A stretch of DNA of 39,176 bases from Synergistaceae bacterium (GTDB lineage: Bacteria; Synergistota; Synergistia; Synergistales; Aminobacteriaceae), in contig JAISQE010000066.1 in NCBI GenBank assembly GCA_031274425.1, forward strand, positions 1 through 39,176, given 5' to 3'. The notes below the pieces were generated by a model. That model was not told where the DNA came from. It saw only the letters and a program-made list of their open reading frames with translations, and ran no database searches. The position numbers were made by a program, and so were the translations under genes. Positions 1 through 39,176 of the stretch are shown here, piece by piece. Position 1 is the first letter of the stretch. The number at the start of each line of letters is the position of its first letter.

Positions 1-2
1 GC

Positions 3-119
3 GTGGATACCGTCGAACAACAGCTCGACATCGCGGCGCAAAAAGCGGGCATTCGAAAAATCGACAGCGCCGTAACCATAGAGCGCTTTCGCGTCGATCG
101 CTATAAAGAGCGGACTTGA
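3..119 (+). CDS. 3' end of a truncated gene, product unknown
   Basis: An open frame enters from the left edge and stops at a TGA at 117-119. It gives 38 residues beginning VDTVEQQLDIAAQK and ending VDRYKERT, a charged, probably helical C-terminus. The frame is open from the first complete codon and its composition matches the coding regions nearby, so I read it as the tail of a gene that starts outside the window. The family cannot be recognised from so short a tail. It points towards the following non-coding stretch, tail-to-tail with the toxin-immunity operon. Confidence 0.5.
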   Translation: MDTVEQQLDIAAQKAGIRKIDSAVTIERFRVDRYKERT

Positions 120-276
120 ATTTGGCAGTGCGGAGCTTGGACCAATTGCCGTCTTTCGACGTCAATTGGTATCCACAATCATTTGTTGCGTCATCGCGCT
201 TCCATCCAGTTTTGAACGGCAGCCTGTCCTCTGCTTCTCTTGTGATTATGTCCAGACTATTTGACGCTTACTATAC

Positions 277-318
277 AAAAAGAGAACCTCTTCTTATGAT
301 TTTTTATCGAGAGGGTTC
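277..318 (-). terminator. Probable intrinsic terminator of the toxin-immunity operon
   Basis: Read on the minus strand, GAACCCTCT (318-310) pairs with AGAGGTTC (291-284) with a single bulged C, across an 18-base A/T-rich loop. A TCTTTTTG tract follows at once. This is the layout of a rho-independent terminator and it lies downstream of the immunity gene in its direction of transcription. The long loop makes it less certain than a compact hairpin. Confidence 0.5.
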
Positions 319-450
319 CAAAGCAGGGCAAACGCATCGGGAAGGACTAAAGCATTGTAAATACTCAATTGATTATTTTGCGCATGAAATTTATCAATTA
401 AGTAATAGCAAGGAGTTACGATTTTCATGCGTTTGCCCTGGGTTCCAAAG
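314..450. mobile_element. MITE-like element: 14-bp terminal inverted repeats with 10-bp flanking direct repeats
   Basis: The 14-mer cagggcaaacgcat at 324-337 recurs as its exact reverse complement at 427-440, enclosing 89 bp with no gene. Outside these repeats the 10-mer ggttccaaag occurs in direct orientation at 314-323 and 441-450. Perfect terminal inverted repeats flanked by a short direct repeat are what a small non-autonomous transposon and its target-site duplication look like. The right-hand direct repeat ends one base before the immunity gene's stop codon. No transposase with matching ends is visible here. It could instead be a large hairpin with a fortuitous direct repeat. Confidence 0.45.
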
Positions 451-846
451 TTAAGACCGTTGCTCTACATTCAGATATTGTGATTTCCACTGCTTTTTGT
501 AATTATAAGATCCTCCTGAAAGATCAGTATAATCGTAGTCTATTTTAAACTTTCCGTCTAAAGTCAACACATAAGTAGCAACGCTCCACTTGTCATCAGA
601 TTTTGCGCGCGCTTCTTTTAAAATAGCTGCTATTCCAGATGCTACGCTGTCAATCTGCTCTTCCGTAATATTATACAATTCCGGAAGCTTGTAGCACTGT
701 ATTGGCTCGGTCATGCCGTCAATGAAGCAATAGTATGTCACTTCATAATAGGAATCTCCGAGTTCGATATAAACGCAAATTTTGTTCCAATCTGCCGGGA
801 GACCAGCTTGCAAAGCGTCTGCTATAGCTTGAAATATATCAGTCAT
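451..846 (-). CDS. YezG/DUF600-family immunity protein
   Basis: This 131-residue protein probably neutralises the nuclease toxin encoded just upstream. The C-terminal half carries the family's recognisable stretch: a TLDGKFKIDYDYTDLS segment (about residues 95-110) followed by a WKSQYLN end. It resembles the Bacillus YezG-type antitoxins that pair with YeeF LXG nucleases. Length suits the family. No signal peptide or membrane helix is visible, so it should act in the cytoplasm. The ATG at 846 lies 3 nt after the toxin's stop codon, and its GGAGGGG ribosome-binding site lies inside the last toxin codons, which implies translational coupling. It is AT-richer than core genes in the window, typical of exchangeable toxin-immunity cassettes. 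Family call fairly sure; pairing inferred from adjacency and the known YeeF-YezG combination. Confidence 0.82.
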   Translation of the reverse strand: MTDIFQAIADALQAGLPADWNKICVYIELGDSYYEVTYYCFIDGMTEPIQCYKLPELYNITEEQIDSVASGIAAILKEARAKSDDKWSVATYVLTLDGKFKIDYDYTDLSGGSYNYKKQWKSQYLNVEQRS

Positions 847-849
847 AAT

Positions 850-1581
850 CTATTTCCCCTCCGGCGAATTACTAAATACACGCTTACTAACTTCACCATC
901 AATACTGTATGTAACGGTAAATGAAGTCGGGCGTGCAGAATTGTCAGAATACTGCGGTTCTACTTTTAGTGACACTTCTTTGCCATCTGCTTTTGCCGCA
1001 GCAATATCATTTTCCATCTTTTTGAACTCGCCTCTGTTAAGTTTAGCGTCCATTGGTACAAGATTCCCCGATCCTCCATCGCCACCAAACCTATCCGCTA
1101 TTAAGTGTCCACCGTCATCTGTTGCCCGCCTATCCACACCACCGGCCGTGCGCTGCGCATATGGATCCCGCTCCCCAGGCGCCAACTTGACTTCACCTTC
1201 AGCTGATATTATACGCCCTAAGTTGTCTGTCTTATACTGATAGCCCTTTAGTTCATACTCTGTATTTGGCAGTAATTTCCCGTCGGCAGAATAAGGCTTC
1301 CCGTTGTCGTCGTATTGAATACCTGATAATTCGGTCATATCCTTATTATGAACATCAACTTGTTCTTCCGGTTTTTCAGTCTTCATATCTTTGGAAGCAT
1401 CCTGGACATCCCCCATATCCTTGACCTCCTGAGCGTCGAACAAGCCAGGGGTCGTTGCCGCTTTGTCCGACGCGTCCTGCGTTCCCGGAAGTTCAAATTT
1501 GCCCGGCTTGTTTTCGGCGGTAGCTGGGGCTGTGTTTTCTATGGCGGATTTCGCTATTTCCTCGATTACCACGTTCATCAC
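850..1581 (-). CDS. Polymorphic-toxin nuclease (DNA/RNA non-specific endonuclease domain)
   Basis: This 243-residue protein has a C-terminal nuclease domain of the DNA/RNA non-specific endonuclease type (Endonuclea_NS_2 class). The signature DDGGHLIADRFGG (about residues 154-166) contains the catalytic His, and NLVPMDAKLNRGEFKKME follows with the conserved Asn residues. The preceding linker (LGRIISAEGEVKL) is typical of toxin modules just upstream of this domain. The N-terminal 90 residues are acidic and low-complexity; no LXG, PAAR, Rhs or signal peptide is seen, so a separate delivery route would be needed. The track-style start is GTG at 1581, with an ATG directly after it; the ribosome-binding site is poor. 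It begins 19 nt after the HerA-like ATPase gene ends and is followed 3 nt later by its immunity gene. Confidence 0.82.
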   Translation of the reverse strand: MMNVVIEEIAKSAIENTAPATAENKPGKFELPGTQDASDKAATTPGLFDAQEVKDMGDVQDASKDMKTEKPEEQVDVHNKDMTELSGIQYDDNGKPYSADGKLLPNTEYELKGYQYKTDNLGRIISAEGEVKLAPGERDPYAQRTAGGVDRRATDDGGHLIADRFGGDGGSGNLVPMDAKLNRGEFKKMENDIAAAKADGKEVSLKVEPQYSDNSARPTSFTVTYSIDGEVSKRVFSNSPEGK

Positions 1582-1600
1582 CTCGCGATTTGCGTTTTCA

Positions 1601-4600
1601 TTACGCTTCGAATGTTTTCAGGAGCGAGTCTTTATGGGGGTTTTCGTAAAACAGAACCTCGGCCAGATGTCGCAAAAGATTTTTCTCGGCCTTTTGCGAC
1701 AGCTTGACACTCAACAGGATATTCTCCAGCACCGCGACCATCGATTCTTCGACGAGCTTAGCATCGAATTCATCCACTTTCAGTTTTTTGCAAGAATTCA
1801 TCTGATCGACAGCGTTCGCCTTCGCGTATCTGTGGAAGAAAGCGATGTATGGAGACTGCTTGTCGGTGATATGGGAAACCTCGGCGGCCATAGCAACCGC
1901 GTCGCATGTTTCCCCGAACCAGGCGTCGATGAAAAACCGGTGCAACCGGATGCACCGGTCGCAGCAACCGGGGAAAGATTCGTTCAATGTACCGAAGAGA
2001 AGGTTCGCGTAGTGGATTACATAACAGGCACGCCGCAAATCGTCGTCGACGCGAAACTCCCTCGCAAGTAGAACGTAAAATTGTTCCTTATATTTCTCTA
2101 ACGCGCCAGTCTCGCCCGTCATCATGATTATCAGCGCACCCATGACGCCCAGGTATGTCTTCTCCGAATAGCGCCCGAAATCTTCCTTCGCATACGCCTC
2201 GGCGATGCCGTCCATTTTTTCGAAGCCCGGATAGCGGGCAAACACGTGGGAATGTTCGGCATGAAACGGTTTCATATGCGCCCGTATCTCGTCGTTCGTG
2301 ACATTTTTTAAATTGCCTTTGGATTGCGCCACCTGCACGAGAAAAGCCTTGTCAGCGCCTTCCCGGTGTATCACGGCCTGCCCGACTTCCAGCAAACAAA
2401 GCTCGCGGCTTTGCGCCTCCGTCAAGTTCATGGTGCCACCCACGTAATCACGATCATCCTGTGCGAGAGTTCGGTGGATGAATTTGATGTTGGTGTTTTT
2501 GACAACATCCGGGGTCAGTTTTGTCGGTATCTGGTCCACGATGATAACGCCCTGCCCGTATTCGCGGATTTCCGAGATCACGTTGGTGAAGGTCTCGACG
2601 GCTTTGCCGCGACTGTTGCCAACCTCGGGGGAGACGAATTCGGGGGTGCGCCGAAGCAGTCTGTGGGCCTCTTCTATCAGCAGGACATGGTTCAACGGGC
2701 TTCCGACGCCTCCGAAGTTTTCTCTGTATTGGTATATCGCGGACAGGATGAGCCCCATCATGAAGCACTTTTCGTCATCGTCGCCGATATTTTTCAGCTC
2801 CAGGACGACATGCCTGTTCAACAGCGTCGCTATGGGGGTTGACCTCTGAGTGTTGAGCATCAGCCTCTTGCTGCCGGTCAGGAGACTCGACAGCCTTGCC
2901 TGTAGCGCGGCCTGTATGTTCATCGTCTGTTCCTGGGCGTAGGCCTTGCGCTTTACGATGGGCTCGATCTTATCGAAAAGGTCCTGCAAGGTTGGTAGGT
3001 AATCGAAAAATTCGTCGCCGTGCAAGTCCTTTAGGTAACGATTTGTGGACGTGGCGAGGTCCCACCCTTTGTCTCTGTAGATTTCGATGATCGCCGCTTC
3101 CAGAATATAGGGCATCGACGCGTACATGGGAAACGCGGCGTTGAAGACGGCCTTGATCGAGTCGATGTGCGTCAGCAGCTCGCCGCCCGGTGAAAACTCG
3201 AAGGGGTTGATTCGGAAAGGGGAGACCGTTTCACTGCCCAGTGTGAAGACCTGCAGGTCAGGCATGAAACCCAATATCTGCCGATACTCCGTCTTCGCCG
3301 GCTCGACGACCATAAAGGGCAGGTCCAGGTTGCGCAACAGGCTGATGCAGGTGTTGGTTTTCCCCGAGCCCGTGACGCCACAGACAAAGGCATGTTTTTG
3401 GAAAAGGCCTCTCGGAATCACGTAAGGCATGTCGTCCATAGCCGTCCGCTTGTGAACCACTTTCCCGACGGTGATGTCGTCGCCCGACGGCGACGGGACG
3501 TAGTTGATCCCGAACGGCGTCGCCTCACGGATCGTCACCCCCTGCACCTCCTGCCTGGGGACGTTCATGATGATCGACAGCTCTTCCGTGTTCAGGGGCG
3601 TACTCACGCCTCCCATTATTTCTCCAAAAGGATGTCCCAGCTCAGCCCGTTGGATCTCTTTCCAGGCTTTGTCGAGGTCTCTTTTTGAAAAATCGGTGGG
3701 ACACTGTCTAATTTCTTCAAGCATTTTGGCGGATTCTTTGCCTCCCTTGCCGAGGTTTTTGAGAAGGTCGGCGATGTCCATGCCGATAGAGGTCGCGTAG
3801 TTTTTCATCTTCTGCGCCAAGGGCAACGCCTCCTGTACGTTTTTATATTCTTCGCCGTACAGAAAAAGATTGTACTTGGGATTATTGAAATTATAAAGAT
3901 ATTTCGCTACCGCCTCGGGATTCACCTCAATGGTGCGTATCGGCTCCCAGTAGGTGGCGTCCCCAGAAAACGCGGCGCGCAGCAAACCCTGCGCCCGCAG
4001 TTGAGTGTACCGATTGTTGGTCAGGAGGTATACGCCCACGTTCCAAAACCCCAGATTCTTCCCGGCCTGCAACCTTTCAATGTAGGTATCACAAAGTTTT
4101 TCGCAGTATTCAGCCGTTTTGTTGAGCATCTCCTGCGTGACGGCCTGGCTCCGGTTCCATCCACGCGCGTATCCTCCCTGCCCTCCCATACCCAAAGTTC
4201 TTCCGATAGTATTGGCAACCGAGCTGGTATTTGCAATCGAACGTGTAACCGCAGTCGAAAGCGTTCTCGCCACGGAGCGGGTGAACGATTCAGTGCGCGA
4301 TAAAGGGCTTCCGGTAAAATATGCAGCCAGACTTCCAACGGCACCACCAAGCACTGCACCGAGCATACTTCCTGCAGGCCCACCAATAACCCCTATCATA
4401 GCTCCAAGCTTTGTGCCGAGAGCTGTTCCAATCGCTACACCTCCAACAGTACCTGCGGCACCTGCGGCAGTCATAACACCCCCTGATTCCATGTAATTCG
4501 CTCCGTTTGTATCGGCAGTCGAATCGGTTGTGGCGTCACTTGTTGTCGTCGCCTCGGATTCCGTCCTGGCCGTGGAGTCGGTCGTCGCCGTATTGTTCGC

Positions 4601-5410
4601 CAACATTCCGAACATACCGACGTTGACCGTATCGGAGGAACCTTTCATCTTCTGAACCGTTGCTTTGACCTGAGAGTGTATGGAGGTCCCCAGGTCAAAC
4701 AGGTTTTTGATGATCGCGTCGATTTCGTAAAGCGGGATAGGTTCAGCGATGGTAACCAGGCTGTATTCCTCGCCGCGCATCCCCTCGATGAAGCGGTCGA
4801 TACCTTGCACGTAGGGTCCCTGCGGGTCTTTGAGGCGCAGGGAGGGAATACCCGGAAACGAGCGGACGTTTTCATACTCTAGCATCGGTGCGAGGATATC
4901 GTCGAAAATTTCTTCGGAAGAAAGCGGGCTCATTTTTACGCCCAAAAAATTGCCGTGAAGTGTCTGCCGCAACACCTCCGCGTACTCATGTGTGCTGATG
5001 TTCGACGGAGAATCGATTCTTTTCGATAGACCGTAGTAGAGGGAAGTTTTGTCTTTCGTACTGCGGATCACCGAGACGACGTTTTGGGAATCGTCCTTCA
5101 TCGCCGCCAGAACGTTCTGCATATTGAGCAGATGAAGTCCTTCCCGCGACTCGCCCTCGTGGCTGACCTCTTGGATCTTCATCATCCGCAAGTGGGTTCG
5201 ATAATCGTAGGCTCCATCCACAGAATTTGTCGCCAACTCGAGCCGGTCGACGTCGGCGATATCCAGGTATCTTCTTTCCAGAGAAAATAGAAGCACCTCG
5301 TCAAAAGGCGGCAGCATTTGCTTCTGTTCGCTGTCCGATAAAAGTAAATTCTTATCCATCAAAATACGCCCCAATCCTGTGAATTCCTGAATGAATATAG
5401 CCGTTGACAT
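1601..5410 (-). CDS. HerA/VirB4-like DUF87 ATPase with embedded glycine zipper
   Basis: This 1269-residue protein is a RecA-fold ATPase of the HerA-FtsK/VirB4 class, motors that pump DNA or protein. Walker A GVTGSGKT lies near residues 677-684, preceded by a short 'GLFQKHAFV' strand. Walker B HVLLIEEAHRLL is near 905-916, and a downstream FIHRTLAQDDRDYVG segment fits the arginine-finger region. The N-terminal 250 residues resemble the accessory half of conjugative ATPases. Unusually, residues 310-367 form a Gly/Ala-rich zipper (GxxxG spacing), flanked by Ser/Thr-rich stretches at 273-300 and 369-405; this could insert in a membrane or drive assembly. The C-terminal 250 residues are helical with a CCDRC cluster and are unassigned. 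The start at 5410 has no good ribosome-binding site; Met18 (5359) is an alternative. The toxin gene follows directly. Confidence 0.8.
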   Translation of the reverse strand: MSTAIFIQEFTGLGRILMDKNLLLSDSEQKQMLPPFDEVLLFSLERRYLDIADVDRLELATNSVDGAYDYRTHLRMMKIQEVSHEGESREGLHLLNMQNVLAAMKDDSQNVVSVIRSTKDKTSLYYGLSKRIDSPSNISTHEYAEVLRQTLHGNFLGVKMSPLSSEEIFDDILAPMLEYENVRSFPGIPSLRLKDPQGPYVQGIDRFIEGMRGEEYSLVTIAEPIPLYEIDAIIKNLFDLGTSIHSQVKATVQKMKGSSDTVNVGMFGMLANNTATTDSTARTESEATTTSDATTDSTADTNGANYMESGGVMTAAGAAGTVGGVAIGTALGTKLGAMIGVIGGPAGSMLGAVLGGAVGSLAAYFTGSPLSRTESFTRSVARTLSTAVTRSIANTSSVANTIGRTLGMGGQGGYARGWNRSQAVTQEMLNKTAEYCEKLCDTYIERLQAGKNLGFWNVGVYLLTNNRYTQLRAQGLLRAAFSGDATYWEPIRTIEVNPEAVAKYLYNFNNPKYNLFLYGEEYKNVQEALPLAQKMKNYATSIGMDIADLLKNLGKGGKESAKMLEEIRQCPTDFSKRDLDKAWKEIQRAELGHPFGEIMGGVSTPLNTEELSIIMNVPRQEVQGVTIREATPFGINYVPSPSGDDITVGKVVHKRTAMDDMPYVIPRGLFQKHAFVCGVTGSGKTNTCISLLRNLDLPFMVVEPAKTEYRQILGFMPDLQVFTLGSETVSPFRINPFEFSPGGELLTHIDSIKAVFNAAFPMYASMPYILEAAIIEIYRDKGWDLATSTNRYLKDLHGDEFFDYLPTLQDLFDKIEPIVKRKAYAQEQTMNIQAALQARLSSLLTGSKRLMLNTQRSTPIATLLNRHVVLELKNIGDDDEKCFMMGLILSAIYQYRENFGGVGSPLNHVLLIEEAHRLLRRTPEFVSPEVGNSRGKAVETFTNVISEIREYGQGVIIVDQIPTKLTPDVVKNTNIKFIHRTLAQDDRDYVGGTMNLTEAQSRELCLLEVGQAVIHREGADKAFLVQVAQSKGNLKNVTNDEIRAHMKPFHAEHSHVFARYPGFEKMDGIAEAYAKEDFGRYSEKTYLGVMGALIIMMTGETGALEKYKEQFYVLLAREFRVDDDLRRACYVIHYANLLFGTLNESFPGCCDRCIRLHRFFIDAWFGETCDAVAMAAEVSHITDKQSPYIAFFHRYAKANAVDQMNSCKKLKVDEFDAKLVEESMVAVLENILLSVKLSQKAEKNLLRHLAEVLFYENPHKDSLLKTFEA

Positions 5411-5548
5411 TAAGAAATAGCATAAAGTAGCGACGTAAAGCTGTAATATCGCTTGTTTTCAGCTATTCTAACTTTAAGCAGACGACCGGCAAAGTATGAG
5501 CCGTGTCGATCGCTTAAGGGCGCAGCTTAGGCCTTTTACTTTGATTCA

Positions 5549-5576
5549 CTATAACCATGATTTATATTACCGACAA
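5549..5576 (-). promoter_or_regulatory. Possible internal promoter ahead of the HerA-like gene
   Basis: The 216-bp gap between the Hsp70-Sel1 gene and the HerA-like gene is the longest inside this operon. On the minus strand it contains TTGTCG (5576-5571), 16 bp, then TTATAG (5554-5549), a moderate match to a sigma-70 promoter. It would let the ATPase-toxin-immunity part be expressed apart from the Hsp70-GTPase part. The match is weak and nothing else supports it. Confidence 0.25.
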
Positions 5577-5626
5577 ACTATCCTGCTTGTCATGAGTTCT
5601 CTGCAAATCGCCACACCGCCAAATGT

Positions 5627-7303
5627 TCAGCGCAAATCTTTTATCTCCGTTAAGCGTTCTTTCGCTCGTTTCTCGCCTGCTTCCGCAGCCTTCTGATACC
5701 ACTCCCGCGCCTGCTCGTAATCCTGTTCCACTCCCCTACCCCAATCGTACATGCGACCCAACAAATACTGCGCTTCCGCATTCCCCTGCTCCGCCGCTTT
5801 GCGATACGATTCCACCGCTTCAGGGTAATTTCGCTGATTATAATAAATGTCTCCTGACTTGAGCTGGGCCGCAGCGTCGTCTTCCTGTTCTACTGTTTGC
5901 CGCTCTTCTGCCGTCACCTGAGGCTCGATGTTTTCGTTTTGAACTTCCACGTCCACGGAAGGAGTCTTCAGCTTTTGAAAATAGACATAACCTCCACCTG
6001 CGCACAAAAGTGCGATAATAATGACAATCGAGGACCACCACTTTTTTCCCAACTTCTTTTTCTCTCTCGCACGTTTGTCATGCGTCGACCGTGTGAAGGC
6101 GTGAGATTGTTGCTGTTTCAGCTCAGAGTGCGATGAAGCTGCGCCTTCCGAGCGAATGGTTTCGGAAGCCATACGAGAAGACTGCCCTCGGCCATAGAGC
6201 GCCAAACCTTTTGCGATAACCTCGACGGGATTGGCGCTGGTTACTATTTTGCTTCTGGGGAACAATGCCCTGATCCTGTCGGCGACATAATACAGCCGCG
6301 ACGAACCACCCGCGATAATGACATGGTCAATTTGCTTCGCCTCGAGTGCTGCGCCATTGAAGGCGTCATAAACGGGATTTTCCAGTTGATTGATGAATGA
6401 GCCGCAAAGCTCTTCAAATAGTTGCTTCGGGAGTGTGAGATTGTACGAATCCCGTCTCGAAAACAACCTGGGAATAGTCCTCTCCGCAAGGTCCCTGCCG
6501 TCGCCCACGGATACCGAGAGTTCCTCTTTGATCAGTCTCGCGTAGCGCTCTATCGTTTTTATGTCTTTATCTCCGAGAACCGCGGAGCCGGCATCCATCT
6601 CGCGGATAAAGTGATCCCGTAGCCGTTCGTCGAAATCTTTGCCTCCCAACCCGGCCATTCCGGCGACAGCCAGGACTTTGGGAGTTCCGCAGAGAGTTCC
6701 ATTCGCATCGGGAGCGACCTCTTCGATCGCCACGTCCGTCGTGCCTCCGCCGAAGTCGTAAACGAGAATATTTTGAGGTTTTTTCAAAGGAATATCCCCT
6801 CGAAAGTAGTAATAGTAAATGACGCCAAATGGCTCGTCGCAGCATGAGACATTAGGGAATCCAGCCTCCTGCGCGATGTTGACAATGACGCGCCGTTGGA
6901 CTTCGTTCCACGCGGCAGGGCAGCCTATGGTGCAGTAGAGGTCTCCGATTTCTTTCAGATTGGTGACGTTGAAATAATTTTTTTCGATTTTTTGACGTAA
7001 ATGTTTCAGGAAAAGCAACGCCAGCGTTTCTGGCCTGTACTCTTTAAAAGAGGATCGGAATATCTTCCCGGTACCAATGGCCACTTTGAAATTGTAAAAA
7101 GTCTCCTGAGGAGCTTCATAAATTTTCTCCAAAGCCCTTTCGCCAAAAAACACAACATTGTCCTCGGCATCGAGGCGTAAAGCCGTGTCCACAGTGTTTT
7201 TTCCGTCTATTTCGACGACCTGCGGCTCGTACCTCGATTCTTCCTTGATCATCGTCACGACCGTCTGCGTCGTCCCGAAATCAATCCCCAGGAATGTTTT
7301 CAT
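5627..7303 (-). CDS. Membrane-anchored Hsp70-like ATPase with C-terminal Sel1 repeats
   Basis: This 558-residue protein has a full Hsp70/actin-fold ATPase domain (residues 1-370): phosphate-1 loop GIDFGTTQT at 6-14, YDFGGGTTD at 182-190 and AGGSSRLYYV at 331-340. The usual DnaK substrate-binding domain is absent. Instead there is a Lys/Arg-rich linker (RAREKKKLGKK, 411-421), one membrane helix at 424-441, and two Sel1/TPR-like helical repeats at about 478-550. By the positive-inside rule the ATPase is cytoplasmic and the repeats extracytoplasmic. The ATG at 7303 has an AAGGAGG site and follows the upstream gene by 3 nt. It is a paralogue of the Hsp70-like gene at 11707-13146. Domain calls are clear; its role as a regulator or energiser of the neighbouring GTPase/HerA machinery is inference. 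Confidence 0.85.
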   Translation of the reverse strand: MKTFLGIDFGTTQTVVTMIKEESRYEPQVVEIDGKNTVDTALRLDAEDNVVFFGERALEKIYEAPQETFYNFKVAIGTGKIFRSSFKEYRPETLALLFLKHLRQKIEKNYFNVTNLKEIGDLYCTIGCPAAWNEVQRRVIVNIAQEAGFPNVSCCDEPFGVIYYYYFRGDIPLKKPQNILVYDFGGGTTDVAIEEVAPDANGTLCGTPKVLAVAGMAGLGGKDFDERLRDHFIREMDAGSAVLGDKDIKTIERYARLIKEELSVSVGDGRDLAERTIPRLFSRRDSYNLTLPKQLFEELCGSFINQLENPVYDAFNGAALEAKQIDHVIIAGGSSRLYYVADRIRALFPRSKIVTSANPVEVIAKGLALYGRGQSSRMASETIRSEGAASSHSELKQQQSHAFTRSTHDKRAREKKKLGKKWWSSIVIIIALLCAGGGYVYFQKLKTPSVDVEVQNENIEPQVTAEERQTVEQEDDAAAQLKSGDIYYNQRNYPEAVESYRKAAEQGNAEAQYLLGRMYDWGRGVEQDYEQAREWYQKAAEAGEKRAKERLTEIKDLR

Positions 7304-7306
7304 GCC

Positions 7307-8842
7307 TTATTGCCCTCCTTTCTCGGTAAACGCATCAAGCAATTCTTTAGCCAAAGCCTGAATATAGTCTTTTTTATCATCTGAAAGAACGGCGTTTGCA
7401 AGATGAAAATCCCATCTATTTCCGGTCTTGCCCTGATAGAGTCCAGCCTGATAGAATCCAGTTTGGTCTCTGGAGAGAAGAACAGGAGACGTCCATAGCC
7501 TTCTCAGATCCACCCGATTACGAATATAAAGCCTAGTGGGCTTAGAATCTACTTCAGTATGGTCATACACCACTACTTTGTAACATTTTTCCAAAGGAGT
7601 CTTGAAGAAAGCTAGATAGCTCCCTTCTTTATAAGAAGGTGATAAATCCTCAAGAAGGCGATTTTCGTCAATTGTTGTGTTTCTTGTCTTTCCTTCTGTT
7701 GAAGCTTGAAAATATTTTTCCAGTTTATCCTTAAATGCATCCATAGAAGTTTTTATCGCATTGCCATCTTTGAATTGAAAAGAAAAATCATAGCCTCCTC
7801 CTGGTTGATGAAATTCCCCCGTAGAGTCGTTAAAAAAAGCCTCTACATTCTTCTTGAACTTATCTGCGTCAATATATATGCCGTCAAGTACAAGCTTTAT
7901 TTCATCATCGATTTCGAAATTTATTTCATCATTGGAATCTTCTCTGTATATCTGCTCCAGAGACTGAAATTTAAGATCTGCATCTATGGGCTTGACTAGA
8001 TAAAACGTAAGCAATCCATCCAAAGTACCATTATTTTTTTCCTTAATTTTATTGATCATGTTTCGTGCCGCTTCCTCCCGCTTTGCATCAGCGCCACTAC
8101 TTCCGTTGCCTCCCGACAAACGCCCTTGACTTCTATCCCCGGCGAACAGGAACACAATTGCGGCGAGAATAGCCACTGCTATAGCCGCGACGAGCAACTT
8201 GGAGATGCGTTTCTGTTTTTTAAAAACTCCGCCAAGACGCGGCGACGGTTCGGAAAGGGAGGGCTCTTTCAAGCATTCCTGTATTCTACCATCGACAAAA
8301 AATGCCGCGGTGTTCTTTCCAGGCCACACAAGCTTATTGAAGCTGTCCTCACCCCAAAATTTCGGCATCAGTACACTCGCGTCATTCTTCACTGTAAGAT
8401 CAAGTTCAAGAGAATCCGGGCGAGTGTCCAACGTTTTCCTGTCTTCCTTACGTTTAGCGATGTCTTCAATAGAGTTTTGCGCCCACAACTTCTTCGCCAC
8501 TTCCGCAGGATTGTGTTTCCGACAAAGATTATCTGGAACAAGCGCCGCAACCAAAGAAATATTAAGTCGTCTAAGCTTATCTTGATACGGAAATATAAAA
8601 CCAAGCAATACACGGCTTCCAGACCAGGGCAACAACACCAAAGCCCCATTTCCAACAAGAGATATCGATTTGGAGTCCAACAAATTAGGCGATAGGGAAA
8701 AGCTACCCGTCGTTTCGCGATATTCATTATCCCATTTAAGCCATTCTTTTTGATCCGGCTCGCGAGATACGAACTTGACGCCCCAGTCCTCCCCTGCAAC
8801 GCCACGTTCTCCCGAAGTAAACACAAAATACGAGATAGACAT
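7307..8842 (-). CDS. Unrecognised bitopic membrane protein of the Hsp70-GTPase operon
   Basis: I do not recognise this 511-residue protein. Residues 1-205 form a soluble domain starting MSISYFVFTSGERGV. A basic patch (FKKQKRISK, 207-215) precedes one membrane helix (about 215-234). The remaining 275 residues are mixed alpha/beta and acidic, with no repeats or motif I can name. The positive-inside rule puts the N-domain in the cytoplasm and the C-domain outside. The first residues faintly recall GTPase-associated proteins described for other NTPase conflict systems, but I would not assign it on that basis. The coding sequence is clearly AT-richer than genes further right. It lies between the GTPase gene (37 nt upstream) and an Hsp70 gene (3 nt downstream), so it is almost certainly a structural part of the same complex. 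Confidence 0.75.
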   Translation of the reverse strand: MSISYFVFTSGERGVAGEDWGVKFVSREPDQKEWLKWDNEYRETTGSFSLSPNLLDSKSISLVGNGALVLLPWSGSRVLLGFIFPYQDKLRRLNISLVAALVPDNLCRKHNPAEVAKKLWAQNSIEDIAKRKEDRKTLDTRPDSLELDLTVKNDASVLMPKFWGEDSFNKLVWPGKNTAAFFVDGRIQECLKEPSLSEPSPRLGGVFKKQKRISKLLVAAIAVAILAAIVFLFAGDRSQGRLSGGNGSSGADAKREEAARNMINKIKEKNNGTLDGLLTFYLVKPIDADLKFQSLEQIYREDSNDEINFEIDDEIKLVLDGIYIDADKFKKNVEAFFNDSTGEFHQPGGGYDFSFQFKDGNAIKTSMDAFKDKLEKYFQASTEGKTRNTTIDENRLLEDLSPSYKEGSYLAFFKTPLEKCYKVVVYDHTEVDSKPTRLYIRNRVDLRRLWTSPVLLSRDQTGFYQAGLYQGKTGNRWDFHLANAVLSDDKKDYIQALAKELLDAFTEKGGQ

Positions 8843-8879
8843 GAGTCTCCTCCTTATAGGTGATTTTCCGGCCGTGCTC

Positions 8880-11555
8880 TCATTCCCACGGACAATAAGG
8901 AATTTTCTTCTTGGGATCCAGCCGGATTGTCAGTGTGTTGGATTTATCGCGCAGAGTGCCTGTCAATTTTTTGTACCCAAAAAGACCCGTCGCGGATACT
9001 ATCGCTTCGAAAACTTCGTCGTTGGACATAGGGTCTTCTTCTATCCCAGAGAATGTGAGCTCTGTCTGCACATCCCACTTAAACTCATATTTCCAATTAA
9101 AAATAGGCCGTGGCTTGTCTTTAACGGTATTGGTTCGTGTAAAACTTTCCTTCCCACGATCTACTTTGATGAACATATCGGGAGCATCTCCAAAAAAAGC
9201 CTCAGCCTCGAAATTCCCCTCTACAATGACCAGTGAAGAATCAATTCCGTTTTTGATATGTTCGAGGAATTCTATGACCGCGTTGACCTCCCCTTGCTTT
9301 TCAACCTGAGATGTCCAGCGACTTTTGAAACCCCGCAATGTAGCTAGAACACCTTCAATGTCGTTCGAGGTCATGGTGTTTCGTATACTTTCAAATTTGT
9401 TCTTGCAATCGGCAAAGTTGTACTCGCAGAGTTGCTCAAGCTCTGTCTTTTTTCTTTCTTCAATCGCCTTTCGCATGTCAAGTGCATTCGAAAGGCTGTC
9501 AAGCACAGGCAACGAAGACAGGGTTTTTAAGTTATCCTCTATATCCTGTTTTACAAGAGTATAGTCCTTTTCATTAATTTTTTTAGCCCATTCAGCTTTC
9601 AAAGTGTCGACATCACGTTCCACAATTCTGAGCAGGGCATCCTCAATAGGACGTGTAACCTCAGCAGAATACCGTTTTTGCACGTCTTTGATCTCATTTA
9701 CCAAAGGCGTGAGCGCGTCAATCCTGTTTGTTGCCTCGATTACGTGAACCACACGAGCGGTGTTTTCTCGTGCTAAAGCATCTTGACGATTTCCGAGCCT
9801 GATTTTTTGCTCATCGGGCATCGTGGGATAACGCGATAGTACCTCCTGAAGTTTTTTTTCATCCTCGCCGGAAACCACGGAATCCACGATGCGCGCGTAA
9901 TATTGATTCAGAGCTTCGCCGAGGTGCTCCAGAACCTCCGGAGGCAGATCAGAGCCTCTTTGGCGATCTAAAAGCATCTCAATAGCCTCTTCAGGAGTTC
10001 TTGTCTGTGCTTCCCGCAACCATTCGTCACATCGCTTTGTCCACGCCGCGGTCAGTTCGTTGGCAAACTTTTCTTTTTGCCCCTCCAGAAACGACACGAG
10101 TCCGGCCGGCATTCTAGGGTGGGATACAAGCAATTCCATATCCAACAGCGCGGTTTTAAGCCCTTCAACCGTCGCCTCGCGCGAGACGGCGTTTGCCCAC
10201 AGCCGAGTATACTCGTCGACTTTTACGGCAAATTCATCACGCCAGCTTTCCGGAATCTGAGAAACAAGATCGAGCGCCTTTTTGAGGATGCCCAAAATGT
10301 CCTGGGGTGTCTCCAGTTCTGTCCCTTCTTCTTTCGAACGCGAAAGCATCATTTGTCCGATAGCGTAGTAGGCCTCAACCGCTTTGACGTTGTTGTAATG
10401 CCTTGGGTCGGCTTTGTAAAAATCTGGCTTGTCAAGGTATTGATGGACTTTATCAGCGACGGCGTCAAACCGCTGCGTAGCCGCCGTGTTCGGAATCTTG
10501 TTGACGTCTACGCCCTCGACGTCCGAACGCAACGCATCGTACATCGCTTTTTCATACTGCACGTAGATACCCTCCCGCGTTGCTTCCACCGCCGCGTTTA
10601 CCCGTAAAAACGGGGGAAGGAGCCAGCTTGGCGGAAGGAGCCTTCCGGGAAAGGAATTGACGCTCTGCAGGGCATTATCGTAATGAGAAAGAGCAACCTC
10701 CCTGTTGACCGTTTCCAAAACGCTGTTCCAGCGAGATTGGTCGAACCACCACAACCCCCCGACGGTTACGAGATAAGACAACATCGCGATAACCGCTGCA
10801 AGCCCCAATAAAACGTGACGATGACGATTGACGGAGCCCTTCACTGTTTTCAGAAGTTCTTCCATAGATTCGAGTACATTTTCGGGTTGGTACTCTTCCG
10901 GCAGAGAGTTGGAATCTTTCCACTTCCCTAGGGATATGACCTTGTAAAAGCGAACGTTACGCCCCGTTTTAAATACGTAATCCTGACGGCTTTCCTCGGC
11001 CGTTCGGCGCAATCCTTTGATTGCGTTTTTTAAATCTTCTAATGTTACGTTGGGGATAAGGTCGCCTTTCGTGAAAAGGAACCAGACGGGCACGTCTTCC
11101 CGTGCCGCGCCTTTTTGTTTTTTGCGCAGGTGATCGATGGCCGCGGTGAAGGCTGCATTGTCCTGATCGCATTTCTCCCGATGATAAACCAAATCCTCGC
11201 CGGAGATGAAGAAAAGCACCCCATTTGCGGATTCCAGATCGGGGGTGATCTTCTGCTCAACCCACTGATCGACGTCCTGCGTATAGCCTCCAGGAATGTC
11301 GTGCAGAATGACCCGCATCTCGAGCGAGGGAACGTTGAAACTGATATCCGTTCTTTCCGCAGTTCCCATGACTGGAAGACGTTCTTCGAAAAGCGTGGTG
11401 GTAATGCGCGAAATTTCCTTTATTGAATCGGGGGTAGCAGGAGAGACAGAAAAATTTCCGCTTCCCTGATTGATAACCGAGTTAAAATATGAACCGAAGA
11501 AAACGGTTTTCCCGCTCCCCGTTGCGCCCATTACCGCAATTTTATACTCTTTCAT
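8880..11555 (-). CDS. Bitopic TRAFAC-type GTPase with large extracytoplasmic region
   Basis: This 891-residue protein begins with a GTPase domain: P-loop GATGSGKT at 10-17, switch II DIPG at 86-89 and the guanine-specificity motif TKGD at 162-165. A single membrane helix follows at about 248-270 after a basic SVNRHRH stretch, then about 620 mostly helical residues that should lie in the periplasm. The layout (N-terminal P-loop NTPase, membrane helix, long helical periplasmic part) recalls TssM/IcmF of type VI secretion, but TssM has extra helices before the NTPase and no clear sequence match is visible, so I do not call it TssM. The ATG at 11555 follows a GAGGCATTTCCCAGTA stretch. It is second in the operon, 150 nt after an Hsp70-like gene. 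GTPase assignment is firm; function in an envelope complex is inferred. Confidence 0.82.
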   Translation of the reverse strand: MKEYKIAVMGATGSGKTVFFGSYFNSVINQGSGNFSVSPATPDSIKEISRITTTLFEERLPVMGTAERTDISFNVPSLEMRVILHDIPGGYTQDVDQWVEQKITPDLESANGVLFFISGEDLVYHREKCDQDNAAFTAAIDHLRKKQKGAAREDVPVWFLFTKGDLIPNVTLEDLKNAIKGLRRTAEESRQDYVFKTGRNVRFYKVISLGKWKDSNSLPEEYQPENVLESMEELLKTVKGSVNRHRHVLLGLAAVIAMLSYLVTVGGLWWFDQSRWNSVLETVNREVALSHYDNALQSVNSFPGRLLPPSWLLPPFLRVNAAVEATREGIYVQYEKAMYDALRSDVEGVDVNKIPNTAATQRFDAVADKVHQYLDKPDFYKADPRHYNNVKAVEAYYAIGQMMLSRSKEEGTELETPQDILGILKKALDLVSQIPESWRDEFAVKVDEYTRLWANAVSREATVEGLKTALLDMELLVSHPRMPAGLVSFLEGQKEKFANELTAAWTKRCDEWLREAQTRTPEEAIEMLLDRQRGSDLPPEVLEHLGEALNQYYARIVDSVVSGEDEKKLQEVLSRYPTMPDEQKIRLGNRQDALARENTARVVHVIEATNRIDALTPLVNEIKDVQKRYSAEVTRPIEDALLRIVERDVDTLKAEWAKKINEKDYTLVKQDIEDNLKTLSSLPVLDSLSNALDMRKAIEERKKTELEQLCEYNFADCKNKFESIRNTMTSNDIEGVLATLRGFKSRWTSQVEKQGEVNAVIEFLEHIKNGIDSSLVIVEGNFEAEAFFGDAPDMFIKVDRGKESFTRTNTVKDKPRPIFNWKYEFKWDVQTELTFSGIEEDPMSNDEVFEAIVSATGLFGYKKLTGTLRDKSNTLTIRLDPKKKIPYCPWE

Positions 11556-11706
11556 TACTGGGAAATGCCTCCTTTGAATTCACCTCGGCTTACCAGGCAT
11601 TGCAAATTCTAAAGTCTCTTAGTTCAATATGATCTCATGCTTTTGGAGATAAACGAAACTTATACTTTGTCGTTGCTCAGTTGAGAAAAAGATAGCATTA
11701 TTACCA

Positions 11707-13146
11707 TCACCGCCAGATCCACGAGATCCAACGCCACGAATCATTAGGTTCAGCTTGGGGGACACTTTCTTGCTTGATCCGTTCTCGTTCAGCTTGAAGA
11801 ACGGCACGTTCCTTTTCGACCTGAACCGAGAAACTGTTCATAAGAAAATAGGTTCCTCCAAAGACGATCACTAGAATAGCAACAATCAGCAACCTTTTTC
11901 GACTCCAAAACCTTTCCTGACCTTTCGGCAGCGCGCTTTCTCCGCGCGACAAGGCTCTTTCATCAGCAAATTTTGTATTAGCCTTTTTTTCCTGCCGAAA
12001 TCCACCAGCCTTTACCCCAGCGATAAGTGACCTCCCGTAGAGTGCCAGCCCTTTGGCGATGACCTCGACGGGGTTCGGGCTTGTTATGATATTGCTCTTG
12101 GGAAACACCGCCTTGATCCTGCTTTTCACGTAATACAGCCGCGAAGAGCCGCCGGCAATGATAACGTCGTCTACCTGAGACGCATCGAACGCCGCGATGT
12201 TGAAGACATCGTATACCGGCTCTTCCAAGCGTTCGATAAAGAGCCCACAAACGCGCTCGAACTCGTTTTTCGACAGGGCCAGCCTGTGCGAGCTGCGTCT
12301 CGAAAAAAGCATGGGCACGACCTTTTCCACCAGATTGACGCCATCTTCCACGGAGGTCGAGAGCGTCTCTTTGAGCAGCTTCGAGTAATACTCCAATGTC
12401 CTCGAATCTTTAGCCCCAAACGTCGCGGCGGTGGCGCCCATCCCCTCTAAAAAATAATCCCTCAACCTTTCGTCGAAATTTTTCCCCCCAAGGTCGGGTA
12501 TTCCGGCCGCGGCCAGCACTTTGGGCTCTCCAAGCCCGGAGTCGCTAGAGGCCGGGGAAATTTCTTCAATGGCGACGTCCGTCGTTCCTCCCCCGAAATC
12601 GTAGACAAGTATATTTCGGGTTTTCGTGAGAGAAATTTCCCCTCTGGAGTGGTAATAGTATATGACGCCGAATGGCTCGTCGTAACAGGACACGTTTGGG
12701 AAGCCGGCCTCTTCCGTCAGACCGATAAGCGTACTCCTCTGCTTTTCGTTCCAGGAGGCCGGGCATCCGATGGTGCAATAGATATCTTTTTCCGCCGTTA
12801 AATTGCCCACGTTGAAGTATTTTTTTTCGAGCTTTTGACGCAGATGTCTCAGAAAAAGAAGCGTCAGGGTTTCTGGCGTGTATTCTTTGCTGGAGGAACA
12901 AAATGTTTCTCCCGAGCCGATGGCCGGTTTGAAATTGTAAAACGTATCCTCCGGAGCTTCGTGAATCCTGTCCAAAGCGTTCCGAGCAAAAAGCAACACG
13001 TTGTCCCCGGCGTCGAGGCGCAACGCGGTATCCACGGTTTTATGCCCATCTATCTCGACGATCTCCGGTTCGTACTTCGAGCCCTCCCGGATCATTGTGA
13101 CGATTGTCTGAGTCGTTCCGAAGTCGATACCCAAAAAAGTTTTCAC
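11707..13146 (-). CDS. Membrane-anchored Hsp70-like ATPase, short tail (first gene of the operon)
   Basis: This is a paralogue of the Hsp70-Sel1 protein at 5627-7303, with the same ATPase signatures: GIDFGTTQT near the N-terminus, YDFGGGTTD at about 182-190 and AGGSSRLYYV at about 331-340. It has no substrate-binding domain. A basic SRKRLL patch precedes one membrane helix (about 419-436), followed by only about 43 residues, a charged helix ending in Trp-rich WRWISWIWR. I chose the GTG at 13146 (479 residues) because GAGGAG lies 9 nt upstream and the start then aligns with the paralogue's MKTFLGIDFG; an in-frame ATG at 13155 abuts the same site and is less likely. It opens the operon, facing away from the binding-protein gene across an AT-rich region. 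The two Hsp70s probably arose by duplication and diverged in their tails. Confidence 0.85.
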   Translation of the reverse strand: MKTFLGIDFGTTQTIVTMIREGSKYEPEIVEIDGHKTVDTALRLDAGDNVLLFARNALDRIHEAPEDTFYNFKPAIGSGETFCSSSKEYTPETLTLLFLRHLRQKLEKKYFNVGNLTAEKDIYCTIGCPASWNEKQRSTLIGLTEEAGFPNVSCYDEPFGVIYYYHSRGEISLTKTRNILVYDFGGGTTDVAIEEISPASSDSGLGEPKVLAAAGIPDLGGKNFDERLRDYFLEGMGATAATFGAKDSRTLEYYSKLLKETLSTSVEDGVNLVEKVVPMLFSRRSSHRLALSKNEFERVCGLFIERLEEPVYDVFNIAAFDASQVDDVIIAGGSSRLYYVKSRIKAVFPKSNIITSPNPVEVIAKGLALYGRSLIAGVKAGGFRQEKKANTKFADERALSRGESALPKGQERFWSRKRLLIVAILVIVFGGTYFLMNSFSVQVEKERAVLQAERERIKQESVPQAEPNDSWRWISWIWR

Positions 13147-13264
13147 GCTGTCCATCTCCTCTTGTCCCCAGCATGAGATTCTTGGCAATAGTTTACATCA
13201 CTTCGCCCTGTTTCAGGTTCTTTTTATGGTCGAGAAATTTTTATTAATAAATTTTATTTTAATG

Positions 13265-13293
13265 TTGACTTATAGAGGAAACTAAAATATAAT
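13265..13293 (+). promoter_or_regulatory. Near-consensus sigma-70 promoter of the solute-binding-protein gene
   Basis: TTGACT (13265-13270) is followed by a 17-bp spacer and a perfect TATAAT (13288-13293). Only the last -35 base departs from consensus. It faces the binding-protein gene at 13333, giving a leader of about 30 nt. The same AT-rich 186-bp region must also hold the divergent promoter for the Hsp70-GTPase operon, for which I found no comparably clear hexamers. Confidence 0.75.
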
Positions 13294-13332
13294 CCCCAAA
13301 TATCTTGATCGAGAAAAGAGGGAAAGAAAATA

Positions 13333-14502
13333 ATGAAAACGTTAATGAATTTTTTGGGGAAAAGCCTGTTGGTGTTGACTGTGATTTTCGGGATCGCGGG
13401 ATGCGCCGCGGCCGCCGATCCGATCAAAATCGGTTATCTTGCGACTTTGACGGGCGAGGGAGCGACCTGGGGACAACATGAGCGCGACGCGGCCATGCTG
13501 GCGGTCAAAGAGATCAACGAAAAGGGGGGGCTTTTGGGGCGTCCCGTGGAGCTGATCTGTTACGATATCAAAGGCAAGCCGGAGGACGCGGTGAACGCCA
13601 TCCGCAAGTTGATTTTCGACGACAAAGTCGTCGCCGTAGGCGGAAGCAACTACAGCGGCATACAGCTTGCCGTGGCTCCCATCGCCGACAAGGAACAAGT
13701 TCCCGTCGTCTCCAGTTCCGCGACAAACCCGACCGTGACGGTGGACCCGGATACGGGAAAAGTCCGGCCTTATATGTTCCGCATCACCTACACCGACCCG
13801 TACCAGGGGATGATCATCGCTGACTATTTGATCAAAAAGCGAGGCGCGAAGAAACTGGCGATCATCGGGGACATCGGCGACGCTTATTCCGAGGGCTTGA
13901 CGGAGTTCGTGAAGGCCCGCGCGGACGAACTGCAGGTGGAGAACAAATTTTGGGCCTACCGAGGCGGCGACGTCGATTTTCGCGCGCAATTGACGGAGGC
14001 CAAGGCTTGGGGCGCGGACGCGGTGGCCCTGACGATGCTTTACAAAGAGATGGGACTTGTGATCAAACAGGCGGCCGAGCTGGATTGGAAACCCTTCTTC
14101 ATGGGCGGCGACGGTTATAGCCCCAATATTTTCGAGATCGCGGGCGACGCGATGGAGGGAACCTTCTGGGTTTACCCGACAAGCGACGACGACCCCCGGC
14201 TTGCGGGGTTGATCGAGAAATACGAGAAAGAGTACGGCAACAAGCCCACGGAAATCCTGAACATGACTTTCGGCTACGACATTCTTCAAATGATTTTCCA
14301 CGGCATCGCGACGGCGGGCAAAGCCGAAGGGCCCGCGATCCGGGACGCCATCGAAAACACGCAAGACCTTCAGGTGACTCATTTCAACTGGACCGTGGAC
14401 AAAGAAACCCACAATCCTCTCAACAAACCAGCCGCTGTTCTTCAGGCCAAAGACGGAAAACTGTTCTATCTGGAAACCTGGGATCCGCAGGCGTCGTTCT
14501 GA
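13333..14502 (+). CDS. Branched-chain amino-acid-type ABC substrate-binding lipoprotein
   Basis: This 389-residue protein belongs to the LivJ/Leu-Ile-Val-binding family (periplasmic binding protein type 1 fold). The N-terminus is a lipoprotein signal, with hydrophobic LLVLTVIFG followed by the lipobox IAGC (Cys24), so it should be anchored to a membrane. The mature part opens PIKIGYLATLTGEGATWG and contains LLGRPVELICYDIKGKPEDA, both typical of the family, and its length is normal. Substrate cannot be read from sequence; amino acids or small amides are usual. No permease or ATPase gene is near: the gene is a single unit between a strong promoter and a terminator, so it probably serves a transporter encoded elsewhere. 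Start ATG has a purine-rich GAGGGAAAG site. Confidence 0.88.
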   Translation: MKTLMNFLGKSLLVLTVIFGIAGCAAAADPIKIGYLATLTGEGATWGQHERDAAMLAVKEINEKGGLLGRPVELICYDIKGKPEDAVNAIRKLIFDDKVVAVGGSNYSGIQLAVAPIADKEQVPVVSSSATNPTVTVDPDTGKVRPYMFRITYTDPYQGMIIADYLIKKRGAKKLAIIGDIGDAYSEGLTEFVKARADELQVENKFWAYRGGDVDFRAQLTEAKAWGADAVALTMLYKEMGLVIKQAAELDWKPFFMGGDGYSPNIFEIAGDAMEGTFWVYPTSDDDPRLAGLIEKYEKEYGNKPTEILNMTFGYDILQMIFHGIATAGKAEGPAIRDAIENTQDLQVTHFNWTVDKETHNPLNKPAAVLQAKDGKLFYLETWDPQASF

Positions 14503-14543
14503 CGCTTCACTGTCAAATATTAAACAAAGTCAAGCATTAAACA

Positions 14544-14585
14544 AAACGCCAAACAGAGGCTTTCTTTTGTCTCTGTTTGGCGTTT
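14544..14585 (-). terminator. Bidirectional intrinsic terminator, 15-bp perfect stem
   Basis: The arms aaacgccaaacagag (14544-14558) and ctctgtttggcgttt (14571-14585) are exact reverse complements around a 12-base loop. On the minus strand the stem is followed by TTTTGTTT, so it is a good terminator for the zinc-ribbon gene. On the plus strand it lies 42 bp past the binding-protein gene but has a shorter T-tract, contained in the stem. It probably serves both convergent genes. Confidence 0.8.
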
Positions 14586-14709
14586 CGTATCCGTTCGAAA
14601 CCCCTGCGCCCGGTTACCAACAAAAAATTCCAGGGGGGGCCAGCAAGAACCCCGACGGGGCCGAGCGGGCTTTGCCCCCTGGGCTTGAGCGGTTACGGCG
14701 TTTTCAGGA

Positions 14710-14871
14710 CTATTTCACGCTGAAACTCTTGGCGCTCCAAGATTTACCGCGCTTGATCTCTCCCGATACCAGCTCCAGATAACGACCAAAGCATTTAGGA
14801 CACCGTTTTGTCGGTTCGTTAGCGTCCACTTCCACCTCGGTCTTGCACTCGATACACCGAAATTTCGCCAC
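14710..14871 (-). CDS. 53-residue zinc-ribbon protein
   Basis: The frame runs from a GTG at 14871, with a GGAGGCGAG ribosome-binding site just upstream, to a TAG at 14710-14712. The protein begins VAKFRCIECKTEVEV and contains two CxxC knuckles, CIEC (residues 6-9) and CPKC (24-27), 14 residues apart. This is a compact zinc ribbon, followed by a short basic tail ending SAKSFSVK. Such mini-ribbons bind one zinc ion and often contact nucleic acid or another protein; the specific role is unknown. It is divergent from the Fic gene and ends before the bidirectional terminator. The paired knuckles together with a strong site and terminator make it a real gene despite its size. Confidence 0.75.
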   Translation of the reverse strand: MAKFRCIECKTEVEVDANEPTKRCPKCFGRYLELVSGEIKRGKSWSAKSFSVK

Positions 14872-14933
14872 GTGACCTCGCCTCCTTTGTTTGTCGTTGT
14901 CGTACCTTTTATATGATAGTCAAAAAGCCGCTT

Positions 14934-14979
14934 GCGGTCAATACCGCTTCGGCGTCGAGCGCGACGCTCGGCGTATAAT
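14934..14979 (+). promoter_or_regulatory. Fic promoter region with two small palindromes
   Basis: A perfect TATAAT at 14974-14979 lies 30 bp before the fic start codon. No good -35 hexamer lies at the right distance. Just upstream are two perfect inverted repeats: gcggt-caat-accgc (14934-14947) and gcgtcg-agcg-cgacgc (14952-14967). The second sits where a -35 element would be, which suggests a protein-binding site (activator or repressor) rather than a constitutive promoter. Inferred from position only. Confidence 0.4.
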
Positions 14980-15009
14980 TGTGATGACGAATCCATAGGA
15001 GGCGGTTGG

Positions 15010-15798
15010 ATGAGCGGGTATACGAAAATCGTAAACATGTGGCGCGGTTGGCGCGTCGAGTCAGTAGCTGAAATCGACTGCCGCCTGCACAATTTCAGAA
15101 TCCTTTTCGCCTATAACTCCGGCAAAATTGAGAACAGCGATATCACCTACCATGACACGCGTGAGATTTTCGAGAACGGGCGCGTCGTCAATTTCACGGG
15201 CAACCCGCGGAGCGTGTTTGAGCTTGAAAATCAAAAACTGTGCTACGAATTCCTGAAACACAAAATCGCGGCGCGAGAACCGCTTTCTGTCCAGCTTGTT
15301 TTGGAAACCCACGCGATACTCACGGGCGGGACGTATGACGAAACACGATATGTGGAGCGCGGCGAACGTCCCGGAGCGTTCAAAAAGCACGACTACGTGA
15401 CGGGACGCGAGGAAGTCGGCTCCACGCCGGAGGATGTGGCGGAGGACATTGCCGCGTTGCTGGACGAACTTTCGGATTTCGCCGACGGCGATACCCTCAA
15501 AGCCGCCGCCTATTTCCACGCGCGGTTCGAGTACATCCATCCGTTCGCGGACGGCAACGGGCGCGTGGGGAGAACGCTGATGAACTATTTCCTTATGATC
15601 CACAGTCACCCGCCCATTATCATTTACGACGAGGACAAGGCTGGATACTACGCGGGGCTGGAGAGCTACGATCAATCGGAAAATATGCGGCCCATGCATG
15701 ATTTTCTGCTGCGTCAGGCGGAGCGGACATGGGAGAAGTCTTATGAGCGCCAGGAGCGGCGGCGCCCGCCGTCGGGTTATAATGACCGTCTGAAGTAA
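15010..15798 (+). CDS. Fic-family AMP-transferase with N-terminal inhibitory motif
   Basis: This 262-residue Fic protein has the intact catalytic motif HPFADGNGRVGR (about residues 177-188), with the His and the Gly-Asn-Gly-Arg loop that handle ATP. Near the N-terminus, SGKIEN (about residues 36-41) fits the (S/T)xxxE(G/N) inhibitory helix, whose Glu blocks productive ATP binding; that makes it a class II, self-inhibited enzyme. Such proteins usually AMPylate a hydroxyl side chain of a target protein; the target is unknown. The ATG at 15010 follows an AGGAGG site; the longer upstream frame lacks one. No separate antitoxin gene of the class I type is adjacent, as expected when inhibition is internal. 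It ends 11 bp from the uxaA stop, convergently. Confidence 0.88.
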   Translation: MSGYTKIVNMWRGWRVESVAEIDCRLHNFRILFAYNSGKIENSDITYHDTREIFENGRVVNFTGNPRSVFELENQKLCYEFLKHKIAAREPLSVQLVLETHAILTGGTYDETRYVERGERPGAFKKHDYVTGREEVGSTPEDVAEDIAALLDELSDFADGDTLKAAAYFHARFEYIHPFADGNGRVGRTLMNYFLMIHSHPPIIIYDEDKAGYYAGLESYDQSENMRPMHDFLLRQAERTWEKSYERQERRRPPSGYNDRLK

Positions 15799-15809
15799 CT
15801 GAAAACGCC

Positions 15810-17294
15810 TTACAGGGTCGCTCCGTCTTTGAATATGGCTATTTCCCCGATGTTTTTCTTCTCATGGGCCGTAAGCTGGCCTGAGGCGACGCTTAGAACG
15901 CAGTCGATCAATTTCTTCGAGGCGGTCTCCCAAGAAGCCCCTTCCAGCAGAATTCCCGCGTTGAAGTCTATCCAATCGGGATGACGGCGAGCCAGAGCGG
16001 TGTTGGTGGAAATTTTTATCGTAGGAACGACCGTGCCAAAGGGAGTGCCCCGCCCCGTGGTGAAGAGCATCATCTGCGCGCCGCTTCCGGCCAGCGACGT
16101 GCAGGAGACTAAGTCGTTGCCGGGAGCGAACGTTATCTGCACTCCGCCCGCGGCGGAGACCGCCTCTCCATATCCGAGCACCGCCGTCACGGGCGAAGAA
16201 CCCATTTTCTCCACCGCGCCGAGGGATTTCTCCTCCAATGTGGTTATACCGCCCTCTCTGTTGCCGGGAGAAGGGTTCTCGTAGATCGGCTGGCCGTATC
16301 TCACGAAATATTCGCGAAACCATTTATCGAGGGCCTTGAATTCATCGTACACCGGCGCTTGGAGGACGCGCCCCGCGATTACGTCCTCCGCCCCGAACAT
16401 CTCCGGAATTTCGGTCGCGAGGATCGTTCCCCCTCGGGATGTCAGCCAGTCGGAAAAACGCCCCGTCAGCGGGTTCGCCGATAGCCCCGAACAACCATCG
16501 CTCCCGCCGCACTTCACCCCTACGCAAAGTTCGCGTACGCCGCATTTTTTCCTTTCTTTGGGAGCAGCCTCGGCCAGCTCGCTCAGATATTCTTTCACAT
16601 TGCCCTCCGAAGAATCTTGAAGCGCGAGACAGCGGACCAGCGAGGCGTCGCGGGTTTTCAGAACACTTTCCAGCAAATCTTCCACGCGCAAATTTTCGCA
16701 CCCCAACCCGACCAAAAGAACCCCCGCGGCGTTGGGGTTGTTCGCGAGCCCCGCGAGAATGCGCCGCGTCATTTCCAGGTCGCCGCCAAGTTGGGAGCAG
16801 CCGTAAGGGTGTTCCAGAATTTTCACCGAGTCTATCCAAAGGGGCTTGCCATAACCGGCGACGATGGATCTCAATTCGCCGTTGATGCAGCCGACGGCCG
16901 GGATAACCCAGATATCGTTGCGCACGCCCGGGCGGCCGTTCGCCCTGGGGTAGCCATAAAAATATTTCTCCTCTCCAGGCGTCTTTGGCGGCAAGCAATT
17001 TAGCGTCTTTGGCGTCCAGGCGGGAAATACGTCCATGTCGCCGCCGAGCCGGGTGGAAACGTTGTGTTCATGCACCCACTCCCCTACGGGAATATCGCGC
17101 TTCGCCACGCCTATGACGTGGCCGTATTTTACGACGGGCTCCTTCTCGCGGATAAGCGCGCAGGCCGTCTTGTGCCCTGGAGGAACATCGTCGAGCAATT
17201 TGAAATCCCCCACCGCGTCGCCGCGGGTTCCTCCCCGAGGCAGCACCAGCACGTTGTCCGCTTCACGCAGCTTGATCGTCTCAGGATAGGGCAC
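15810..17294 (-). CDS. uxaA: Altronate dehydratase
   Basis: This 494-residue enzyme dehydrates D-altronate to 2-keto-3-deoxygluconate in galacturonate catabolism. Residues 1-100 form the SAF-type N-terminal domain, ending with the metal-binding-like HEHNVSTRLGG segment. The rest is the UxaA/GarD catalytic part, recognisable by GYPRANGRPGVRNDIWVIP, a HPYGCSQLGGD stretch and GVKCGGSDGCSG with its conserved cysteines. Length is normal for UxaA. The GTG start at 17294 overlaps the end of uxaB by 14 bp and is preceded by GAGGCGATG, so translation is coupled. GarD (galactarate dehydratase) is a relative, but the adjacent tagaturonate reductase favours UxaA. It is the last gene of the hexuronate operon. 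Confidence 0.87.
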   Translation of the reverse strand: MPYPETIKLREADNVLVLPRGGTRGDAVGDFKLLDDVPPGHKTACALIREKEPVVKYGHVIGVAKRDIPVGEWVHEHNVSTRLGGDMDVFPAWTPKTLNCLPPKTPGEEKYFYGYPRANGRPGVRNDIWVIPAVGCINGELRSIVAGYGKPLWIDSVKILEHPYGCSQLGGDLEMTRRILAGLANNPNAAGVLLVGLGCENLRVEDLLESVLKTRDASLVRCLALQDSSEGNVKEYLSELAEAAPKERKKCGVRELCVGVKCGGSDGCSGLSANPLTGRFSDWLTSRGGTILATEIPEMFGAEDVIAGRVLQAPVYDEFKALDKWFREYFVRYGQPIYENPSPGNREGGITTLEEKSLGAVEKMGSSPVTAVLGYGEAVSAAGGVQITFAPGNDLVSCTSLAGSGAQMMLFTTGRGTPFGTVVPTIKISTNTALARRHPDWIDFNAGILLEGASWETASKKLIDCVLSVASGQLTAHEKKNIGEIAIFKDGATL

Positions 17295-18561
17295 GCAACA
17301 TCGCCTCTTTCGCGTCGTTACCCAATGACGGGAAGAAACTCTCCAACCTCTCGGCCATCGTCGTTCCCTTTATCTGGGCGTAATCTTTCAATTCGAGAGG
17401 ACCGCCCGGAAGGTCGGCGACCGGTCCGTGGCCGTACATCTCGCAAAGCCCGCCGACAGCCTCCATCATCCTTTTCGGTGGGCTGCCGGTCTTGGCGAAA
17501 TAATCGGCCAAGGTGGGCATCATACGCGCGTCGGCTTTCGAGATGGAATTGAGGGCTATAGAGCGGAATTTATGCCCCAGCGCCGGATTCTTGAACCGCG
17601 ACAGCACGTCGTCGGCGTAAGCGTGGGTTTCCGCGGAATCGTCCATCGCCCGGCAGATTTCCTCGTGCATCATGCCGGAGAGCCAAGCCGAATATTTCGG
17701 ATGCGACGCGAACGCGTCCACATTCTCAACGCCGTTCAAAAGCGCGATGGGAACGGAGGCGGTATGAGCGCCGTTCAATATGCGGACTTTCCTGTCGTGA
17801 TAAAAATCCAGCTTGTCGTCCGTCACAACGACGTTGAGCCTCGCGCGGTCAAAGGGCAGGACGTCGAGGATCTTTTTGTCGCCTTCTATGACGAACAGGT
17901 GAAAAAGCTCCCCGCTCGTAAGCCATTTGTCTTCGTGGCCGATTTTTTCGAACACGCGTTTCGCGGCGTCAGCCGGGTATCCGGGAACGATCCGGTCGAC
18001 GAGGGTATTGTAAAACGCGCAGCTTCCGAGATAGTCGAAAAACTCTTTTCCATAACCCAACGACTTTCCGTATTGGAGCAGGGTCTTTTCGAGGAGGTCG
18101 CCGCTGCGGTCGTTCAGCTCCATCGCCATGATCATGACGGGGGGCAGACGTCTTCGCGCGCGCTCTTCGAGAAGCATCGCGAGATACGAGGGATAGTTGT
18201 GCGGAGTTTTCGCCGCCGGATCGAAAAAAATTCCCGCTTCCGTGCTGTTGGAGAGCATCAACCCGATGTCGCCGCAGCCGACCTCCACATATCGGGCGAC
18301 ATCGTCCATCGGACTCACCGCGTCTTTGATCACTCGCACGGCGTCGAGGGTCTCGACGTATTTTTCGGCCTCATACCCGCGCAGCAACACGTGATACTCT
18401 CCCGCTCCCGCGATGTCGTACACGGGTTCGCCGGGGGTGAGCCGCGCCAACGTCACCTGGTATTCGACGCCCACCGCGTCGGTTATACGCTGGAGCATCC
18501 AATCGAAGAAGCCGCGGAGGAAATTTCCCCCGCCGAACTGAAGTATTTTCACCGGTTTCAT
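17281..18561 (-). CDS. uxaB: Tagaturonate reductase (altronate oxidoreductase)
   Basis: This 426-residue protein belongs to the mannitol dehydrogenase/long-chain polyol dehydrogenase family. It should reduce D-tagaturonate to D-altronate with NADH, one step before UxaA. The N-terminus ILQFGGGNFLRGFFDWML carries the glycine-rich nucleotide loop, and RKVRILNGAHTASVP near the middle contains the catalytic Lys/Asn-His region of the family. It is somewhat shorter than the enteric enzyme (about 480). Mannonate-type UxuB is a relative; the neighbour uxaA supports the altronate branch. The ATG follows GGAGG at 12 nt. Between it and dctM lie tandem 14-bp repeats. No isomerase (uxaC) or KDG kinase/aldolase gene is in the window. 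Confidence 0.85.
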   Translation of the reverse strand: MKPVKILQFGGGNFLRGFFDWMLQRITDAVGVEYQVTLARLTPGEPVYDIAGAGEYHVLLRGYEAEKYVETLDAVRVIKDAVSPMDDVARYVEVGCGDIGLMLSNSTEAGIFFDPAAKTPHNYPSYLAMLLEERARRRLPPVMIMAMELNDRSGDLLEKTLLQYGKSLGYGKEFFDYLGSCAFYNTLVDRIVPGYPADAAKRVFEKIGHEDKWLTSGELFHLFVIEGDKKILDVLPFDRARLNVVVTDDKLDFYHDRKVRILNGAHTASVPIALLNGVENVDAFASHPKYSAWLSGMMHEEICRAMDDSAETHAYADDVLSRFKNPALGHKFRSIALNSISKADARMMPTLADYFAKTGSPPKRMMEAVGGLCEMYGHGPVADLPGGPLELKDYAQIKGTTMAERLESFFPSLGNDAKEAMLRALS

Positions 18562-18577
18562 GGTCGTTTTATTCCTC

Positions 18578-18618
18578 CGAAAGTTTCATTCGAAAGCTTC
18601 ATTACGAAAGCTTCATTA
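18578..18618. repeat. Three tandem 13-14-bp repeats between dctM and uxaB
   Basis: The unit cgaaagcttcatta occurs at 18591-18604 and 18605-18618, and a 13-bp variant cgaaagtttcatt occurs at 18578-18590. The last copy overlaps the dctM stop codon. The array fills nearly the whole gap between dctM and uxaB, next to the uxaB ribosome-binding site. It looks like replication slippage; copy number could tune the spacing or mRNA stability between the two genes. Confidence 0.7.
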
Positions 18619-19908
18619 TCCCAAAAGGTTTGGCAAAAACATGCTGATGCCGGGAATGAATGTGACCAGGAGCAGCGCGATGATCATGCAGATGTAGAAC
18701 GGCAGCGTCGCTTTGACGACTCGCTCCATCGGCACACCGGAGACGGCGGAGCCGATGAACAACACCGTGCCCACCGGCGGGGTCAAAAGGCCGATTCCGC
18801 AGTTGAGTATAATGATGATGCCGAACTGAATGGGATGGATGCCAATCGATGTGGCAAGCGGCAGCAATATCGGCGTGGCGATCAGGATGATCGGGGCCAT
18901 ATCCATGATACAGCCCAACAGCAGCAAAATGCCGTTGATCATCAGGGCCAGAAGGATCGGGTTCGTCGTGACGCTGGTGATCGCCTTCGCCGCCAGTTCC
19001 GGCACGTGCAGCAGCGTGAGACAGTAGCCGAAGACGCAAGAGGTGGCGATCATGATCAGCACGATGGAGAGCGTGTCCACGCATTCGCCCAAGGCGCGCC
19101 ACACGCCCTTCCAATCGAGGCCCTTGTATATGAAGAGACTGACGAAGAGGCTGTAGACGACGGCGATCGCGGCCGACTCCGTGGCCGTGAACCACCCGAA
19201 CACGACCCCCACGACCACGATCACCACAGCGGCCAACGCCCAGCACGACTTGAGCGACTGCTTTATGAAATTACCCAGGCTGAATTTCGCGCCTTTGGGG
19301 TAGTTTCGCTTTACCGAGATGATGTACGATCCGATCATCAGCGAAATGGCCAAAACCGCGCCCGGAATGTACCCCGCCAGGAAGAGGCTGCCCACCGAGA
19401 CGCCTCCGGCCGTGGTCGCGTAAATCACCATGTTGTGACTCGGCGGGACCAAAAGCCCCTCGCAGGACGAGGTAATCGTGACCGCCGTGGAAAAATCGTC
19501 GTCGTAACCCTGTTCGACCATCATAGGGATCAAAATAGAGCCCAGCGACGCGGTGTCCGCGGCCGCCGAACCTGAAATCCCTCCAAAAAAATACGAGGCG
19601 ACGATATTCACCATCGCCATGCCTCCGCGCATCCACCCTACGATGGCGTCGGCGAGCGCGATCAACTTTTCCGAGATGCCCCCGGACCCCATGAGGACGC
19701 CCATGGTTATAAAAAAAGGAACGGCCATCAAGCTGAAAGAATTGACGCCTTTCACCATCTGCTGGCAGACGACGGTGACGGGCTTGCCGAGGTACAGCAG
19801 GCACAAAGCGGATGAGATCCCGACCGCGTAAGCGATGGGAAAACGCAGTAGAACCATGAGGAAAAAACCGCCCAACAGAATGAGAACGGCAACGTTTTCA
19901 GGACTCAC
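18616..19908 (-). CDS. dctM: TRAP transporter large permease (DctM family)
   Basis: This 430-residue, very hydrophobic protein has about a dozen predicted membrane helices and is the ion-coupled translocation subunit of a TRAP transporter. It carries family landmarks: MAVPFFITMGVLMGSGGIS (about residues 60-78), PPSHNMVIYATTAGG near 175-190, and GLLTPPVGTVLF near 365-376. Length is standard. The GTG start at 19908 overlaps the dctQ end by 11 bp. It works with the binding protein and small permease encoded upstream. Substrate is inferred from the neighbouring uxaAB: probably galacturonate or a related hexuronate. Confidence 0.9.
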   Translation of the reverse strand: MSPENVAVLILLGGFFLMVLLRFPIAYAVGISSALCLLYLGKPVTVVCQQMVKGVNSFSLMAVPFFITMGVLMGSGGISEKLIALADAIVGWMRGGMAMVNIVASYFFGGISGSAAADTASLGSILIPMMVEQGYDDDFSTAVTITSSCEGLLVPPSHNMVIYATTAGGVSVGSLFLAGYIPGAVLAISLMIGSYIISVKRNYPKGAKFSLGNFIKQSLKSCWALAAVVIVVVGVVFGWFTATESAAIAVVYSLFVSLFIYKGLDWKGVWRALGECVDTLSIVLIMIATSCVFGYCLTLLHVPELAAKAITSVTTNPILLALMINGILLLLGCIMDMAPIILIATPILLPLATSIGIHPIQFGIIIILNCGIGLLTPPVGTVLFIGSAVSGVPMERVVKATLPFYICMIIALLLVTFIPGISMFLPNLLG

Positions 19909-20428
19909 TCCCCGCCGCCCCCTTCACGAAAAAAGCTCCGATATGACGGCACAGGATCTCCGCCTCGAAGACGAGCATACAGACCCCGGCCAGCGGTATG
20001 GGGAAGTACAGCCAAAATTTGGACAGCGTGGGAATGCTGGTGTAGAACCCCTTGCTGCCCAGGCCGGTGCAGTACTTCCACCCCGACACGAGCATCATGA
20101 CGGCGAACGCGATCACGGCGAGGTCGGCTATCACGTCCAGCGTTTGCGTCACTCTTACGGGCAAGTATTTATCCAACGCCGTCATGCGGATGTGCGCGTC
20201 GCGCCGCAACGCCATGGACGCGCTGACGACGGCCATGTAGATCATGCAGGTCAGTACGATCTCCTCGCTCCACGCCGGGTCGGGAATGAAAGAGACGTAT
20301 CGACCCGACACAGCCATGCAGGTGATCAGGATATCGACCACGAGCAGCAATTTGCAAAAGTACATGACGGTTTTGTGCGCGGCGTCGAAGAACGGTCGGG
20401 CTCGTTCGAGCTTTTGAGTGAATGTCAC
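19898..20428 (-). CDS. dctQ: TRAP transporter small permease (DctQ family)
   Basis: This 176-residue membrane protein has four predicted helices, the usual DctQ layout, and WSEEIVLTCMIYMAVVSASMALRRDAHIRM in the middle resembles the family's conserved W-x-EE...H-I-R block. It pairs with the large permease to form the TRAP membrane complex. The GTG at 20428 has an AAGGAG site 8 nt upstream. It lies between the binding-protein gene (93-bp gap) and dctM (overlapping). Confidence 0.88.
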   Translation of the reverse strand: MTFTQKLERARPFFDAAHKTVMYFCKLLLVVDILITCMAVSGRYVSFIPDPAWSEEIVLTCMIYMAVVSASMALRRDAHIRMTALDKYLPVRVTQTLDVIADLAVIAFAVMMLVSGWKYCTGLGSKGFYTSIPTLSKFWLYFPIPLAGVCMLVFEAEILCRHIGAFFVKGAAGSES

Positions 20429-20521
20429 TGCGTTTTCTCCTTTCGTCGGTCGCGTACGAAGAAATCGGCGCGAGGCGAATCGCGCTTGCCCCGCGCCGTC
20501 TTGAAAAGTGTGATGTGAGCG

Positions 20522-21526
20522 CTATTGCGCCATGTCGAGAATGGCTTTGTAGTCGGCCTCCATACCCTTGGAGAATTGGGAAATGACGTCCGCGCAGGCG
20601 TCCTGCCACGCCTTGAGATCCGTCACCTCAACGAAGGTGACGCCCTTGCTCTTCAATTCCGCCTTGCAATCTTCCTCGATTTTGGCGGAAAGTTCCGCGT
20701 TGAACTCGCTGGCGTATTTGCCGGCCTCGACGATGGCCGCCTTCTGCTCGTCCGTCAATTTTCCCCACGCGCTCTCGGTGATCAGAACCTCGGCGCAGCC
20801 GAGAGTGTGACCGTCTAAAATCATGAACGGCGCGACCTCGAAGAAAGAGTTGCTCTGGTAGTTGACGATGGGCTGTTCCGCGCCGTCGACCACTTTCGAC
20901 GAAAGCGCGGAGTAGAGTTCGGTGAACGACACCACCGTGGGGGAAGCCTTGAGGCCGTTGACCATGCCCGTCATGATCGGGTCGTTGGAGACGCGGATCT
21001 TCTTGCCCGCAAGGTCGGAAAGCCCCTCGACCTTGCTGTTGAAGAAGAAATGCCGGAAACCCTCCTCGGCGTAGAAAAGCCCCTTGACGCCGAGGCCCAG
21101 TTCGGAAGACTCGTTCAACAGTTTCGCGCCCAGGTCGCTGCGCGCGACTTTCCAGAAATGCTCGCGCCCCGAGAAGATGTAGGGAACGCTCAGAAGGGAC
21201 ATGCTTTTCGAACCATAGCTGTTGAGGCTGTAAGTCGCCACGCGGGACATGTCGACCGTGCCCGCGCCGCCGATCATCGTGTCGAGCACGTCATTTTCGG
21301 CCCCCAAAACTCCGCTGAACTGAATGTCGATGACGACGTCGCCTTTGGTGAGTTCCTCGACCTTTTCCTTGAACGCCTGAGCCGTCTTGCCCATAAGGGA
21401 TTCGGCCGGGTTGACCTCAGCGTAGACCAGCTTGACGCTGGCCTCCGCCGCGCCAATGCCCCCGCAGAGAGCGAAACCCGAAACAACGAAAAACAGTGAC
21501 AACGCAAAACACACGAACTTCTTCAT
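20522..21526 (-). CDS. dctP: TRAP transporter substrate-binding protein (DctP family)
   Basis: This 334-residue secreted protein has a signal peptide (MKKFVCFALSLFFVVSGFAL, cleavage probably after GAAEA) and the DctP fold. Family features include FSGVLGAENDVLDTMIGGAG, the DLAGKKIRVSNDPIMTGM segment with the Arg that binds the substrate carboxylate, and SFTELYSALSSKVVDGAEQP. It delivers an organic acid to the DctQM permease; the operon context favours a hexuronate. I chose the ATG at 21526 over an upstream in-frame start because GGGAGGGG lies 8 nt before it and the signal peptide begins there. First gene of the TRAP-uxa operon, behind the promoter at 21630-21658. Confidence 0.9.
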   Translation of the reverse strand: MKKFVCFALSLFFVVSGFALCGGIGAAEASVKLVYAEVNPAESLMGKTAQAFKEKVEELTKGDVVIDIQFSGVLGAENDVLDTMIGGAGTVDMSRVATYSLNSYGSKSMSLLSVPYIFSGREHFWKVARSDLGAKLLNESSELGLGVKGLFYAEEGFRHFFFNSKVEGLSDLAGKKIRVSNDPIMTGMVNGLKASPTVVSFTELYSALSSKVVDGAEQPIVNYQSNSFFEVAPFMILDGHTLGCAEVLITESAWGKLTDEQKAAIVEAGKYASEFNAELSAKIEEDCKAELKSKGVTFVEVTDLKAWQDACADVISQFSKGMEADYKAILDMAQ

Positions 21527-21572
21527 TACTTTACCCCTCCCTGAATTTGGTTTCGATGGCATTCCATGTCAA

Positions 21573-21603
21573 AACTGATAAATATGTTCAGAACTGATAA
21601 ATA
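21573..21603. repeat. Direct repeat of aactgataaata upstream of dctP
   Basis: The 12-mer aactgataaata occurs at 21573-21584 and 21592-21603, start-to-start 19 bp. It lies in the dctP leader region, adjoining the palindrome at 21602-21628. Repeats nearly two helix turns apart next to a promoter suggest a second binding site for a regulator. The role is unproven. Confidence 0.55.
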
Positions 21604-21628
21604 AGTAAGATACGTTATCGTTTACTTA
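21602..21628. promoter_or_regulatory. Candidate LacI-family operator over the dctP transcription start
   Basis: The site taagtaagata-cgt-tatcgtttactta is an interrupted palindrome: the outer arms taagtaa and ttactta match, the inner gata/tatc match, and the right half has two extra bases. LacI-family proteins bind such palindromes of about 20 bp with a central CG, present here. It lies directly downstream of the -10 box of the minus-strand promoter, where bound repressor would block transcription. The adjacent divergent LacI-family gene is the obvious partner. Confidence 0.55.
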
Positions 21629-21629
21629 A

Positions 21630-21658
21630 ATTGTAGCGAGGCGATTCGCGCTTGTCAA
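21630..21658 (-). promoter_or_regulatory. Sigma-70 promoter of the TRAP-uxa operon
   Basis: On the minus strand a perfect TTGACA (21658-21653) is followed by 17 bp and TACAAT (21635-21630), one base from consensus. Transcription would start near 21623, giving about a 97-nt leader before dctP. The candidate operator at 21602-21628 covers the start point. The promoter is strong enough to need a repressor, which fits a substrate-induced sugar-acid operon. Confidence 0.75.
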
Positions 21659-21740
21659 GACGAAATAGCAGCCGGCTTTAAGAATATGCGCTATAATTTT
21701 CGAGTAATCGTTGACTTTTTCTTGGAAGAGGTTCAATCTC

Positions 21741-22859
21741 ATGACGACAAAAGCGACACTGAAAGATATCGCCGCGGCAATGGGCGTGACGTCCACCACA
21801 GTACACCGCGCGTTGAGGGGCAAAGACGGCGTCAGTAAAGAGACGCGGCGGACCGTTCAGGAAATGGCGGCGAAAATGGGTTATCGTTCGAATTACCTCG
21901 CCTCCGCCTTGAAACGTAAAAGCATCCGCATAGCGGTGGTTCTTCCCGATCCGGTCGGCGACAACAGGTATTATTACGGGAATATGTGGCTCGGCGTGCG
22001 CAATTTTTTAGCCGAGGTGTCCGAATTTCCTATCATACCGATAGAACGGACGTATTCGCTCGTCTACGGGGCAAACGGCGCGGCGCTGGAAAATCTGTAT
22101 CAAAATTACATGGACGAGATCGACGGCCTCATCACGATGGGAGTGGATCAAGGGCAGTCGTTGTACTTCGTCGAAAAATTCACCGAACATGGCGTGCCCA
22201 TCGTGTATATCGGCAACGATGTCCCCGGCGGGAGCAGGTTTTGTTGCATACAATCCCGCGACGAGATGGCGGGGAGCCTGGCGGCCGAGCTTCTCACGGC
22301 ATTCCACGAGGATAAGACGCGAAAAAAAGTGATCATCATCGGTCATTTCGGACAACTGGGGATGACGGACCAGATCCATAACGCGAAGGGTTTCGAGGCT
22401 TACGCCAGGGAGAACGCCCCCTATCTCACGCTGATTCAGCTTCGGGGCGCGGATCGCCTCGATGTATGCCGAGAACTGGAAAGGACGTTGCAAAGCGCGT
22501 CCGATATCTACGCCATCTATTCTTGCAGCGCCCGCTACACCATATATATGTTGCGGGTAATAAAAGACTTGGGGATGGGGGGCAGTCTGAAACTCATAGG
22601 CAACGACAGTTTCGAGGAGAGCCTGGACGCGCTGAGGGACGGAGAACTGACCGCCATCATCGACAAGAAAATCGCGCGGCAAAGCTACCTAGCGACGAAA
22701 ACCCTGTTCGACTACACCGTAAAGGGCGAATATCCTCCCAGCAGACAGCTTCAATTGAGACCTGAAGTCATTCTGCGAAGCAATCTCAAAAAGGACTTTC
22801 TCCCCGCCCTCACGCCATCCGACAACCCATCCGCCTACAGCGAGATCCTCTTGAAATAG
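21741..22859 (+). CDS. LacI-family transcriptional regulator of the hexuronate locus
   Basis: This 372-residue protein has an N-terminal LacI-type helix-turn-helix (TLKDIAAAMGVTSTTVHRAL, residues 6-25) with the hinge region to about 60, then a periplasmic-binding-protein-like ligand domain. The recognition helix has Thr-Val-His-Arg in place of the usual Thr-Val-Ser-Arg. I chose the ATG at 21741 because GGAAGAGG lies 9 nt upstream and it places the HTH where the family has it; the upstream ATG at 21711 lacks a site. A perfect TATAAT at 21692-21697 is its likely -10 box. It is divergent from dctPQM-uxaBA and probably represses it until a hexuronate-derived inducer binds. A hairpin terminator follows immediately. 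Confidence 0.87.
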   Translation: MTTKATLKDIAAAMGVTSTTVHRALRGKDGVSKETRRTVQEMAAKMGYRSNYLASALKRKSIRIAVVLPDPVGDNRYYYGNMWLGVRNFLAEVSEFPIIPIERTYSLVYGANGAALENLYQNYMDEIDGLITMGVDQGQSLYFVEKFTEHGVPIVYIGNDVPGGSRFCCIQSRDEMAGSLAAELLTAFHEDKTRKKVIIIGHFGQLGMTDQIHNAKGFEAYARENAPYLTLIQLRGADRLDVCRELERTLQSASDIYAIYSCSARYTIYMLRVIKDLGMGGSLKLIGNDSFEESLDALRDGELTAIIDKKIARQSYLATKTLFDYTVKGEYPPSRQLQLRPEVILRSNLKKDFLPALTPSDNPSAYSEILLK

Positions 22860-22907
22860 CGCCGCGGGAAGCGGGCTATTATTTCGCTGCCCCCGCGCCG
22901 CAATTTT
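22859..22907 (+). terminator. Intrinsic terminator of the LacI-family gene
   Basis: The arm gcgccgcggg (22859-22868) pairs with cccgcgccgc (22892-22901), nine of ten positions matching, and an inner agcg/cgct pair closes the loop. TTTT follows at 22904-22907. The stem starts at the last base of the stop codon. It is a normal rho-independent layout with a rather short T-tract. Confidence 0.55.
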
Positions 22908-22974
22908 CCCCAAGACCGAGGAAGAGAAAAATCCCCCGGACTTTTCATTCAGCGCGTCGGAAAACGTTTCGCGG

Positions 22975-23735
22975 CTATTTCTTATTTTTGACGGTCAAAG
23001 CCGCGATTCCAGCCACGACCAGCGCCAGGAACGCCGCGCCCGTGTCGCATCCGCTACTGCCGCCGCTATTGTTCTTTTTGTCATCGTCGTCGACGACAGG
23101 CGGCGTTGGCGTTTCTTCATTGGCGACGTTGATAGTGACGACCTGCCTGACAGGAAGCACTCCATCGTTCAATACAAATGTCGCATGGTATACGCCGTCC
23201 TCCACACTATCGTCGATCTCCCAGGTAAACGTTTTGCCGTCAAATTCGGAACCCTCCGGCTTCGCTGTGCAGGTAAGCGTAACGGGATAGGTTTGCCAGC
23301 TTCGATGTAGTCCGCCGGGTTAACGGCTTCGAGTACCACAGACACGGTGTCTCCGGCCTTGACCGTCCAGACCTTCCGGGATTCGGTTCCAATGAACGGA
23401 CGATAAACTGTTAACGGGTACTCCGTGATCTTCGTATAGCCGGAGTTCGGATCTTTTTGCGCATCCGTCTCTCTCGTGTACAACGAGCCGGAAGACGTTC
23501 CCGCCTGCGGAGCGTCGAGGGTCACTTCCTCCACCGTCAGCCCATCCAGACCAGTGACGTTAGAGATGGTAGTCGATACGTAGGGCTCATCGGGATAGTA
23601 TTCCCAGTTCACGGGACGCTTATAGTTGTGCGTGACCCGCACAGCCTTGTTTCCTTCGACGCTCACGCCCGAAAAAGTGGCGTTCTGCACGTTGTCGAGG
23701 ACGATGCTGGGCCAGTGACCTCATAGCCGACCTTG
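22975..23735 (-). pseudogene. Remnant of a Synerg-CTERM surface protein, frameshifted and lacking its N-terminus
   Basis: The minus strand encodes the C-terminal part of an exported protein in two frames. The first part reads through NVQNATFSGVSVEGNKAV and DAPQAGTSSGSLYTRETDAQ to YIEA; the frame then shifts near 23298-23304 and continues as YPVTLTCTAKPEGSEFDG, DGVYHATFVLNDG to the end. The end is diagnostic: a Pro/Asp-rich linker, SGGSSGCDTGAAF, a hydrophobic helix and terminal KNKK, the layout of the Synerg-CTERM sorting signal found in Synergistota surface proteins. No signal peptide or start is present; a stop codon at about 23733 precedes it and a further frame change near 23722 may join it to upstream VGYEVTG. 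The beta-sandwich-like repeats resemble surface or adhesin domains. Assembly error at one site cannot be excluded, but the missing N-terminus argues for decay. Confidence 0.65.
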
Positions 23736-23748
23736 AAGTTGATGGCTT

Positions 23749-23996
23749 TTAGTCCATCGTGTCGGGCCCCGCGGCCTTTTTCAAATCGAGTCCGTAAGCC
23801 TTGCAGATTCAACCAGAAATGCGGACCGGTGGGAAAAAATTTCCCAAGACGCACGGCCGTGTCCGCTGAAATACTCCTTTTGCCGGATAGAATCTGACTG
23901 ACTCTGTTTGTCGGAATATACAAAGTTTTTGCCAGACCAGCCGCCTGCAATTTATCACGCAGTATTTCCCCCTGTGTGGATAGGGCTGCTGAGCAT
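23749..23996 (-). pseudogene. Orphan HigA-type antitoxin gene with two frameshifts
   Basis: From an ATG at 23996 with a strong AAGGAGG site, the frame reads MLSSPIHTG and then hits a stop after a run of five G (23968-23972). With four G the protein continues EILRDKLQAAGLAKTLYIPT and on through NRVSQILSGKRSISADTAVR, a HigA/XRE helix-turn-helix, to GPHFWLNLQ. There a second one-base shift (about 23798-23804) is needed to recover AYGLDLKKAAGPDTMD and the stop at 23749-23751. The repaired product would be about 82 residues. No HigB toxin gene is present: the preceding gene ends 33 bp upstream. Two independent indels in 250 bp suggest an inactivated gene; the G-run one alone could be a sequencing error. 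Confidence 0.7.
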
Positions 23997-24029
23997 ATCC
24001 GTCGCCTCCTTTCCAGTTTCCAGGCGGTT

Positions 24030-25067
24030 CTATTTCGCTCCGTTTTGAATCAGCAGTTGCGCGGCTTCCTCATTCTGAAACTCCGTGGCGTATCGCAGCG
24101 CCGTCCAGCCGTCGCCGTCTTTCACGTTCAAATTTGCCCCCGCCTTGATCAGAACGTCGACGACGTGAGCAGCGCCCTTTCGCGCCGCGGCCATCAAGGG
24201 CGTAAGCCCGTCTTTATCGCGCACCTCCAGTTCGGCGCCCGCGGCGATCAGAGTTTCCACGATCTCCGCGTCTCCGGACTCGCAGGCCAAAGACAGCGCG
24301 GTGGCGTCATCAATGGTGGCGGCATTCACGTCTCCGCCCGAGCGGATCAAAAAAGAAAGCAGGTCAGCATGACCACGATACGCGGCGGACATCAGAGGCG
24401 TAATTCCCTCCTGATCCGGGACGTTCACATCCCCCGAGGCCGCGACGAGGGTCTCGGCGATTCGGAGGTCTCCGCTGACCGTGGACCACAAAAGCGCCGT
24501 CCAACCGGCTCCGTCTTCGGCGTTGACGGAGGCTCCGGCGGCGAGCAGCGCGTCCACCGTGCCGATGTTCTTTTGGCTGACGGCCAGCATCAAAGGCGTG
24601 ACCCCCTCTTCGTTGCGCGCGTCTACGTACGCCCCGGACTCGATCAGCAGCTTCGAGACGTCTTCTCGGTTCTCCAGTACGGAAGATAAAAGAGCCGTCA
24701 TGTAGCGAGACGCCTGAATATCCAAATCGGCCGAAGCGGCGATCAGTTTTTCCACGATGGATGTGTCCGATTTTATCGTGGACCACATCAAAGCAGTCCA
24801 GCCGTCTCCGTCCTGGGCGTTGACGTCCGCGGACGCTTGCAGCAGAACGTCGACAATTTCGGGACGGTTCATGCTGACGGCCAACATCAAAGGCGTCATC
24901 CCATTTTCGTCGGGCTCGTTGGCGTCAGCCCAGCCAGCAATGGCCGTCGCCACCTCTTCAGGGCTTCCGTCGGCGCAGAGCTCGAAAAAATCGGACGAAG
25001 CGTACGTCAGTCCGACGCCAAGCATAAGATGGAGCAGCAGAAGACAGAAAAACACGCGAAATTTCAA
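24030..25067 (-). CDS. Secreted ankyrin-repeat protein
   Basis: This 345-residue protein has a signal peptide (KFRVFFCLLLLHLMLGVGL, cleavage near TYAS) and nine consecutive ankyrin repeats filling the rest, ending LIQNGAK. The repeats show a higher-order pattern: TPLMLAVS-type, WTALMWST-type and a more divergent repeat alternate, as if a 99-residue triplet was duplicated. Ankyrin repeats bind other proteins; the partner is unknown, and export suggests an envelope or extracellular one. I chose the TTG at 25067 because GGAGGTGAG lies 4 nt upstream and the signal peptide begins there; the longer frame overlaps the upstream gene and starts without a site. It lies 25 nt after the J-like membrane protein gene, probably the same operon. 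Confidence 0.85.
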   Translation of the reverse strand: MKFRVFFCLLLLHLMLGVGLTYASSDFFELCADGSPEEVATAIAGWADANEPDENGMTPLMLAVSMNRPEIVDVLLQASADVNAQDGDGWTALMWSTIKSDTSIVEKLIAASADLDIQASRYMTALLSSVLENREDVSKLLIESGAYVDARNEEGVTPLMLAVSQKNIGTVDALLAAGASVNAEDGAGWTALLWSTVSGDLRIAETLVAASGDVNVPDQEGITPLMSAAYRGHADLLSFLIRSGGDVNAATIDDATALSLACESGDAEIVETLIAAGAELEVRDKDGLTPLMAAARKGAAHVVDVLIKAGANLNVKDGDGWTALRYATEFQNEEAAQLLIQNGAK

Positions 25068-25092
25068 AATTCTCACCTCCAAAAGATACGCG

Positions 25093-26478
25093 TCACGGCT
25101 CCGGCCGCCAGCGCTGCAAGATGCGATCCAGCGAGCTCGCCCAGGCGTGTTCTTCATACGCGGGGTATCCCACCGTCAAAGAATACAGTTTATCTCCGTA
25201 CTCGAAGGCGAGGTTCTTGAAGCGAACGTCCTGGTGGGGAATCGATCGAGTTTCGACCGTCAAAACGTCGACCGCGCGGCCTTCGCGCTCGGTCCTCGTT
25301 TTCTCGTAGAGCGTAACGTCGGGGAAGTTTTGCTGGAACGACTCGAGCTGATGATCCTGTACTTTATCAAGGGCTCCTCGAGGCAGCGGAAGGACGCGTC
25401 CATCCACATGGCTCCACCAATAAACGAGGAGTTCGAGGGCAAAATCCAGGCCGTCTTCTCGTTGACCGTAAGGCCGCGCCGTCAATGCCTCCCGAATGTG
25501 TTCGACCACGTTGCCCTCGCGTATTCGACGGAGCTTGCCGTTATTGTTTTCCACGTACCAAGCGCCGGGGATTTCTATCGTGCCGGCATCCAGAAGCTCG
25601 ATGGTTTGCCAGGCGTCCTCCGGCGGGGAAGCTGTCGACGCCGTCGAGGCGGTCGGCGAAAGCTCTTCTTTCGAAATCTCTTTTTTATCATCGAACGGAC
25701 CGTTGAACGCGACGCATAACGATAGACTGAAGGTCACCGAAAGCGCCAGAGTCAGAGTATACGCCGCGGCGCGTCGAAGAAATGGAATGCGCTTTTTTAT
25801 ACGAAAAGACATTTTAAGAATGGCGCAATGAGCGTAAAGTAAAATGAAAAGCGACCATCCCATAAGGTAAAAGGCGGGGATATACCCGGGTTTATGGCTG
25901 GAGAAGAGAACCAGGGGACGCAGGAGCGACGAGGAGCACAAATCGGTGAAGAGGAGGGTTACGGGGAACAGGAAAAGAGCGGCTCTGAAGTTTTCGATGG
26001 GGCGTTTCAAGAGGACAAAACGCAAAAGCGAAGGAGGAAGATAGCTCAAACCCAATAGGATAATATTCAAAAACCACACGTTACCCCTGATGCCTCTCGG
26101 CAGCAGATCGGAAAAAATCGTGGGGACCGCAAGCTGTATGAGATAGACCGCCACAGGGCACAAAAGCGACAGGTCGATCAATTCGCTCAGAGGAGACGAC
26201 TCGGAGGAGTCCAGCTCGTCCGAGTCGTCGTAAGCCGCTTCGTCATAATCTTTACGGCTTGTTTTGAATTGTTCTTTACGGAGCGTTTGCGCGGCCGCCG
26301 CCGCGTACCGATAAGCATTGTCCAGCGCTTCGCTCCGCGCGCAAGCAAATTGCCATTCCGAGGAACCGTGTACGAAGCGAACCGGGTCGTAAAGCCGCTT
26401 TTTATTCCGGTAGGCTTCCTCTATTTCCTCGAGGCTGGAGAAATCGTATACTCCTAATAAGGCATAGGCTTTTTCCAA
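25093..26478 (-). CDS. Membrane protein with a degenerate J-domain-like N-terminus
   Basis: I do not recognise this 461-residue protein as a named family. Its first 65 residues (ALLGVYDFSSLEEIEEAYRN and on) have the helix pattern of a DnaJ J-domain, but the HPD tripeptide needed to stimulate Hsp70 is replaced by YDP (about residues 30-32). An acidic Asp/Ser linker follows, then five predicted membrane helices between about 100 and 259. The C-terminal 200 residues, after a Thr/Ala/Ser-rich linker, should lie outside the membrane and contain IELLDAGTIEIPGAWYVENN. The start is a TTG at 26478 with AAGGA 10 nt upstream; no ATG or GTG is available nearby in frame. It sits between the CbiA-like and ankyrin genes. 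Confidence 0.7.
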   Translation of the reverse strand: MEKAYALLGVYDFSSLEEIEEAYRNKKRLYDPVRFVHGSSEWQFACARSEALDNAYRYAAAAAQTLRKEQFKTSRKDYDEAAYDDSDELDSSESSPLSELIDLSLLCPVAVYLIQLAVPTIFSDLLPRGIRGNVWFLNIILLGLSYLPPSLLRFVLLKRPIENFRAALFLFPVTLLFTDLCSSSLLRPLVLFSSHKPGYIPAFYLMGWSLFILLYAHCAILKMSFRIKKRIPFLRRAAAYTLTLALSVTFSLSLCVAFNGPFDDKKEISKEELSPTASTASTASPPEDAWQTIELLDAGTIEIPGAWYVENNNGKLRRIREGNVVEHIREALTARPYGQREDGLDFALELLVYWWSHVDGRVLPLPRGALDKVQDHQLESFQQNFPDVTLYEKTRTEREGRAVDVLTVETRSIPHQDVRFKNLAFEYGDKLYSLTVGYPAYEEHAWASSLDRILQRWRPEP

Positions 26479-26518
26479 GAGGAATCCATCCTTATACCGG
26501 TCGTCCGAAATTGTCGCG

Positions 26519-27898
26519 CTAACGTTTGCGCAGAGAAAGCCACCGATTGACGACGTCGATGTTGCTCCAAAGTTCGACGTGCAAATCGGTAACGAAACAG
26601 TAGCTCTTGACCCAACCGGAAGTCCCTAGTTCAGAATCCTTGCGGATATCGCGGTAGCCCCATACCGGCGGGATGGGGTTTCCAGGGTTGCTGATATGAA
26701 CATAGTCGAGCGAGTATCCTCTCATCTTTTCGTCGTATTTACTAAAAATCGAGTCCGACGTTCCTCGGATCTCTATCCTGTGAATATCGCCGCTCTCTTT
26801 GATGGGCGCGTAGCTTCCGTGGAAGGGGAAAATTTTCAGCCCCTCGTACCTCTGCCCGTCCGGAGTGACGAGATATTGACCGAAAAGCAGGGTGGACGCC
26901 CCATTGGAGAAAATGATTTTGTTCGCGGCGAAACTTTGCTTGATGCCGCGGTTGAAAGATTCGTGGGAGAGCAGTTTATCCGCGTAAAAACCCGCTATGG
27001 AGTGGGGGAAATAGATAGCCTCGACGTCCAGGGGAAAAGGATCCTGCCAAGGATCATAATCGATGACGTCGCAGCCCAAGAACTGGAAAAGAGCCGCGCT
27101 GTTGCTGCCCTCCAGGGAAAGATTCCGGCCGCCCACGACGGCGATTTTGAAATTTTTGGGAGGGTACTCGTTATCCTGCGGAGGAACCCATCCTTTTTTG
27201 AGATGTCCGAAAGCGTCGAGAATCCGCCACTCGATTTGATGCGAGATGGACGCCAGCTGCAGAGCCGCGCTTTTGATCTGCATCACGCGGGTGCTCGCCG
27301 CGGCGCCGTAGAGCTCCACCAACCTGGGCATGAACCGTTCGATTTCCTTGGGGATATATCCCAAGCTCAGAATGGCGGTTCTTCTCCCGTAGTCCTGCTC
27401 CAATAATTGATACTCTCGCGGATTTTTAACCGAAGCGAAAACGACGCCCAACACAGCGCTTTCGCCCCCGCTCTCGAACGCCGCCAAAACTGACGACGTG
27501 GCGTTGGTCGTCAAAATGGCGGAGGCTGAAGCGGATATCACAACGACGACGCCGCAGGCAAGGGCTTTGGCCAACTCCAGAGCCTCCGGGCGTACCTGAA
27601 CGAAGTTTTCTTCCGGACGTGTTCCCAACGGCACTAAAATGACGTTCAGCGCCTCGGGATCCGCTGTCTTTTGAAACAGCGTCTTCAAATTTTTTATACT
27701 GCCGCATGTATACAAGTCCAGAGAAACAGTGGATTCCTCCAGAAGGAGCTTCAATAAACGCATATCCGACTCGCTGCGAGCACAGGTAAATACTTTTACC
27801 TTGACGCCCGAACGCTTCAGGGCATAGAGCAAAGTCAAGCCCGGAGAAACCGTTTCGGAATTGATCTCGTCTGCAATGATCAAGCGGGGCAGATTCAC
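26519..27898 (-). CDS. CbiA/CobB-like protein without catalytic signatures (probable pseudoenzyme)
   Basis: This 459-residue protein has the two-domain plan of cobyrinic acid a,c-diamide synthase. The N-terminus (NLPRLIIADEINSETVSPGL) aligns with the CbiA opening but lacks the Walker A GKT. The C-terminal half resembles the class I glutamine-amidotransferase-like part: IAVVGGRNLSLEGSNSAALF, then DVEAIYFPHSIAGFYADKLL, then SNGASTLLFGQYL where active enzymes have E-C-G-G with the nucleophilic Cys. The final LHVELWSNIDVVNRWL matches the family's closing segment. Losing both sites implies no ATP-dependent amidation; it may bind a ligand or partner instead. I start it at the GTG 27898, 10 nt after GGGAGG, rather than the TTG at 27916. 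No other cobalamin genes are nearby. The alignment is by eye. Confidence 0.6.
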   Translation of the reverse strand: MNLPRLIIADEINSETVSPGLTLLYALKRSGVKVKVFTCARSESDMRLLKLLLEESTVSLDLYTCGSIKNLKTLFQKTADPEALNVILVPLGTRPEENFVQVRPEALELAKALACGVVVVISASASAILTTNATSSVLAAFESGGESAVLGVVFASVKNPREYQLLEQDYGRRTAILSLGYIPKEIERFMPRLVELYGAAASTRVMQIKSAALQLASISHQIEWRILDAFGHLKKGWVPPQDNEYPPKNFKIAVVGGRNLSLEGSNSAALFQFLGCDVIDYDPWQDPFPLDVEAIYFPHSIAGFYADKLLSHESFNRGIKQSFAANKIIFSNGASTLLFGQYLVTPDGQRYEGLKIFPFHGSYAPIKESGDIHRIEIRGTSDSIFSKYDEKMRGYSLDYVHISNPGNPIPPVWGYRDIRKDSELGTSGWVKSYCFVTDLHVELWSNIDVVNRWLSLRKR

Positions 27899-27947
27899 TT
27901 CATAGTATCCTCCCAAAGGAATTCAGATAAAGGAATTCAGATAGAAG

Positions 27948-29219
27948 TTAGTTTACCACAGATTTGAGACGTATGCCTTCTCCCGCAACGTATCCCGTGC
28001 TCCAGCAAATTTGCAGATTGAAACCTCCGGTGGGACCGTTCAAGTCCAGGATTTCGCCGGCGAAATAAAGGTTTTCACACAGCTTCGAGCGCAATGTGGC
28101 GGGGTCGACCTCTTTGAGGCAAACCCCTCCTTTGGTCACGATGGCGTGGTCGAAACTCCAGAGACCGTTCACGGTTAACGAAATGTTCTTGAGCAGCTGC
28201 GCGAGGTCTTCCTGCTCTTCCGAAGAAACGTAGGCCACAGGCTTGTCCTCCGGGATGTCCGACAAATTCAGCACCAAGGGAATCAAAGCGCTCGGCAACA
28301 GGTCCGTCAGCGCGCGCCCGAACTCCCGGTCCTTGTACTTCTCGAAGTCACGCTCGATGCGCGAGAGCAATGTCGGCATGTTCATCGCCGGCTTCAAGTC
28401 CAACGTCAAATTGACCGTCCCTTGCTTCATCCAGTCCGAAACGAAGGCGCTCAAGTCCATGACGATCGGTCCGCTGACGCCGAAGTTCGTGAACTCCATC
28501 TCGCCAAATCGCTCGTCGACTTTTTGGCCGTTCACCGTCACCGTCAATCGAACGTTGCGCAGGTTGAAATTTCTGGCCAGCTTCACCCAGGTTTCATGGG
28601 TCTTTACGGGGACGATCGCTGGGGTCGGCTCGATAATCGCGTGCCCAGCCTGGGCCGCGAAGCGGTATCCGTCGCCGGTGGAGCCTGTTTTCGGGTACGA
28701 CTTGCCCCCCGTCGCCAGAATGTAACGATCGGCGGCGAGCTCCTCGATGTTCGTGACAACGCGCTCGACGCGTCCATTTTTGATTTTTACCGTCTTTACC
28801 GCCGACTTCCGCAAAATGCGCACGTTCCCTTTCTTGCAGTACATCAAGAGGCAGTCGAGGACTTTCTGAGCCCCTTGGGTCGACGCCGCGGGGGGCAAGT
28901 CCGGGAAAATACGGTTTCCTCGCTCCGTTTTCGTCGGGATTCCGTGCCTGTTGAAAAACCCCAGCGTTTCGCGGGGCCCAAAACGGCTGAACGCCCCATG
29001 GAGAAAACGCCCGTTCTCTCCGTAGCGCGATAAAAACGTGCGCATGTCCGATTCCGCGTTCGTGAGATTACAACGGCGTTTCCCAGCCAACAGGAGCTTC
29101 TCGCCCAGGGAATCATTTTTTTCGACCAGAAGCACGCGCTCCCCAACCTCCGCGGCGCGTCCCGCCGCGATCAACCCGGCCGGGCCGCCTCCGATCACAA
29201 TAGTATCGAAACGCTCCAA
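27948..29219 (-). CDS. HI0933-type NAD(P)/FAD-dependent oxidoreductase
   Basis: This 423-residue flavoprotein belongs to the HI0933/YhiN (BaiN-like) family. It opens with the FAD-binding dinucleotide motif TIVIGGGPAGLIAAGRAAEV, followed by the family's GEKLLLAGKRRCNLTNAE. ILATGGKSYPKTGSTGDGY (about 168-186) is diagnostic. It ends with the second FAD contact LYFAGEILDLNGPTGGFNLQ. Members are flavoenzymes of mostly unknown substrate; one was linked to bile-acid reduction, which cannot be assumed here. The start is TTG at 29219: the tex stop lies a few bases upstream, an in-frame TGA blocks longer versions, and AAGGGA is about 12 nt before it. It is probably co-transcribed with tex and proB. Confidence 0.87.
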   Translation of the reverse strand: MERFDTIVIGGGPAGLIAAGRAAEVGERVLLVEKNDSLGEKLLLAGKRRCNLTNAESDMRTFLSRYGENGRFLHGAFSRFGPRETLGFFNRHGIPTKTERGNRIFPDLPPAASTQGAQKVLDCLLMYCKKGNVRILRKSAVKTVKIKNGRVERVVTNIEELAADRYILATGGKSYPKTGSTGDGYRFAAQAGHAIIEPTPAIVPVKTHETWVKLARNFNLRNVRLTVTVNGQKVDERFGEMEFTNFGVSGPIVMDLSAFVSDWMKQGTVNLTLDLKPAMNMPTLLSRIERDFEKYKDREFGRALTDLLPSALIPLVLNLSDIPEDKPVAYVSSEEQEDLAQLLKNISLTVNGLWSFDHAIVTKGGVCLKEVDPATLRSKLCENLYFAGEILDLNGPTGGFNLQICWSTGYVAGEGIRLKSVVN

Positions 29220-29225
29220 AAGATA

Positions 29226-31526
29226 TCAGCGTCCCTTCGGGAGATTTTTTTCCTCAAATTTCTGCTCAAATTTCTGCGCAAATTTCTGTTTGAAAAGGGA
29301 GCCCAAGGAGAGATCGACCTCTTCTTCGCGTTCGCGTCTTCGTTTGTTCAACGGGCCGTTCCTGGCGGGCGCTGTCGGTTTCGCTTCTCCAAGATCCTGT
29401 TTTTTCATGGAGAGCGAAATACGCTTCCGTTGTTCATCGACCTCCAGCACGGCGACTTTCACTGCCTGCCCCGGCTTCAGAAACGCCTGCGGGTTCTCCA
29501 CGAAACTGTCGGACAATCGGCTGACGTGCACCAGACCGTCCTGATGCACGCCCACGTCCACAAAAGCGCCGAAGGCCGTCACGTTGGTCACGATGCCGGG
29601 CAGGATCATTCCCACCCGGAGGTCCCGAATTTCCCGGATGTTGGGGTCGAAGGCGAAGCTCTCGAAGGCCTCGCGAGGATCGCGTCCAGGCTTTGCCAGT
29701 TCCTGAAGGATGTCTTTCAAAGTGGGGAGACCCGCTTTATCGGAGACAAAGCGCTCCAGCTCGATTTGCGACCGCAACTCCGGCGACGTCATCAGGTTGG
29801 CGACGGTGCATTTCAGTTCTTTAGCCATGCGCTCGACGGTCGCGTAATTTTCGGGGTGTACGGCCGACGCGTCCAAGGGGTTCTTTCCGCCATGAATACG
29901 CAAAAACCCCGCTGCCTGCTCGAATGTTTTCGGCCCCAGCCTCGGAACTTTTTTCAGGGCGTCCCGGGACTCGAAAGCGCCATTGGTTTCTCTGTATTTG
30001 ATCAACTGCCCCGCGACTTGTTTGGTGAGGCCCGAAACGTAGGAGAGTATCTCCTGACTGGCGGTGTTGACTTCGACTCCGACTGCGTTGACGCAGGAAA
30101 CGACGACATCGTCCAAAGACTGTTTCAACTCTTTCTGGTCGACATCGTGCTGATACTGCCCCACGCCGATGGATTTAGGGTCTATCTTGACCAGTTCGGC
30201 CATGGGATCCATCAGGCGGCGGCCGATGGAAACCGCGCCTCTCACGGTGACGTCATGTTCGGGGAACTCTTTGCGCGCGACTTCGGAAGCGGAGTAGATC
30301 GAAGCGCCGCTCTCGTTGACCGAGGCCACGACGATATCGGGAGGCAACCCCAAGGTTCGGACGAAGGACTCCGTCTCTCGTCCGGCCGTTCCGTTTCCGA
30401 TGGCGACGGCCTGGATTTCGTATCGTTTGACGCATTCCAAGATCTTTCTTGCGGCGTCGATCCTTTGACGCTCCCCCGTGTGCGGAAAGATGACGTCGTT
30501 GTGGAGCAGGTTGCCTTGGGCGTCCAGGCAAACGACTTTACAGCCCGTACGAAGGCCGGGGTCGATGGCAAGCGTCGCTTTTTGTCCCATCGGAGCCGCC
30601 ATAAGAATCTCTTTGACGTTGCCTGCGAAAATGCGTATCGCCTCCGCATCCGCGCGTTTTTTGAGGGCGTTGCGCAGCTCGTTTTCCATTGAGGGCCTCA
30701 GCAGCCGTTTATAGCCGTCGGCGGCGGCCTCGGCCACCAGGCGCGAAGCCGCGTTCGTCCCCTTGACGAACAGGCGTTTCAAAAGAGAAAGGCACTCCTC
30801 CTCCGAAGGTTCCACGGAAACGGAGAGAAATCCCTCCCGCTCGCCCCGGAAAACGGCCAGCACTCTGTGAGAGGGCATGGCGACGGCGGACTCGTTCCAC
30901 TCGAAGTAGTCGCGATAATTGGAGCCCTCCGCCTCTTTGCCCTTGACGCAGGCGCTCGTCAGCACGGCCTTGCGGGCAAAAATCTTCCTCGTCTGCTGAC
31001 GGGCTTCCATGTCCTCGCTGAAGCGCTCGGCCAGGATATCCTGCGCCCCGGCGATCGCTTCTCCGACCGAACTCACTCCTTTTTCCTCCGACAGGAAGAG
31101 GGCGGCCTCTTTTTCGGGATCGAAGGCGTCGAGTTGCGCAAAGAGTTTTTCCGCCAAAGGCTTCAATCCCTTTTCGACGGCGACGGATGCCCGCGTCTTG
31201 CGCTTCGGACGATAGGGAAGGTACGCGTCCTCGAGGGCCGTCATGGTCTGCGCGCTCTCGATCGTGGTCTTGAGCTCGTCGGTTAGGAGCTCCCGTTCCG
31301 TCAAGGACTCTAGGATCGCGGCTTTTCGTTTTATCAGTTCCTGTATTTTTTCATTGCGGTCGCGTATCGCGGTAACCACCGTCTCGTCCAGGGAACCCGT
31401 CGCCTCTTTGCGATAACGCGCGATGAAGGGGACGGTGCACCCCTGTTCGAAGAGTTCGAGGACGGCGGCCACCTGAGTTTCAGTCAACTGCAATTCTTTT
31501 GCGACCATCGCTGTTACCGTGTCCAT
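29226..31526 (-). CDS. tex: Tex family RNA-binding transcriptional accessory protein
   Basis: This 766-residue protein is a full-length Tex/Spt6-like factor. In order it has the helical N-terminal Tex region, a YqgF/RNase H-like domain (TLAIDPGLRTGCKVVCLD near residue 320), helix-hairpin-helix repeats (HDVDQKELKQSLDDVVVSCV and PRLGPKTFEQAAGFLRIHGG) and a C-terminal S1 RNA-binding domain (GIVTNVTAFGAFVDVGVHQD). Tex acts in transcription and RNA handling; exact function varies. The tail after S1 is basic and Lys/Glu/Phe-rich. I start it at the ATG 31526, with GGGGAGG 9 nt upstream, rather than the ATG at 31571 that lacks a site. It follows proB by 52 bp. Confidence 0.93.
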   Translation of the reverse strand: MDTVTAMVAKELQLTETQVAAVLELFEQGCTVPFIARYRKEATGSLDETVVTAIRDRNEKIQELIKRKAAILESLTERELLTDELKTTIESAQTMTALEDAYLPYRPKRKTRASVAVEKGLKPLAEKLFAQLDAFDPEKEAALFLSEEKGVSSVGEAIAGAQDILAERFSEDMEARQQTRKIFARKAVLTSACVKGKEAEGSNYRDYFEWNESAVAMPSHRVLAVFRGEREGFLSVSVEPSEEECLSLLKRLFVKGTNAASRLVAEAAADGYKRLLRPSMENELRNALKKRADAEAIRIFAGNVKEILMAAPMGQKATLAIDPGLRTGCKVVCLDAQGNLLHNDVIFPHTGERQRIDAARKILECVKRYEIQAVAIGNGTAGRETESFVRTLGLPPDIVVASVNESGASIYSASEVARKEFPEHDVTVRGAVSIGRRLMDPMAELVKIDPKSIGVGQYQHDVDQKELKQSLDDVVVSCVNAVGVEVNTASQEILSYVSGLTKQVAGQLIKYRETNGAFESRDALKKVPRLGPKTFEQAAGFLRIHGGKNPLDASAVHPENYATVERMAKELKCTVANLMTSPELRSQIELERFVSDKAGLPTLKDILQELAKPGRDPREAFESFAFDPNIREIRDLRVGMILPGIVTNVTAFGAFVDVGVHQDGLVHVSRLSDSFVENPQAFLKPGQAVKVAVLEVDEQRKRISLSMKKQDLGEAKPTAPARNGPLNKRRREREEEVDLSLGSLFKQKFAQKFEQKFEEKNLPKGR

Positions 31527-31578
31527 CGAACCAACCTCCCCAAATTCTTCATCTTCATTTTCATTGTACACCGTACAC

Positions 31579-32700
31579 CTACAGCAATATCGCCATGTTG
31601 TTGCGGTGGATCAGTTCTTCGTAGTTCCTGTGCCCTAGGATTTTTTCGATGTCGCCCGTGCGTTTGCCCATGATCCTCACGGCGTCGTCCTGGTCGTAAT
31701 TGCTGATGCCGCGCGCGATTTCGACGCCCGACGCGTTCTTCACCCCAATCACGTCGCCGACCTTGAAAGAACCCTCGATCTTCATGACACCGGAGGGGAG
31801 AAGGCTTTTACCCCGGCGCAGCAAGGCCTCCGCGGCTCCTTCGTCGACCGCGACCCACCCCGTCGCGGCGCTGCCCACGGCGATCCATTGACGTCGGGTC
31901 GCGTATCCTTCGCGGGATGGAAGGAAAAGGGTTCCCACGTTTTCTCCGTTCGCCGCCCGCCGGATGACGTTGGGTTCGTCGCTGGACGCGATCACCATGG
32001 GAATGCCTCCCACCATCGTCATGCGCGCCGCGGAGAGCTTCGTGAACATTCCGCCGCTGGAAAGAGCGCTGCCCTTGGCCTGGGAGTTCTCCACCATGGT
32101 CTGCGTGATCTCGCTCACCTCGGGGATCAATCGCGCGGACTTGTTTTTACGCGGGTCGGAATCGTAGAGCCCGTCGATGTCCGAAAGGATTATGAGAAGG
32201 TCGGCCTCGACGTTGCAAGCGACCATCGCGGACAGCGTATCGTTGTCCCCGAACTTGAGCTCATCCACCGCTACGGTGTCGTTTTCGTTGATGATGGGGA
32301 TGACGCCGAAGTTCAGGAGCGAAAAGAGGGTGTTGCGCGAGTTCAAATAGCGCTCGGGGTCCGAGAAACAATCGCGGGTCAGGAGGACCTGGGCGACGCT
32401 TTTGGAGTACTCCGAAAAAAATTTTTCGTACATGTGCATCAGGATACCCTGTCCGATCGCGGCCAAAGCCTGCTTCTCGGGCAGGGTCGATGGAGGAGGG
32501 CAGTTGAGCTTTCCCACGCCGGCCCCAACCGCCCCGGAACTCGTCAGCACCAGTTCGCGCCCCCCGCTGTGCAAATCCGACAGCTCGCGAGCCAGAAGCT
32601 CCATCTTTCCCAAGTTGACCTTGCCCGTGGGGTACGTGATGGAACTGGTCCCCACCTTTACGACGATTCTTTTGCAGTTGCGGAGTTCTTCGCGTTTCAC
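31579..32700 (-). CDS. proB: Glutamate 5-kinase with C-terminal PUA domain
   Basis: This 373-residue enzyme phosphorylates L-glutamate, the first step of proline synthesis. The amino-acid-kinase domain shows RIVVKVGTSSIT near the N-terminus, LTSSGAVGAGVGKL at about 52-65, PIINENDTVAVDELKFGDND with the substrate and Mg contacts, and SDIDGLYDSDPR. From about 280 a PUA domain follows (GWVAVDEGAAEALLRRGKSL). Length is normal. The start is a GTG at 32700 with AGAGGAG 13 nt upstream, a long spacing; no alternative is in frame. proA is not next to it, which is unusual. It is the first gene of a leftward group with tex and the flavoprotein, divergent from the secreted protein at 32789. Confidence 0.94.
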   Translation of the reverse strand: MKREELRNCKRIVVKVGTSSITYPTGKVNLGKMELLARELSDLHSGGRELVLTSSGAVGAGVGKLNCPPPSTLPEKQALAAIGQGILMHMYEKFFSEYSKSVAQVLLTRDCFSDPERYLNSRNTLFSLLNFGVIPIINENDTVAVDELKFGDNDTLSAMVACNVEADLLIILSDIDGLYDSDPRKNKSARLIPEVSEITQTMVENSQAKGSALSSGGMFTKLSAARMTMVGGIPMVIASSDEPNVIRRAANGENVGTLFLPSREGYATRRQWIAVGSAATGWVAVDEGAAEALLRRGKSLLPSGVMKIEGSFKVGDVIGVKNASGVEIARGISNYDQDDAVRIMGKRTGDIEKILGHRNYEELIHRNNMAILL

Positions 32701-32788
32701 TTTTCGTTCGACACTCCTCTTGAGAGTTTATATATTTTTCTATTGTATAATGAATCTCGGTATAATCACTTGCAAGGAGGTCAATTTC
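32701..32788. promoter_or_regulatory. Divergent promoter region between proB and the secreted-protein gene
   Basis: This AT-rich 88-bp gap has two TATAAT hexamers on the plus strand, at 32746-32751 and 32761-32766, either of which could be a -10 box for the gene at 32789. TTGAGA at 32720-32725 is 20 bp before the first, longer than ideal. An AAGGAGG ribosome-binding site lies just before the GTG start. The minus strand has TATATAAA-like sequence suitable for proB, but no clear -35. Confidence 0.5.
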
Positions 32789-33349
32789 GTGAAAAAAAAT
32801 CTATTTTTGTTCGTAGTGTTCGCTTTTGGGGTGTGCGTGGCGTCATCGGTCTTTGCGGCGGAGAACCTGTCCATCCAAAAACTCGTGTTCGTCGATGAGA
32901 TGTTGGGGTTGGGCCAGTACACGCCCAAAGCCGATACTCGTTTTACGCTGGACGATACGTGTTCGGTCTATGTGGAAGCGACGGGTTTCGCCATGCCCTT
33001 GTCGCCCAATACGGAGGACGAGTATAACATGGACCTCGCGGTGGACGTCAAGGTCAAACTGCCCCAAAGCGGGCGAACGCTCACATTTCAATCCGATCTT
33101 GCCAAGCTGGCGACGCAAATTCGCTCGAAACTGCCCACGCAGGCCCTCGGCTTCAGTTTTTCCTTCGATGGCTGGACGCCGGGGAACTATGTCCTGGAGG
33201 TCGGGCTGCGGGACAACTTCGGAGGGCAAACCGTCAGTCAGGACCTGCCCCTGCAGTTGGTAGAGCCGACCGAGGCCGACACGAAAGCCAGGCTGGAACG
33301 GGAGGCCCGTGAGGCGGAGGCCCAGCAAAGCCCTCCACAAAAGCAATAA
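32789..33349 (+). CDS. Small exported protein of unknown function
   Basis: I do not recognise this 186-residue protein as a named family. It begins at a GTG (32789) 9 nt after AAGGAGG and has a clear signal peptide (KKNLFLFVVFAFGVCVASSV, cleavage at VFA-AEN). The mature part looks beta-rich, with an immunoglobulin-like layout: FTLDDTCSVYVEATGFAMP, then DVKVKLPQSGRTLTF, then FDGWTPGNYVLEVGLRDNFG, which resembles a ligand- or cell-envelope-type beta-sandwich. It ends with a Glu/Ala-rich helix and a Gln/Pro tail. It heads the rightward cluster of exported proteins and is 23 bp ahead of the isochorismatase-family gene. Confidence 0.75.
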   Translation: MKKNLFLFVVFAFGVCVASSVFAAENLSIQKLVFVDEMLGLGQYTPKADTRFTLDDTCSVYVEATGFAMPLSPNTEDEYNMDLAVDVKVKLPQSGRTLTFQSDLAKLATQIRSKLPTQALGFSFSFDGWTPGNYVLEVGLRDNFGGQTVSQDLPLQLVEPTEADTKARLEREAREAEAQQSPPQKQ

Positions 33350-33372
33350 GAGAACCTTAGAAGGAGTCTATT

Positions 33373-33924
33373 ATGTCGCTGAGATTGCATAGGGAAGAAA
33401 CGTCGTTGTTGATGATCGACGTGCAGGAGCGTCTTTTGCCGTCGATCGACCGACGGGAGGCGGTAGTGCAAAACGCCGTCAGGCTTTTGAAGACCGCCGA
33501 TTTGTTGTCCCTGCCCGTGCTCTATACGGAACAATACCCCAAGGGCATCGGCTCGACGGAAACGTCCGTGCTTTCCGCGCTGCCCAAAGAGTCGCGGCGC
33601 TTCGAGAAAATGACTTTTTCTTGCTGCGAGGAACCGGGGTTTCTCGAAAGTTTGGATGCGCTCGCGCGTCCCGTGACCGTGGTTTTCGGCACCGAAAGTC
33701 ATATCTGCATTTTGTCCACGATGGAGGACCTGCTGGACCGCGGCCGAAAGATCGTCATGGCCGCCGACGCCTGCGGCAGCCGGACCTCCGATAACCACAA
33801 CCTGGCCCTCGCGGCGGCGCGAAGCTGCGGAGCCCTTGTGCTCCCAACAGAAACCGTCGTCTATCAATTGCTGGGCAGGTCGGGCACTCCTGAGTTCAAG
33901 GCGATGCTGCCTTTTTTCAAGTAA
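33373..33924 (+). CDS. Isochorismatase-family cysteine hydrolase
   Basis: This 183-residue cytoplasmic protein has the isochorismatase/nicotinamidase-like fold. The N-terminal LLMIDVQERLLPSI supplies the catalytic Asp, FEKMTFSCCEEP the Lys, and GTESHICILSTMEDL the nucleophilic Cys, followed by KIVMAADACGSR, the usual end of the active-site region. Length fits the YcaC/ISOC subgroup of small hydrolases whose substrates are mostly unknown. AAGGAG lies just before the ATG. Its place between exported proteins looks incidental, though it is close enough to be co-transcribed. Substrate cannot be inferred. Confidence 0.85.
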   Translation: MSLRLHREETSLLMIDVQERLLPSIDRREAVVQNAVRLLKTADLLSLPVLYTEQYPKGIGSTETSVLSALPKESRRFEKMTFSCCEEPGFLESLDALARPVTVVFGTESHICILSTMEDLLDRGRKIVMAADACGSRTSDNHNLALAAARSCGALVLPTETVVYQLLGRSGTPEFKAMLPFFK

Positions 33925-33946
33925 ACAGGGAAGTTTTCACGTACAA

Positions 33947-33966
33947 ACGCGGGCAGGCGCCCGCGT
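33947..33966 (+). other. GC-rich hairpin ahead of the exported-protein operon
   Basis: The perfect 8-bp inverted repeat acgcgggc-aggc-gcccgcgt lies between the isochorismatase gene and the LPP20-like gene, followed by the palindrome gtgaatattcac. There is no T-tract, so it is not a normal terminator. It may be an mRNA-processing or stabilising hairpin, or a partial transcription barrier separating the hydrolase from the six genes that follow. Confidence 0.45.
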
Positions 33967-33990
33967 GAATATTCACAGGGAGGTTTTGAA

Positions 33991-34830
33991 ATGAAACGTG
34001 TTTTGTGTGTTTTGACTGCGGCGTGTGTTCTCGCTTTGTGCGGTATGGTTCAGGCGGCCGAATCGGAGGATCCCGGCTCGGTGGTGGTTCAGAAGGACAG
34101 GAACCTTCTGGATTGGACGCAGAGTTATATCGAGTCGACGGGAATGGCCGTCGCGCCCACCGGGACGAAGGGGGCCCAGGCCAAGGCCCTCGCGCGGCGA
34201 GGAGCCATCGTGGACCTTCAGCGCAATCTTTTGGAGTTCATGGGAGGAGTTCAGATCGACTCCCGCACCACCATGGACGATTTCATGGCGAGCGATCGGG
34301 TACGCCAAGAGATACATGGGGTCATCAAAAACGTCGAACTCCTCGACGGCACTTGGGACGGGGAGTCCTACACCGTCTCCGGCCGCATCCGGCTGCCCCA
34401 TCTGAGGGTTGTCGTCGCCGCGAACGTCCCGCCCAACCCCGCCAACGTCGCCGTGGTGGAAGAAGAAAAGAAAACTCCGCCCGCGAAGAGGACGGGGGGA
34501 AGATTTACGGGCCTGATCATCGACGTCCGCCACCTTCCGCTGGTTCCCGCTATGACCTTCAACGTTTTCGACACGAAGGGCAGGGCGGTTTACGGCATCG
34601 AGTTCGTGGAGCGGGAGCATTATCTGCAGTCGGGACTCTGCGCCTATTACAACAACATCAACTACGCGAAGGGCGAAGTTCACGTGGCCTCGAACCCCAT
34701 CGTGGCCACGGCGGTTCGGCTGTCCTCCGGCAACGTCGATATCGTCATCTCCGACAACGACGCGGCAAAAGTGCGCGGCAGCTCCTACGACTTCCGCCGG
34801 GAAGGCAAAGTCATCATCGTCAGCAGGTAA
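33991..34830 (+). CDS. LPP20/FlgP-family exported protein, long form
   Basis: This 279-residue protein has a signal peptide (KRVLCVLTAACVLALCGMVQ, cleavage probably at VQA-AES). No good lipobox is present, so it may not be lipidated, unlike classical LPP20/FlgP. Residues 40-135 are the LPP20 domain: YIESTGMAVAP, then AKALARRGAIVDLQRNLLEF, GGVQIDSRTTMDDFM and a closing YTVSGRIRLPHLR. A Lys/Pro linker leads to a second domain from about 165 (TGLIIDVRHLPLVPAMTFNV, then KGRAVYGIEF). In Vibrio FlgP lines the outer-membrane H-ring. A GGGAGG site precedes the ATG. It opens the six-gene exported cluster; the next gene starts 4 nt after its stop. The gene at 38689 is a shorter paralogue. Confidence 0.82.
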   Translation: MKRVLCVLTAACVLALCGMVQAAESEDPGSVVVQKDRNLLDWTQSYIESTGMAVAPTGTKGAQAKALARRGAIVDLQRNLLEFMGGVQIDSRTTMDDFMASDRVRQEIHGVIKNVELLDGTWDGESYTVSGRIRLPHLRVVVAANVPPNPANVAVVEEEKKTPPAKRTGGRFTGLIIDVRHLPLVPAMTFNVFDTKGRAVYGIEFVEREHYLQSGLCAYYNNINYAKGEVHVASNPIVATAVRLSSGNVDIVISDNDAAKVRGSSYDFRREGKVIIVSR

Positions 34831-34834
34831 GGGC

Positions 34835-36001
34835 ATGAGGAGAAGCCGCCTGTTTTTTTCTTTTCTTCTTTTTGTGTGCTTTTTGATGTGCGCGACGTTG
34901 CCCGTTTCCGACGCTCACGCCGCCGCGCCCCAGGGCGACCTGATCTCCGTCGAGGCGGAGGGTTTTGCTCCCATTGGAAACGGGGGCAAAAACGCCGCGC
35001 GAGAGGCCGCTAAGCGCTCCGCTCAGCGCGACGCCCTGGAAAAAGCAATGGGCGTTTATGTGGAGGGCATCACTCAGGTTCAGAATTACGAGGTCGTCAA
35101 GGACAAAGTTTTTTCTCAGACCACGGGGATCGTGAAAGACTTCGACGTCATTCGGGAGTGGGAAGACAAGGACGGGGTGTTCTACATCTCCGCGCTTTGC
35201 AAGGTTTCGGCCGCCGCCCTCGACGGCGTGTTGGGCCCCGCGGCGATCGACGCCCTGGGGAATCCGCGGATCATGGTTCTGATCGACGAAAAAATCGGAG
35301 AGACCTACCCGTTCATCTCCACCACCGAGGGCGAGCTTCTGAAGGTCTTCGAAAAAGCTGGATATCAGCTTGCGGATCCCTCGCAGTCGGACGCGTTGAA
35401 AAATATCGACCTCGACGCGGCCCGGCGCTCCTCAGACCCTGAGCTGCTGCGGGAGATCGCAAGGACTTTTCGCGCCGAGGTCCTGATTTCAGGAAAGGCG
35501 TACGGCAGTTCTTTCACCCGTCAAAAAATCAGCGGCGTCGATATCTATGGGGTTCGCAGCACGGTGCAGCTACGGGCGGTTTTGAGCAACTCCGCTTATA
35601 TGCTGGGATCGGACGCGATAGAGGAGAAGACGAAAGGAATTTCCGAGGAAGACGGCGCGATCAAAGGTTTTCAAGCGGCCGCTCCCAAAGCCGGGAAAAG
35701 CCTGGTGCACAAGGTCGCCTACGCCCTGATCTCCGGTTCCGCGGGCGGTATCCCTGGCAGGACGGTCAACGTCAAAATCATGGACATTTCTTTTAAAGAC
35801 GGAAAGGTATTGGAGGACTTACTGCAAGGGGTCGACGGCGTTACGGCGGTTTACCACCGCACCTACCGCAACAAGACGGTGGAATTTGACGTCGTCTCCG
35901 ACAAAACGTCGGATGAACTCGCCTTTTTACTCTCGGAACATGGCGTCGACGTCCAGGACGTCACATCCGCCACCGTCGAAGGCCAGCATGCGGATAGTTG
36001 A
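34835..36001 (+). CDS. FlgT-like exported protein
   Basis: This 388-residue protein has a signal peptide (SFLLFVCFLMCATLPVSDA, cleavage at AHA-AAP). Residues about 35-130 resemble the FlgT N-terminal domain, an LPP20-like fold: AAREAAKRSAQRDALEKAMG, then VYVEGITQVQNYEVVKDKVF, then a FDVIREWEDKDGVFYISALC strand pair. A middle part from about 140 (PRIMVLIDEKIGETYPFIST, then GYQLADPSQ) fits the TolB-N-like FlgT middle domain. FlgT in Vibrio helps assemble the flagellar H-ring in the periplasm. The ATG at 34835 lies 4 nt after the preceding stop with only a weak ribosome-binding site, implying coupling. No flagellar genes are in view. Family call by eye, moderately sure. Confidence 0.7.
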   Translation: MRRSRLFFSFLLFVCFLMCATLPVSDAHAAAPQGDLISVEAEGFAPIGNGGKNAAREAAKRSAQRDALEKAMGVYVEGITQVQNYEVVKDKVFSQTTGIVKDFDVIREWEDKDGVFYISALCKVSAAALDGVLGPAAIDALGNPRIMVLIDEKIGETYPFISTTEGELLKVFEKAGYQLADPSQSDALKNIDLDAARRSSDPELLREIARTFRAEVLISGKAYGSSFTRQKISGVDIYGVRSTVQLRAVLSNSAYMLGSDAIEEKTKGISEEDGAIKGFQAAAPKAGKSLVHKVAYALISGSAGGIPGRTVNVKIMDISFKDGKVLEDLLQGVDGVTAVYHRTYRNKTVEFDVVSDKTSDELAFLLSEHGVDVQDVTSATVEGQHADS

Positions 36002-36038
36002 ATGTGAGTCGTATTTGATTCGAAAGGAAGGTTGAACG

Positions 36039-36584
36039 GTGAACAAACGCAGGTGTGGTTCGCGTATGTTAAAGGCGGCGTGTTTTGTTTTCGCCCTGGC
36101 GTTTTTGGGAGTCGTGTGTTCCGCAATCACCGTCGAGGCGGCGATTCCCCAAAAAGGATCCGTTGCCGTGCTGGTAAAAGGCCCGTCGGAGCAGCACGCC
36201 GCGTCGACAGAATCGATCATTACGGGACAGTTGCTCATGAATGGCTATAAGATCGTCGACCCCAAGGTGCTGAATCGCATCCGGCGCGACAAGGCGGCGG
36301 TGTTGGCCCTTGAGGGGAACGTGGATGCCATCATGAAGCTCGGTCGGACGTATGGGTTCAGCACGCTCGTCTCGGCTAGGGTGGAGGCGGGCGCGCCGGT
36401 GCTCAACGAATTCAAGCTCTATACCGGTACGGCTTCCGCGGCGGTCATGGCCACGGCCTCCAACGGCTCGCGGTTGTACGCCGACACGGTTTCGGGCAAG
36501 CAGGTGGGCTACACGCCCGACGAGGCAAGGCAGAAGTCCATAGAGGCCGCGGCGAAACTGGCCGTTGAACGAATGACGAAGTAG
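36039..36584 (+). CDS. Small exported protein with CsgG/FlgT-middle-like fold
   Basis: This 181-residue protein starts at a GTG with GGAAGG 7 nt upstream and has a signal peptide (MLKAACFVFALAFLGVVCSA, cleavage near VEA-AIP). The mature part begins GSVAVLVKGPSEQHAAS, followed by NGYKIVDPKVLNRIRRDKAA, a pattern like the TolB-N/FlgT-middle domain, in which a strand and helix are followed by a GYxxVD strand. The end (DEARQKSIEAAAKLAVERMT) is an amphipathic helix, also typical of CsgG/FlgT-related proteins. It lies between the FlgT-like gene and a CsgG-like gene, 12 bp before the latter. No family name is certain. Confidence 0.6.
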   Translation: MNKRRCGSRMLKAACFVFALAFLGVVCSAITVEAAIPQKGSVAVLVKGPSEQHAASTESIITGQLLMNGYKIVDPKVLNRIRRDKAAVLALEGNVDAIMKLGRTYGFSTLVSARVEAGAPVLNEFKLYTGTASAAVMATASNGSRLYADTVSGKQVGYTPDEARQKSIEAAAKLAVERMTK

Positions 36585-36596
36585 AGGCGATAGATA

Positions 36597-37211
36597 ATGA
36601 AACCGTTGAAGCTGTGCGTCAAGGGAATGCTGGTCGTTTTGTTCTGTCTCGCCGCGACGGTCGGGGCGGAGGCGAGACCTCGGCTGTCGGTTCGCGCTTT
36701 CGACAACAAAACGAGCGGCAATGTTCCCGCTTCGGCCATCACGGAGATGATGACGACGGAACTGTACAACTCCGGGCTCTTCAGCCTGATGGAGCGAGAG
36801 AAGCTCGACTATGTGGCGGAGGAAATCCGTCTGGGCCAATCGGGCCTGATGGACCCGTCGACCGCCCCGGAACTGGGCAAGATCAAAAGCGCCCAGTATA
36901 CCATGACCGGCGCGGTTACGGAGTACTTCTACAACGCGTCGGGGGGCGTCGCGCCCATTCCCAGGGTCGGCGGCGCGGCGCTCATTTCCAACACGGCTTA
37001 CGTGACGTTGGATATTCGAATCGTCGACACCACCACTGGCGAGGTGGTGTACGCCGCGGCGGAGCAGGGAGCCTCGAATCAGACTCTGGGGGGCGCCGTC
37101 ACCAGGTACGGCGGTTTTGCCTCCGGGAAAATCGGCGGAATTCTCGCCTCCGCGACGCGTAGGTCCGTGGAAAAACACGTGGAGAGCATGAGACGATACC
37201 AGTGGGAATAA
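36597..37211 (+). CDS. CsgG-family exported protein
   Basis: This 204-residue protein has a signal peptide (LCVKGMLVVLFCLAATVGAE, cleavage at AEA-RPR) and one CsgG domain: RLSVRAFDNKTSGNVPA, then MMTTELYNSGLFSLMEREKL, GLMDPSTAPELGKIKSAQYT, MTGAVTEY and TLDIRIVDTTTGEVVYA. CsgG forms the outer-membrane pore for curli export and related proteins form other outer-membrane rings. No lipobox cysteine is present, so lipidation is doubtful, which differs from CsgG. No csgA/B-like subunit is nearby. The next gene encodes a longer CsgG relative 24 bp downstream; the two share the LMDPSTA-type signature, so they could co-assemble. Confidence 0.82.
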   Translation: MKPLKLCVKGMLVVLFCLAATVGAEARPRLSVRAFDNKTSGNVPASAITEMMTTELYNSGLFSLMEREKLDYVAEEIRLGQSGLMDPSTAPELGKIKSAQYTMTGAVTEYFYNASGGVAPIPRVGGAALISNTAYVTLDIRIVDTTTGEVVYAAAEQGASNQTLGGAVTRYGGFASGKIGGILASATRRSVEKHVESMRRYQWE

Positions 37212-37235
37212 CCTATTAATTATGGAGGAATATCA

Positions 37236-38654
37236 ATGAAACAGCGGGAAAGGATTTTTAAGGCGTTTTTGTTTTGCGCGCTGCTTGCCTCGTTTGCCGG
37301 AATCGCCGAAGCGGCGGATAAAATCCGGCTCGGGGTGCTGGAGTTCGAGAGTAAGGCGGCGGGGGTGTCGAATCAACAAGCACAGATCATCACGGATATT
37401 TTCACCCGCACCCTCACCAGCTCCAAGAGCATAGCGGTTTACGAGCGCCTGCAGCTCCAAAAGATAGGGGAGGAACAACACCTCAACATGTCCGGGCTCG
37501 TCGACCCGAGCACCGCCGTCGAGATTGGAAGGCTTGCCGGGCTGCAGTATATTTTGTTGGGCGCGGTGACGGAACTCAGCGAGAAGGCGTCCGGTGGGGC
37601 AATCCCGCTTTTCGGCATCGGCGGGGCGATCGGCATCGGCACCCATGAGGCAAAGGCGACCATCGATATGCGGGTCATCGACGTAACCACCTCCGAGATC
37701 GTTTTGTCCCTTTCGGAAAGCGGAAGTTCTTTGGAGTCGGCGACGGCTTTCACTATCGCGGGCATCACTGGAGTGGAGGCCGAATTTGGAGGACTCAAGG
37801 CGCGCGCCATCGCGGTCGCGGCTTCCCGTTTGGGGCACGAAATCCGGGAAGAGCTGGGCGGGGAATACTCCTACGTCGTTTCAGTCAGCGGCAGCGACTA
37901 CGTCATCAACCTCGGTTCGACGATGGGCGCTAAAGAAGGGTCGCTGTACCTGGTCTACGCGGAGGGAAAGCCGATACGCGACATCGACGGCACGTTGATC
38001 GGCAAGGATAAGATCCCTCTGGCCGTGCTGAAAGTACGCGACGTGGAAAGCGGGCACAGCGTCTGCAGCGTCGCTTCTCCGAGCAAGGGAACCCTGGTTC
38101 GTCGCGGCGATAAAATCGAGCCCATTGCAGCCTCGAAATCCAAAGGCATGAAATTCGCGACGACCCGCCCCGCGGCATCCAGCGGAACCTTCGATCAGGT
38201 TTTCGGCGAAGCTGGAAGCAATGCGCCCGATACGCAGACGCTCCCCGAAGAGCCGGTTGTCGCCGAGACGCCGATAACCACGCCTTCGCGCCCAACGGAA
38301 TCCGCGTCAGCCAACACCCCGGAACAACGGCCGATAGCGGGGTTCGACCCCAACACCTCGACAGAGGCGAAGGTGATTCAGACCTACCCGATCGCCTCCG
38401 GCGAGGCGAATATCCTAGGCATCAAACACCGCAACGCCTACAACAAATACAAAAGCAACCGATTCCGAGACGCCTACGCGGAGTTCAGCGAAGCCGCGGA
38501 GTCCTACGGCGGCAACTACCTCTCGGCCTACTGGGCGGGAAGGTCGGCGCAGGGCTTGAAAAAGCAGGACGACGCCCGCACCTGGTTTGAAAGAGCGTTG
38601 GCGATCAACCCCAACTACCAGCCCGCGCAAGAGGCTTTGGGAAAGATAAAGTAG
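37236..38654 (+). CDS. CsgG domain fused to a FlgT-C-like domain and TPR repeats
   Basis: This 472-residue exported protein has a signal peptide (FLFCALLASFAGIAE, cleavage at AEA-ADK). Residues 30-200 form a CsgG domain: IRLGVLEFESKAAG, AVYERLQLQKIGEEQHLNMS, GLVDPSTAVEIGRLAGLQYI and TIDMRVIDVTTSEIVLSLSE. Residues about 208-292 (YVINLGSTMGAKEGSLYLVY, then VLKVRDVESGHSVCSV) resemble the FlgT C-terminal domain. A Pro/Thr-rich linker to about 375 leads to TPR-type repeats (DAYAEFSEAAESYGG, then ARTWFERALAINPNYQ). The fusion ties the CsgG and FlgT themes of this cluster in one chain and suggests a ring-forming scaffold with a protein-docking end. A GGAGG site precedes the ATG. The FlgT-C assignment is by eye. 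Confidence 0.78.
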   Translation: MKQRERIFKAFLFCALLASFAGIAEAADKIRLGVLEFESKAAGVSNQQAQIITDIFTRTLTSSKSIAVYERLQLQKIGEEQHLNMSGLVDPSTAVEIGRLAGLQYILLGAVTELSEKASGGAIPLFGIGGAIGIGTHEAKATIDMRVIDVTTSEIVLSLSESGSSLESATAFTIAGITGVEAEFGGLKARAIAVAASRLGHEIREELGGEYSYVVSVSGSDYVINLGSTMGAKEGSLYLVYAEGKPIRDIDGTLIGKDKIPLAVLKVRDVESGHSVCSVASPSKGTLVRRGDKIEPIAASKSKGMKFATTRPAASSGTFDQVFGEAGSNAPDTQTLPEEPVVAETPITTPSRPTESASANTPEQRPIAGFDPNTSTEAKVIQTYPIASGEANILGIKHRNAYNKYKSNRFRDAYAEFSEAAESYGGNYLSAYWAGRSAQGLKKQDDARTWFERALAINPNYQPAQEALGKIK

Positions 38655-38688
38655 GGAACGTGAAATTGGGAAAACGGAGGCGGAGTTC

Positions 38689-39144
38689 ATGAAAGCTCTT
38701 AAAATGAAGCGCATATTGGTATCTTTTCTGGCGTTGAGTTGTGTGTTATGCGGGTGGGGAGTTCTTTCCGGCGAGGCGGCCGACGGGGTCGAAAAGGAAC
38801 GCGGCCTCGTGGACTGGGGACAAAATTACATCGAGAGCACGGGGATGGCCGTTGCCCCCACAGAGTCGACGGGAGCCCAGGCCAAAGCCCTGGCGCGGCG
38901 CGGGGCCATCGTGGACCTGCAGCGCAACCTCTTGGAGGCCGTCGGCGGGGTTCAGATAGATTCCCGCACGACGGTGAATGATTTCATGGCCGAAGATCGC
39001 GTCCGTTCGGAAGTGCACGGCATCATCCAGGGCGTCGAGCTTCTCGACGGCAAGTGGGACGGGGAGTCCTACACGGTGACGGGGCGCATCCGCCTGGCTC
39101 AGCTTCGTGTGATCGTGGATTATTGCCGGGGCCTTGGACGGTGA
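38689..39144 (+). CDS. LPP20/FlgP-family exported protein, short form
   Basis: This 151-residue protein is a paralogue of the long LPP20 protein at 33991: NYIESTGMAVAPTES, AKALARRGAIVDLQRNLLEA, GGVQIDSRTTVNDFMAEDR and YTVTGRIRLAQLRVIV nearly repeat its first domain. It has a signal peptide (LVSFLALSCVLCGWGVLSGE, cleavage near GEA-ADG). It stops right after the LPP20 domain, about the size of classical FlgP, so it is probably complete and not truncated. The ATG at 38689 is preceded by GGAGGCGGAG; a second ATG at 38707 is possible. Nothing further is seen in the last 32 bases of the window. Confidence 0.8.
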   Translation: MKALKMKRILVSFLALSCVLCGWGVLSGEAADGVEKERGLVDWGQNYIESTGMAVAPTESTGAQAKALARRGAIVDLQRNLLEAVGGVQIDSRTTVNDFMAEDRVRSEVHGIIQGVELLDGKWDGESYTVTGRIRLAQLRVIVDYCRGLGR

Positions 39145-39176
39145 TAGCGGCGCTTCAGCGGCCGCTGGACTGCGAG

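Follow-up and report, generated by a model that had tools for sequence, protein, structure and literature searches.

A conserved cluster of FlgP-, FlgT- and CsgG-like proteins in Synergistota, probably encoding an outer-membrane ring of the flagellar motor

Outer-membrane disks of the flagellar motor have been described mainly in Proteobacteria and Campylobacterota. The H-ring is built from FlgO, FlgP and FlgT (PMC7990780); its genes have locus tags that follow one another in Colwellia as well as in Vibrio fischeri. The basal disk of Campylobacter jejuni consists of FlgP, and ring formation in this family has been linked to an insert that separates the SHS2 helix from the second strand (PMC12222027). 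For Synergistota, the literature we searched contained neither a motor structure nor anything relevant on these protein families.

The stretch of DNA analyzed here (the window) is the entire contig C89, 39,176 bases long, of a Synergistaceae genome (G000; 3.29 Mb, 93% complete). Six open reading frames on the plus strand, g1 to g6, fill positions 33991-39144, and their frames are intact. Inspection of the predicted proteins found a hydrophobic, signal-like N-terminal stretch on each of the six, so that the initial sequence-only reading of the locus as six consecutive exported proteins is upheld. Elsewhere in the window, on the minus strand at 1601-13188, there are two genes for Hsp70-domain proteins, 5627-7303 (with Sel1 repeats) and 11707-13188; interleaved with them are genes for proteins of 1269, 511 and 891 amino acids which had no Pfam match at 1e-10. 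This region looks like a multi-gene system.

The first gene of the cluster, g1 (33991..34830), codes for an exported protein with a FlgP-like N-terminal domain of the SHS2/LPP20 type (residues about 45-140) and a C-terminal domain that is related to D2 of Treponema pallidum Tp0624. Pfam searches with the single window sequences gave no match for g1 or g6, and the proposed assignment of both to the LPP20/FlgP type therefore found no support at this level; for FlgP it was borne out by profile comparison to known structures. The g1 profile, in which the window protein shares 44-85% identity with 23 homologues, matched C. jejuni FlgP (9hmf) with 3e-15 over residues 31-137, and other FlgP chains in the PDB with values of 1e-5 to 4e-3 (0.0044 for the FlgP of 8z5n). 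In this sequence alignment the g1 profile runs through the SHS2 ring-insert region of 9hmf with a gap of a single residue. The C-terminal half of g1 (residues 159-278) matched the Tp0624 structure 5jir with 0.0023, where the assignment to D2 uses the domain boundaries of PMC5104382 and a chain numbering offset inferred from the construct. With a C-terminal domain in g1 that resembles D2, the uncharacterized pair D1-D2 may consist of a FlgP-like domain and D2. A lipobox-like motif (LVSC, LASC) was present in two of 24 g1 homologues, and g1 and g6 of the window have imperfect lipoboxes. A tblastn search of g1 against plasmids gave no match.

The last gene, g6 (38689..39144), encodes a second FlgP-like protein, which duplicates the N-terminal domain of g1 and lacks the D2-like part. 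It is 76% identical to g1 at the DNA level over 295 bases and scores 206.6 bits against the g1 profile. The same short form is found in G002, G010, G011, G016 and G062, and in relatives the short FlgP-like gene either precedes g1 or follows g5. Because the short form recurs in this way, the possibility that g6 is a frameshifted or truncated gene was ruled out.

Two proteins of the cluster resemble FlgT. The exported g2 protein (34835..36001) has a FlgT_N-like domain (residues 39-109) and a CsgG/FlgT_M-like middle part (about 145-300). FlgT_N reached 23.7 bits in the window protein, below the Pfam cut-off of 28.8. Among the homologues, 35 of 39 contain FlgT_N (best 3.7e-9). With an AF2 model of g2 (pLDDT 88.9), Foldseek returned FlgT as the best match in the PDB (8z5n_0, 2.4e-12; 3w1e, 9.4e-12). 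Profiles and fold support the description of g2 as FlgT-like. In the ring insert the monomer model shows a helix (85-94) and no beta-hairpin. The C-terminal domain of g2 (residues 309-385), with the order beta-alpha-beta-beta-alpha-beta, is at most a candidate FlgT_C.

In g5 (37236..38654) a CsgG/FlgT_M domain is followed by a FlgT_C-like domain (about 212-297), a low-confidence linker and a TPR domain (about 388-470). CsgG was found in all 37 g5 homologues, FlgT_M in 17, FlgT_C (PF16538; best 2.2e-6, not detected in window g5 itself) in 14 and TPR_2 in 22, which agrees with the composition of CsgG, FlgT-C-like domain and TPRs originally read from the sequence. The AF2 model (pLDDT 83.4) matched FlgT (3w1e, 1.5e-15) and CsgG (4.9e-8) in Foldseek, with PelC also among the matches. 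The whole-chain TM-scores of g2 and g5 to FlgT were low (0.23-0.30), meaning that the likeness to FlgT lies in the domains and indicates domain kinship, not an identical protein. Searches of the PDB with the single g2 and g5 sequences (phmmer) returned almost no match, so profiles were needed. No single chain was found to unite the three FlgT domains N, M and C: FlgT_N occurred in g2 only, FlgT_M and FlgT_C in g5 homologues. The best reading of the domain matches is that the FlgT domains are divided between two proteins, g2 and g5. The genome also holds a further g5-like gene for a CsgG protein on contig C102 (L017, 4802-6118), and on contig C152 (L035, 1590-2543) a gene whose product matches nothing of g5 except the C-terminal (TPR) part.

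The CsgG domain is clear in g5 and in g4 (36597..37211), an exported single-domain protein, with 86 and 98 bits, respectively (PF03783, 97.9 for g4; cut-off 20.8); the count of two CsgG-domain proteins was thus correct. The LpoB profile matches both as well. The small exported protein g3 (36039..36584), which had been taken to be FlgT-middle-like, did not sustain this label. It had no Pfam match itself, its profile gave chance matches only in the PDB, and its 12 homologues yielded weak signals for CsgG (4/12, best 5.6e-4) and FlgO (2/12, best 0.019), so that it is best called weakly CsgG/FlgO-like. Its position in the cluster is conserved.

The two CsgG domains raise the question whether the cluster builds a pore of the CsgG type in the outer membrane, through which a surface polymer or a protein would be secreted as in the curli or Pel systems; an export pore for surface polymers had indeed been proposed. 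Apart from the bit scores, such a pore would be in line with the PelC and CsgG fold matches and with one long hairpin in the g5 model (105-124/131-149, plus one strand). However, in this model strand 154-174 runs into a helix at 185, apparently leaving a second hairpin without a return strand; by fold, FlgT outscores CsgG for g5 as well as g2; a scan for lipoboxes found none in g4 and g5 and one in only a single g5 homologue of 37; and no CsgA/E/F-like or polymer genes were recognized in the listed flanks, which were judged from the ORF starts only. On these grounds we consider a secretion pore very improbable. Curli secretion was rejected.

Across a comparison set of 188 Synergistota genomes, the order g1-g2-(small FlgP-like)-g3/g4/g5 was found in one f10 genome and in families f1, f4, f5, f6, f11 and f12. 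Here g5 lies ahead of g3 in f6, f11 and f12; the f3 genomes have the genes distributed over separate loci. The most distant families of the phylum also keep the gene order. The gene order thus recurs across the phylum beyond chance. A scan of a genome collection with g2 patterns returned Synergistota only. One contig of G062 (C6, L116) carries two clusters of different subtypes in opposite orientation. Partial or split clusters occur in some lineages (G008, G029, G149), as might be expected if the genes were remnants, coding for loosely grouped envelope proteins that do not form a conserved complex. The identities of g1 given above, an order kept from f11/f12 to f1 and the intact frames in G000 make this explanation scarcely credible.

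The cluster was initially described as lacking flagellar genes. This is true for the window and wrong for the genome, which encodes FliF (C20), FlhA (C67) and five rod-domain matches; the notion of a six-gene cluster in a flagella-less genome was thereby ruled out. Counting g2 as present at E < 1e-20, it occurred in 74 of the 129 FliF-positive genomes versus six of the 59 FliF-negative ones (p 2e-10; presence lists hand-copied from the search outputs). Four of these six have FlhA. Fretibacterium fastidiosum (G007), for example, is FliF-negative, yet FlhA and rod proteins are present, and a flagellin of this species has been reported (PMC10928219). When genomes with either FliF or FlhA were considered, g2 was found in 78 of 136, versus two of 52 without them (p 1e-12). 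In other words, 78 of the 80 genomes with g2 carry at least one of these two genes. The exceptions are G053, an assembly of 490 contigs in which the secretin known from its genus is missing too, and the MAG G186, in which the cluster is present and neither FliF, FlhA nor rod proteins were found. A secretin used as contrast gene was near-universal (177/188 genomes); most FliF-negative genomes are therefore not merely empty assemblies, a result that is silent on specificity.

The association persisted by genus, with g2 in 27 of 40 flagellated versus one of 23 other genera (p 7e-7) and a family-stratified chi2 of 22; flagellar status in these figures comes from FliF and an 11-genome FlhA search, and is not updated for two g2-negative genomes in which FlhA was found later (G155, G167). 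With the set restricted to genomes of 2.4 Mb or more, g2 was present in 42/62 versus 0/12 (p 1e-5; the counts are hand-tallied and approximate). Shared history or transfer may add to the association, as f1 and f4 members are mixed in the g2 tree. The g2 of G186 (f10) groups with f5 (69% identity), making transfer, or a binning error with a misbinned contig (C23, L115), possible for this genome.

Location does not follow this pattern. In closed or nearly closed genomes g2 lies 157 kb from FlhA (G007) or 280-870 kb from FliF (G048, G049, G115, G120). Constant occurrence with, and next to, flagellar genes had been named in the sequence-only reading as a finding that would refute a stand-alone structure; the co-occurrence is nearly constant, whereas the adjacency clearly is not there. 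Moreover, g2 is absent from 58 of the 136 flagellated genomes and is hence not needed for flagella as such.

These last observations would suit an outer-membrane scaffold or peptidoglycan-linked structure that is independent of the flagellum and kept mainly in motile lineages by chance, as would the presence of the cluster in the flagella-less G186. Proteins like LpoB, LipL46 and Tp0624 belong to the cell envelope, and both the LpoB matches of g4 and g5 and the fact that leptospiral LipL46 is the nearest named curated family of g2 point in the same direction. Yet only two of the 52 genomes without FliF and FlhA carry g2, one of them the fragmented assembly without the secretin of its genus, and the association holds by genus, by family and, as hand-tallied, among large genomes. 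We regard such an independent scaffold as unlikely. The near confinement of g2 to genomes with FliF or FlhA likewise disfavors a stand-alone polymer pore, and the term "stand-alone" is not supported for the cluster.

Since nearly all genomes with the cluster are flagellated, the most likely explanation is that the motor has a hitherto undescribed disk at the outer membrane. With a probability of roughly 0.7, the six genes specify a ring or disk of the Synergistota motor that is associated with the outer membrane; it would be an accessory like the H-ring or the basal disk, encoded away from the core flagellar genes. We infer ring formation, motor location and function of the proteins; the idea of an outer-membrane ring in a diderm outside Proteobacteria, put forward from the sequence alone, is supported by the FlgP-, FlgT- and CsgG-type family assignments. 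In such a disk, the FlgP-like g1 and g6 would assemble into rings that encircle the L/P rings, g2 and g5 as the FlgT-like members would link the disk to the LP ring, the TPR domain of g5 could make contact with the periplasmic stator side, and the CsgG/FlgO-like g3 and g4 could provide further ring layers. The disk might support the outer membrane and assist the rod in crossing it. The imperfect lipoboxes of window g1 and g6 and the helix in the ring insert of the g2 model weigh against this reading.

More tentatively, and with the chances slightly below even, we suggest an old, phylum-wide disk of FlgP-like, CsgG-like and split FlgT-like proteins whose genes lie apart from those of the flagellum, with Tp0624 D1-D2 belonging to the same FlgP-like ring family; outer-membrane disks would then reach well beyond Proteobacteria and Campylobacterota. 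The flagellar link of the cluster would bring this class of motor accessories to another diderm phylum, with a FlgT split over two genes, and would give the uncharacterized D1-D2 domains of Tp0624 a testable role. The tie to the flagellum comes from the phylogenetic profile and not from location; the gene neighborhood alone would have indicated a stand-alone system.

Compared with known systems, g2 resembles LipL46 of Leptospira, whose NCBIfam model matches residues 6-221 with 9.4e-17; but the 60.8 bits are far under the equivalog cut-off of 400 bits, and a lipobox scan of window g2 found none. With Tp0624 (5jir), g1 shares the D2-like C-terminal half, but g1 has no OmpA-like D3. D1 of Tp0624 may be FlgP-like. 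The D1-D2 pair without D3 has been reported for nearly 50 proteins from a variety of bacteria (PMC5104382). The CsgG fold of g4 and g5 is that of the curli pore, from which they differ in lacking a lipobox, g5 also in its added FlgT-like C-terminal and TPR domains and its apparently incomplete second hairpin in the model; moreover, no curli partners were recognized in the cluster flanks from the ORF starts. The Vibrio H-ring (3w1e, 8z5n) has in common with the cluster FlgP-like and FlgT-like domains and CsgG/FlgO-like proteins encoded in consecutive genes. Unlike the H-ring, the Synergistota cluster splits the FlgT domains over two proteins, one of them ending in a TPR domain, has a Tp0624-D2-like domain in g1 and no recognized true FlgO, and lies far from the core flagellar genes, its location at the motor being inferential. 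The basal disk of Campylobacter and Helicobacter is built with FlgQ and a PflA/PflB scaffold in C. jejuni, in place of which the cluster has FlgT- and CsgG-like partners. It is nevertheless this disk whose FlgP the g1 profile matches across the ring-insert region, and the TPR tail of g5 recalls, as a resemblance of type only, the C. jejuni TPR scaffold proteins PflA and PflB.
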